DNA from: an uncultured Phascolarctobacterium sp.
GTDB taxonomy: Bacteria > Bacillota > Negativicutes > Acidaminococcales > Acidaminococcaceae
Length of the DNA stretch: 48,224 nt
Reading direction: 5' to 3'
NCBI GenBank assembly: GCA_947629685.1
Contig: CANREP010000014.1
Coordinates: 1-48,224 of the forward strand
Shown: positions 1-48,224 of the stretch, piece after piece
Layout of the letters: the number at the start of each line of letters is the position of its first letter
Numbering within the stretch: position 1 is the stretch's first letter
The notes under the pieces: generated by a model
Told to the model about the DNA's origin: nothing
The model's input: the letters and a program-made list of their open reading frames with translations, nothing else
Database searches by the model: none
Program-made: the position numbers and the translations under genes

Positions 1-103
1 AAAAATTACACCGCAAAGGCACACTTTTTAATTTTTCCTCGGCTTTGTATCAAAATCTGCATGATTATATCAATTACGCTATTATTATACCATAAAGCGA
101 TTG

Positions 104-149
104 GCCTTGCTATACCCTACCATTTTACAGGGAGCAGCAAGGCTTTTTT
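104..149 (+). terminator. Intrinsic terminator at left edge
   Basis: An 8-bp stem, GCCTTGCT pairing with AGCAAGGC, is followed by a run of six T on the plus strand. It would end a plus-strand transcript from outside the window. Apart from this hairpin and the ribosome site of the recombinase (AAAGGAG at 261-267), I see no gene in 1-278. An 11-bp direct repeat AAAATCTGCAT occurs at 52-62 and 218-228; its meaning is unknown. Confidence 0.6.
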
Positions 150-278
150 ATGCCCATTTGTAATAAATTATTGTGATAAACATATAACAGCAAAGCATTA
201 TTATAATAATTTATCATAAAATCTGCATTATTCTTGCAAAAAATTATAACTATACTTCAAAAAGGAGCAATTAAAATT

Positions 279-1826
279 ATGAAACGTGCCGTTATTTATG
301 CCCGCTATTCCAGCGATAAGCAACGCGAAGAAAGTATCGACGCGCAGGTGCGCGCCTGCAAAGATTACTGCCTGCGCCACCATTACCTTATTACCAAAGT
401 GTATGCCGATGAAGCGAAGTCCGGACGCGATATTGCCAAGCGCGATGCCTACAACCAAATGATGGCTGACGCGGTTGAGGGTAAGTTTGATATAATCATC
501 TTCCACAAAATAGACCGCAACAGCCGCAACGAATTTAATTATTACACTGTGCAGAATACTCTTACCCGCCTGGGCGTTGAATATGCCTATGCCCAACAGC
601 CTATCGACGACAGCCCGGAAGGCAAAATGACGGAAGCAATGCTTGTTGCCATGGCCGCATATTACAGCCGTAACCTGGGCAAAGAAACTAAAAAGGGCCT
701 AAATGAAAACGCTTACAAGGCATTATTTAACGGTGGCCGCCCGCCTCTGGGTTATAAAATTGTTGACCAGCGCTATGAAATTGAACCGCACGAAGCCGAA
801 GCAGTACGCCTTATCTATCAGTTATACCTTGCAGGCTTTGGATATAACAAAATTGCGCATGTCCTGAATTCTAAAGGTTTTAAAACTCGTGAAGGGCGTG
901 ACTTCGGCAAAAACAGTATGTATGAAATTTTAAAAAACGAAAAATATATGGGCAACTATACTTTTAATAAAACCGAACGTAAAGAAGGGCTTCCGAGGAA
1001 TATGCACAACATGAACTCTAAAAATTTAATACGCGTTGAAAGCGCCATTCCAGCAATAATCAGCGAAGCTGAATTTATGGCCGTACAAAAAAGGCGCGAA
1101 GAAAATAGAAAACGCCAACACTCCTATAAAACAACAGAACGTTACTTGCTTTCCGGGAAAATTTTCTGCGGCTGCTGCGGCAGCGCAATGAGCGGGCACC
1201 GCTATACTCCACGCACTAAAACTTATGTTTATTACAGCTGTAACCGCAAAGAGCGTATAGCGGCCGGGCGTTGCCCGCAAAAGCAAATTAGCCGCGACCG
1301 TTTAGAAAACTGGGTTATAGGCATAATCAAAAATAAAATTCTTGCTGATGATTCTATTAAAAAAATTGCTGCCGATATGGCCGAAAATTATAAAAATAGA
1401 AACACCGGCATCTTAAAAGAAAAAAACGCCCTAACCACGGCTAAAACCATGGCAGAGCGCAAGCTCGATAATTTATATAAACTTTTTGAAAATGGCAACG
1501 GCGACGAATATGATATGCAGCGTCTTGAAAATATAAAAAAAGAATTAAATAACATTAAATCAAAACTCAAAAATTTGGATGAAGTAAATAATCTGCCGGA
1601 ACTCTCGGAACAGAACATTGAAAGCACTTTAAAATATTTTAAAAATAAAATTTTAGAAAAAGACGATATGGACGCAAAAAAAATATTGATAGACTTGTTC
1701 GTTGAGCAAGTAACTATCAACATTGAAGAAGTTTTTGTAACATTCGGTACAAAAAACGTGTATATGGAGATGGTGCCGCGGACCGGAATCGAACCGGTAC
1801 GGGTATCACTACCCGAGGGATTTTAA
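279..1826 (+). CDS. Large serine recombinase (resolvase/integrase family)
   Basis: Site-specific DNA recombinase of the large serine type, which cuts and rejoins two att sites through a covalent Ser-DNA link. The start is taken at ATG 279, 12 bases after AAAGGAG; an upstream in-frame ATG at 234 lacks such a site. The resolvase domain (about residues 1-150) starts VIYARYSS, with the likely nucleophile among the paired serines, and continues with DEAKSGRD and a KIDRNSRN segment. A recombinase domain follows (about 160-270), then a zinc ribbon with CGCCG and CNRKE..GRCP cysteines (about 290-350), and a charged, coiled-coil-like stretch (about 380-460). The last 19 codons run antisense through tRNA-Leu, so the natural C-terminus may depend on where the element is inserted. 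No phage or conjugation gene lies beside it in this window; any cargo would be to the left. Confidence 0.9.
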   Translation: MKRAVIYARYSSDKQREESIDAQVRACKDYCLRHHYLITKVYADEAKSGRDIAKRDAYNQMMADAVEGKFDIIIFHKIDRNSRNEFNYYTVQNTLTRLGVEYAYAQQPIDDSPEGKMTEAMLVAMAAYYSRNLGKETKKGLNENAYKALFNGGRPPLGYKIVDQRYEIEPHEAEAVRLIYQLYLAGFGYNKIAHVLNSKGFKTREGRDFGKNSMYEILKNEKYMGNYTFNKTERKEGLPRNMHNMNSKNLIRVESAIPAIISEAEFMAVQKRREENRKRQHSYKTTERYLLSGKIFCGCCGSAMSGHRYTPRTKTYVYYSCNRKERIAAGRCPQKQISRDRLENWVIGIIKNKILADDSIKKIAADMAENYKNRNTGILKEKNALTTAKTMAERKLDNLYKLFENGNGDEYDMQRLENIKKELNNIKSKLKNLDEVNNLPELSEQNIESTLKYFKNKILEKDDMDAKKILIDLFVEQVTINIEEVFVTFGTKNVYMEMVPRTGIEPVRVSLPEGF

Positions 1827-1860
1827 GTCCCTTGCGTCTGCCAGTTCCGCCACCGCGGCA
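1771..1860 (-). tRNA. tRNA-Leu (anticodon TAA)
   Basis: Ninety bases with encoded CCA. The acceptor strand TGCCGCGG pairs with CCGCGGCA, there is a long variable arm as expected for Leu, and the anticodon loop is CTTAAAA, giving TAA. It is the last gene of the Asp-Phe-Gly-Cys-Leu cluster. Its 3' half overlaps the 3' end of the serine recombinase gene on the other strand. Confidence 0.95.
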
Positions 1861-1867
1861 GAAAAGT

Positions 1868-1941
1868 TGGAGGCGACACCCAGAATCGAACTGGGGATAA
1901 AGGTTTTGCAGACCTCTGCCTTACCGCTTGGCTATGTCGCC
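1868..1941 (-). tRNA. tRNA-Cys (anticodon GCA)
   Basis: Seventy-four bases with encoded CCA. The acceptor stem is GGCGACA with TGTCGCC and the anticodon loop CTGCAAA gives GCA. It lies seven bases upstream of tRNA-Leu in the same cluster. Confidence 0.95.
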
Positions 1942-1947
1942 TTAAAG

Positions 1948-2022
<75 letters not shown>

Positions 2023-2024
2023 AA

Positions 2025-2100
2025 TGGTGCCTCAGCACAGAATCGAACTGTGGACACAAGGATTTTCAGTCCTTTGCTCTACCAACTGAGCTACCGAGGC
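2025..2100 (-). tRNA. tRNA-Phe (anticodon GAA)
   Basis: Seventy-six bases with encoded CCA. Acceptor GCCTCGG pairs with CTGAGGC and the anticodon loop CTGAAAA gives GAA. Only two bases separate it from tRNA-Gly, so the cluster is surely one transcript. Confidence 0.95.
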
Positions 2101-2105
2101 TTAAT

Positions 2106-2182
2106 TGGCGACCCGGATGGGACTCGAACCCACGACCTCCGCCGTGACAGGGCGGCATTCTAACCAACTGAACCACCGGGCC
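2106..2182 (-). tRNA. tRNA-Asp (anticodon GTC)
   Basis: Seventy-seven bases with encoded CCA. Acceptor GGCCCGG pairs with CCGGGTC (one G-T pair) and the anticodon loop CTGTCAC gives GTC. It is the first gene of the five-tRNA cluster on the minus strand. Confidence 0.95.
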
Positions 2183-2237
2183 AACAACCACAAGACATAT
2201 TATACAGATATGACTATGTCTTGTCAAGAACTTTTTC

Positions 2238-2906
2238 TCATTTTTCCAGCTGGCTTAAAACCGGCTCCAGCTTATCAGTAAGCAGATTCGTCAGCTCAGC
2301 CAGATTTTTGGCGTTAAAACTTTCCGTCGTCAACGGCAGATAGCCTTTCTTGATTTCTGCAAACAGCTCATCCCTGAAAGTATTATAAAGGAAGAACAGC
2401 TGATTGCCATTAGAAAAATCCGTATAATCGAGGAAAATAATGGAGCCGTTAATGTAAGTAAGCGGATTATCCGGCGTGATAAAGCGTTCAAAGCCGCCGA
2501 TTTTCTCCGGCAGCGCTTTCCACGCTTCCCAGTCACTGAAATGCTGCACTTCCGTTTCATAGCTCATACCGTGCTTTTGGTTTCTGTCGATGTCGGCAAT
2601 TATCTCGGGCAGATGCGCAAGCATCAAAGCGGCAAACTTTTCTCTGTCGCGGCAGAAAAATCTGTCGTCACGGAAAATATGCAGCCCGACTTTCTTGACC
2701 GGCACATAGTCAAAAGTTTCTCCCGTATAGGTAAGGTCCAGCCGGCAATGGCTTGCTTCATTGACGTAAGAAGCAATATTCAAAATCTGTCCTTCGATGC
2801 CGCTGCCTTCCCTCAGTTCAAAGCCGGCTACTTCTTTTGGCAGCTGCTGTAAAAACTGCCACTCTTGTAAACTTTTCTCTATTTCTTGAATACTGGGTTG
2901 ACCCAT
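2238..2906 (-). CDS. Uncharacterised cytoplasmic protein, 222 aa
   Basis: I do not recognise a family. The protein is soluble, rich in acidic and aromatic residues, with no signal peptide and no membrane segment. The start is placed at ATG 2906, preceded by a good GAGGTG ribosome site; the longer reading upstream (to 2960) has no such site. Features that might help a search are a LREGSGIEGQILNIASYV stretch near residue 45 and a YETEVQHFSDWEAWKALP stretch near 130. It is followed by the tRNA-Asp cluster and sits about 80 bases after the hydrolase gene, separated by a hairpin. No function is claimed. Confidence 0.7.
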   Translation of the reverse strand: MGQPSIQEIEKSLQEWQFLQQLPKEVAGFELREGSGIEGQILNIASYVNEASHCRLDLTYTGETFDYVPVKKVGLHIFRDDRFFCRDREKFAALMLAHLPEIIADIDRNQKHGMSYETEVQHFSDWEAWKALPEKIGGFERFITPDNPLTYINGSIIFLDYTDFSNGNQLFFLYNTFRDELFAEIKKGYLPLTTESFNAKNLAELTNLLTDKLEPVLSQLEK

Positions 2907-2956
2907 TTCGCACCTCGCTTTACTGCGTTTATTATACCATAAGGAAACAGCAGAAG

Positions 2957-2984
2957 ACAAAAGACGGCTATAAAAGCCGTCTTT
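2957..2984 (-). terminator. Terminator after the hydrolase gene
   Basis: The hairpin GACGGCT/AGCCGTC with a TATAA-like loop overlaps the stop codon of the gene ending at 2983 and is followed on the minus strand by TTTTGTCTTC. It would close the xpt-permease-hydrolase transcript. Confidence 0.65.
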
Positions 2985-3864
2985 ATCTGCTTATCAGATT
3001 GCTTATTTTTTTGAATACCCGCAAAGCGTTAAGATAAAACACCTGCTGATGAACGCTTGACGGGACAATACGCTGCATCAAAGAGATGTAGGCATGGATA
3101 TTGACCAGCGGCCAGTCGCTGCCGTACATCACCTTATCATAACGTCCCAGATAATTAAGCCACATCCGCAGATATTCAAAATAAGCAGTATTCTTTTCAT
3201 ATAAAAACATCGGCGACGGCCTGCCTGCCAAAAGCCCGGACAAATCAATGCAGACATTCTCGTTTTTGGCGGCAACTTCCACCGCGTCCACAATCCAGGG
3301 ATTGCCGCAATGAGCGATGACAAAAGTTATATCAGGAAAATTGACAGCCGCCTCATCCACCGTAAGCGGATGAGAATATTTCAATAATCCTGTAGGACGT
3401 GCTGTATCGCCGGTATGGATAACAACCGGCACGTCGTATTCCCTGGCCAGTTCCAGCAGCGGCCAGTGCTTCCTGTCATTGATATAGGAAGCATTATAAC
3501 CGGGATAAAATTTTAAACCCAGACAGTGCGGCTGCGACAGATAAAATTCAAACTCCTGCTCCGTCCGCGCCGCATTGTCCTCCGTCAGTAAGTCGCTTTG
3601 CACTCCCAAACAGTAACCGATATTATCAGGCTGATTATAATGCTCCTCATCAAAGGGCGCGGCAAGATTTATCAGCCGCGGCGGCACACCGCCGTAACGC
3701 ACAGACGCATCCATGGTATTGCCCATCGCAACTGCAAAAACAATATCGTTGTCTTCGCAAATCTGCTGCCAGCAGGCAGCCGTATTCTCATGGTTGGCCC
3801 GCTTGGCAGTTTCCCGGAAACCGTCAATATCATAATAATGCATATGCGCATCAATAATCTTCAT
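2983..3864 (-). CDS. Amidohydrolase, TIM-barrel metal-dependent hydrolase
   Basis: A member of the amidohydrolase family related to 2-amino-3-carboxymuconate semialdehyde decarboxylase-like hydrolases (COG2159 type). The N-terminus IIDAHMHYYD carries the HxH metal motif; VVIHTGD near residue 150, FVIAHCGNPW near 185 and MYGSDWP near 250 supply the later metal and catalytic His and Asp. Length (293 aa) is normal. The start is taken at ATG 3864, seven bases after GAGG; a TTG two codons upstream is possible. It lies 14 bases after the purine permease, so it probably belongs to the same transcript and may act on a purine-related or other ring compound. That substrate idea rests only on position. 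Confidence 0.8.
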   Translation of the reverse strand: MKIIDAHMHYYDIDGFRETAKRANHENTAACWQQICEDNDIVFAVAMGNTMDASVRYGGVPPRLINLAAPFDEEHYNQPDNIGYCLGVQSDLLTEDNAARTEQEFEFYLSQPHCLGLKFYPGYNASYINDRKHWPLLELAREYDVPVVIHTGDTARPTGLLKYSHPLTVDEAAVNFPDITFVIAHCGNPWIVDAVEVAAKNENVCIDLSGLLAGRPSPMFLYEKNTAYFEYLRMWLNYLGRYDKVMYGSDWPLVNIHAYISLMQRIVPSSVHQQVFYLNALRVFKKISNLISR

Positions 3865-3878
3865 TTTCAAGCCTCAAA

Positions 3879-5198
3879 TCAGCGTACTTCATCCATATTA
3901 TCGGGAAGAACAAAATTAAGTACCAGCGCTACCAGAAATACTACAGCCACACAATTTTCTGCAAAAACGTTCTTGACGAGGTCAGGAAAGATTTTGAAGA
4001 TAGCCGGCACCTGGGTAAAGCCGATGCCGATACTCATAGCCAGTGAAGCGATGATGACATTGCGCTGGGTATAACCGCAGGCGGCAACCATCTGGATACC
4101 GCTCACTACAATCGAGCCGAACATCATCAGCGTACAGCCGCCCAGTACTGGTTCAGGCAGCGAAGCCAGCAGCACGCCCAAAGCCGGGAAAAGGCCTGCC
4201 ATAATCATGATTACGGCGCCGGTCATAATAGAAAAACGGTTCACAACCTTAGTCATGGCAATCAGACCGACATTTTGGCTGAAAGACGTAATAGGCATAC
4301 AGCCGAACAGAGAAGAAAAGCTGCTTACAAGGCCGTCGCAGGCAATGGAGCCGGAAATTTCTTTTTCACTGACATTGCGGCGCAAACCGATAGCGGTCAT
4401 AGCCGAAGTATCGCCGATAGTTTCCGTTGCGGAAACCAGAAAAATCAAAAAGATAGCAAAAATAGCGTCGGGATGGAATTCCATTTCAAAAGGCATAAAC
4501 TGCGGAATAGCAATCAGCTTAGCTGTCGCCAGCGCGCTCAAATCTACCAGTCCATAGAAATAAGCGGCAATATAACCCACTATGAGGCCGAATAATACGG
4601 AGAGCTGTTTATAGAAAGACTTCGCCAGCACATTAAAGCCGATGCAGCTTACCAGCGTAATCGTGCCTACAATGATATATTTGGCATCGCCGAAATTCGG
4701 ATTGCCAAAACCGCCGCCAAAAGAATTAGCGCCGATACCCAGCAGCGAAAAACCTATGGAAGCTACTACGGTGGCCGCTACAATGGGAGGTATAAAGCTC
4801 CTCCAGTAACGGGCGCACAAGCCGAGGACACCTTCCAGTATACCGCCCACCAGCGCCGCACCCATAACAGCGCCGTAACCGTATTTACTGCCAACCACAC
4901 AAAAAACAGACACAAAGGTAAAGCTGATGCCCATGACTATCGGCAAGCCGCTGCCTACCTTCCATAAAGGATACAGCTGAATCAGCGTACCAATACCGGC
5001 AATAATCATCGCAGACTGAATCAGGGCCGCGCTCTGCTCCGGCGGCATCTTGACCACGCCAGCCACAATCAGTATGGGGGCAATATTAGCGGCGAACATG
5101 GCCAGAACGTGCTGCAGTCCGAAGGGAACCGCTTTTCCTAACGGTACCTTGCCGTCCAGCTCATAAATACCATCTAATTTTTTATTTTCATTTTCCAT
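3879..5198 (-). CDS. pbuX: NCS2 family purine (xanthine/uracil-type) permease
   Basis: Inner-membrane proton symporter for a nucleobase, of the nucleobase:cation symporter-2 family. The 439-residue protein has about 12-14 hydrophobic segments; it opens with PFGLQHVLAMFAANIAPI, typical of the family, and has a GIGANSFGGGFGNP segment and a SATETIGDTSAM segment corresponding to the substrate-binding helices. It follows xpt by 11 bases, the same order as the xpt-pbuX operon of Bacillus, so xanthine is the best guess; uracil or uric acid cannot be excluded from sequence alone. The amidohydrolase follows after 14 bases. Confidence 0.85.
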   Translation of the reverse strand: MENENKKLDGIYELDGKVPLGKAVPFGLQHVLAMFAANIAPILIVAGVVKMPPEQSAALIQSAMIIAGIGTLIQLYPLWKVGSGLPIVMGISFTFVSVFCVVGSKYGYGAVMGAALVGGILEGVLGLCARYWRSFIPPIVAATVVASIGFSLLGIGANSFGGGFGNPNFGDAKYIIVGTITLVSCIGFNVLAKSFYKQLSVLFGLIVGYIAAYFYGLVDLSALATAKLIAIPQFMPFEMEFHPDAIFAIFLIFLVSATETIGDTSAMTAIGLRRNVSEKEISGSIACDGLVSSFSSLFGCMPITSFSQNVGLIAMTKVVNRFSIMTGAVIMIMAGLFPALGVLLASLPEPVLGGCTLMMFGSIVVSGIQMVAACGYTQRNVIIASLAMSIGIGFTQVPAIFKIFPDLVKNVFAENCVAVVFLVALVLNFVLPDNMDEVR

Positions 5199-5209
5199 AA
5201 GCGTTCTCC

Positions 5210-5784
5210 TTATCTGAACTGGATATTACCGGTCTTGGCATCCATCTTTTCAATGATAGCTAAGGATTCCAGGCGCACTCCGTTTGCACGCAGTTTATCC
5301 CCGCCTCCCTGGAAGCCTTTTTCAATAGCCACGCCAACGCCTTCTACGACGCCACCGGCCTGACGCACCAGCTCCATCAATCCTTCCAGCGCGCAGCCGT
5401 TAGCCAGGAAATCGTCAATAATCAGCACATGGTCATTCTGGTTGATGTATTGTTTGGAAACTACTACGTCATTTACCTTATTATGCGTAAAGGAGGTAAT
5501 CTTGGTAAAATATACGTCTTTATCCATATTGGAGCCCTGCGATTTTTTTGCAAAAACCACGGGGACATTAAAGTACATCGCCGTAATGCAGGCAATGCCT
5601 ATACCGGAAGCCTCGATAGTCAGTATTTTGTTGATAGGGCAGTCGGCAAACAGGCGCTTAAATTCCTTGCCCAGCTCTGCTATGAAAGGAACATCGATCT
5701 GATGATTTAAAAAACCGTCAACTTTAATACGTTACCGCTTTTAATGATGCCGTCATGTAAAATTTTTTCTTCCAGTAATTTCAT
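5210..5784 (-). pseudogene. xpt: Xanthine phosphoribosyltransferase, frameshifted
   Basis: Xpt converts xanthine and PRPP to XMP. From ATG 5784 the frame reads MKLLEEKILHDGIIKSGNVL, then shifts and reaches a stop within a few codons. Reading on in the next frame restores VDGFLNHQIDVPFIAELGKE and the rest of a normal protein, including the PRPP-binding VLIIDDFLANG near residue 125 and the family C-terminus. One A appears to be missing beside the A3 run at 5723-5725. The ribosome site GGAGGG is intact. With that base restored the length (about 190 aa) is normal. It is either a recent pseudogene or a sequence error. I found no purine riboswitch in the short upstream gap. Confidence 0.85.
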
Positions 5785-5862
5785 CATTAACCCTCCATTG
5801 TGTAAATAATGTGACATTTAATTATAAAGAATATTGTATCACAAGCATTCCCGGAGGTAAAG

Positions 5863-5901
5863 AAAAAATACCTGCCCAATGCGTTCTCACATTGGACAGG
5901 T
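5863..5901 (-). terminator. Terminator of the pyrR-to-secreted-protein transcript
   Basis: An 12-bp stem, ACCTGTCCAATG with CATTGGGCAGGT (one mismatch), is followed on the minus strand by ATTTTTTCTTT. It begins just after the stop codon at 5907 and separates this transcript from xpt. Confidence 0.85.
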
Positions 5902-5906
5902 CTGCT

Positions 5907-6482
5907 TCATTCACCAATAATGGGACGCCCTTCCATAGTATTAACTAATTTACACAAAGCCCATTTGATAGTCTCCTGGGGTTTTTCATAGTTTCCCAAA
6001 TCTTTGATTTCACGTTCACGCAGCTTCTTCTGTAAGAATTTATCGCCGTCTTTTTTATAAACGTATAAATCCGCTACGGCTTCTACCCTTACATAGGTTT
6101 CAGAATCATCGCGCCAGCCGAAACCTGAACTGATCAGATAGTCGTCCATATCATAAACCTTGGCTACGACCAGTACCTCTACCTGGCTTTTTTCTGCTAA
6201 AGCAGCCAGTACGTCTTTCGTTACCTTGACATCTTCACGCAGCACAGCAGCTGTAACCGTCTGCGGCTGTGCATCGTCGACAATCTTATAATAAGGGAAA
6301 TGATATGCCCATTTCACTACCTGCCGCCAGGAGCTGTACACGTCGCCGGTAACGCCGCCGCCCGTCTTGTCGATGACCACGAAGCCCACCGGCTTTTCAT
6401 CAAACGCCTGAGCCTGCTGTGGTATGGCAGTCAACCCAAACAACATCATTACAAAAACTAAGAGCGAAAAGATTTTTTTCAT
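5907..6482 (-). CDS. Secreted protein of unknown function, 191 aa
   Basis: The N-terminus MKKIFSLLVFVMMLFGLTAI with a following AQA-F site is a clear Sec signal peptide, so the mature protein of about 165 residues should be periplasmic. The mature part begins EKPVGFVVIDKTGGGV and contains EVLVVAKVYDMDDY near residue 105 and many charged residues; it has no cysteines likely to form bonds and no membrane segment. I do not recognise a named domain, though this pattern is seen in small secreted proteins of Negativicutes. It is the last gene after deoB (12-base gap) with an AGGAGG-type ribosome site. Confidence 0.75.
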   Translation of the reverse strand: MKKIFSLLVFVMMLFGLTAIPQQAQAFDEKPVGFVVIDKTGGGVTGDVYSSWRQVVKWAYHFPYYKIVDDAQPQTVTAAVLREDVKVTKDVLAALAEKSQVEVLVVAKVYDMDDYLISSGFGWRDDSETYVRVEAVADLYVYKKDGDKFLQKKLREREIKDLGNYEKPQETIKWALCKLVNTMEGRPIIGE

Positions 6483-6494
6483 AGCCTTTCCTCC

Positions 6495-7700
6495 TTAGAA
6501 CAAATCCACTTTTGTCCCGGTCAGCGTTTTTCCTACTCCCATATAGGCGGCAATAGTCTGACCGATATCGGCAAAAGTATGCATCGGGGCCAGCGCCTTT
6601 GCCGCTACCCTGCTGCCGGAAAACAGCACCGGTATTCTTTCGCGGGTATGGTCGCTGCCGCTCCAGGTAGGGTCGTTACCGTGATCTGCCGTAATCAGGC
6701 ATAAATCATCTTCCCGCAGAAGCGACATTATCTCCGGCAGCCTGCCGTCAAAATATTCCAGCGCTTCGCCGTAACCCTTGATATCGCGCCGATGCCCAAA
6801 CGACGAATCAAAATCGACAAAATTAGTAAAAACAAGCGTATGGTCAGGTGCTTCACGCACCGCCTGCAACGTGGCCTCTACCAGGTTATCCAATCCTCCT
6901 GCCGGATAGTGCTTCGTAATACCCCGGTGAGCAAAAATATCGGCAATCTTGCCTACCGCATATACGTTGCCGCCAGCTTCAACCACCTTATCGAGCAGCG
7001 TCGCTTCCGGCGCCGGCACCGCATAATCGTGCCTGTTGGTCGTCCTGGTAAAGTCCTGCGCGCAGCTGCCCACAAACGGGCGGGCAATGACACGTGCAAT
7101 CCTGTACGGCTGTACCAGTTTAAAGGCAATCTTACACAGTTCATACAGTCTGTCCAGGCCAAAAGCCTGCTCATGAGCCGCTATCTGCAGCACGCTGTCC
7201 GCGGAAGTATAAATAATAGGCTTACCGCTGCGCAGATGTTCTTCGCCCAGTTCCTTGATGATTTCCGTGCCGGAAGCATGTTTCTCGCCTAATACGCCCG
7301 GCAGCTTGCCTTCACTGATAATAGCTTCTACAAGTTCTTGCGGAAAACAGGAGGGTTTATCCGGAAAGTAACCCCAGTCAAAAGTGACCGGCACGCCGGC
7401 AATTTCCCAGTGGCCGCTTAACGTATCCTTACCGCGGCTTACTTCCTGCGCATAAGTATAGGCGCCCTTCGTATATGGCGCGCCTAAATCTGCCGGCAGA
7501 ACTTCTCTGCGACTCAACTCTGCCGCACGCTGCAGTCCCAGTTGAGCCAGATTAGGCAAATACAGCGGCTTCGCCCTGTTATGACTGAACCACTCGCAGA
7601 TATGACCTAAAGTATCCGCCCCTTGATCACCATACTGAGCGGCGTCATCCGCCCATCCGATACCGAAAGAATCCATCAGTAAAATAATTGTTCTTGGCAT
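6495..7700 (-). CDS. deoB: Phosphopentomutase
   Basis: Interconverts ribose 1-phosphate or deoxyribose 1-phosphate with the 5-phosphate, feeding nucleoside sugars into central metabolism. It is an alkaline-phosphatase-superfamily metalloenzyme. The N-terminal TIILLMDSFGIGWADDA carries the first metal Asp and the loop before the phospho-acceptor; GKDTLSGHWEI near residue 90 contains that Thr; the C-terminal LCLITADHGNDPTWSGSDHTR supplies metal Asp and His residues. Length 401 is normal. The ATG directly follows the TAA of udp, so the two are translationally coupled: Udp releases ribose 1-phosphate and DeoB uses it. Confidence 0.95.
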   Translation of the reverse strand: MPRTIILLMDSFGIGWADDAAQYGDQGADTLGHICEWFSHNRAKPLYLPNLAQLGLQRAAELSRREVLPADLGAPYTKGAYTYAQEVSRGKDTLSGHWEIAGVPVTFDWGYFPDKPSCFPQELVEAIISEGKLPGVLGEKHASGTEIIKELGEEHLRSGKPIIYTSADSVLQIAAHEQAFGLDRLYELCKIAFKLVQPYRIARVIARPFVGSCAQDFTRTTNRHDYAVPAPEATLLDKVVEAGGNVYAVGKIADIFAHRGITKHYPAGGLDNLVEATLQAVREAPDHTLVFTNFVDFDSSFGHRRDIKGYGEALEYFDGRLPEIMSLLREDDLCLITADHGNDPTWSGSDHTRERIPVLFSGSRVAAKALAPMHTFADIGQTIAAYMGVGKTLTGTKVDLF

Positions 7701-8492
7701 TTATTCACCAGCTTTCAACAATAACTGTAAAGCTCTTTTCACCGTGACCAAAAAACGTCTGGCAGGTTCGCCCTTGTTACTGAACGGTACTACGCCTTCG
7801 CTTTCGGTACGCTTGGCAATTACGGAGCATACTGCCCCTGCCCGGATGCCCAGGCACTGAGAAACTACGAATAAGGCGCTGGTCTCCATTTCATAGTTCA
7901 GCACGCCCAAATGCTGCCACTCCTGCAGCGTTCCCCGCAGCGACTTGCGTACATAGCCGGTAAAACTATCATAACGTTCCTGCCCCGGCCAAAAAGTGTC
8001 AGAAGAAACGGAAATACCTGTATGACAGGGAATATTATTTTCTGCTGCCGCCTGCCGCAGCGCGTTGGTAATCCCGATATCGGCTACTGCCGGAAAACTG
8101 AGCGGCGCATAATGCTGCGATGTTCCATCCATACGTACCGCCGCGTTGTTGACGATAAGGTCACCGATATTTATTTTTTCCTGTATAGTTCCCGTAGTAC
8201 CTACACGGATGACGCCTTTAATACCCATCCGCGCCAGTTCTTCCAGACATATGGCGGTAGACGGCCCGCCCATGCCGGTCGAGCACACCAGCACAGGCCC
8301 GCAATCCATTTGCGTCAGCCAGCTGGTATATTCCCGATGGCAGGCAATAAAATTTGCCTTGCCTAAGTTTTCTGCTAAAATCTGTACCCTGGCAGGGTCG
8401 CCGGGCAAAACTGCCCACTCTGCTCCCTGCAGGTCATTGGCACAGAAACCCACATGATACAGAATTTCCGATTTATCAGCTAAATTGCCCAT
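7701..8492 (-). CDS. udp: Uridine phosphorylase
   Basis: Splits uridine with phosphate into uracil and ribose 1-phosphate. It belongs to the PNP/UDP family: AVLPGDPARVQ near residue 27 and VCSTGMGGPSTAICLEEL near 70 bind phosphate, and RVGTTGTIQ near 97 follows. SSDTFWPGQERYD near 165 is close to the uridine-phosphorylase signature, and NYEMETSALF near 200 binds the ribose. Length 263 is normal. It follows the LUD gene by 21 bases and couples directly to deoB. Confidence 0.93.
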   Translation of the reverse strand: MGNLADKSEILYHVGFCANDLQGAEWAVLPGDPARVQILAENLGKANFIACHREYTSWLTQMDCGPVLVCSTGMGGPSTAICLEELARMGIKGVIRVGTTGTIQEKINIGDLIVNNAAVRMDGTSQHYAPLSFPAVADIGITNALRQAAAENNIPCHTGISVSSDTFWPGQERYDSFTGYVRKSLRGTLQEWQHLGVLNYEMETSALFVVSQCLGIRAGAVCSVIAKRTESEGVVPFSNKGEPARRFLVTVKRALQLLLKAGE

Positions 8493-8513
8493 AAGACTAC
8501 CTCGTCATAATCT

Positions 8514-9152
8514 TTAAAAACCCAGCGCTTCGCCAGCAATAATCACCTTGATGCGTCCCTGCGGCTGACAGCGTCTGGTAATTACTATCTGATTGCAGAT
8601 ACAGGACGGCGACAAGCAATCCATGCAGGCGCCCGTCTTTTGGCAGGGTGTGTTCAGTCCTGCAAAACGCTGCGCATTGATGGGCGCTGCCGTGCCGCGC
8701 GCTCTGGCAACTGCATCCTGCACCGTCTTAACGATCTTGTTGACGCCGACAAGTACGATGACCTGTTTAGGCCCATAGATCAGAGCCGCACAGCGGTTGC
8801 CGTTGCCGTCGATATTTACCAGCTGACCGTCTTCGCTGACGGCATTACTGCTCATCAAAAAAGTATCGCATAACAAAGCCTGGCGCATCATTGCCGCACG
8901 TTCTTCCGCATTGGCAGCCGTATCGCGGTCAATAACAGTATTGGCAGCCTTGACTTTTTCTAAAAGTCCGGCCGAACTGACGGAAACAGAGCCGCCCCAA
9001 GCCACCACGTCATCTGACGGGATAAGCGTCATGGCCAGCTCGGCTGCCTCTGCAGCAGTTTCACAATAAAAAGCCTTAAACCCGCGTTTTTCCAGATTCT
9101 GTACTACCGTACTGCCCAGACAGGCATTGCGTGCTTTAACAGGATCAGCCAT
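8514..9152 (-). CDS. LUD-domain protein (LutC/YkgG-like)
   Basis: A lone LUD-domain protein, related to the LutC subunit of lactate utilisation complexes. VVAWGGSVSVSSAGLLE near residue 55 and VLVGVNKIVKTVQDAVARAR near 130 are the conserved segments, and a C-terminal cluster of cysteines (CQKTGACMDCLSPSCICN) could bind an Fe-S centre or zinc. No LutA or LutB genes accompany it; instead it sits between pyrR and udp in a nucleotide-salvage transcript. The start is ATG 9152 after AGGTGA. Function is not established for such stand-alone forms. Confidence 0.8.
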   Translation of the reverse strand: MADPVKARNACLGSTVVQNLEKRGFKAFYCETAAEAAELAMTLIPSDDVVAWGGSVSVSSAGLLEKVKAANTVIDRDTAANAEERAAMMRQALLCDTFLMSSNAVSEDGQLVNIDGNGNRCAALIYGPKQVIVLVGVNKIVKTVQDAVARARGTAAPINAQRFAGLNTPCQKTGACMDCLSPSCICNQIVITRRCQPQGRIKVIIAGEALGF

Positions 9153-9173
9153 CTTTCTCACCTGATTTCTCTA

Positions 9174-10716
<1,543 letters not shown>

Positions 10717-11248
10717 AAAATCATTCCCACTCCTATACATATCGCAATATCGGCCACGTTGAAGATGGGCCAGATCCTGAAATCAAAAAAATCAATTACC
10801 GCGCCGCGCAGGATCCTGTCAATAAGATTACCCACTGCGCCCCCTGTAAACAACGCTGCGCCAAACCGCACCATTACCGGCTCTTTGCCTATTTCACCGC
10901 GGAAATACCAGATGCCGGCACTCACGGCAAGCGCGATAAGGATAAACAGCCAACGACTGCCCTCCAGCATACCAAAAGCTGCGCCTTGATTTAATATATA
11001 AGTCCAATGAAAAATATCAGGTATGACCGGCACGCTTTCTCCCAGGAAAAAATTTTTGACTACTACGTATTTGCTTATCTGGTCTATGATGATTACTGCT
11101 GCTACTATCAGGATAAAATTCATATAGTACTCCATTTTGATTTTGATGTGTATATTATACCACATTTTTCTCTGCTGAAACTATTTATCTTGCCCATTTT
11201 GCATATTTATATATTTTTACCTATTTTTTATTTATAAATATATACAAA

Positions 11249-11284
11249 ATAAAAAATCCCCCGTTCCTCAAAAGGAACAGGGGA
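11249..11284 (-). terminator. Terminator after acyl-CoA dehydrogenase
   Basis: A GC-rich hairpin, CCCCTGTTCCT with AGGAACGGGGG and a TTTGA-like loop, is followed on the minus strand by ATTTTTTATTTTG. It lies just past the stop at 11301 and ends the thioesterase-dehydrogenase transcript. Confidence 0.9.
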
Positions 11285-11300
11285 CGTTACTAAGCAATTA

Positions 11301-12440
11301 TCAGTAGAGGATTTTATTAGCGATAACAAGGCGCTGGATTTGGTTGGTGCCTTCATAAATCTGCATAATCTTAGCGTCGCGCATCATTTTTTCTACCGGG
11401 TATTCACGGGAATAACCATAACCGCCCATAACCTGAACAGCATCAGTAGTTACCTGCATTGCTACATCGGCAGCATAGCATTTAGCCATAGCGGCTTCCT
11501 TGGAAAATTCCACTCCCTGGTCGCGCATCCAGCAAGCTTTATGTACCATCAGACGGGCAGTTTCAACTTTCATAGCCATATCGGCGATCATAGCCTGTAC
11601 CATTTGGAAAGAAGCGATAGGCTGACCAAACTGACGGCGCTCTTTGGAATATTTAACAGCACAATCAAGAGCTGCCTGTGCGATACCTACGGAAACAGCG
11701 CCTACGAAAGGACGCGCACTGTCCAGAGTATTCATAGCGATGCGGAAGCCTTCGCCTTCGCGGCCTACGCGATAAGATTCAGGAATAACTACATCCTGCA
11801 GGATTACTTCGCAGGTATTGGAAGGACGGATGCCCATTTTATCTTCTTTTTTACCGATAGTCAGACCCGGAGTATCTTTCGGAACGATAAACGCAGTCAA
11901 ACCACGGATACCGCCGGTCTTACGGGTGTTGGCAAATACCAGGAAGATGTCGGCAATACCGGCATTGGTAATAAAAATCTTGCTGCCGTTCAGAGTATAA
12001 GTGCCATTTTCCTTATTTTTTTCTGCACGGGTAGAGACGCTGCCTGCATCGCTGCCAGCGCCGGGTTCGGTAAGCGCGAAAGCAGCCAGGCCGCCGTTAT
12101 TTAAAACATCGCAGTACATGCGTTTTTGTTCGTCAGTACCGGCAATCAGTACCGGGCAGGTTGCCAGAGAGTTAGCAGCCAGAGAAGTAGCTACGCCGGC
12201 GCAGCCTTTGCCCAGTTCTTCATAAATTACAGCTACGGAAACGCTGTCCAGACCAGGTCCGTCAAGCTCTTCCGGCACGATTACATTCAGCAGGCCCATT
12301 TCGTCAGCTTTTTGAATAAGGCCGTCGCGCATATGATTTTCTCTGTCCATTTCAGCGGCATAAGGGATGATTTCTTTTTCTACAAATTCCCTCACCATCT
12401 CCTGTAATTCAAGTTGTTCTTCGTTTAATGCAAACTCCAT
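11301..12440 (-). CDS. Acyl-CoA dehydrogenase (short-chain, butyryl-CoA type)
   Basis: FAD flavoenzyme that introduces or removes the alpha-beta double bond of an acyl-CoA. ALTEPGAGSDAGS near residue 123 and IFITNAGIADIF near 155 are the flavin-binding signatures; RRQFGQPIASFQMVQ near 270 is the second signature; the C-terminal MQIYEGTNQIQRLVIA holds the catalytic Glu at the position used by short-chain enzymes. Length 379 is normal. No EtfAB genes adjoin it. It shares a transcript with a hotdog thioesterase 57 bases upstream, suggesting joint work on a short acyl-CoA; butyryl-CoA versus another substrate cannot be decided here. Confidence 0.92.
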   Translation of the reverse strand: MEFALNEEQLELQEMVREFVEKEIIPYAAEMDRENHMRDGLIQKADEMGLLNVIVPEELDGPGLDSVSVAVIYEELGKGCAGVATSLAANSLATCPVLIAGTDEQKRMYCDVLNNGGLAAFALTEPGAGSDAGSVSTRAEKNKENGTYTLNGSKIFITNAGIADIFLVFANTRKTGGIRGLTAFIVPKDTPGLTIGKKEDKMGIRPSNTCEVILQDVVIPESYRVGREGEGFRIAMNTLDSARPFVGAVSVGIAQAALDCAVKYSKERRQFGQPIASFQMVQAMIADMAMKVETARLMVHKACWMRDQGVEFSKEAAMAKCYAADVAMQVTTDAVQVMGGYGYSREYPVEKMMRDAKIMQIYEGTNQIQRLVIANKILY

Positions 12441-12497
12441 TTTATCCTCCTTAAAATTACGCGGCCATACCGCTGCTTTTAGACTGTTAACGAAAAT

Positions 12498-12965
12498 TTA
12501 CCATTTTGCAGGTATCTCTTCAAATCTGCCGACTACTAACATCGTAGAAAGGACAGTAGCCACCACAGTATTTTCCTCATCAAACATTTCCGCTTCTATC
12601 ACTATCGTAGTGCGCCCGTGATGACGAATCCTGCTTTTTACACTGATACGCCCGGCATTATGCACCTTGCGTATAAAATTCATACTGAGATTAAGCGTCG
12701 CCACCGCCGCACCGGCGCTGGCTCCCGTAACACTCAGAACGGAATCGGCCAAGGCTGTCAGGACGCCGCCATGACAGAAGCCGCGGTGGTCAAAATGTTT
12801 CAACGGATCAATATCGATACTTAATACCGCGCTGCCGCAGCTTATAGCATCGATACGGATGCCGAAGCCAGTTACAAAAGAATTGTATCCGTACATTTTG
12901 CGGATATATGCCGGAACATCTCTTACCAGCTCCACCAAATTATCCGCCCCGCTTTCATCAGCCAT
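12498..12965 (-). CDS. Hotdog-fold thioesterase, PaaI family
   Basis: Acyl-CoA thioesterase of the PaaI/4HBT hotdog group. The block DHRGFCHGGVLTALADSVLS at about residues 60-80 is the family motif, with HGG and the acidic residue of ALAD at the active site; RNRI-type second strand segments follow (SRIRHHGRTTIVIEAEMFDEE). Length 155 is usual. A promoter at 12983-13011 lies immediately upstream. With the acyl-CoA dehydrogenase downstream, it may hydrolyse the same or a related acyl-CoA. Confidence 0.88.
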   Translation of the reverse strand: MADESGADNLVELVRDVPAYIRKMYGYNSFVTGFGIRIDAISCGSAVLSIDIDPLKHFDHRGFCHGGVLTALADSVLSVTGASAGAAVATLNLSMNFIRKVHNAGRISVKSRIRHHGRTTIVIEAEMFDEENTVVATVLSTMLVVGRFEEIPAKW

Positions 12966-12982
12966 TCCATGAAATCTCTAAT

Positions 12983-13011
12983 ATTTTATCATAGTTTTTT
13001 TATTAACTCAA
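12983..13011 (-). promoter_or_regulatory. Sigma-70-type promoter of thioesterase-dehydrogenase transcript
   Basis: On the minus strand TTGAGT and TAAAAT are separated by 17 bases, and the -10 box lies 18 bases before the start codon at 12965. The rest of 13012-13100 shows no gene. Confidence 0.6.
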
Positions 13012-13100
13012 CAGTTAACATTTAAAAATCATGCAGATATTTAACCGTATACATTTTCTTACTGTTATGATATATCCGGCAACGATGCCCGCGGCGGCTG

Positions 13101-13147
13101 AAAAATAAAAACTGCCCCACTCACTTACAGTTTTGCAGGACAGTTTT
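13101..13147 (-). terminator. Terminator of glutamine synthetase
   Basis: Minus-strand AACTGTCC pairs with GGGGCAGTT across a loop of about 20 bases and is followed by TTTTTATTTTT. It begins 15 bases after the stop codon. Confidence 0.75.
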
Positions 13148-13161
13148 ATATTCAGAACAAA

Positions 13162-15069
13162 TCAGTCAATAATATTCTGTTTATAATCGTGGTACAGCGC
13201 ACGCAGCTCTTCCATGATTGCAGACATTTCCACTTTCAGGTCGGAAGCAGTATCGTAGTCTGCTTCGGCAACGGCTTTGCGGATACGGGAGAAAAGGCTC
13301 GGCGCATCGAAGGAATCTTTAGCCAGCTTAGTGCGCAGCACCTGGATTTTATGCCACATAGCCAGATCGCAGTCAGTACAGGTTTCCTGGTTATGCAGGC
13401 GCTTCATATCGACTACAGCCTGATAATTTTCAGGAATAAGGCGGGTCAAAAGCTCCGTCTTCCAACGGATTAACGCACCCTGCATGAACGATTCGATATA
13501 TTCCGGCTTCAGGATATTTCCCTTGGTCAGCACTGCTACTTTTTCAGGATATTCCTTAAACGCGCGCAGGTTTTCCCATACAGTTGCAGGCGGTTTGCCG
13601 AACAGTCTGTCGCGTTCTTCCTGAGTAAAGTCTTCAAATACATCTTTTTCAGTACGGTATTCTCTGTCTTTTTCCAGATAAAAGCTTTCTTCGCCAGCCT
13701 GTTTGGAAATTTCTTTTTCCAGCGCTTTCAGGTCCAGACCGGATTCTACGCAGGCTTTAATACCGTCCAGCATGGACAGATAGAAAGCGGCCAGCGCAAT
13801 ATAGGTATTAGTATAAGGATTGGGAGAACGCATCTCGATACGGGTAGCCTTGTCGTTATCAAGATCGCGGATCAGGCCTGCCAAAATAGTTCTGTTACGG
13901 GAGGGATTTTCCGGCCCCATTCCCAGAGAGGTTACAATGCAGACAGGGGCTTCAAAACCTGGTTTCAGACGGTTAAGAGAATCTATGGTGCAGGAAATAA
14001 AGGGATTGATTACCTCGTAGTTTTTCAGCAGGCCCATGATGCTGCCATAGCCGATGGCGGACAGGAAATCTTTGTGCATATCAGTCGGCGAGAACAGGTT
14101 GACAATCTTGCCGTTCTTCATTTTTGCTGCAATGCCAACGTGCACATGCTCACCGCTGCCAGCAACACCCGGTACTGGTTTAGCCTGGAAGGAAACCTCA
14201 AGCCCGTTCATGCGGAATACTTCTTTGACAATGATGCGTGCCAGCAGCTCGTTATCCGCAGTCTGTACGCCCAGGCTGAATTTCCAGTCCACTTCCAGCT
14301 GTTCCATAACGTGGGTCATATGACCGGCAGAGTCAATCTGCCCTTTAACGCCGCCGCATTCTTTGTGGCCCATTTCCGGCTCCAGTCCGTACAGTTCCAG
14401 CATCTGTACCGTCTGTTCCAGCGCGGTACGTACATTGCCGCGGGTACGCTGCCAGTATTGCTCCTGCATCATCTGAGAAGAAGAAAGCGCTTCGATAGGA
14501 GCGTCTTCGCGGGGAGATTTTACCCAAAATTCCAGTTCGGTAGCGCAGGTAAATACCAGCTTATCTATTTCTGCAGCGTCTACATGTTCCAATCCGGCAA
14601 TCTTAGGATGTTTAGCAAACAGTCCCATGATTTCCGTTTCCACATAATCAAGGGTATTTTTCAGGATGGAGCGGGAGTCAACGAAATTACCGTTATGAAT
14701 CAGATAGCAGGGAATACGCAGGGTGCCTACCATATTACCGTTTTCGGCGTCAAAATGCTCGTAGTTATAATCCACATACCAGTTGACGGATTTGTCTACT
14801 TTCATATCCACGCGGGCATTGTTCAGCGTAGCAATGCCGGTGAGCACTACGGAAGAGCCGTCAGTCTGAGCAGCGCTGCCCTCTAAGAAGCTGTCGATAT
14901 CTTCCAGAAAAATCTTCATGGGGATTTTTTCATCGGTATCGTTGCCTGCAAAATCGACACCCATCAAAGATACGAACTTGATTTCCGGGTGCATAAGCAA
15001 AAGGTTATGTAAAGACTGTTCATTCTGTTGTTCCGGTTTAATGACGTACAGTAAATTTTTCTTGTTCAT
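13162..15069 (-). CDS. glnA: Long glutamine synthetase-family protein
   Basis: ATP-dependent joining of ammonia to glutamate is the likely role. The protein has about 635 residues, far longer than the 440-470 of type I enzymes and shorter than most type III. The catalytic core is plain: FVSLMGVDFAGN near residue 33, CATELEFWV near 170, GHKECGGVKGQID near 240 and PVPGVAGSGEHVHVGI near 310 carry metal- and substrate-binding Glu and His; RNRTILAG and RIEMRSPNPYTNTYIALAA follow. The C-terminal 200 residues hold a helical extension with CTDCD cysteines. The start is ATG 15069; GGAAAGGAG lies well upstream (about 25 bases), so an in-frame TTG at 15084 is a real alternative. A large hairpin lies in its leader. 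Confidence 0.85.
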   Translation of the reverse strand: MNKKNLLYVIKPEQQNEQSLHNLLLMHPEIKFVSLMGVDFAGNDTDEKIPMKIFLEDIDSFLEGSAAQTDGSSVVLTGIATLNNARVDMKVDKSVNWYVDYNYEHFDAENGNMVGTLRIPCYLIHNGNFVDSRSILKNTLDYVETEIMGLFAKHPKIAGLEHVDAAEIDKLVFTCATELEFWVKSPREDAPIEALSSSQMMQEQYWQRTRGNVRTALEQTVQMLELYGLEPEMGHKECGGVKGQIDSAGHMTHVMEQLEVDWKFSLGVQTADNELLARIIVKEVFRMNGLEVSFQAKPVPGVAGSGEHVHVGIAAKMKNGKIVNLFSPTDMHKDFLSAIGYGSIMGLLKNYEVINPFISCTIDSLNRLKPGFEAPVCIVTSLGMGPENPSRNRTILAGLIRDLDNDKATRIEMRSPNPYTNTYIALAAFYLSMLDGIKACVESGLDLKALEKEISKQAGEESFYLEKDREYRTEKDVFEDFTQEERDRLFGKPPATVWENLRAFKEYPEKVAVLTKGNILKPEYIESFMQGALIRWKTELLTRLIPENYQAVVDMKRLHNQETCTDCDLAMWHKIQVLRTKLAKDSFDAPSLFSRIRKAVAEADYDTASDLKVEMSAIMEELRALYHDYKQNIID

Positions 15070-15126
15070 TTTTTGTGCCAGCAATAATGCTGTACTCCTT
15101 TCCAACCATTTTGAATGTTTGAATGT

Positions 15127-15181
15127 AAAAAACAAAAAGACCTTTCCAAAACAGAACACACTGCTCCTGCTTGGAAAAGTC
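15127..15181 (-). promoter_or_regulatory. Terminator-like hairpin before glutamine synthetase
   Basis: On the minus strand GACTTTTCCAA pairs with TTGGAAAGGTC, with an inner stem CAGGA/TTCTG, followed by TTTTTGTTTTTT. It lies between a good promoter (15197-15226) and the start codon, so it could be an attenuator of the synthetase gene. The alternative is a plain terminator for the comEA-comEC-holA transcript, whose last stop is at 15239; both could be true. Confidence 0.7.
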
Positions 15182-15196
15182 GCCATTGACAAAATT

Positions 15197-15226
15197 ATTA
15201 TAACAAACCTTACACTAAATTGTCCA
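15197..15226 (-). promoter_or_regulatory. Promoter before glutamine synthetase
   Basis: Minus-strand TGGACA and TATAAT are 18 bases apart. Transcription would start only a few bases before the hairpin at 15181, so the hairpin would form at the very 5' end of the RNA. Confidence 0.55.
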
Positions 15227-15238
15227 TCTTTTTCTGCT

Positions 15239-16270
15239 TTACGATAACAGTTTTATCAATATTTCTTCCAGCAGTTCATATCTTCTGCCGCCGCGGCGCA
15301 TCTGGATATTAAGGTCAGCCAGCGCCAGCACTGCTTCCCGCACCTTTTCATAAGAAAAATTCCGCGTCTGCTGCAGTACTATCTTGGCGATATAAGGCGT
15401 CAGTCCCAGCTCAGCTGCTATCTGCGCCTGCCCATAATGTTGTCTTTGCAGTTCCTGTACTTTGGCTAAACGGCGCAGCTGAAACAAAATGCTGCCGCAT
15501 AACAGCAGTATAGCCGTGCCTTTTTTGCGTTCATATGCCAGAAGCTCCAATGACTGCACCAGTTTCTTTTCCAAAATAGCATTGGTCAGCGAAAACCCGG
15601 AGACCTCCGGCAGGGCGGTAAAAATACTTGCCACATCATCTCTTGTCCACTGCTTACGGCCGCCTGCATAGACGGACAGCTTTTCCAGCTCCTGTCGCAC
15701 CAGCTGCAGCGGCACCTTGTCAACCGGCGCTAAATACTCCATAATCAGCTCCACAGCGTCGCGGTCAAGGCTGCCGCCCAGCTCTGCTGCCTGCTGCTGC
15801 AGCCACGGTCCGGCTGCATACGCTTTAAAACTGCTGCACTCACAAACAGCGCCCTTTTCTTTCAGCTGTTTATAAAAACGGCTGCGTTTATCCAGTTTGG
15901 ACGCGCTTATCAGGATAGTGCAATATTCCGGCACATCCTGCAGGATTTGCAGCAGCTTATCAAGGCGTTCTTTTTTAGCTTCGCTGTCCTGCTTGCCGCC
16001 CAGCAGTTTTTCATCCTTTAAAATTACCAGCGAACTGCCGGAAAAAAAAGGATAGGTATTGATGACGCCAGCCAATTCTTTCAGCTCCGTATCTTTTTCA
16101 AACACCGTAATCTGCCGCGACGCAGCGTCCGTGTCGCCAAAAACATAATCCGGCAGCAAAGCTGCTATCTGACTGCTGTAATAGGCTTCTTCACCAAAAG
16201 TTACGATGATATTGGGCAGTTTATCTTTATTTTTCAGCCTGTTGATTAAATCATCCGGTCTGTATTCCAT
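15239..16270 (-). CDS. holA: DNA polymerase III delta subunit
   Basis: Clamp-loader subunit that opens the beta sliding clamp. The N-terminal NIIVTFGEEAYYSSQIA, FFSGSSLVILKDEK near residue 75 and LISASKLDKRSRFYKQLKEKGAVCE near 120 match the family; VSGFSLTNAILEKK and the C-terminal helical part (LRRLAKVQELQRQH near 265) form the collar domain. Length 343 is normal. It is the third gene of comEA-comEC-holA, nine bases after comEC, a common order in Firmicutes. Confidence 0.92.
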   Translation of the reverse strand: MEYRPDDLINRLKNKDKLPNIIVTFGEEAYYSSQIAALLPDYVFGDTDAASRQITVFEKDTELKELAGVINTYPFFSGSSLVILKDEKLLGGKQDSEAKKERLDKLLQILQDVPEYCTILISASKLDKRSRFYKQLKEKGAVCECSSFKAYAAGPWLQQQAAELGGSLDRDAVELIMEYLAPVDKVPLQLVRQELEKLSVYAGGRKQWTRDDVASIFTALPEVSGFSLTNAILEKKLVQSLELLAYERKKGTAILLLCGSILFQLRRLAKVQELQRQHYGQAQIAAELGLTPYIAKIVLQQTRNFSYEKVREAVLALADLNIQMRRGGRRYELLEEILIKLLS

Positions 16271-16279
16271 AATTTTCTC

Positions 16280-18574
16280 CTAAAAATATTGCTTATGGTA
16301 TACATAACTATAACATTTTGTCCCGGCATCGTCAAAAACAATCTTAATTGCCCCCATCTTATCGGTACGCCACACTGCTGCGCCGCTATCCTGCAGGCGC
16401 TGCAGCGTTTCTTCATGCGGATGCCCATAACTGTTGCCGCGCCCTACGGATATAACTGCTACAGACGGCTGTACCTGCTGCAAAAACTCCGTACTGCTGC
16501 TGCCTGCGGAGCCGTGATGCGGAACTTTCAGCAGTTCATAGCGTCCTATGCCCTGCAGCTGCGCTTCTCTTTCACTGCTGATATCACCTGGGAACAGCAG
16601 CCGATGTCCGCCGCATTCCAAATCGGCGACAATGCCTGCATCATTGCCGCTGCTGCCTGTCGGCGGCGCACTTACCACCGTCAGCGCCGTTCCATCAGCC
16701 AGTCTATACTGCTGTCCCTGTGCAGGGTATTCTACACCGCAGCCCGGTTGAAGCTTCTGCACAGCCTGCACCATTTTACTATCCAGCCCAGGCGGCACGA
16801 GTAATCTGTCCAAATTGATATTGGCAGCAAGTCCGGCTAAACCGCCCGTATGGTCAAAATCACCATGACTGAGGAGCAGGATATCTACTTTATCCTTGCC
16901 GATACTGTGCAGGAACGGAGCCACAATGCGGCTGCCTGTATCGTAATTTTTCAGTCCGCCGGTATCAACAACGACTACTTGCCCAGACCGCGTTACTACG
17001 ACCGCGCAATCTCCCTGCCCCACATCCAGGAAATACGCCGTCAGCGGCTGCGGCGCCACTCTGCTCCACAGCAGCACCCCCAGCAGGCCCGCTAAAAGTA
17101 GGATTGAAAAACAGCGGCGCTCTTGATTATCAAGAAACTGCACACAGGGTAGATCCAGCACGATAATTAACAGAAAATAGTAGACAACCGCACTCCAGCC
17201 GGGCAAATTACCGATAATCAGCTTAGTGCCGGGCGCAGCGGCTAAAAAATCTGCCTGTACCAGCAGCTGCTGAAGCAAAAACCCTGCTGCCGCAATAAAC
17301 ATGCCTCCCCAGCCGCACACAATGTCCGCTGCCAGGCCCGCCATAGTCAGCAGTACACAGCATTCCAGTACCGGCGTCAATACCACATTACTGATAAGCG
17401 AAACCAAAGGCAGCTGATGAAAACTGCTGACCAGCAAAGGCAGCACAGGCAGCTGGGCGGCTATGGTAACCGCAGCCGCCTCGCTTAGCCAAAGCGGCAG
17501 ATAACTGCTTAAAAACTGCGTGATACGCGGCAGCAGCCAGATAAGCCCTGCGGCAGCGCCGAAAGACAACTGAAAACCTATATCCAGCAGCCACAGGGGT
17601 TTAAAAATAAGCATCACTACGGCGCATATACAGAGGATATTTCCTTTGGCCGCCCCGCTGCCGCCATACAGAAGAATAAGGCTCATCAGCAGCGCCCTTA
17701 CTACTGGCGGCTTCCAGCCGCACAGCGCCGCATAACCTGCCAAACATACGGCAATAATTACAGTCCGCAGCCTGCGAGGCAGTTTACCTAAAAGCAGCAG
17801 CAAAAATCCTGTCAGTACGACAAGATGCGAACCAGACACAGAAAGTAAGTGCGCCAAGCCATTATCAGCAAACAGTCTTCTGCTTTCTTCGTCCAGTCCC
17901 GCACTTCCTCCCAAGACCATTCCTGCCAATAATGCTCCCTGCTCGCCCGCTACCTCGCTGATACGCTGCCGCAGACGGATATTCCAGGCCGCCAACTTAT
18001 CGGATAATGCGTCTTCCTGCTGCCAAGCTACAGTAGCTTTCTTCATGCTGCCGCCGATACCGTGCAGACGATTCCACATCTCGCCGTCAAAGCTTCCCGG
18101 ATTACGAAAAGAAGCAGGCTCCTCCAAACGTCCGCTGCATACAGCATTACCAGCAGGCAGTCCGTTAAATCTGGCAGAAGTAAAAATCCTTACAGCCTGC
18201 CGATAAGGTATCTGCTCCCCGTCAGTTTCCAGCTGACTGCACTCCAATAAAAATGACATGCCATACTGATGCTGCCGCAGAGAAAGCAGATCAATTTTCC
18301 CGTAAAGTATTACCTGCCTGCCGTAATAGGGAGCCAGCTCCTGCTGCGCATCTACGGGAGCGCGCAGTCCGGCAGCGATTCCCAGCAGCAGGAAAAACAC
18401 AGCCGTACCGCAGCAGAAGGCTTTTTCTCTCCCGCTGCATATATAGTAAAATATGCAGGCAGCAAGCAGGCTTATTCCTGCTATAGCCATAACGGCAAGA
18501 TAAAATTGCTGCGACTGTAAAACAGCATAACAGCCGGACAGAAAACATAAAGTTCCCAGATAGATACAGTTCAT
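16280..18574 (-). CDS. comEC: ComEC/Rec2 DNA uptake channel
   Basis: Inner-membrane channel for single-stranded DNA in natural transformation. The N-terminal part (about residues 1-190) has two helices and an OB-like domain; the central competence domain (about 200-490) carries roughly nine hydrophobic helices with LLAGMVLGGSAGL and LAHLLSVSGSHL, the family signature; the C-terminal domain is metallo-beta-lactamase-like with LSHGDFDHTGG (HxDxDH) near residue 570 and HHGSAGSSS near 690. Length 764 is normal and the frame is intact. Its ATG overlaps the comEA stop (ATGA). Confidence 0.94.
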   Translation of the reverse strand: MNCIYLGTLCFLSGCYAVLQSQQFYLAVMAIAGISLLAACIFYYICSGREKAFCCGTAVFFLLLGIAAGLRAPVDAQQELAPYYGRQVILYGKIDLLSLRQHQYGMSFLLECSQLETDGEQIPYRQAVRIFTSARFNGLPAGNAVCSGRLEEPASFRNPGSFDGEMWNRLHGIGGSMKKATVAWQQEDALSDKLAAWNIRLRQRISEVAGEQGALLAGMVLGGSAGLDEESRRLFADNGLAHLLSVSGSHLVVLTGFLLLLLGKLPRRLRTVIIAVCLAGYAALCGWKPPVVRALLMSLILLYGGSGAAKGNILCICAVVMLIFKPLWLLDIGFQLSFGAAAGLIWLLPRITQFLSSYLPLWLSEAAAVTIAAQLPVLPLLVSSFHQLPLVSLISNVVLTPVLECCVLLTMAGLAADIVCGWGGMFIAAAGFLLQQLLVQADFLAAAPGTKLIIGNLPGWSAVVYYFLLIIVLDLPCVQFLDNQERRCFSILLLAGLLGVLLWSRVAPQPLTAYFLDVGQGDCAVVVTRSGQVVVVDTGGLKNYDTGSRIVAPFLHSIGKDKVDILLLSHGDFDHTGGLAGLAANINLDRLLVPPGLDSKMVQAVQKLQPGCGVEYPAQGQQYRLADGTALTVVSAPPTGSSGNDAGIVADLECGGHRLLFPGDISSEREAQLQGIGRYELLKVPHHGSAGSSSTEFLQQVQPSVAVISVGRGNSYGHPHEETLQRLQDSGAAVWRTDKMGAIKIVFDDAGTKCYSYVYHKQYF

Positions 18575-19173
18575 TGTACGGTAAGCCTGTCCTTCATCTT
18601 ATTGAATTTGGCTTCCCCTATTCCTCTGACCTGCATAATATCTTCAATCCGTGCAAAAGGATGCTGCTGGCGGTACTCTACGATTCTCTGTGCCGTAACT
18701 TCTCCTACGCCGGGCAGGGAATCAAATTCCGCCACGCTCGCCGTATTGATATTTACCAGCCCTCGAGCCTCTTCCTGCTGCCGCCCCGGTCTCACTGCCT
18801 GCTGCCCTGTCGGAGCCGCAGACGCGCCTGCAGCTTTTCTGCTAACTTTCAGAGCAGGCACATTGACCTGGCTGCCGTCTTTGAGCTTCTTAGCCAGATT
18901 GACCTTCTCCATATTGGCAGAATCCGTAAAACCTCCGGCTGCCGCCACTGCCTCGCGCGCCCTGATACCTGCCGGCAGCTCGTACATTCCCGGCCTTACG
19001 ACCGCGCCGCTGACATATACCGTAATCAGCTGTTCCTTGCTTTGGGTCTGCGTCTCTGTCTTAATGACAGGCGCCTGTTCCTGCTTAGAAAAATATTCAG
19101 CCGCCACACTCGTCAACAGGCAGCCGGTCAATAAAACGCACAGCAGAATCAATTTTGTTTTTCTGTTTTCCAT
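18571..19173 (-). CDS. comEA: ComEA helix-hairpin-helix DNA receptor
   Basis: Membrane-anchored periplasmic double-stranded DNA receptor for transformation. One N-terminal membrane segment (LILLCVLLTGCLLTSVAA) precedes a SLBB domain (ITVYVSGAVVRPGMYELPAG, about residues 45-100), a variable linker, and the C-terminal helix-hairpin-helix pair with LVNINTASVAEFDSLPGVG and IMQVRGIGEAKFNKM. The start is ATG 19173; GTG 19182 sits too close to the ribosome site. Two hundred residues is normal. The cysteine in the membrane segment is not in a convincing lipobox. Confidence 0.93.
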   Translation of the reverse strand: MENRKTKLILLCVLLTGCLLTSVAAEYFSKQEQAPVIKTETQTQSKEQLITVYVSGAVVRPGMYELPAGIRAREAVAAAGGFTDSANMEKVNLAKKLKDGSQVNVPALKVSRKAAGASAAPTGQQAVRPGRQQEEARGLVNINTASVAEFDSLPGVGEVTAQRIVEYRQQHPFARIEDIMQVRGIGEAKFNKMKDRLTVQ

Positions 19174-19193
19174 CCGTAGCACTCTCCCGTAAT

Positions 19194-19238
19194 AAAAAAA
19201 GTTCTGAGAATAACAAAATCGTTATTCTCAGAACTTCT
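19194..19238 (-). terminator. Terminator of leuS
   Basis: A 15-bp perfect stem, AGTTCTGAGAATAAC with GTTATTCTCAGAACT, is followed on the minus strand by seven T. It lies 40 bases past the leuS stop and just before comEA. Confidence 0.92.
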
Positions 19239-19280
19239 GAATAATTCAAGCGTTATATAGGCACTGCTATGCAATTATAT

Positions 19281-21770
19281 TTATTTTGCAACAATATTTA
19301 CCAGGCGGCCAGGTACGCAGATAATCTTCATTACCTTGGCATCGCCGATATGGGTCTGTACATTAGCGTCAGCCAAGGCGATTTTTTCCAGCTCTTCTTT
19401 GGTAGCGGCAGCAGGCACCGTCAGTCTGCCTCTTACTTTGCCGTTGACCTGCAGGACGATTTCCACATTGTCCACTTTCAGCGCGTCCTCGCTGTATTCG
19501 GGCCATTTCTGTGCATGCACGCTGCTATCTGCGTCAACAGCACCGCGCCACAATTCTTCAGTGATATGCGGTACAAACGGCGCCAGCATCCGCAGCAGAG
19601 CTGAAATAGCTTCGTAAACCAGGCCAGCATTGGCTTCCTGTTTAGCTTCTTTGTAAGCATACAGAGCGTTAACCAGCTCCATCATAGTGCTGATAGCGGT
19701 ATTGAAGTTGAAGCGTTTGTCGATATCGGCAGTAACTTTCTTGATGCTGCCATGCACAACGCGGCGCAGTTCTTTGTCAGCCTCAGTCAAGCCTGCAGTA
19801 TCATAGGAAGTAACTTTCTGCTCCAGCTGCGGCAGATAATTGTAAACAATACGCCATACACGGTTCAGGAAACGGAAAGAACCTTCTACGCCCTGGTCGC
19901 TCCATTCCAGCTCTCTTTCCGGCGGAGCAGCAAACATAATAAAGAGACGTGCAGTATCAGCGCCGTATTTTTCCAGGATTTCTTCCGGGGAAACAACATT
20001 GCCCAAAGATTTACTCATCTTAGCGCCGTCTTTGATAACCATGCCCTGAGTCAACAGGTTGGCAAACGGTTCGTCATAATCGACCATGCCTGCGTCGCGC
20101 AGCACTTTTAAGAAGAAACGGGAATACAGCAGATGCAGGATTGCGTGTTCGATACCGCCGATATACTGGTCAACAGGTCCCCAATATTGATTTGCTTTCT
20201 TCGCAAAAGGAGCCTTATCGTTTTTCGGGTCGGTATAACGCAGATAGTACCAGGAAGAGCACAGGAAGGTGTCCATGGTATCGGTTTCACGTTTTGCCGG
20301 CGCGCCGCATTTCGGGCAGGTGCAGTTGACAAAGCTTTCGGAAGTAGCCAGCGGAGAAACGCTGCCTGCATTGAAATCAACGTCTTCCGGCAGTCTTACC
20401 GGCAGCTGGTCTTCCGGCACCAGGACTTCGCCGCAGTGCGGGCAGTAAATGATAGGAATCGGAGCGCCCCAGTAACGCTGACGGCTGATAAGCCAGTCGC
20501 GCAGGCGGTAGTTGACATGGCGGGAGCCGATGCCCATTTTTTCCGCTTCGTCCATAATAGCCTGCATACCTTCATGCATTTCCATACCGGTAAATTTGCC
20601 GGAATTAACGAGCACGCCTTCTTTTTCTTCATAAGCGTCGGTCATATCTTCCAGCTTCAGCTCTTTATCCTTAGGATTGATAACGACGATTTTTTCCAAA
20701 CCATATTTATCAGCGAACATCCAGTCGCGGCTGTCGTGGGTCGGTACGCCCATTACCGCGCCGGTACCGTAATCATAAAGTACATAGTTGGTAATCCAGA
20801 TCTGCACTTTTCTGCCGGTAAACGGATTGATAGCATAAACGCCGGTGAAGATACCTTCTTTTTCAGATTCGCTGGAAGTACGTTCAATATCGGACTGGTT
20901 GCGTACTTTATCGCAGAAAGCCTTGATTTCCACAGCTTTGGGATTATTTGCACAGATTTTTTCTACCAGCGGATGTTCTGCAGCCAGTACCACGTAGGTT
21001 ACGCCAAAAGCGGTATCAGGACGGGTAGTATAAACTGCTACCTTTTCCTGCAGTTCGGGGATTTCAAAGCTGAATTCCAGACCTTCGCTGCGGCCGATCC
21101 AGTTGCGCTGCATGGTCTTAACGCGTTCCGGCCAGCCTTCCAATAAATCGAGGTCTTTCAGCAGCTCGTCGGCATAGTCGGTAATCTTGAAGAACCATTG
21201 TTCCAGGTCTTTCTTTTCTACTACGCTGTCGCAGCGCCAGCATTTACCGTCGATAACCTGTTCATTAGCCAATACGGTGTTGCAGGTATCGCACCAGTTA
21301 ACGGCGGATTTCTTTTTCACAGCCAGGCCTTTTTTATAAAACAGTTCAAAGAACCATTGCGTCCATTTGTAATAATCTTCCTTGCAGGTGGCAACTTCAC
21401 GATCCCAGTCATAGGAAAGTCCCAGCGCTTTCTGCTGGCGGGTCATATTGGCGATGTTTTCGAGAGTCCATTTTTTCGGCGGGATACCATGTTTGATAGC
21501 GGCATTTTCTGCCGGCATACCAAAAGAGTCCCAGCCCATAGGATGCAGCACATTAAAGCCTTTCATAGTGCGGAAACGCGCTACAACGTCGCCGATAGAA
21601 TAGTTGCGCACATGGCCCATATGTAAATTGCCGGAAGGATAAGGGAACATTTCCAAAACGTAGGATTTTGGTTTATCCTTGTCCATTTCCACTTTAAAGC
21701 TCTTATTTTCTTCCCAGTACTTCTGCCACTTTACTTCGATGGCATGAGGAGAATATCTTTCTTCTAACAT
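19281..21770 (-). CDS. leuS: Leucyl-tRNA synthetase
   Basis: Charges tRNA-Leu. The class I HIGH motif appears as [15 protein letters not shown] near residue 42 and the KMSKS motif as [10 protein letters not shown] near 580. A CP1 editing domain lies between ([20 protein letters not shown] near 225). Zinc-type cysteines CDTCN near 150 and CPHCG/CPKCG pairs near 445 and 480 are present. Length 829 is normal. The start ATG 21770 follows AGGAGG; a longer reading to 21878 would run through the T-box terminator. A leucine T-box controls it. Confidence 0.97.
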
Positions 21771-21794
21771 TTCTGACCTCCTGAAATTTTGCAA

Positions 21795-22020
21795 AATAAA
21801 AATCCCTGACCTCTTGAAAAGGTCAGGGACGAAATAACTTTTTCGCGGTACCACCCTGATTACAGCCTGCGCTGTCACTCATTCGGCCTTGACGCAGCAT
21901 CACGTCCGCACATTTCCTTGCGGCTTCTCCGCAGCGAGTTCACCGGTAAACGTGTCTGACTTGCATCAACCGTCAGCTTTCTTGGCATCGTCTACAGATT
22001 ACTGCTCTGCTTCACTGAAT
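21795..22020 (-). ncRNA. T-box leader (leucine) before leuS
   Basis: The conserved T-box AGGGTGGTACCGCG lies at 21857-21844 on the minus strand. Just downstream, TCCCTGACC with GGTCAGGGA and TTTTTATTTTG forms the terminator (21800-21830). In Stem I, GCAG pairs with CTGC, and the specifier loop reads GGTGAA-CTC-GC, so the specifier at 21938-21936 is CTC, a leucine codon. Uncharged tRNA-Leu should stabilise the antiterminator and raise leuS expression. The specifier assignment is by eye. Confidence 0.92.
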
Positions 22021-22029
22021 TTCTTATAA

Positions 22030-22058
22030 ATTATATAACTAATACCTGTAAAAGTCAA
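22030..22058 (-). promoter_or_regulatory. Promoter of the leuS T-box transcript
   Basis: Minus-strand TTGACT and TATAAT are separated by exactly 17 bases, directly upstream of the T-box leader. The remaining 22059-22188 shows only the ribosome site of the ade remnant on the other strand. Confidence 0.8.
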
Positions 22059-22188
22059 ACAAAAGATTGCCGCGACAGGATGATGCGGTCTTCAAAAATT
22101 TTAATAAGTAAATTATAAACTCATCTGCGATATGTTAAAATATGATTATCAAAATAAAAACTTGCTTTTCCCTGCAGGATGAAGTATT

Positions 22189-22946
22189 ATGCATAAAAAT
22201 ATAACAGCGACGGCGCTTGGACAAGCTCCAGCGGATACTCTGCTCAAAAACTGCCAAATCGCCGACGTTTTTTCCGGCACTATTTACCGCGGCAATATTG
22301 CTATAACGGACGGTTATATCGCCGGTATCGGCGACTATCAGGAGGGCAGCGAGATTATCGACCTTGATGGCGCTTATGTCACTCCTGGACTTATTAACTC
22401 TCACTGTCATGTAGAAAGCTCCATGACCACGCCGGAAAATTACTGCGCGCAAGAACTGCTCCACGGCGTGAAATTATAAAATCACTTGCAAATCATAAAC
22501 TCTGCCTAATCGCTGTGATAGAATGCCATCACCGCACCGGCAATATCGGTCTCGGCCTGATTGAAGGCTACGGTCTGACAAGCGGCGCAACAGCGACCAC
22601 CATTGCCCACGATTCACATAATATTATCATCATCGGTACTAACGCTACAGACATGGCCCTTGCTGCTCAAGCATTAGTGCGTTGCCAGGGAGGTTATACA
22701 TTAGTAAATAATGGCCAAATCATCCGTACCCTACCGTTAAAACTTTGCGGCCTGATGAGCGACGCTGCTCCTGAAGAGCTTATCAAAGAACTTACAACCA
22801 TTAAAGAATTAGCACACGCTCAAGGCGTTGTCCATAATTTCGACCCCTTCGTGGGTCTTAGCTTTATGACCCTGCCTGTAATCCCTAAAATAAAAATAAC
22901 TGATATGGGCATGTTTGATACTGTAAATTTTAAATTTATTGATTAA
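22189..22946 (+). pseudogene. ade: Adenine deaminase remnant with internal deletion
   Basis: Adenine deaminase turns adenine into hypoxanthine. The first 91 codons read a normal N-terminus (DGYIAGIGDYQEGSEIIDLD, then TPGLINSHCHVESSM with the metal HxH). The text then jumps, with a frame change near 22467, into the C-terminal part: AVIECHHRTGNIGLGLIEG, TTIAHDSHNIIIIGTN, CGLMSDAAPEELIKEL and LPVIPKIKITDMG. About 300 middle residues of a roughly 570-residue family are missing, including most of the catalytic barrel. The gene is surely dead. It is one of few plus-strand genes here and keeps a ribosome site and a terminator. Confidence 0.92.
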
Positions 22947-22954
22947 AGTAAAAA

Positions 22955-22989
22955 CAGTGATAGGCAATATTGCCTATCACTGGTTTTTT
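22955..22989 (+). terminator. Terminator after the ade remnant
   Basis: A perfect 13-bp stem, CAGTGATAGGCAA with TTGCCTATCACTG, is followed by six T. It begins eight bases after the ade stop. Confidence 0.92.
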
Positions 22990-23020
22990 ATAGCGCAAAT
23001 ATTTCCGCCCGCTTTTCCTG

Positions 23021-23056
23021 CAAAAAACTGCATATAAGCGTTAAGCCTATATGCAG
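23021..23056 (-). terminator. Terminator of the polyamine operon
   Basis: Minus-strand CTGCATATA pairs with TATATGCAG around an 11-base loop, followed by six T and G. It starts seven bases past the aguB stop. Confidence 0.88.
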
Positions 23057-23062
23057 TAATTT

Positions 23063-23938
23063 TTATTCGCTAATTTTTTTGTAGCATTCCGGCCGTCTGT
23101 CACGGAAAAGCCCCCAGGAAAGCCTGTCCTGTGCCAAAGCCGCCAAATCAAACTCCTGCAGCAGTATCTCTTCCTGATCGCGGGAAGCGGATGCAAGTAT
23201 CTCGCCGGTACCGTCAGCAATGAAAGAAGACCCGTAAAAATTCAACGCTGACGACTGGTTGTTATTGGCTTCACAGGGCGTTACTTCTTCCAAACCTATC
23301 CTGTTAGCTGCAACAACCGGCATCAAATTGGCTGCCGCATGACCCTGCATAACTCTGCGCCAATGCGGCATACTGTCGCATTCCAGAATCGGTTCAGAGC
23401 CGATTGCCGTAGGATAAAACAGGATTTCCGCACCTTGGATAGCCATACAGCGGGCAGTTTCAGGAAACCACTGATCCCAGCAGATACCGATGCCGATAAC
23501 GCCGTATTTGGTATTGAATACGCGGAAGCCGGAATCTCCGGGCGAAAAATAAAATTTTTCCTGATAGAAATGATCGTCAGGAATATGGGTTTTACGATAC
23601 ACGCCCAAAATCTTACCGTCAGCATCAATACAGGCTACAGAATTATACAGTCTGTTGATGTCACGTTCATAAAAGCTTATCGGCAGCACTACCTGCAGCT
23701 CTTTAGCCAGACGCATACCCATCTGTACCGCAGGGTCTTGCTCAGTCTGCTGAGCATAATTATAAAAATCATAACGACGCTGCTGACAGAAATACTCTCT
23801 GGCAAACAGCTCCGGCAGCAGGATGATATTCGCTCCCTGCGCCGCAGCTTTACGCACCATTTTTTCAGCGGCAGCCAGGCTTTGCTCTACTTCCGGGTAG
23901 CAGCGCATTTGGACTGCCGCAACGACTACTTTGCTCAT
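23063..23938 (-). CDS. aguB: N-carbamoylputrescine amidase
   Basis: Nitrilase-superfamily enzyme that hydrolyses N-carbamoylputrescine to putrescine, CO2 and ammonia. The Glu-Lys-Cys triad is visible: LLPELFAREYF near residue 42, GVYRKTHIPDD near 117 and IGIGICWDQWFPETAR near 150. Length 291 matches the plant-type AguB. The ATG overlaps the aguA stop by four bases. Placement after agmatine deiminase makes the substrate assignment firm. Confidence 0.94.
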   Translation of the reverse strand: MSKVVVAAVQMRCYPEVEQSLAAAEKMVRKAAAQGANIILLPELFAREYFCQQRRYDFYNYAQQTEQDPAVQMGMRLAKELQVVLPISFYERDINRLYNSVACIDADGKILGVYRKTHIPDDHFYQEKFYFSPGDSGFRVFNTKYGVIGIGICWDQWFPETARCMAIQGAEILFYPTAIGSEPILECDSMPHWRRVMQGHAAANLMPVVAANRIGLEEVTPCEANNNQSSALNFYGSSFIADGTGEILASASRDQEEILLQEFDLAALAQDRLSWGLFRDRRPECYKKISE

Positions 23939-25056
23939 AGCTTTACTCCTTTAGGAATCTGTTGGGTAATGCAGTGAATATTGCCGCCGCCCGTCAAGAT
24001 AGCGCGCGCCGGTACGACAACGACGCTGCGGTCAGGGAACAGTTTCTGCAAAATCTTCTCTGCCCTGCTGTCGCTCTCTACATTTTCACCGCCAAAGGCC
24101 GGCATTATCACAGCCTTATTGGCAATATAAAAATTAACATAAGAAGCGGCCAGTCTTTCCCCTGCTTCGCGCATATCCTCGCCGTCCTCAAAATCGTAGC
24201 CGCCCACTTCATCTTCCCTGATGCAGACCGGCACATCCGGCACCGGCAGCTTATGCACGATAATTTTTCTGCCGCAGGCGTCCGTTTCATTTTCCAGCTT
24301 TTGCAGGCAGGCCAGCGACATGGCATACTGCGGATCGTCCTCTTTATCCGTCCAGGCCAACACTACTTCACCGGGCGCCGTAAAGGCACAGACATTATCC
24401 ACATGCTCATTGGTCTCATCGTTATAAATACCGCGCGGCAGCCAGATAACTTTCTTTGCCCCCAGATAGTCCTTGAGTTTTTGTTCAATCTGTTCTTTAG
24501 TAAGTTTGGGATTGCGTCCCGCACTGAGCAGGCAGCTTTCCGTCACCATTACCGTGCCTTCGCCGTCGCTGTGGATAGCGCCGCCTTCCATAACAAAAGG
24601 AGCAGCATTATACATCCGGCAGCCATATCTTTCTGCAAAGGACGCTGCAAAAGCATTATCTTTCTCCCATGATGGATACAAGCCGTCAACCTCGCCGCCC
24701 CAGGCATTAAAGTTCCAGTTGATACAGCGCAAAACGCCCTTGCCATTCACTACAAAGGTAGGCCCAATATCTCTGGCCCAGGAATCGTCAGTCTCCATAT
24801 TGATAATCTCAATATTTTCCACATCAGCAAGCATTTCCTGCGCGCTGGCGATGGAAGCGCTGCCGGCAACGACATATACTTTTTCGCTGGCAGCAATGGC
24901 CTTGATGACTGCCGTAAAAGCCTCGCGCGCCTCGCGGGCGCCAAAGCTCCAGGAGCCAGGACGCTCGGGCCAGACAATGATACAGCCTTCATGCTCCGCA
25001 AATTCAGCCGGCATATAAAAGCCGTCTTCACGCGGCAAAGTATGTAAAAATTCCAT
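23935..25056 (-). CDS. aguA: Agmatine deiminase
   Basis: Converts agmatine to N-carbamoylputrescine and ammonia; a member of the peptidyl-arginine-deiminase-like family. MPAEFAEHEGCIIVWPERPG near residue 15, NMETDDSWARDIGPTFVVN near 87, VMEGGAIHSDGEGT near 150 and NEHVDNVCAF near 220 are the substrate and His blocks; the C-terminal GGGNIHCITQQIP contains the nucleophilic Cys. Length about 373 is normal. The start is ATG 25056, two codons after the nspC stop. Confidence 0.95.
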   Translation of the reverse strand: MEFLHTLPREDGFYMPAEFAEHEGCIIVWPERPGSWSFGAREAREAFTAVIKAIAASEKVYVVAGSASIASAQEMLADVENIEIINMETDDSWARDIGPTFVVNGKGVLRCINWNFNAWGGEVDGLYPSWEKDNAFAASFAERYGCRMYNAAPFVMEGGAIHSDGEGTVMVTESCLLSAGRNPKLTKEQIEQKLKDYLGAKKVIWLPRGIYNDETNEHVDNVCAFTAPGEVVLAWTDKEDDPQYAMSLACLQKLENETDACGRKIIVHKLPVPDVPVCIREDEVGGYDFEDGEDMREAGERLAASYVNFYIANKAVIMPAFGGENVESDSRAEKILQKLFPDRSVVVVPARAILTGGGNIHCITQQIPKGVKL

Positions 25057-25060
25057 TTCT

Positions 25061-26179
25061 TTACGAAAGCCTTTCCTTAAAATCCTCATAACCAAAACGC
25101 TTGATCAGCCTCGTGCTGCCGTCCTCTTCCAAAAGTACGATATCTGGCAGCGGTATGCCGTTGAAGGTATTATTCTTGACCATAGAATAGATGGCCATAT
25201 CTTCAAAGATAAGATTGTCACCAATCTTGACAGGCTGTTCAAAGCTGTAGTCGCCGATTACGTCGCCTGCCAGACAGGTCAGCGACGACAGGCGGTATGT
25301 ATAAGCTTTTTCACCCGCCGGATAACCGCCGCGCAGAGGCGGTCGGTACGGCATTTCGATTACGTCCGGCATATGGCAGGCTGCAGAAGCGTCCAAAATC
25401 AGGATATCCAGACCGTTATGCACGATATCCATGACCTCGGTTACAAGATAACCGGCATTGAGCGCAAAGGCTTCTCCCGGCTCCAGATATACTTCTACAT
25501 CATATTTTTCTCTGATATATTTAATCAGGCTGATAAGAGCGTCCACATCATAATCGGCTCTGGTAATATGATGGCCGCCGCCCATATTGAGCCATTTCAT
25601 TTGATAAAGATATTTGCCAAATTTTTCTTCAAAAGCTTGAAAAGTACTGAGTAAATCATCAGAATTCTGCTCGCATAAGGTATGAAAATGCAGTCCGTCT
25701 ATACCGTCGAGCAAATCTTCGCGGAAATTAGCCAATGTCACACCTAAACGGGAGCCAGGTGCGCATGGGTCATAGATAGCGTGGTCGCCTTGCGTAGAAT
25801 GCTCTGGATTTACACGGATACCGACGCTAACATTATCGCACAGTGCTTTATGCTTTTCATACTGCGCAAAAGAGTTGAAAATGATATGGTCGCAGATTTT
25901 TACCAGCTCACGCATATCTTCCGTCTTATACGCAGGCGCAAAAACGTGGTTTTCCTTGCCCATCTCCTCATACCCCAGCCTGGCTTCATACAGTCCGCTG
26001 GCCGTAGTGCCGGAAACATATTCGGCAATCATCGGGTACAGGGCAAACATGGAAAAAGCTTTCTGCGCCAGCAGGATATGACAGCCGGTTTTCTTTTCTA
26101 CCTGCTGCAGCACTTCTAAATTCTTACGGATTTTTTCCCTGCTTACAACATAACAGGGAGTACGCAGATTTTCCAGCAT
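25061..26179 (-). CDS. nspC: Carboxynorspermidine/carboxyspermidine decarboxylase
   Basis: PLP enzyme of the alanine-racemase/group IV decarboxylase fold that removes CO2 from carboxy(nor)spermidine. The PLP lysine lies in ILLAQKAFSMF near residue 40; VGIRVNPEHSTQGDHAIYDP near 130, GLHFHTLCEQN near 170, NMGGGHHITR near 205, EPGEAFALNAG near 240 and LDASAACHMPDVIEMPYRP near 270 (the other-subunit Cys) are all present. Length 372 is normal. Its ATG lies one base after the stop of the carboxynorspermidine synthase gene; these two enzymes form the S-adenosylmethionine-independent spermidine route. Confidence 0.94.
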   Translation of the reverse strand: MLENLRTPCYVVSREKIRKNLEVLQQVEKKTGCHILLAQKAFSMFALYPMIAEYVSGTTASGLYEARLGYEEMGKENHVFAPAYKTEDMRELVKICDHIIFNSFAQYEKHKALCDNVSVGIRVNPEHSTQGDHAIYDPCAPGSRLGVTLANFREDLLDGIDGLHFHTLCEQNSDDLLSTFQAFEEKFGKYLYQMKWLNMGGGHHITRADYDVDALISLIKYIREKYDVEVYLEPGEAFALNAGYLVTEVMDIVHNGLDILILDASAACHMPDVIEMPYRPPLRGGYPAGEKAYTYRLSSLTCLAGDVIGDYSFEQPVKIGDNLIFEDMAIYSMVKNNTFNGIPLPDIVLLEEDGSTRLIKRFGYEDFKERLS

Positions 26180-26180
26180 C

Positions 26181-27440
26181 TTATTCTACCACTGCCGGAT
26201 CTTCTACAACTACCCAGGGCAGGCCGTATTCGTTCAGCATTTCCATATACGGATCGGGATCAAATTCTTCTACGTTGAAGACGCCGGGTTTGTGCCATGC
26301 CTTGGTCATTACCAGGGCAGTGCCAATCATAGCCGGTACACCGGTAGTGTAGGAAATAGCCTGAGAGCCAACTTCTTTGTAGCATTCCTGATGGTCGCAG
26401 ACATTGTAGATATAGATAGTTCTTTCCTTGCCGTCCTTGCGTCCGGTAAAGATGCAGCCGATATTGGTCTTGCCCACGGTACGCGGTCCCAAAGAAGCCG
26501 GATCCGGCAGCAATGCTTTCAGGAACTGGATAGGCACGACTTCGTGTCCTTCATACAGCATCGGCTTAGTAGAAAGCATACCTACATTTTCCAGACATTT
26601 CATATGGGTCAGATAGCTCTGGCCAAAGGTCATAAAGAAACGGATTCTCTTGACGCCGGGAATATTCTTGGCCAGAGATTCGATTTCCTCATGGTGCAGC
26701 AAATACATATCTTTCATACCAACTTCGGGGAAATCATATTCGCGCTTGATTTCCATAGGCTCAGTTTCTACCCAATGGCCGTTTTCCCAGTAGGAGCCGT
26801 TAGCAGATACTTCGCGCAGGTTAATTTCAGGGTTAAAGTTGGTAGCAAAAGGATAACCGTGGTCACCGCCATTGCAGTCCAGAATATCAATAGTGTCAAT
26901 TTCGTCAAAATAATGTTTCAGTGCATAAGCGGAAAAAACGCTGGTAACGCCGGGGTCAAAACCGGTGCCTAACAGGCCCATGATGCCTGCATCGGCAAAT
27001 TTTTCTTTATAGGCCCATTGCCAGGAATAATCAAAATAGGCGGTAAAGCCTTCTTCCTTGCAGCGTTTGTCGTAAACGGCACGCCATTCGGGGTCATCAA
27101 TATTTTCCGGCTCATAGTTAGCAGTATCAATGTAGTCAACTTTACATTCCAGGCAGGCATCCATAATAGTAAGATCCTGATACGGCAAAGCCACATTCAG
27201 CACCGCATCCGGCTGATATGCTTTAATCAGCTCTACCAGTTCCGCTTTATTGTCCGCATCTACTTTAGCGGTAGTAATCACAGTCGCAGTTTTACCTTCC
27301 AGTTCCGCTTTCAGGGCGTCGCATTTTTCTTTCGTCCTGCTGGCGATGCACAATTCAGTAAACACCTTGTCATTCTGACAGCATTTAAAAATAGCTACTC
27401 TTGCTACGCCGCCGCAGCCAATAACCAATAATTTTCCCAT
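26181..27440 (-). CDS. Carboxynorspermidine synthase (saccharopine dehydrogenase family)
   Basis: NADPH-dependent reductive condensation of aspartate beta-semialdehyde with putrescine (or diaminopropane) to carboxyspermidine. The N-terminal LLVIGCGGVARVAIFKC is the dinucleotide-binding fold; LNVALPYQDLTIMDACLECKVDYIDTANYEP near residue 85-115 is the family block, and GTGFDPGVTSVFSAYALKHYFDEIDTI near 160 follows. The 419-residue length fits CASDH rather than the lysine enzyme. With nspC immediately downstream and arginine-to-putrescine genes around it, the spermidine role is much more likely than lysine metabolism. Confidence 0.9.
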   Translation of the reverse strand: MGKLLVIGCGGVARVAIFKCCQNDKVFTELCIASRTKEKCDALKAELEGKTATVITTAKVDADNKAELVELIKAYQPDAVLNVALPYQDLTIMDACLECKVDYIDTANYEPENIDDPEWRAVYDKRCKEEGFTAYFDYSWQWAYKEKFADAGIMGLLGTGFDPGVTSVFSAYALKHYFDEIDTIDILDCNGGDHGYPFATNFNPEINLREVSANGSYWENGHWVETEPMEIKREYDFPEVGMKDMYLLHHEEIESLAKNIPGVKRIRFFMTFGQSYLTHMKCLENVGMLSTKPMLYEGHEVVPIQFLKALLPDPASLGPRTVGKTNIGCIFTGRKDGKERTIYIYNVCDHQECYKEVGSQAISYTTGVPAMIGTALVMTKAWHKPGVFNVEEFDPDPYMEMLNEYGLPWVVVEDPAVVE

Positions 27441-27488
27441 TGTAAGTCATCTCCTTTGTTGTTCATTTAGTTTATATCTTTAAGAAGG

Positions 27489-28343
27489 TTATTTTTCTTC
27501 TTCTTCCAGCATATCTTCCACATACTTAGGCAGCATGAACGCCCCTAAATGCAGATTAGTCGTATAATACCAGGTCTTGATATTGCGTTCTTTCCATCTC
27601 TTGGCATCCAAATCTTTCAGCGGATGGTATTTTTTAGACAGGAAACCGAACAGCCAGTACCCTGATGAGCAGGTTGGTATATGCGCCTGATACACCCTGC
27701 TGATAGGAAAGCTGTGACTGGCCTTGCGGTGCATAGCCCGGCATGATTCCTCATCCTCGTCATAGAAAGGGCTGCCATGCTGATAGACCATAATGCCGTC
27801 TTCCTTAAGCGCACGGTAGCAGTTGCCGTAAAACTCCTTGGTAAAAAGGCCTGCCGCATGTCCCAGCGGATCGATAGCATCATTGATAATCAAATCATAT
27901 TCATTTTGTCTGGCCCGCAGGAATTTCAGCCCGTTTTCGTTATAGACAGTAACCCTTGCATCGTCCAGTCCACGGGCATTATCGGGGAAAAATTCCCGGC
28001 AGACGTCAACGAAGACTTTGTCCGTTTCCACGACGTCAATCTGTTCTATCTCGTCATAATACGAAAGTTCACGAGCCACGCCGCCGTCGCCGCCGCCTAT
28101 TACCAGCACTTTCTTTACGCAAGGATGTACGGCCATAGGTACATGTACGATCATTTCGTCGTAGGTAAATTCGTCTTTTTCCGAAAAGACAATACTGCCG
28201 TCGCAGCTTAAAAAGCGTCCGAATTCCGCTGATTCAAACACATCGATGCGCTGAAAGTCAGTGTCTTCGCCAAACAGCTGCTTATCAACCTTGACATCTA
28301 TCTTAACCTTATCTGTATGATAATCCGAAAACCACAGCTCCAT
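27489..28343 (-). CDS. speE: Spermidine synthase-like aminopropyltransferase
   Basis: Transfers an aminopropyl group from decarboxylated S-adenosylmethionine to a diamine, usually putrescine. FQRIDVFESAEFGRFLSCDG near residue 30, VLVIGGGDGGVARELSYYD near 80, DVVETDK near 105 and YDLIINDAIDPLGHAAGLF near 150 (catalytic Asp) are present. In the block usually written YHEM in bacterial enzymes, this protein has YDEMIVHVPM. A cysteine-containing PTCSSGYWLFG lies near 230. The start is ATG 28343, after GAGGTG; length 284 is normal. No speD, whose product is needed for the donor, is present in the window. Confidence 0.88.
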   Translation of the reverse strand: MELWFSDYHTDKVKIDVKVDKQLFGEDTDFQRIDVFESAEFGRFLSCDGSIVFSEKDEFTYDEMIVHVPMAVHPCVKKVLVIGGGDGGVARELSYYDEIEQIDVVETDKVFVDVCREFFPDNARGLDDARVTVYNENGLKFLRARQNEYDLIINDAIDPLGHAAGLFTKEFYGNCYRALKEDGIMVYQHGSPFYDEDEESCRAMHRKASHSFPISRVYQAHIPTCSSGYWLFGFLSKKYHPLKDLDAKRWKERNIKTWYYTTNLHLGAFMLPKYVEDMLEEEEK

Positions 28344-28361
28344 AAGCCACCTCATTACATT

Positions 28362-29813
28362 TTATAATGCCAGTACGTTCACCCTGTTGACCTCGGGATC
28401 TTCCGGCCCCTGCATGGAACAGCCTTTTTCCTTGGCATAAACTATATATTCGATAATTTCTTTGGTAATGATTTCTCCCGGCGCCAGGATAGGAATACCG
28501 GGTGGATAACACATAACGAACTCGCTGCAGATCATACCGCTGCTTTCCTTGATGGGCACAGATTTTTTGCGGGAATAAAAAGCCTTCTGCGGCGATACCG
28601 CTACTTTAGGCGTAATATATTCCGTGTTCAGCATCTTGGACGGGTCTTTGGAGTACAGGCGCTTGATATCTGCCAATGCGCCAACCAGTCTCTCTATATC
28701 CTGGATGGTATCACCTATGGAAACATAGGCCAAAATATTGGCGATATCACCAAACTCAATCTGGATATCGTACTCATCGCGCAGCAGATCGTATACCTCG
28801 ATACCGGCCAGACCTATATCACGGGTATAAACAGACAGCTTGGTTACGTCAAAATCATAGATGCTTCTGCCGTTGATCAGCTCGCGTCCGTAAGCATAAA
28901 ACCCACCGATAGAATTTATTTCCTCGCGGGCATATTCTGCCATAGCCTGCACCTTAGCAAAAGACATCTCCCCGCGCATTACCAGGTTACGCCGGGAAAT
29001 ATCCAGACTGGAAAGCAGCAGATAGGACGCGCTGGTAGTCTGTGTCAGATTGATAATCTGGCTGACATATTCCCAGTTGACGTTTTTACCCGTCAACAGC
29101 AGCGAACTCTGCGTCAGGCTGCCGCCGGACTTGTGCATAGAAACGGAAGCCATATCCGCGCCTGCTTCCATAGCGCTGACCGGCATATTACTGCCGAAAT
29201 AAAAGTGCGTTCCGTGCGCTTCATCAACCAGCGCCAGCATATTATGCTCATGAGCAAGCTTGACGATGCTGCGTAAATCAGAACAGATACCATAATAGGT
29301 AGGATTATTTACCAACACGCAGGTTGCGTCAGGATTGGCCAGAATCGCCTTTTCCACCTCGCCGATTTCCATACCCAGCGAGATGCCCAGTTTCTTGTCT
29401 ACCTCGGGATTGACATACACCGGCACCGCGCCGCACAGTACCAGCGCATTGATGACGCTTTTATGCACGTTGCGCGGCAGGATAATCTTATCCCCGGCCT
29501 TGCAGGCGGTCAGCACCATGCTCTGCACGGAGGACGTAGTTCCGCCGACCATAAAAAAAGCATGGTTGGCGCCAAAAGCCTCAGCTGCCAGTTCTTCCGC
29601 ATCTCTGATGACGGACACCGGATGACATAAGTTATCCAGCGGTTTCATCGAGTTTACGTCCAGGCTGACGCATTTTTCTCCCAGCAGCTCCTTTAATTCA
29701 GGATTGCCGCGTCCCCGTTTATGTCCAGGCACATCAAAGGGCACTACTCTTTTTTTTCTGAAGGCTTCCAACGCTTCATAAATCGGCGCTGATTTCTGTG
29801 AAGGCTTTCCCAT
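28362..29813 (-). CDS. speA: Biosynthetic arginine decarboxylase (Orn/Lys/Arg decarboxylase family)
   Basis: PLP fold-I decarboxylase that makes agmatine from arginine. FDVPGHKRGRGNPELKELLG near residue 23, MVGGTTSSVQSMVLTACKAGD near 85, LVDEAHGTHFYFG near 195 and VSMHKSGGSLTQSSLLLTG near 225 (PLP lysine in HKSGG) are plain; the C-terminal domain ends with GMICSEFVMCYPPGIPILAPGE. The 483-residue form is that of Bacillus SpeA, without the N-terminal wing of inducible enzymes. Arginine rather than lysine or ornithine is supported by aguA and aguB in the same operon. A ~350-base structured leader precedes it. Confidence 0.93.
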   Translation of the reverse strand: MGKPSQKSAPIYEALEAFRKKRVVPFDVPGHKRGRGNPELKELLGEKCVSLDVNSMKPLDNLCHPVSVIRDAEELAAEAFGANHAFFMVGGTTSSVQSMVLTACKAGDKIILPRNVHKSVINALVLCGAVPVYVNPEVDKKLGISLGMEIGEVEKAILANPDATCVLVNNPTYYGICSDLRSIVKLAHEHNMLALVDEAHGTHFYFGSNMPVSAMEAGADMASVSMHKSGGSLTQSSLLLTGKNVNWEYVSQIINLTQTTSASYLLLSSLDISRRNLVMRGEMSFAKVQAMAEYAREEINSIGGFYAYGRELINGRSIYDFDVTKLSVYTRDIGLAGIEVYDLLRDEYDIQIEFGDIANILAYVSIGDTIQDIERLVGALADIKRLYSKDPSKMLNTEYITPKVAVSPQKAFYSRKKSVPIKESSGMICSEFVMCYPPGIPILAPGEIITKEIIEYIVYAKEKGCSMQGPEDPEVNRVNVLAL

Positions 29814-29859
29814 AATTTTCTCCCAAATTCATTCTATTATTTCATTACGATCAGCAAAA

Positions 29860-30001
29860 TAAAAAACAGGTGATGCAAAAACATCACCTGTCAGTAAACT
29901 ACGCAATGACTGCTGTTAAATTATAACAACAGTAAACCGCTTCCAGAGTCTATACAGCAAATATTACTTTTACTACTCTTATTGACTTTCACAAGTGATG
30001 T
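29860..30001 (-). promoter_or_regulatory. Structured leader with attenuator before speA
   Basis: On the minus strand, ACATCACTTGT (30001-29991) can pair over 11 bp with ACAGGTGATGT (29891-29881). The same ACAGGTGATG is also the 5' half of a perfect terminator hairpin with CATCACCTGT (29875-29866) and a run of T. The two pairings exclude each other. Inside the first pairing lie AGAGT/ACTCT and a 9-bp hairpin CTGTTGTTA/TAACAGCAG, so the domain looks like a three-way junction aptamer or attenuator. When the outer stem forms, the operon would be read. It lacks a T-box sequence and does not match riboswitch classes I can recall. Confidence 0.7.
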
Positions 30002-30036
30002 CTAATCCTGATTACTGAATAATCTACTTATAAAAT

Positions 30037-30114
30037 CTGAGCCGCAGCTCAGTCAATAATGTGGTATTTAGCCACGCTTCGGCAGCTGCCCCGCCTGTCC
30101 GTATGGGCTTGACT
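30037..30114 (-). other. GC-rich structured element in the speA leader
   Basis: A compact, GC-rich block in an AT-rich leader. The minus-strand ends AGTCAA and TTGACT pair; inside are GTGG/CCAC around CTAAATA and a GGCAGCTGCC palindrome. Directly after it, CTGAGC-TGCG-GCTCAG followed by ATTTTAT forms a hairpin that shares bases with the closing stem. It may be a riboswitch-like domain or a small palindromic repeat that has landed in the leader. I cannot name a family. A short reading frame within it on either strand is not supported as a gene. Confidence 0.45.
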
Positions 30115-30169
30115 ATAAAAATAGTGGGCGAATATTTGCATGAAAGCAGTCCGCATTCATGTATTTATA

Positions 30170-30199
30170 ATTATATCATAGTTGTAAATATTTTTACAA
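30170..30199 (-). promoter_or_regulatory. Putative promoter of the polyamine operon
   Basis: Minus-strand TTGTAA and TATAAT are separated by 18 bases, just past the stop of the upstream gene (30217). It would give a leader of about 350 bases before speA. Confidence 0.5.
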
Positions 30200-30216
30200 T
30201 AAAAACTTATCCCTGC

Positions 30217-31299
30217 CTACAGTATTTCCTCTGCCAGTGCACGCAAAGTCTTTTTATCCATGTTCTCAAAAAAGTATGCCCGCTTGGGATGCAGTCCTAA
30301 AGACTTGCTGACGGCGACATTATATTCTGCACCCGCGTCAAAGCTCGTCTTGATGCAGACAATCTGACCGCTTACAGCTTCCATAAGCTCTCTGCCTTTG
30401 TCGGTGTTGACGATAACCAAGGTAACGCCTTTATCATCGTCAAATTCAGGATATTGTTTGTCGACACCCCAGTAATCAGCAATAGTTATATCAGCACGGC
30501 TTCTCTTATTATTAAACGCACAATCAGCGCAGGAGGGCCTGATAGTAACATTGTTGAGGAAAAGACGCATATAGGTCTCCTTGCGTTTGCTGTCGCCATA
30601 GTAATGATTTTCCGTATAAAACAGCGTCTGCCCATGTTTCCAGCCCTGCTGCTTGTCGCGGAAATTCACTTTGGTAACTTCTTCGCCGGCCTGCGCCGCA
30701 ATCTCCTGCAGATGCTTGGCGTAAACTTTTCCACTGGGCACGCCATGGCACACGACATCCACCGTGTATAAATCAGCATACTCCTTGGTCAGAAAACCTT
30801 TCAACCCGGCAATCTGACACGGCGTACCGCTGAACAGCACCTTGCGCCCCTGCTGCAGCAGGAAACGAACCTGACGGTAACAGTCTCCCAGATTGCTCTG
30901 TACGTATTTTGACCCACGCAGCCTGGCAAGTCCCGCTTCATCATTGACAGCACAATGGCGTACCTGTAACTCCGATGTCATCTCCGCTCCGTACACCACG
31001 CCCTGCTGCTGCAGGAGATAGCTGGCAAAAGCGGTAAACATCCCGCCGCTGGAACTTTGCAGTCTTACTGCATCATCCGAATTTTTCGCTCCATAAACAG
31101 CCAAAGGTTCCTGCTGCTGCGGCCTGTGCAGCAGCGGACATGCTCTTTCACACAGACGGCAGTCTATACATTTTGTTTTATCAATCTGCGGGTAAACAAA
31201 GCCCTCGTCATCCGCCTTCATCTCTATGCAGTTTTTCGGGCAGATTGAAGCGCAGGCTCCGCAGCCGCAGCATTCAGACTTATTTTTAATTTCAATCAT
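30217..31299 (-). CDS. Fe-S protein with F420H2 dehydrogenase beta-subunit (FrhB) domain
   Basis: The N-terminus has two [4Fe-4S] ferredoxin motifs (CCGCGACASICPKNCIEM and CIDCRLCERACP, residues 10-56). The FrhB/FdhB-like domain follows: SSSGGMFTAFASYLLQQ near 80, LFSGTPCQIAGLKGFL near 155, VDVVCHGVPSGKVY near 180 and a CADCAFNNKRSRADITIADYWG block near 255. In bacteria without F420 such proteins are often linked to polysaccharide or pyruvyl-transfer loci, or to unknown electron transfer. Here it follows a nuclease lipoprotein gene by 15 bases. Its partner and flavin are unknown. Confidence 0.85.
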   Translation of the reverse strand: MIEIKNKSECCGCGACASICPKNCIEMKADDEGFVYPQIDKTKCIDCRLCERACPLLHRPQQQEPLAVYGAKNSDDAVRLQSSSGGMFTAFASYLLQQQGVVYGAEMTSELQVRHCAVNDEAGLARLRGSKYVQSNLGDCYRQVRFLLQQGRKVLFSGTPCQIAGLKGFLTKEYADLYTVDVVCHGVPSGKVYAKHLQEIAAQAGEEVTKVNFRDKQQGWKHGQTLFYTENHYYGDSKRKETYMRLFLNNVTIRPSCADCAFNNKRSRADITIADYWGVDKQYPEFDDDKGVTLVIVNTDKGRELMEAVSGQIVCIKTSFDAGAEYNVAVSKSLGLHPKRAYFFENMDKKTLRALAEEIL

Positions 31300-31314
31300 T
31301 TTAAGGACTCCTTT

Positions 31315-32211
31315 TTATGGTTTACAGATAGAACAGGACGAATAACCTGCTTTTAACAGTTCCTCCCTGCTGCCGTTGTAGGCTTTCCTGTTTTTGCTGC
31401 TGATTTGTTTAGCGCCGCTGCAATCGGGCTTGTGAAACTTATGGCTGCCGGTGTTCAGGATATAGCTCTGCTCGTTTACTTTGCTCTCGGATTTGGCAGG
31501 CTGCTCATCAATACTGCTCCTGCCGGTAGCATAGTCGATGACTACGCCGGGCTGCACATTGTAGCAGTAAACATTGAAGCAGATGCCCTCGCCCCTGTCT
31601 TCTACGGACTCGGCTTCCATCTGCACGCCGCCGGCCACCAGATCATTACCTGCAAACCGCGGCGTTACCCGGTACAACACATGATTGCCAGTTTCCTTGA
31701 CATAGTCTGCCACCATGTTTTCAAACGGCAACATCCCCTGCACATTCAAATACCGTGTGCCGGTAATCAGATTTCGCTCGTTGGCGTTCTCTGCCGTCAG
31801 CTGATAACCGATCAGGTGGCATCTGTTATACAGATATTTGCCATCGACAAAATCATATTTTGCCGTCTGCCAGCCGCTTGGCTTCACCTGCCCGATAGAA
31901 CCGCGTTTTTCTGTTGGCATCGTATCTCTGCCCACATTGGCAAAAGCCGTACCGCAGCGTCCCAGGCTGTCCAGGCTGCTGTAGCGTTCAAAGGACTTAG
32001 TTGTAAAATCTTCTGCCTGAAAAAAAGGCTGATTTCCGTTGAGCACTACATACGGCTTACCTGCATAAGGCGGTATATTGCTGATATCAGCCGCTGCAAC
32101 GCCGCCTTTTGCCTCGAATACTGCAGGTCTGTCAGCCGCATTGCCGCAACCCGTCAGCAGTACGCACAGCCAGAGGATGAACGTCGCTAAAAGCTGTAAG
32201 TATTTTTTCAT
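31315..32211 (-). CDS. Lipoprotein DNA/RNA non-specific endonuclease with C-terminal Cys/His domain
   Basis: The N-terminus LLATFILWLCVLLTGCGNA is a lipoprotein signal with lipobox LTGC. The nuclease domain resembles competence/DNA-entry nucleases: YNRCHLIGYQLTAENANERNLITGTRYLNVQGM near residues 130-165, with RCHLIG in place of the usual DRGH and the metal-binding Asn of NANERN. A second short domain near 250-295 reads TGSHKFHKPDCSGAKQIS and ends SSCSICKP, a zinc-binding pattern like that after YncB/EndA-type proteins. It should sit on the membrane facing the periplasm and could cut DNA during uptake or feeding. It overlaps the 140-residue gene upstream by four bases. Confidence 0.85.
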   Translation of the reverse strand: MKKYLQLLATFILWLCVLLTGCGNAADRPAVFEAKGGVAAADISNIPPYAGKPYVVLNGNQPFFQAEDFTTKSFERYSSLDSLGRCGTAFANVGRDTMPTEKRGSIGQVKPSGWQTAKYDFVDGKYLYNRCHLIGYQLTAENANERNLITGTRYLNVQGMLPFENMVADYVKETGNHVLYRVTPRFAGNDLVAGGVQMEAESVEDRGEGICFNVYCYNVQPGVVIDYATGRSSIDEQPAKSESKVNEQSYILNTGSHKFHKPDCSGAKQISSKNRKAYNGSREELLKAGYSSCSICKP

Positions 32212-32630
32212 CTGCCATAAACCTCCTCGGTGATTTTAGCGTGGGACGTGCCGCAGAAATCCTCGCTGCTCAGAAAATGCCAGGGTCTTTCACGCAGCGG
32301 CAGACGCCAAAAGAAATCTGCCGGATATTCTCTGTTCCAGCAAAAGAGAATAATCCGTTCAATCTTAGCGATGTACTCCGTAACATCAGCATTTTCCACA
32401 AAACAATACTCTCCGTCTGCCGCCTGCTGCAAAAAATTTTCTGCAACGCATATACTGACGTTCCCGGCTTCCGCCTGCTCCTGAAACTGCCGGAAGCTGT
32501 AAGCGTTCATCCACAGCTTGCAACCCCTGCATCGCTGCAGCAGCCGTGCCCGCAGCGCTCTGTCCTGGCTCTGTCTCCTCTGATTGAACAACATTCCCAT
32601 TTTATTGTCCACACAGGCTATAACGATCAT
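32208..32630 (-). CDS. Uncharacterised 140-aa protein upstream of the nuclease
   Basis: I do not recognise a named family. The protein starts MIVIACVDNKMGMLFNQRRQ, is soluble, lacks a signal peptide, and has CRGC near residue 34 and an ERIILFCWNREYPADFFW block near 90. The four-base overlap (ATGA) with the nuclease lipoprotein gene implies coupled translation, so a role linked to the nuclease, such as control or protection, is plausible but unproven. Confidence 0.7.
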   Translation of the reverse strand: MIVIACVDNKMGMLFNQRRQSQDRALRARLLQRCRGCKLWMNAYSFRQFQEQAEAGNVSICVAENFLQQAADGEYCFVENADVTEYIAKIERIILFCWNREYPADFFWRLPLRERPWHFLSSEDFCGTSHAKITEEVYGR

Positions 32631-32694
32631 TTCCCTGCCCTCATCTATCTTGCGCCAAGCTTATTTGATATTTGTCCATCTTTACTAAAACTGC

Positions 32695-33771
32695 TTACCA
32701 CAATTTTTTCTGCCATGCTTTTTTCAGATACGGCCTGATTGCTTCCCTACTGAATTTTTTTGCTTCGTAACCGTACACACCTTTATCACCAGCAGGCTGC
32801 AAAAATATTACGCCATCCTCAGTGAAGAAAAATACTTCCTGCTCCACGTCCGCATAACCCGTTAAGGCTGCTACATCCTCCGTATTCTTAAATATCTCTG
32901 CCGCCGTCAACACTCGCGCTCGGCCCATCTCCACGGTCAGCGCAGACAGCTTGACTCCTGCATCAGCATTTTTTGCTGCATACAAAACGCTTAAAACCTT
33001 TTTCGTGTTACAAGTTACCGCATAATCAACCGCAGCAGCGCCGTTATCCTCGTATAAACGCAAGGCGGTATGGCGCAGCGACTGATTGGCATATGCGCGC
33101 GTCAACTCGCCCGGATGGTTAAGCAGCATCGGGAAAGCAATCTTGCCCGCAAGATATTTTCCGTCAAGCTGGTAAAAACCTTCATCTGCCGCCGCAGCCC
33201 AGCCAGGAAAGCTGTTTTCTCCTTCCGCATCTGCCAGGAGCATACAGCCGCTAAGCAGCTCATCTTCTTTCATCAAAATCCCATCGGCGACATTAGGATA
33301 ATCTTGTCCGTCATATTCCAGCATCGACAGGCTATAAGGCTGCCCGCCGCCATAATATGGCACTACTAAACTTTTATAGCCATGCTGCTTTTCATCCGTA
33401 ACGATAACCGGCGTATGTACCAGCGTAAACGCGCGCCGCACCTGCAGCCCGTCTTGCCCTGCTTCCAGCAGCAGAGCGCTGCTGCCGCCGCTGCCGCTGG
33501 TGTACGGCCCGCTGACTACGACAAAGATTTCCTGCCGCCCGTCATCATTCAAATCAATATAATTATAAGCATACCTGGTCGCACCCTGTTCGGTATCGCT
33601 AAGGCTATAGTATTCTCTGATGACCGCGCTTATCCTGCTGTCAGGCATTTTTTCCGACAAAAATGACTTCATCGGTCTTTCCTGCCGCCAGACCGCATTT
33701 TCCGCGGCGGTCAATCCAGCAAAAAAGCAACTGCAAACAAGCATTAAAAAGAGCGCCCATATTTTCCGCAT
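32695..33771 (-). CDS. Secreted protein with FG-GAP/EF-like segment, 358 aa
   Basis: An N-terminal signal peptide (IWALFLMLVCSCFFAGLTA, cleavage near AAENA) directs it to the periplasm. NYIDLNDDGRQEIFVVVSG near residue 70 is an FG-GAP or calcium-binding-like repeat, and a VPYYGGGQPYSLSMLEYDG segment follows near 150. The rest, including the C-terminal REAIRPYLKKAWQKKLW, matches nothing I know. A second DLNGDNYPELFVYL protein lies directly upstream, so the two may be related in function. No terminator separates it clearly from the 140-aa gene. Confidence 0.75.
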   Translation of the reverse strand: MRKIWALFLMLVCSCFFAGLTAAENAVWRQERPMKSFLSEKMPDSRISAVIREYYSLSDTEQGATRYAYNYIDLNDDGRQEIFVVVSGPYTSGSGGSSALLLEAGQDGLQVRRAFTLVHTPVIVTDEKQHGYKSLVVPYYGGGQPYSLSMLEYDGQDYPNVADGILMKEDELLSGCMLLADAEGENSFPGWAAAADEGFYQLDGKYLAGKIAFPMLLNHPGELTRAYANQSLRHTALRLYEDNGAAAVDYAVTCNTKKVLSVLYAAKNADAGVKLSALTVEMGRARVLTAAEIFKNTEDVAALTGYADVEQEVFFFTEDGVIFLQPAGDKGVYGYEAKKFSREAIRPYLKKAWQKKLW

Positions 33772-33798
33772 GGCTACTTATCCTCCGTTTCAGAAACA

Positions 33799-33830
33799 AG
33801 ACCTGCCAATACAAACATATCAGCAGGTCT
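33799..33830 (-). terminator. Hairpin between two secreted-protein genes
   Basis: AGACCTGC pairs with GCAGGTCT around a 16-base loop; the T tail on the minus strand (TGTTTC) is weak. It may end the PliI-like gene's transcript. Confidence 0.45.
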
Positions 33831-33894
33831 TTATCTTTCAAATAACTGGCAATATCACAAAACGCGGTTTAAACACCGGCAGTTACCTTCCATA

Positions 33895-34521
33895 CTATTT
33901 CTCCATCATAATCGGATAGTCGTAATAGCTGTCCACTTCCAGCACGCGGCCGTTTTCGCCGTCCTCCAGCTTAAATTGGATTTGCCGCATCATGCCGTTC
34001 ATATACAGCGAGCCATCCTTGCTTTCAATAACAGGAAATCTCCTGCAGAAAGTATTTTCCACTATGCTCATCTCGTCAAAGCCCCTGAAACCAGCATACG
34101 CATCTTTGACCTTGGCTTCGTCCGGCTGCGGCAGATAAACCTGACTCATGGATTCGCCGTTATTGCTGGAATAGCCTATGAGCTTCGTCTGCGCTGCCAT
34201 TTCGTCAGCTTTAAGATATACGAAAAGCTCTGGATAGTTATCGCCGTTTAAATCGCCGATTTCTGCGCCTGTCACATGGTACCCTTTGATATCATGCTTT
34301 TCAATAATTCTTTTATCATTAAACTCAAAAATCAGCTGATTGTTTTTTTCTTTTACAGAATAATCCACATCATTCCAGGCAAAATCTTTTTCAAAGCTGT
34401 TCTGCACGTTGGGTTTCAACAATCTTACAGGCTTGGAAAACGTCACATTGCCATTAGCGGAAGCCACAGAAAAAACTCCTAATGCCATAACTGCCGCCAG
34501 GGCTAATACTGTTTTTCTCAT
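33895..34521 (-). CDS. PliI-like putative periplasmic lysozyme inhibitor
   Basis: The signal peptide (VLALAAVMALGVFSVASANG) exports it. The mature part resembles the periplasmic inhibitor of I-type lysozyme: VTGAEIGDLNGDNYPELFVYL near residue 85, IGYSSNNGESMSQVYLPQ near 112, FRGFDEMSIVENTFCRRFPV near 140 and MMRQIQFKLEDGENGR near 178 follow the order I recall for that family. This match is from memory and not searched. If right, the protein would protect peptidoglycan against host or protist lysozyme; a generic FG-GAP-like secreted protein is the alternative. Confidence 0.6.
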   Translation of the reverse strand: MRKTVLALAAVMALGVFSVASANGNVTFSKPVRLLKPNVQNSFEKDFAWNDVDYSVKEKNNQLIFEFNDKRIIEKHDIKGYHVTGAEIGDLNGDNYPELFVYLKADEMAAQTKLIGYSSNNGESMSQVYLPQPDEAKVKDAYAGFRGFDEMSIVENTFCRRFPVIESKDGSLYMNGMMRQIQFKLEDGENGRVLEVDSYYDYPIMMEK

Positions 34522-34666
34522 AAAAACTCCTCCTGCGCTCTATTTTACATGCTGCAAATAATACATTCCTTATATCATTCCCTGTATCTGCAGCAAAGCC
34601 TTCTAAACCAACAGTGATTTCAAAAAATTTGCGTATAAACTCTATCACAAGCTGCTCCAAAAAACT

Positions 34667-35128
34667 TTAGTGCAACAATTCATGCAGGCTCCACATAATC
34701 AGACCTGCAGCAATCGCATCACTGTTCATTCGGTCATATTTGTCGTTCAAGTGACGGCGCACACTGCCCCAGTTAATGCCGTGAGCCTTGCAGATATCCT
34801 TATAAGGCTTACCGTTTTTCTGCATTCTGAAAACATCCGTAAAATCACGGCCGATGCTCTCAGCAATATATTTAGCCACAATATAATCTTCCAGCGTCAT
34901 ACCTTCCCGGCAGGCCCGGTCAAAGTCATGTTTGTCCACTTTCATAACATCACGGACAATATCGCCGCAGTTTTTATGCTTTTCATGTGGCAGTTGTTTG
35001 GCATGTTTTGCCGGCGGCTTGGGATCGTCCTTAGGTTTAGCTTCTATTTCCGCCGCAAAAATACTGCTTGTCAATAACAGGCATAACGCTAATGCCGTAG
35101 TTTTTTTGCTAAAATCAGTTAACGTCAT
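34667..35128 (-). CDS. Secreted small basic protein, 153 aa
   Basis: A signal peptide (ALALCLLLTSSIFAAEIEA) is followed by a Lys/Pro/His-rich linker (KPKDDPKPPAKHAKQLPHEK) and a helical domain with MTLEDYIVAKYIAESIGRDF near residue 80 and CKAHGINWGSVRRHLNDKYDRM near 112. The latter looks like a helix-turn-helix-shaped segment in a secreted protein, a pattern I have seen described only as unknown function. GGGAGG supports the start. It diverges from the MerR gene across 150 bases. Confidence 0.75.
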   Translation of the reverse strand: MTLTDFSKKTTALALCLLLTSSIFAAEIEAKPKDDPKPPAKHAKQLPHEKHKNCGDIVRDVMKVDKHDFDRACREGMTLEDYIVAKYIAESIGRDFTDVFRMQKNGKPYKDICKAHGINWGSVRRHLNDKYDRMNSDAIAAGLIMWSLHELLH

Positions 35129-35278
35129 CTTTAATCCCTCCCAAATTGTATTTTAAACATAATAAATAACTTAATTTTATATTAGCCATCCAGAGGGATT
35201 TTTCCTGCCTGCTAAAGTATTTCACAAATCCTTCATTGGACTTTCTGAAATAATCCTGCTACGATTGGTACGCGTGAG

Positions 35279-35668
35279 ATGATTTCCTTGACTTATACTA
35301 TCGGCCAGGCCGCACACAAAGTCCGTCTTGCTCCTTCCACACTGCGCTACTATGATAAGGAAGGCCTGCTGCCTTTTTTATCCCGCTCGGAAAACGGCAT
35401 ACGCATCTTTAAAGATAAAGATTTAGAACTTTTGGCCATTATCGACTGCCTCAAAAAAGCCGGTATGCCTATCAAAGAAATTAAGCATTTTATGGAACTA
35501 TCTTCCGAAAGCGACGCAACCATCACAGAACGGCTGACACTGATCCGGCAACGTCAGACTATCGTTCAGGAACAAATAGCACAGCTTGAGCAAACTTTGG
35601 AGATTTTAGATTACAATAAGAACACGTTCCCCTCCTCCAATACATCAAGCAAAAGTATTGACTTTTAA
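35279..35668 (+). CDS. MerR-family transcription regulator
   Basis: The N-terminal winged helix begins YTIGQAAHKVRLAPSTLRYY with the typical RYYDKEGLLP block, then RIFKDKDLELLAIIDCLKKAG and a coiled coil (LIRQRQTIVQEQIAQLEQTL, residues 85-115) for dimerisation. The C-terminus is short and has no metal-type cysteines, so the inducer is unknown. Residue count is 129. A likely promoter TTGGAC-18-TACGAT (35236-35265) lies just before the start, leaving hardly any leader; the long spacer is the kind MerR proteins act on, so self-control is plausible. Its targets might include the divergent secreted-protein gene. Confidence 0.88.
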   Translation: MISLTYTIGQAAHKVRLAPSTLRYYDKEGLLPFLSRSENGIRIFKDKDLELLAIIDCLKKAGMPIKEIKHFMELSSESDATITERLTLIRQRQTIVQEQIAQLEQTLEILDYNKNTFPSSNTSSKSIDF

Positions 35669-35686
35669 TTTTAAAACCTGTATAAT
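35658..35686 (+). promoter_or_regulatory. Promoter of the Pro-Gly-Arg tRNA cluster
   Basis: TTGACT at 35658 and TATAAT at 35681, 17 bases apart, lie 12 bases before tRNA-Pro. The -35 box overlaps the MerR stop region. Confidence 0.85.
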
Positions 35687-35698
35687 ACTCTTTGTATT

Positions 35699-35775
35699 CG
35701 GGGCGTGGCTCAGTTTGGTAGAGCACCTGCCTTGGGAGCAGGGGGTCGCAGGTTCAAATCCTGCCGCTCCGACCA
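35699..35775 (+). tRNA. tRNA-Pro (anticodon TGG)
   Basis: Seventy-seven bases with CCA. Acceptor CGGGGCG pairs with CGCTCCG and the anticodon loop CTTGGGA gives TGG. First of three plus-strand tRNA genes. Confidence 0.96.
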
Positions 35776-35793
35776 GACTTACAATTATAAATT

Positions 35794-35867
35794 GCGGGTG
35801 TAGTTTAGTGGTAAAACCTCAGCCTTCCAAGCTGATGTTGTGGGTTCGATTCCCATCGCCCGCTCCA
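35794..35867 (+). tRNA. tRNA-Gly (anticodon TCC)
   Basis: Seventy-four bases with CCA. Acceptor GCGGGTG pairs with CGCCCGC and the anticodon loop CTTCCAA gives TCC. Confidence 0.96.
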
Positions 35868-35873
35868 TTTCAT

Positions 35874-35950
<77 letters not shown>

Positions 35951-35958
35951 GCATTTAT

Positions 35959-35990
35959 GCCGATTCTCAGATTTTGAGAATCGGCTTTTT
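35959..35990 (+). terminator. Terminator of the tRNA cluster
   Basis: GCCGATTCTCA pairs perfectly with TGAGAATCGGC, followed by five T, nine bases after tRNA-Arg. Confidence 0.92.
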
Positions 35991-36059
35991 CATTTTCTGA
36001 CACCTTATCAACGCCTTATTTGTGAGCTGCATCCCATAAAAAGTTAATACTTTTATTCC

Positions 36060-36098
36060 ATAAGAAGAAAATACACCGAAGTTTTCGTCCGATGTATT
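36060..36098 (-). terminator. Terminator of hipBA
   Basis: Minus-strand ATACATCGGA pairs with TTCGGTGTAT (two G-T pairs) and is followed by TTTTCTTCTTAT, just past the hipA stop. Confidence 0.8.
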
Positions 36099-36104
36099 CT
36101 ACTC

Positions 36105-37238
36105 TTATATTAAATATTTTTTTAAATCTTCAAAAACGTACTCTCTTACCTCATCAGCAATATCTTTTGCTTTATTAGGACTTAACCCTACCAATGCGGC
36201 AACTTCTAAAATTTCTTTCATCCCTGGATTTTTACCGTTACCATGCACAGTAGTAGCATGTTCTCCGCCAATAGAATTACTGTAGGTCAGATCATAAGCT
36301 GGTGACAACTGCCAATTTTTTTGTTCTTCATCATAAAGGAAACTGAAGTTTTTAGAATGATCGTCCCTGTTATGCGCAAAAACATTGAAGCACATCAATC
36401 TATATAATTTTTCAACTTGAGAAAAATCTTTGCTTAGATTAAGTGTTAATTTCATCAGTATATCATAATCAAGGTTCGGTATCCGATGGGATGTTTCTAA
36501 AATCCCTGCTGCCGATATCATATGTATACGCTGAATGCAGCCTTTCGCATCTTTTTTGCGGTCAAATCTTTTTACTCCAAAATATCCGCCGCAGGTTTTA
36601 GAAGCAAATAATTTAGTTTCCGGCATTTCAATACCACACCTTCTGGCACAGAGAGAATATTCATACTCTTGTACACCTATGTCGCTGCCATCTTCTCTTG
36701 CAGGGAATTTTATAATCCAATTTTCTCCGTCAATCTCAGTCAAAATCTTCGGTCTGGCACCACCGGAAGAACCGCCTAATCTGAAAAGCTCATCAAGATT
36801 TTCTGAATAGTCACTGGCTAAAATGGCTGCACACTCATTGGAAAGTTTATCTAAATCGAGCTTGCTTGCCGGTGTTTCAAAATGATAATCCGGTTCATAA
36901 GTCAAAGCCCCCATACCGGATGCACCAACAATAGCCAGTCTATCTATTGCTGATAATGTTGCTGGATTAATCTTGTTTTTAAGTAAGATTCTATCTACAA
37001 GTAATCTGCCCCAACCATCTGGCAGGCTATCAGCGAACACTCCATATAATCCATCAAATGGATCAATTTTAGGGATAAAAACCTTTTTTTGCAGCGGTAA
37101 TGAGTATGAACTAATGCTAAAACCTTCAGCTAACCATTCAGTTGTATATTCAAAAGCAGCAAGATAGTTTTTATATGCCGCCATAGTACCTACCTGCCTG
37201 CTTTTATAAAAGACTTTTAACTCATTAATCTTTTGCAT
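36105..37238 (-). CDS. hipA: HipA-family serine/threonine kinase toxin
   Basis: Toxin half of a HipBA-type toxin-antitoxin pair; HipA kinases phosphorylate targets such as glutamyl-tRNA synthetase and slow growth. The N-terminal subdomain has FADSLPDGWGRLLVDR near residue 70 and IVGASGMGALTYEP near 105; GGSSGGARPKIL near 155 matches the ATP-loop region; FNVFAHNRDDHSKNFSFLYD near 290 contains the catalytic Asp and Asn, and LSPAYDLTYS follows with the metal Asp. All key residues are present, so it should be active. Length 377 is at the short end for E. coli HipA (440). It overlaps hipB by 14 bases and is AT-rich. Confidence 0.93.
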   Translation of the reverse strand: MQKINELKVFYKSRQVGTMAAYKNYLAAFEYTTEWLAEGFSISSYSLPLQKKVFIPKIDPFDGLYGVFADSLPDGWGRLLVDRILLKNKINPATLSAIDRLAIVGASGMGALTYEPDYHFETPASKLDLDKLSNECAAILASDYSENLDELFRLGGSSGGARPKILTEIDGENWIIKFPAREDGSDIGVQEYEYSLCARRCGIEMPETKLFASKTCGGYFGVKRFDRKKDAKGCIQRIHMISAAGILETSHRIPNLDYDILMKLTLNLSKDFSQVEKLYRLMCFNVFAHNRDDHSKNFSFLYDEEQKNWQLSPAYDLTYSNSIGGEHATTVHGNGKNPGMKEILEVAALVGLSPNKAKDIADEVREYVFEDLKKYLI

Positions 37239-37515
37239 TTTTTATCTCCTCAATAGACTGAAATGGTACATCAGCAAAAAGATTTTTCATTTCATCATCT
37301 ATCTCCAAAGCAATGGCAATCTTAGTCAAAGAAAGCAGTGATATTTCTCCGCTTTGCTCAAAACGCTTCACAGACCCAAGGCTTACTCCTGACTTCTCGC
37401 CTAATTCTTTCTGTGAAATCTTGCGTCTTTTGCGAATAGCACGGATACGCTCAGCTATTTTTTTATTAATATCTCCCGGTGTTGTTTCATTGAACAAAAA
37501 ATTCAAGTTATTCAT
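37225..37515 (-). CDS. hipB: HipB-like antitoxin, XRE-family HTH protein
   Basis: Antitoxin and repressor of the pair. The HTH reads IRAIRKRRKISQKELGEKSG then SLGSVKRFEQSGEISLLSLTKIA, residues 27-70, typical of XRE proteins. Length 96 is normal. The gene comes first and overlaps hipA, the usual order for this family. A promoter upstream is not distinct by eye. Confidence 0.9.
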   Translation of the reverse strand: MNNLNFLFNETTPGDINKKIAERIRAIRKRRKISQKELGEKSGVSLGSVKRFEQSGEISLLSLTKIAIALEIDDEMKNLFADVPFQSIEEIKNAKD

Positions 37516-37566
37516 AGCTATTATTTTAGCTCATTTATAATATTTTTGCAAATCACAGCTAATATA

Positions 37567-38060
37567 TTAGTCGTTATTTAATAGAGATTGCTGGTAAATA
37601 TTGACCAAGCCATAATAATTCATCACCTTAGGAAATTGATTTCCCGGATGCCAATAATCTAATACCAGTACATTGTTATCATTAAGAGTAATATGATAAT
37701 ACAAATTATCATTATGGACTGTTTTGATATTTTCTCCCCAAATTTCAATTAATGGATCTATTGTATAACCACAAACTATTATAGTCGGATCACATATTTC
37801 TAACTGTTGAACCAAAAATTTTTTATCTGATTTTGCATAGTTTAAGATATCTTCATAATCAGAAGATTTTTCACCTTTACTTTTTTCACATTAACAACAG
37901 CTATGGACTTAATATATTCATTATTAAATTTATTGAACTCAGCATCATTAGGATTATAGGCGTCAACATGCTCTGCATTTGTATTCAATAAACCTTTTGT
38001 CCATAGTAGAGTTTAACCCAATGGTCAGAGATTTTATTGACGTAAATGATATCCACTGTT
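37567..38060 (-). pseudogene. Decayed gene, C-terminal fragments of an unknown protein
   Basis: Three reading frames carry protein-like text. The last 110 or so codons read SSDYEDILNYAKSDKKFLVQ, then ICDPTIIVCGYTIDPLIEIW, YYHITLNDNNVLVLDYWHPG and KVMNYYGLVNIYQQSLL. Upstream, in another frame, NTNAEHVDAYNPNDAEF and YIKSIAVVNVKK belong to the same protein; a frame change at the T6 run 37881-37886 (A run on the minus strand) links the two. Further upstream IIYVNKISDHWVKLYYGQKV is open only with more shifts and stops. The DPTIIVCGY and YWHPGNQFP pattern slightly recalls uracil-DNA-glycosylase-like folds but I would not name it. No intact start remains. Confidence 0.65.
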
Positions 38061-38251
38061 CAGTCCAGAATATGACGCATATCGTCAATACGCCATTCTT
38101 TTCTGACCTTCGGCTGACCTTTTTATAGTAATATTGTAAAAACCGCCAAAAAGCAATATTGTTACTGCTATAATTAGCCATTACACATTCTTTTTACACA
38201 AAAAGCAAGATATCAAAATAGATATCTTGCCGTAAAAATATTTTGGTTTTA

Positions 38252-38740
38252 TTATTTTGCGAGATTTAATTTCATATAAATTGAAGAAGACATCGGGCTG
38301 TTGTTATAGCATGATATTTCATAAAAGCCAACTTTTTTATACATATAAATTGCACTCTGTAAAAATGGCAGAGTATCAAGCAGCATATATTGATAACCAA
38401 TTTCTTTGGCGTCATTTATAATCTGCCTGATAAGTAGGTACCCAATATTATTGCCTCTGAACTCTGGTCTTACGTATAAACGTTTCATTTCACATTCCTG
38501 CATCGTTATCATTTTTAAGCCGATGCAGCCAGCTACATTACCATTATAGTAAGCTATGTAAAGTCTGCCTTGAGGTAAGCCATATTTTTTCTCCAAATGT
38601 AATAGTTCATCATCATAGTTCTGCAACTCAAGATATTCTTTAAATTGCGAATCACCTTCAATCAGCATCTTAGTATATTCAGAAAAAAGAGCTGCTACTT
38701 TCTCTTGTAAATTATATGCTGGTACAAGTTTAACCTCCAT
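38252..38740 (-). CDS. GNAT-family N-acetyltransferase
   Basis: Acetyl-CoA-dependent transferase with unknown acceptor. The core GNVAGCIGLKMI near residue 70, CEMKRLYVRPEFRGNNIGYLLI near 85-105 (the Q/RxxGxG/A-type pyrophosphate loop appears as RGNNIG) and LLDTLPFLQSAIYMYKKVGFYEI near 120 are typical of the family. Length 162 is normal. The start ATG 38740 follows AGAGGTG. It lies in the AT-rich region with hipBA, likely accessory. Confidence 0.88.
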   Translation of the reverse strand: MEVKLVPAYNLQEKVAALFSEYTKMLIEGDSQFKEYLELQNYDDELLHLEKKYGLPQGRLYIAYYNGNVAGCIGLKMITMQECEMKRLYVRPEFRGNNIGYLLIRQIINDAKEIGYQYMLLDTLPFLQSAIYMYKKVGFYEISCYNNSPMSSSIYMKLNLAK

Positions 38741-39116
38741 ACTATTTCACCTCTAAGAGCCTGATGTCATTAAAATATATTTTTATTGTAACACAACTAC
38801 TTTACTTGCAAGCTGTTTTAATCAACAAGATTATATTTTTTGCTTACTGCTTATACTCCTTCATCAAGCAGAGTACCGTCGATACTTTCCAATTCTATTG
38901 CTTTGTTATATAAATATTTTATCATAGAATCTCTCTTCCAACTAAAAGTGTATTACGTTACATTTAGCGATTCTGGGTGATTTTTCCGCAGGAACAAAAC
39001 TCCTACGCCGCCTTTTTTCTTTATGGCGATAATCTGCCTAATAAAAATAAGAGAGTACCTATCATATTAAGAAAGATACTCTTTTCTCTACATATTTTCA
39101 AATTATAACTATGATA
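38741..39116. other. Intergenic stretch with decayed coding and a weak terminator
   Basis: No intact gene is visible. A minus-strand open frame at 38925-38851 reads MIKYLYNKAIELESIDGTLL, then stops after 24 codons and continues past the stop as coding-like text, so it is probably a fragment. Near 39048-39086 an imperfect hairpin GAGTATC/GATAGGTACTC followed by TTATTTTTA may end the ABC importer transcript. Confidence 0.4.
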
Positions 39117-40100
39117 TTACCACTCAATAAAGTGACACGCCACCCAGTGTCCTGCCTCTATTTGCCGTAAAATTGGTTTTTCTCGTCGGCAATATTCCTG
39201 ACATTTTTCACAGCGGCTTTGGAACGGACATCCCTGCGGTATGTCCAGTGGACTTGGCACCTCCCCTTCAATGGGCTGTATTTTTTCTCCCGGCTTAAAA
39301 TCCACCTTAAACACAGCCTGTAACAACGCTTTGGTATAAGGATGTTTGGCGTGCTGCGATATACGCCCTTTTTCCAATAATTCTACCACATTACCAAGGT
39401 ACATAACTGCAAGCTGATGACTCATTAAATCTACCAGTCCCAAGTCATGGCAGATAAAAAGATATGTTATGCCCTTTTCTTTCTGCAAACGTACCAAAAG
39501 CTCGCATATTTTCTCCTGTACGGATACATCCAGGGCACTGGTAGCTTCGTCACAGACAACTATTTTCGGCTCCAATGACAATGCTCTGGCAATACCCAGG
39601 CGCTGACGCTGCCCGCCGCTCATATTATGGGGATAGCGATCTTTGAAATCTTCCGGCAGCTCTACCATGCGCAGCAGTTCGCAGGCTTTTGCATCCACCT
39701 CGCTGTCTTTAAGCAAGCCAAAATTTTTCAACGGCTCACATAAAATATTCTTTACCTTCATTTTCGGATTAAATGCTGCTGTAGGGTCTTGAAAAACCAT
39801 CTGTATTTTACGTCTGTTCTGACGGGCTTTTTCCCCTTTAGCCTGCAGCAAATCCTGCCCTTCAAAAATAACCTCGCCGGAGGTTGCCAGATGTATCTGT
39901 AAAACAGTGCGCACCAGAGTACTTTTACCGCAGCCGCTTTCGCCGATAATACCCAGCGTCTGTCCGGCATAAGCGCACAGGCTTACATTATCACAGGCAG
40001 TCAGCTGTCTTCCGCCCTCAACTGTAAATTTTTTCGTCAGATTCTTTATTTCCAATATTACCGGCGGCAGAGCAGAAGACTGCTGCTTGAATTTATTCAT
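39117..40100 (-). CDS. ABC importer ATPase 2 (OppF/NikE type)
   Basis: ATP-binding subunit of a peptide/nickel-class importer. Walker A GESGCGKSTLVR near residue 55, the ABC signature MSGGQRQRLGIARAL near 160 and Walker B PKIVVCDEATSALD near 178 are complete. The C-terminal Opp/DppF extension carries CPFQSRCEKCQEYC and CHF cysteines, known in this family to bind an Fe-S cluster in some members. It overlaps the first ATPase gene by eight bases. It is the last gene of the B12-controlled transcript. Confidence 0.93.
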   Translation of the reverse strand: MNKFKQQSSALPPVILEIKNLTKKFTVEGGRQLTACDNVSLCAYAGQTLGIIGESGCGKSTLVRTVLQIHLATSGEVIFEGQDLLQAKGEKARQNRRKIQMVFQDPTAAFNPKMKVKNILCEPLKNFGLLKDSEVDAKACELLRMVELPEDFKDRYPHNMSGGQRQRLGIARALSLEPKIVVCDEATSALDVSVQEKICELLVRLQKEKGITYLFICHDLGLVDLMSHQLAVMYLGNVVELLEKGRISQHAKHPYTKALLQAVFKVDFKPGEKIQPIEGEVPSPLDIPQGCPFQSRCEKCQEYCRREKPILRQIEAGHWVACHFIEW

Positions 40101-40884
40101 AATATCTTTTTCCTCCTACTACCGGTACTGCCGCCAATAATTCTTTAGTATATGAGTGCTGCGGCTTGCCGATTACTTCTTCCCTGCTGCCGCTTTCAAC
40201 AATATGTCCGTTTTTCATAACTATTATTTTATTAGACATATAAGAAGCCACACCAAGATTATGCGTAACTATAATAACTGCTGCGTTAAACTCGTTGCGA
40301 ACATCTACAATCTGACGGATAATCTGCGCCTGAGTAGTTACATCAAGCGCACTTGTAGGCTCATCAGCAAGCAGAATTTTGGGATGAAACACCATTGCCA
40401 TGGCTATGCCAACACGCTGGCGCATTCCGCCGGATAGTTCAAAAGGGTAACTGTTCATAATATTATCAGGATTAGGAAGACGCACATCTGCCAGCATAGT
40501 AACAGCCATTTTATAGGCATCATTCTTAGAAGTTTGTGGTTTATGAGCCATAATATAATCCGTAAACTGCTGACCAACTTTTCGGATAGGATTAATCATA
40601 TTCCCACTATCCTGAAAAATCATGGACATCTCTTCACCGCACATTTTACGCCAGTCGTCAGCAGTATTATTTACCACACTACAACCTTCAAACAGAATGT
40701 CTCCGCTACTAACATGACCGTTGCCCGGTAAGCACCCCATCAGAGCACGAATCACCGTAGTCTTGCCGCTGCCGCTTTCACCTACAATAGAAAGTATTTC
40801 TCCCTTTTCAAGTGAAAAGCTGGCGCTGTCTACTGTTATTTTATTTCCGTAGCTTATCTGTAAATCTTTTACTTCCAAAAGCAT
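40093..40884 (-). CDS. ABC importer ATPase 1 (OppD/NikD type)
   Basis: Partner ATPase. Walker A GESGSGKTTVIRAL near residue 35, signature LSGGMRQRVGIAMAM near 150, Walker B PKILLADEPTSALD near 167 and the H-loop IIVTHNLG near 205 are complete. The 263-residue length, without the long Opp C-terminal tail, resembles NikD more than OppD. It starts 22 bases after the solute-binding gene. Confidence 0.93.
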   Translation of the reverse strand: MLLEVKDLQISYGNKITVDSASFSLEKGEILSIVGESGSGKTTVIRALMGCLPGNGHVSSGDILFEGCSVVNNTADDWRKMCGEEMSMIFQDSGNMINPIRKVGQQFTDYIMAHKPQTSKNDAYKMAVTMLADVRLPNPDNIMNSYPFELSGGMRQRVGIAMAMVFHPKILLADEPTSALDVTTQAQIIRQIVDVRNEFNAAVIIVTHNLGVASYMSNKIIVMKNGHIVESGSREEVIGKPQHSYTKELLAAVPVVGGKRYYE

Positions 40885-40905
40885 TAATTAACAACACCTT
40901 CTTTA

Positions 40906-42474
40906 TTATTGTGCAGGTTTGATATCCTTGGTCAGCCAGTAATAGTCAGCCGGCTTAATATCGGCATCCTGTACAGAGGCCTTACTTACCATATTAGTTT
41001 TAGGGTAGCCAAAGAACAGAGCCACACCATCATTCAGCAGTATCTGCTGCATCTTAATCATCAAGTCACGACGCTTTGCCGGGTCAAATTCTACTGCCAG
41101 CTGATCACTTAAAGCATCAAATTCAGGATTGCTGTAACCGGTAGAATTCTGAGGCTGGCTGCCGTTGACATTGGTTTTCCAATACCAGTTCAGATAGACC
41201 TCCGGGTCGCCGCTGTTAGCAGTAAGGATATTAGAAATAATCAAGTCAAACTCACCGTTTCTGCGCATTGGGTCAAGCACATTGTAGTCAACATTCTTCA
41301 TATTAACTTTAATACCGATTTTTTTTGCATCTGCCTGAGTAGCCTCAGCATATAACGGAAGTTCAGCACGCCCGCTGTAGTAAACAAAATCAAGTTCCAT
41401 GTTTTTGCCGTTTTTATCTACATAGCCATCACCGTTAGTATCCTGCCATCCGGCTTCTGCAAGCAGATTTTTCGCACGTTCTACATTATAGCTGTTGGGG
41501 TCGTTCAACTGGTCAAAGCCATAATCCAGGGAAGGCGGCACTGGTGCTTTACCGGGGATAAAAGTATCCTTCAACAATACTTTGTTATAGGTTTCACGAT
41601 CCAGACAGCTGATAAGCGCCGCACGCACTTTCGGGTCAGCCAAAGGCCTACCTTCATTCATGTTCATCTGCGCCAATACGGTACGCAGAGAAGCAATTTC
41701 TGAAATCTTGTATTTATCATTTTTAAACAAATCCAAATCACCGGCAGCAATATTTATCGCAAAGTCTATTTCGCCAGATTGCAGTGCCATAGCACGGGTA
41801 TTAGGATCATCAATAGTAGGAATATCTACTGCCTTAAAGGGTACTGTACCATCCCAGTAATTGGGATTAGCAACCATTTCAGCTTTAGACTTGCTGTAGG
41901 ATTTCACCATATACGGCCCTGTGCAAATAGGGCCTTCTTTAGCATAATCACGGTCAGTAACCTTAGTGTCAATAATGATGAAAAGAGGATCAGCAAGCAT
42001 TCCCGGCAATGTAGGAACAGGCTTATCCGTTCTAATCATAAGATTCTGTCCGTCAGCGGTAATTTCTGCATAAGTAAAAAAAGACTGTGCACGTGTATTG
42101 TTTTTAAATGCGCGTTCAATAGATTCCTTGGCAATTTCAGCAGTTAATTTATCGCCATTAGAAAATACTGCCTTATCATTGATTTTAAAAGTCCAGGTCA
42201 GTTTATCGTCGCTGATCTGCCAGCTCTCAGCCAACCAGGGTACAACATTCATTTTATCATCAAATCTCGACAGGCACTCACCAAGACCATAACGCATAAC
42301 TACCCAGCCAAAGAAGTTATCAGTAGGCTCCAGACTGTCGGCAAAATTAGTTACGCCAAATTTAAGTTTTTCATTAGAAACTGGGGTTGCTTTATCATCA
42401 CCACAACCAGCCACAGCAAATGTTAATAACCCCATCATAGTCGCAACAGCAGCACTTTTGTAAATTTTTTTCAT
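40906..42474 (-). CDS. Solute-binding lipoprotein of a nickel/peptide-type ABC importer
   Basis: Extracytoplasmic binding protein of the SBP_bac_5 family. A lipobox (LLTFAVAGCGDD) follows the signal peptide, and the family body is plain: VVMRYGLGECLSRFDDKMNV near residue 58, WQISDDKLTWTFKINDKAVF near 85, GPYMVKSYSKSKAEMVANPNYWDG near 190, and an N-terminal half of the C-lobe AKNLLAEAGWQDTNGDGYVDKNGK near 335. Ligand class cannot be read from sequence; in this family peptides, nickel and cobalt chelates are all known. The control by a cobalamin riboswitch favours a cobalt or corrinoid-related ligand. Length 522 is normal. Confidence 0.92.
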   Translation of the reverse strand: MKKIYKSAAVATMMGLLTFAVAGCGDDKATPVSNEKLKFGVTNFADSLEPTDNFFGWVVMRYGLGECLSRFDDKMNVVPWLAESWQISDDKLTWTFKINDKAVFSNGDKLTAEIAKESIERAFKNNTRAQSFFTYAEITADGQNLMIRTDKPVPTLPGMLADPLFIIIDTKVTDRDYAKEGPICTGPYMVKSYSKSKAEMVANPNYWDGTVPFKAVDIPTIDDPNTRAMALQSGEIDFAINIAAGDLDLFKNDKYKISEIASLRTVLAQMNMNEGRPLADPKVRAALISCLDRETYNKVLLKDTFIPGKAPVPPSLDYGFDQLNDPNSYNVERAKNLLAEAGWQDTNGDGYVDKNGKNMELDFVYYSGRAELPLYAEATQADAKKIGIKVNMKNVDYNVLDPMRRNGEFDLIISNILTANSGDPEVYLNWYWKTNVNGSQPQNSTGYSNPEFDALSDQLAVEFDPAKRRDLMIKMQQILLNDGVALFFGYPKTNMVSKASVQDADIKPADYYWLTKDIKPAQ

Positions 42475-42509
42475 TTAATGTCCACCCCTTTTATTATTTT
42501 TAGTTCTTA

Positions 42510-43343
42510 TTAATTATCTTCCTGTCTTGGGTCAAGCACATCACGCAGTGCATCTCCCCAAAGATTAAAGACAACAACGGTCAGAAAAATAGCCAACCCC
42601 GGAAATACCATCAGCCAGGGTGCAGTCTGCAGCTGCTGGCGTCCTTCATTCAGCATCAATCCCCATTCAGGAGCAGGCGGCTGACTTCCAAAACCTAAGA
42701 AAGACAAGCCTGCCAATTCCATCATCATAGCTCCTATATCTGCAGCTGCTGTAATAACCATCAGCGGCAGGATATTAGGCAAAATATGCTGCCAGAGAAT
42801 ATGCAGCGGTTTGCCACCGTTGACTATAGCCGCCGTAACAAAATCGCGTTCTTTAACTTTTAAAACCATACTGCGTGCCAGTCTTGCGTATTTAGTCCAT
42901 GTGACAATTATCAGCGCTATCATAGCGTTAATAAGGCTGCCGCCTAAAATACCGGCAATAGCAATAGCAAGAATCATGCCAGGAAAGGAAATCATCATAT
43001 CAGCCACGCGCATAATAACAATATCAGTTTTTCCACCAAAATAACCGGCGATAACTCCTAAAGAAGTTCCTACTATAAAAATCAACACTACCAGAAGAAG
43101 CACACTGCTTAAAGAATAAGCAGCACCGAAAAGCACGCGGCTGAAATTATCTCTTCCAAGTTTATCAGTACCAAATAAATGTTCTGATGACGGAGGTAAA
43201 TAAGCATTAGCCATAATTGCTTCATACGGATCATAAGGAGCAATCAACGTGGCTGCTGCCGCTATCAAAATCAGAAGTGCCACAAAAAAACTTGCTATTG
43301 CAAAAGAACGATTATTTTTTAAGCCATAAAGTATTTTATCCAT
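42510..43343 (-). CDS. ABC importer permease 2 (NikC/OppC type)
   Basis: Inner-membrane subunit with an N-terminal helix (FAIASFFVALLILIAAAAT), a YLPPSSEHLFGTDKLGRDNFSRVLFG block near residue 50 typical of DppC/NikC, and the EAA loop VNGGKPLHILWQHILPN near 185 that contacts the ATPases. Five to six helices are visible. The start is ATG 43343, one base after the nikB-type stop. It ends RDVLDPRQEDN, as usual. Confidence 0.92.
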   Translation of the reverse strand: MDKILYGLKNNRSFAIASFFVALLILIAAAATLIAPYDPYEAIMANAYLPPSSEHLFGTDKLGRDNFSRVLFGAAYSLSSVLLLVVLIFIVGTSLGVIAGYFGGKTDIVIMRVADMMISFPGMILAIAIAGILGGSLINAMIALIIVTWTKYARLARSMVLKVKERDFVTAAIVNGGKPLHILWQHILPNILPLMVITAAADIGAMMMELAGLSFLGFGSQPPAPEWGLMLNEGRQQLQTAPWLMVFPGLAIFLTVVVFNLWGDALRDVLDPRQEDN

Positions 43344-43344
43344 A

Positions 43345-44289
43345 TTATCTGCCCGCCTTTCTAAGTCTCGGGTCAAGGCGAGTATATGAATAATCTACTA
43401 CCAGATTGATTACCATATACATCAAAGCGATCCATAACACAATACCCTGTACCAGCTGAAAATCACGATATATAATAGACTGCACAGCAAGATAACCAAG
43501 TCCGGGCCAGGAAAAAACTATTTCAACGACCGCCGCACCACCAAGAAGATTACCAAAAGACAAACCCAGTAATGTAATCAGCGGCAACATTGCATTCGGT
43601 AAAACTTCTTTCCATAGTATATGGCTTTCACTCATACCGCGTGCCCTTGCCCCTGCCACATAATCCTGATTCAGCTCTTCCAGTACTGCAGTACGAACCT
43701 GTCGTGTATATTTAGCAGCCATAACAATCCCCAACGTCAATGTCGGTAAAATCAAATTCTCCAGTGATACTCTGCCACCAACAATAGGCAGTAAACGCAG
43801 CTTCAGTCCGAAAATCCACAACAACATCAGACCCATCCAGAAGTTTGGTATTGAGACGCCGACAAAGGTAAGTCCTCTGACAAAATAGTCAAGAAAACCA
43901 TTGCGTTTGACGGCAGAATAAATTCCCAGCGGCACAGAAACAATAAGCATAAATATGGCAGAAGCACCAGCCAGCAATATAGTTGCCGGTAAAGAATGCA
44001 TGAGTTCATCAACTACGGGTTTCTTGACCATATAGGAAAATCCCAGATTCCCTTGTAGCGCCCTCCCCAGCCAGTCCAGATACTGGAAGAAGAAAGGCTT
44101 ATCAAGACCAAGCTCATGTCGCAGAGCCTCAATTTCTGCCTGACTGACCATAATATCTTCGTTACCGGCTATCATCTGCCGCACAGGATCGCCCGGTGCC
44201 AGCATGACCAAGCAGAAAGTAATAAAGCTGATGCCTAAAAGTACCAGTACAATTTCACCTATACGGTACGCAAGCTGTTTATTACTCAA
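43345..44289 (-). CDS. ABC importer permease 1 (NikB/OppB type)
   Basis: First gene after the riboswitch. TTG 44289 is the start, about nine bases after GAGGAG; no ATG fits. The protein begins with a helix (RIGEIVLVLLGISFITFCLV) and has LAPGDPVRQMIAGNEDIM near residue 32, the family periplasmic block, and GMSESHILWKEVLPNAMLPL near 210, the EAA loop. Six helices are visible; length 314 is normal. Gene order is permease, permease, binding protein, ATPase, ATPase, which is unlike the usual binding-protein-first order of nik and opp operons. Confidence 0.93.
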   Translation of the reverse strand: MSNKQLAYRIGEIVLVLLGISFITFCLVMLAPGDPVRQMIAGNEDIMVSQAEIEALRHELGLDKPFFFQYLDWLGRALQGNLGFSYMVKKPVVDELMHSLPATILLAGASAIFMLIVSVPLGIYSAVKRNGFLDYFVRGLTFVGVSIPNFWMGLMLLWIFGLKLRLLPIVGGRVSLENLILPTLTLGIVMAAKYTRQVRTAVLEELNQDYVAGARARGMSESHILWKEVLPNAMLPLITLLGLSFGNLLGGAAVVEIVFSWPGLGYLAVQSIIYRDFQLVQGIVLWIALMYMVINLVVDYSYTRLDPRLRKAGR

Positions 44290-44309
44290 AATACCATCTC
44301 CTCATAATA

Positions 44310-44343
44310 AAAAATCTCTTTCTGCAATTTACAGAAAGAGATT
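44310..44343 (-). terminator. Riboswitch-controlled terminator
   Basis: A perfect 11-bp hairpin, ATCTCTTTCTG with CAGAAAGAGAT, and six T end the leader 23 bases before the importer start. It is the likely expression platform of the cobalamin riboswitch. Confidence 0.92.
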
Positions 44344-44419
44344 TGAATACTTCTTCTCATACACTGCCATAATGCAATTTAGAATATTCATACGCTTTCT
44401 GTCCCTCGCAGAAAATACA

Positions 44420-44535
44420 TATATTCTGAGGCTGCGATCTGACTTTGCCCAAAGGCTTCACAGTGGCGTGACCGTTGCGGATTTACACCGCATTCCCTAA
44501 TTTACCTCTTCTAAGAGAGCACCTCAGATGATATT
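44420..44535 (-). ncRNA. Cobalamin (B12) riboswitch aptamer
   Basis: Minus-strand text contains the B12 box and its surroundings: AGGGAATGCGGTGTAAATCC, then GCAACGGTCACGCCACTGTG, AAGCC and GTCAGATCGCAGCC, all in the order of the AdoCbl-class element. Upstream, GAGGTGCTCTCTTAGAAGAGG provides the P1-P3 region. Cobalamin binding should favour the terminator at 44310-44343 and switch the importer off, as in other B12 leaders. Boundaries are approximate. Confidence 0.93.
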
Positions 44536-44558
44536 TTTATCAAAATATCTTATTTAAT

Positions 44559-44588
44559 ATTTTAGCATATATTACTAATAACAGTCAA
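44559..44588 (-). promoter_or_regulatory. Promoter of the B12-controlled importer
   Basis: Minus-strand TTGACT and TAAAAT are 18 bases apart, about 25 bases before the aptamer. The rest of 44589-44752 up to the MATE gene shows no other gene. Confidence 0.6.
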
Positions 44589-44752
44589 GGATAACAAGTA
44601 TAAAATTACTGTTATTTTTGTTTTTTAAATAATAGAAATTATCACCTCTGTTATATACGGACTAACAATCCGGCAGCTTTTCTGTACTGTAATAAAACAA
44701 TGAATATTTTCTGAAATTTATATTTATAATATATAAATAATTTATTTTACAG

Positions 44753-46054
44753 CTATATTTCAATCAAAGATGGCTTCAAATATCGAAGATATAGATATAA
44801 AACTATTGACTGCATATATATCATATAAGCAATCCAAAGGCCGTCATTAGCCAGAACAGGTACCAGCAGCATCTGCACCAAATAAAAGGATACAGATGCT
44901 ATAAGCATCATATTACGCACCGGCGCTGTACGTGTTGCACCACTGAAGACACCATACAAGGATAATCCTGTAAAGGAAACGGCTGGATACAGTAAAATAT
45001 AAAACTTATATTCTTCTGCTATGTTAATTACAGATTTCTGGTCAGTAAATAGTCCAATCATCCAGCTTCCGCCTGCAAAATACACACCGGACAAACATAA
45101 TGCCAGCACTGCAGACCATTTGTAGGTTAAAACAACAGTTTTATCAAGCATTGCTCTACTTTGTTTCCCTATTGATTTACCGGTAAAAATCGCAGTACCG
45201 TTAGCAATTCCATCCAGTAAAAAGCTCATCAGATCCTTAATCTGCAGCAATACAGCATTAGCAGCAAGCACTGCTGTACCAAAACCTGCTCCCACAGCTG
45301 CCATAACATTATTTACAGTCAGCAAACATGCCGTTCTTAGCATAAGATTAAAGTTAACCTTAAGCATTTCTGTAAAGGTACGCCAGTCTAATAATTCCTT
45401 TACCGGTAAAAGTCTGTAATCAAAATTACCCAGCTTTATCATTAAAAATATTCCTACAACCGCACCATAAATCTGGCACAGCAAGGTTGCCACAGCAACT
45501 CCTTCAATGCCCAGCTCCCATACCAGCACAAATAAAATACTCAAAACAATATTCAGCAGATTGGAAGAAATCTGCATTATTACAGAGGCGCGAACCTGCG
45601 CCTGCCCCATCAGCCATCCCAGCGAAACATAATTAAACAGAACTAAAGGAGCACCCCAGATGAGAATATCAAAATAACTACGGCACAAAACAGCTACCTG
45701 TTCTGCGGGAGAAATAAAACCTAAATATGCTTCAACTATATATTTCTGCAAAACAATGCACAAAAAGCCTATAACAATCGCCAGTACCAAAGGTTTAAAA
45801 AAAGCAAGCATAGAAAGCATTTTATCGTTCGCTCCCATGGCCTGGGCAGAGTAACCCGTAGTACTTACACGCAGGAACCCAAATAACCAGTACAGATTAT
45901 TAAACAGGATTGCTCCTAATGCTACCGCGGCAATATATTCCGGCTGCGGTAATTGTCCCATTACCGCAGTATTTACAGCACCCATCAATGGTTGAGTCAT
46001 TGTAGACAGCATAAATGGAACCGACAGCTTTAAATATTCTTTATCATCTAACAT
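44753..46054 (-). CDS. MATE-family multidrug/metabolite exporter
   Basis: Twelve-helix inner-membrane antiporter of the MatE family. It starts LKLSVPFMLSTMTQPLMGAV with the MATE opening, has NTAVMGQLPQPEYIAAVALG near residue 28 and TGYSAQAMGANDKM near 66, and repeats the pattern in the second half (AVGAGFGTAVLAANAVLLQI near 255). Length 433 is normal. The gene lies upstream of the B12-controlled importer on the same strand but is separated by the riboswitch promoter. Substrate unknown. Confidence 0.92.
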   Translation of the reverse strand: MLDDKEYLKLSVPFMLSTMTQPLMGAVNTAVMGQLPQPEYIAAVALGAILFNNLYWLFGFLRVSTTGYSAQAMGANDKMLSMLAFFKPLVLAIVIGFLCIVLQKYIVEAYLGFISPAEQVAVLCRSYFDILIWGAPLVLFNYVSLGWLMGQAQVRASVIMQISSNLLNIVLSILFVLVWELGIEGVAVATLLCQIYGAVVGIFLMIKLGNFDYRLLPVKELLDWRTFTEMLKVNFNLMLRTACLLTVNNVMAAVGAGFGTAVLAANAVLLQIKDLMSFLLDGIANGTAIFTGKSIGKQSRAMLDKTVVLTYKWSAVLALCLSGVYFAGGSWMIGLFTDQKSVINIAEEYKFYILLYPAVSFTGLSLYGVFSGATRTAPVRNMMLIASVSFYLVQMLLVPVLANDGLWIAYMIYMQSIVLYLYLRYLKPSLIEI

Positions 46055-46184
46055 ATTACGCCTTCTTTCAAGGTATTTTTCTAACAGTAATATATTCTAA
46101 TAGCAAGATTTATTGAATTGAAAATTTATTTTATGATATAATGAGATGTAATAAGTTATCATAATCAATAGAGGAGTTATAACC

Positions 46185-47151
46185 ATGTCTGACACTGTTA
46201 ATATTTGTGGTTTAAGCATTAAACGAGGCGAAAAACTGCGTACCATGCTACCGATACACGATACTGAGATCAGCCTTCCTCTCACCATTATCAATGGTCA
46301 GCAGGATGGCCATGCTCTACTGCTTACTGCTGGCATCCACGGCGGCGAATATCCCGGGATTGCAGCAGCAATGGAGCTTGGCTGCGAACTGGAGCAAAAT
46401 CAGCTCAGCGGCTGTCTTGTTATCCTGCATCCTGTAAATATTCAGGGCTTTTGGGCACGCAGAGAGTTTATGGTACCTGAAGACGGAAAAAATCTTAACA
46501 GGGTCTTTCCCGGTGACGAGCAGGGAACACTGGCGGACAAAATTGCCCATCTCCTCAGCAGCACCTTCTTTCCTCTGGCCGACTTTTACGTAGACATGCA
46601 CAGCGGCGATATCCACGAAAGCCTGCATCCCTATGTGTATTACCCCGGCCAGCCAACACCGGAAGTTGAAGCAAAATCCCGCAGTATGGCGCAAGTTCTC
46701 GATATGGAATATATGGTACGCTCGCTGGCAACCGGCGGCGCTTACAATTACGCAGCCAGTAGAGGTCTGCCCTCCATCCTCATTGAACGCGGCGGCGCCG
46801 GTCTGTGTCTGCCGGAAGATATTGCAGCTTATAAAAAGGACATTCTCAATATTATGCGTAAGCTGAACATGCTTCCCGCCCCCCTTAAAGCCACGCCTGC
46901 ATATTCCCCGTGACGTAGAAAACGTTATTTATCTGGAAGCCCCTGCAAATGGCTGCTGGTTTACCGGCCTCCGCTGCGGAACGCTGGTAGAAAAGGGGCA
47001 GCTTTTAGGCAGGCTGACAGATATTTTCGGCAATACGCTTACAGCTTTTTACGCCCAGCAGGACGGCGTAATCCTTTATATGTGCCAAGCTCTTGCTGCT
47101 CCCAAAGGAACAGTATTGGTTACCTACGGCACTGTAAAAAACTACGACTAA
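46185..47151 (+). pseudogene. Succinylglutamate desuccinylase/aspartoacylase-family protein, frameshifted
   Basis: M14-type zinc amidohydrolase that would remove an acyl group from an N-acyl amino acid. The main frame (46185-46913) has LLTAGIHGGEYPGIAAAME near residue 45 (zinc His and Glu) and FYVDMHSGDIHES near 130 (zinc His), then GLPSILIERGGAG near 190. It stops at 46913, but a +1 frame reads on as DVENVIYLEAPANGCWF and VEKGQLLGRLTDIFGNTL to 47151, the normal C-terminal beta domain. A C6 run at 46879-46884 with one extra C explains the shift. Without it the protein has about 320 residues, as expected. GAGGAG supports the start. Confidence 0.85.
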
Positions 47152-47157
47152 CAACGT

Positions 47158-47190
47158 AAAAGCATCAGTACCCAGGGTACTGATGCTTTT
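47158..47190. terminator. Bidirectional terminator
   Basis: A 12-bp stem, GCATCAGTACCC with GGGTACTGATGC, is flanked by A and T runs on both sides. It ends the aspartoacylase-like transcript on the plus strand and the porin transcript on the minus strand. Confidence 0.92.
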
Positions 47191-47196
47191 CACTTT

Positions 47197-48120
47197 TTAA
47201 AAAGTAATAACTAACTGGGACCACAACGTTTTATAATCGTCATCATCATTTTCTGGATTAAGGTCATAATACTCCAATCCTGCCACCATATTTTTTGCTA
47301 CAGTATAATAGCCTGCTAATTTATAGCCTTTAAATCCATAATTATCTTTTGTAATATCATTATAAGCATAAGGATATTCGCCGTTCATAGTATGTGCAAT
47401 CACTGCTCCTGCCGGCAAATCCATATATTGTGCAACCAGGCCAAAGCTTCCCGGTTTTGCTGCTTTAGCCGCACCGTAACCTATGGTAGCAGTATAACCG
47501 CTGCCACCATAAACTCCGTCAAGGTCACTGTGCAGGTACATTCCACCTAAATATGCTTTACCGAAATTGTATGTTGCGCCAGCATGATAAATATTATTAT
47601 CATCAAGTTTCTGTACAATCCCTTTATCAGCGCGCTCTGCATTAAATCTGTAATAGCCACCGGACAAATTCCAAGTATCGACTTTGCCGCTCAAAGATAC
47701 ACCTGCAATTTCATCATAATTCCATCCAAAGGTACGGCTTTGCGTAGGCTTACCATAAACAGCTTCAACCTTAATATCTTTGCCATAGCCAAAAACTATA
47801 CCGTCAAAGCTTTCATCATAAATCTGCCCTTCGCCCAGATAAATCCAGGTACGGCCCGCCCTGACATCCAATCCACCTAACCTGCCGGATACAAACGCCC
47901 AGTTTAACTCAGTCTTTTCATCACCACTATCATTACGCAGATTTTGGATATTTTGCAAACGCCCAGTATAAGTCCAGTCATCATTGATAGAGCCGTTAAC
48001 AAAGAGTCTTGTTCTGAGCTTAGACCCAGCATTAATACCTGCATGTTTGCGTGCTCCGTCACGGTAATCAGCATAATGAGCACGGATATTACCTGTAATT
48101 TTTACATTATCTGATTTGCG
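47197..48120 (-). pseudogene. Outer-membrane porin, 5'-truncated
   Basis: The last 300 or so codons of a beta-barrel porin. Strand-like text such as VKITGNIRAHYADYRDGA, WTYTGRLQNIQNLRND, LDVRAGRTWIYLGEGQIYDE and GLEYYDLNPENDDDDYKTLW, with alternating polar and aromatic residues, ends ...LVITF, the C-terminal Phe needed for barrel assembly. The frame opens directly after a TAG at 48123-48121, without ATG; no signal peptide or SLH domain, both usual at the N-terminus of Negativicutes porins, is seen in the remaining 100 bases. A TTG at 47958 is not a believable start. It is a remnant, or its 5' part was removed by rearrangement. The last bases (48121-48224) hold nothing else I can name. Confidence 0.8.
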
Positions 48121-48224
48121 CTAATTTATATTTTTATTTTCCAAGTTAATCGCATTATACATTCAAATTGTTTTTATCTAACAAGTACAAAATAGGTATT
48201 ATAGAATATACCATGCATCCCCAA

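Follow-up and report, generated by a model that had tools for sequence, protein, structure and literature searches.

The window, the whole 48,224-nt stretch of Phascolarctobacterium DNA analysed here, carries on its minus strand a polyamine operon with the gene order speA-speE-CASDH-nspC-aguA-aguB. The first gene, speA (28362–29813), encodes a small Orn/Lys/Arg decarboxylase of the aspartate-aminotransferase fold, the substrate of which lies beyond the resolution of the models used. It is followed by speE (27489–28355; spermidine synthase or polyamine aminopropyltransferase), a relative of carboxynorspermidine synthase (CASDH, 26181–27440; 411.7 bits, under the family cut-off of 800), nspC (25061–26179; carboxynorspermidine decarboxylase), aguA (23935–25095; agmatine deiminase), and aguB (23063–23938; N-carbamoylputrescine amidase). 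Upstream of speA on the same strand lies a promoter-like sequence, TTGTAA-18-TATAAT (30199–30170), which has an extended −10 element (TG before the −10) and is recognised by consensus match only. It agrees with the transcript start near 30163 proposed in an earlier note on this DNA, although such sites occur near chance frequency in the AT-rich leader region (2 found versus 1.6 expected). Elsewhere in the window, a T-box leader precedes leuS (21822–22024, 112 bits), and a cobalamin riboswitch is located at 44413–44541 (50.8 bits).

The leader of speA contains a conserved folded domain of about 215–220 nt (30150–29936, minus strand), which is closed by a long stem, P1. The covariance model of the full domain, R1 (222 positions), matches 29945–30152 on the minus strand with 171.7 bits (E 6.4e-45), a score that is partly circular in that the window is among the 48 training sequences. 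P1 is composed of an outer duplex, in which ACTGCTTTC (30150–30142) pairs with GGAAGCGGT (29944–29936), and an inner duplex, in which GCAAATATT (30139–30131) pairs with 29965–29957. Within P1, the 5′ module (30130–30079), including P2, P2a, and P2b, corresponds to the Rfam family RF02440, 'SpF59 sRNA / ldcC RNA', and matches positions 1–54 of its 54-position model with 59.3 bits against a gathering cut-off of 37.2 (cmscan). The loop of P2b, AUACGGACA, is near-invariant. Both P1 and the RF02440 match were absent from the first reading of the sequence.

The 5′ module is followed by the covarying P3 hairpin (GTGG/CCAC, 30061–30075), the 5′ strand of P4, TTATTGAC (30052–30059, partner 29986–29979), which is near-invariant in relatives and covaries weakly, the P4a hairpin (GAGC/GCTC, 30039–30050), the 5′ strand of P5, AAGT (30026–30029, partner ACTT at 29996–29993), and the P5a hairpin (GATTA/TAATC, 30010–30024). 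The 3′ core (29957–29996), comprising ACTTGTGAA, GTCAATA, AGAGTAGTAAAAGTA, and AATATTTGC, supplies 3′ strands of P4 and P1, and its blocks are kept even in reduced members of the family. In the window, all ten helices are built from standard pairs alone, while the blocks AGAGUAGUAAAAGUA and CUUGUGAA are near-invariant and unpaired. One further pairing, P5b, had been read from a single sequence and was dropped after it failed in the alignment. A 3′ hairpin pairing, AGAGU/ACUCU (29978–29946 in the window), is nearly invariant and crosses or competes with P1, and in many Clostridia the outer strand of P1 (5′ AGAGUC) pairs with GACUCU as well; the AGAGU/ACUCU pairing possibly represents a pseudoknot or an additional switch.

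Between the folded domain and speA lies an intrinsic terminator with a T run (29891–29860), ACAGGTGATG-loop-CATCACCTGT, the perfect 10-bp stem of which (29891–29882/29875–29866) has a folding energy of −18.7 kcal/mol. The terminator is also recovered by a pattern scan, which finds 2 terminator-like sites versus 0.3 expected in shuffled sequence. Its 5′ arm, ACAGGTGATGT (29891–29881), doubles as the 3′ strand of an antiterminator, the 5′ strand of which, ACATCACTTGT (30001–29991), resides in the conserved core ACTTGTGAA. A base-by-base check gives 11 standard pairs out of 11, one of them G-U. Across the whole leader, 30001–29991 is the best partner of the terminator 5′ arm (−17.3 kcal/mol), and none of 200 first-order Markov-shuffled leaders attains this value (mean −9.9, sd 1.8). 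Both the terminator and the competing pairing that re-uses its arm had been proposed in the earlier note, and both hold exactly where it placed them.

Because P5 uses the same core strand, the folded domain and the antiterminator are mutually exclusive. The earlier note had placed an aptamer between the strands of the outer pairing; a structured domain does exist, but it lies mainly upstream of that pairing and contains the antiterminator strand. In stepwise folding, with polymerase at 29878, in the terminator loop, the antiterminator fold is ahead of the aptamer fold (−81.8 versus −75.9 kcal/mol); with the 3′ arm made, the terminator fold is ahead by about 10 kcal/mol. At equilibrium the window leader favours the terminator, and a kinetic choice during transcription is therefore assumed.

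Relatives of the leader were gathered by genome searches with RF02440 and one pattern scan of named genomes, giving over 180 loci. They occur in Paenibacillus, Bacillus, Neobacillus, Kurthia, Acidaminococcus, and Phascolarctobacterium, and also in Faecalibacterium, Flavonifractor, Lachnospiraceae, Oscillospiraceae and others. Conserved blocks, TTATTGATTGAG..CTCAAATTTTATAAGTTGGTTAC..ACTTGTGAAACGGTCAATAAGAGTAGTAAAAGTA..TTTGCTATATAGACTCT, extend about 150 nt beyond the RF02440 module in nearly all of them, and the full-length form is present even in a Bacilli genome with a divergent RF02440 sequence (L174). Of 162 leaders that precede a recognised gene, 148 have a terminator, a hairpin followed by a T run, in the stretch separating the RNA from the gene; visual inspection of the remaining 14 reveals terminators with interrupted stems in several. 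Among 78 dereplicated leaders, a simple duplex scan places the best partner of the terminator 5′ arm in the conserved ACTTGT core for 53% (versus about 8% by chance) and finds a stronger partner at another site for about half. In the same set, a leader's own arm-core pairing is stronger than swapped pairings (p about 1e-5), and both are stronger than pairings with shuffled arms. The family thereby bears out the earlier proposal of a riboswitch-like attenuator with mutually exclusive states, and has the expression platform of exclusive terminator and antiterminator that is expected of a riboswitch.

The structure of the domain is likewise conserved. When R1, built from 48 leaders, was used to align 100, in an alignment biased towards structure, 96.5% of cells were paired and 33 of 42 pairs had changed on both sides; sliding the partners by 1–3 columns lowered pairing to 29–43%. 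A tree-aware test (G statistic with APC; null obtained by placing the changes of each column anew on the tree) returned 5 pairs at E<0.05, all inside proposed helices (P2, P2a, and P3). The middle pair of P2b is G-C in 88 sequences and C-G in 12. The tree-aware test returned no significant covariation for P4, P5, or the 3′ hairpin, all three being nearly invariant, and the support for P4 and P5 is mostly consistency. RNAalifold on a plain MAFFT alignment recovered P2, P2a, P4, part of P4a, and the 3′ hairpin, and did not recover P1, P3, or P5a. P1 was misaligned by MAFFT and was therefore assessed by an alignment-free swap of partners among leaders less than 70% identical: its own flank duplexes reach −21.6 kcal/mol, versus −15.3 and −15.1 for swapped ones (p about 5e-15, n=98, a p-value made optimistic by relatedness). 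These comparisons indicate a conserved, aptamer-like domain with covariation, as in known riboswitches, in which some helices are invariant.

The genes downstream of the RNA share one metabolic theme. The first gene among 185 loci is speA in 71, CASDH in 53, speD in 40, and potA in 15; 5 of the remaining loci are too short, and 1, a fragment (L031), has no assigned first gene. Apart from one fragment, every relative with readable downstream sequence precedes speA, speD, CASDH, or potABCD. The potA loci are L021, L034, L044, L051, L053, L067, L074, L077, L084, L091, L109, L113, L133, L182, and L183, and NCBIfam models confirm genuine potABCD import operons at those that were examined. As an independent check, a search with R1 gave matches in 25 of 398 Bacillota genomes, 7 of which had been missed by RF02440, and all 7 of these carry the RNA before speA or speD. 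Within the family to which the window belongs, an orthologous speA (at least 71% identity) is present in 21 of 59 genomes, of which 19 have the RNA; it is found in none of the 38 genomes that lack the orthologue, most of which have a distant speA paralogue. Such consistent association with genes of one pathway is a feature of riboswitches.

Several individual loci deserve mention. Two genomes of one genus (G417 and G418, genus g273) have the orthologous speA and no detected RNA. The window's own genome carries a distant speA paralogue (35% identity; G000:C28:9284-10723), with no copy of the RNA detected there by R1. Within a single genus, the RNA precedes either speD-speA or potA, depending on the species (G326 versus G762 and G766). 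A divergent copy before speD (L087 3688–3905, 96 bits) lies on a contig binned as Synergistaceae and represents either an occurrence outside Bacillota or a binning error. At another locus, a c-di-GMP-I riboswitch lies near the polyamine leader on the opposite strand (L002 2514–2605).

RF02440 spans only some 25% of the conserved RNA and is typed in Rfam as an sRNA gene; otherwise, the leader gives chance matches only (cmscan, E up to 10). The earlier note had held that no known class fits. This stands for the T-box, for which there is no match, but the Rfam-wide check proposed there turns up RF02440 above its gathering cut-off, though as a 54-nt fragment of undescribed function. The family name leads to Streptococcus pneumoniae, where F59 of strain TIGR4 occupies the SP0915–SP0916 interval and is co-oriented with SP0916 = speA (PMC3395615), a gene given as arginine decarboxylase in the title of PMC7531197. 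As in the window, where the 5′ module matches the whole 54-position model, the RNA precedes speA; we equate the two by Rfam name and reported position. F59, also termed SN20 or srn235, was detected by tiling array as a separate 318-nt transcript, in which Kumar et al. (2010) suspected a switch of the FMN-like type (PMC2887815), and 318 nt is approximately the length of a leader up to its terminator. A literature search found no mention of RF02440 or 'ldcC RNA', which may go by another name, and nothing tying F59 or RF02440 to polyamine sensing; the sources consulted likewise held no description of P1, P3–P5, the core, the terminator switch, or the breadth of gene contexts.

The leader is modular, because its two halves each occur without the other. 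Specifically, the 3′ core occurs before polyamine genes without any RF02440-like module in 5 of the 7 loci found by R1 and missed by RF02440 (L203–L206 and L208), including two miniature forms of about 110 nt (L204 and L205) that are reduced to P1, the core ACTTGTGAA..AATAAGAGTAGTAAAAGTA, and a short counterpart of P4. The RF02440 module, in turn, is kept with a decayed 3′ core in four loci (L024, L031, L110, and L116), and in L024 the terminator arm GATGTTA matches an upstream TAACATC instead. Judged from these sequences, RF02440 is one of two modules and not the core of the family. Its filing as an sRNA gene looks wrong. Since the 5′ module or P5 is missing from reduced members, the switching step cannot be the same throughout the family. 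The leader could also be a composite of the 5′ RF02440 module and the P1-closed 3′ core (ACUUGUGAA...UCAAUAAGAGUAGUAAAAGUA) that controls polyamine homeostasis as a two-input regulator, with either a separate compound for each input or a single compound recognised at both sites, a reading that we regard as unlikely.

We consider it fairly probable that the leader attenuates transcription of the speA-speE-CASDH-nspC-aguA-aguB operon in cis and is most likely an OFF riboswitch for a polyamine. The nascent leader would fold into the domain of about 215 nt closed by P1. When polyamine is plentiful, the ligand would hold the domain, the core ACTT would stay in P5, and the antiterminator would be blocked, such that the terminator at 29891–29860 forms and transcription ends before speA. 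When polyamine is scarce, ACATCACTTGT would pair with the terminator 5′ arm, block the terminator, and let the operon be read. The direction is suggested by the folding steps: with the antiterminator ahead at 29878, the operon would be read without ligand and stopped by a ligand that holds the domain. We infer that the ligand binds directly and that it is most likely a polyamine end product, with spermidine as the first candidate and putrescine, norspermidine, and spermine next, because such a product is common to the arginine route, to the aminopropyl branches (SAM-dependent and aspartate-semialdehyde-dependent), and to import. Reports of polyamine riboswitches have been contested for a long time, since polyamines bind to RNA of any kind.

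Attenuation through the same terminator could instead be mediated by a protein, with the RNA serving as the site of a regulatory protein that reads the polyamine level, as PyrR and TRAP exemplify for proteins that control attenuation. What the analysis sees is a structured attenuator as such, extensive conserved leaders are able to serve as binding sites for proteins, and the near-invariant unpaired blocks AGAGUAGUAAAAGUA and CUUGUGAA suit a protein and a ligand alike. However, the RNA is spread over distant Bacillota families and four kinds of first gene, an unsystematic look noticed no regulator gene as a constant neighbour, and aptamers typically have complex folds of several helices, with internal loops that do not vary. 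We therefore regard a protein-binding site as unlikely, if a serious contender.

A riboswitch for another metabolite of the pathway, namely arginine, lysine, agmatine, SAM, decarboxylated SAM, or MTA, would fit the frequency of speA and speD as first genes, which are close to such metabolites. In 15 loci, however, the gene directly downstream is the importer gene potA (potABCD where read further), and the CASDH-first operons draw on other precursors, such that the common metabolite is the polyamine product; another metabolite as ligand is improbable, if likewise a serious contender. The earlier note had suggested a polyamine, arginine, or agmatine sensor. The polyamine appears favoured by gene context, while arginine and agmatine are less likely because the same RNA precedes potABCD importers and speD- and CASDH-first operons.

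If RF02440 were a trans-acting sRNA, as its Rfam filing implies, the terminator would end the sRNA and speA would follow by accident. The separate 318-nt pneumococcal transcript (PMC2887815) and the listing of F59 under lung in a pneumococcal fitness screen (PMC4387999) are consistent with this. However, a terminated leader would itself look like an sRNA of this type, and its mutation would affect speA; moreover, the RNA lies practically always directly upstream of polyamine genes on the same strand, and the antiterminator pairing co-varies with the terminator. A trans-acting role is thus very improbable.

The polyamine riboswitch that we favour shares its platform logic with T-box, cobalamin, and other attenuation leaders, although the leader matches neither the T-box (RF00230) nor the cobalamin model, and the window's own elements of these classes lie elsewhere. 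Leader-mediated control of a polyamine gene is shared with the speF leader (Salmonella; alpha-proteobacterial speF motif). The Salmonella speF leader reportedly works through a translated leader ORF, and a scan of 75 leaders of the present family found no conserved translated ORF. Attenuation by a leader peptide or ribosome stalling, for which arginine-responsive leader control of a Salmonella polyamine gene is a precedent (PMC6386406), is largely refuted and most improbable, with a short ORF and ribosome site in only 18 of the 75 leaders, at scattered positions and none in the window, and with anchor distances spread over all three frames.

The closest parallel in proposed function is the SAM-I-variant spermidine riboswitch of Salvail et al. 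(2023), which precedes polyamine genes in Gram-positive bacteria, opposes an intrinsic terminator to an alternative antiterminator, and turns OFF upon spermidine; it is the only polyamine riboswitch class that has found acceptance, is rare, with 13 known examples, and its discoverers expected more classes (PMC10853860). The window RNA resembles it in polyamine genes, Gram-positive hosts, and terminator/antiterminator logic, but has no recognisable shared aptamer and occurs in over 180 loci rather than 13. Consistent with this, no SAM-family match was found in the window leader at E up to 10, and the four-stem architecture of SAM-I is absent. Brewer 2021 reported the potE and odc1 motifs, not the leader RNA of the window. 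We propose the leader RNA as a candidate new riboswitch class. It is widespread in Bacillota, including gut commensals, precedes both synthesis and import operons, and has a readable terminator switch. If the proposed reading is true, the so far unexplained 'sRNA' of pneumococcus, and with it an Rfam family of 54 nt, would turn out to be a fragment of a cis-acting regulator.
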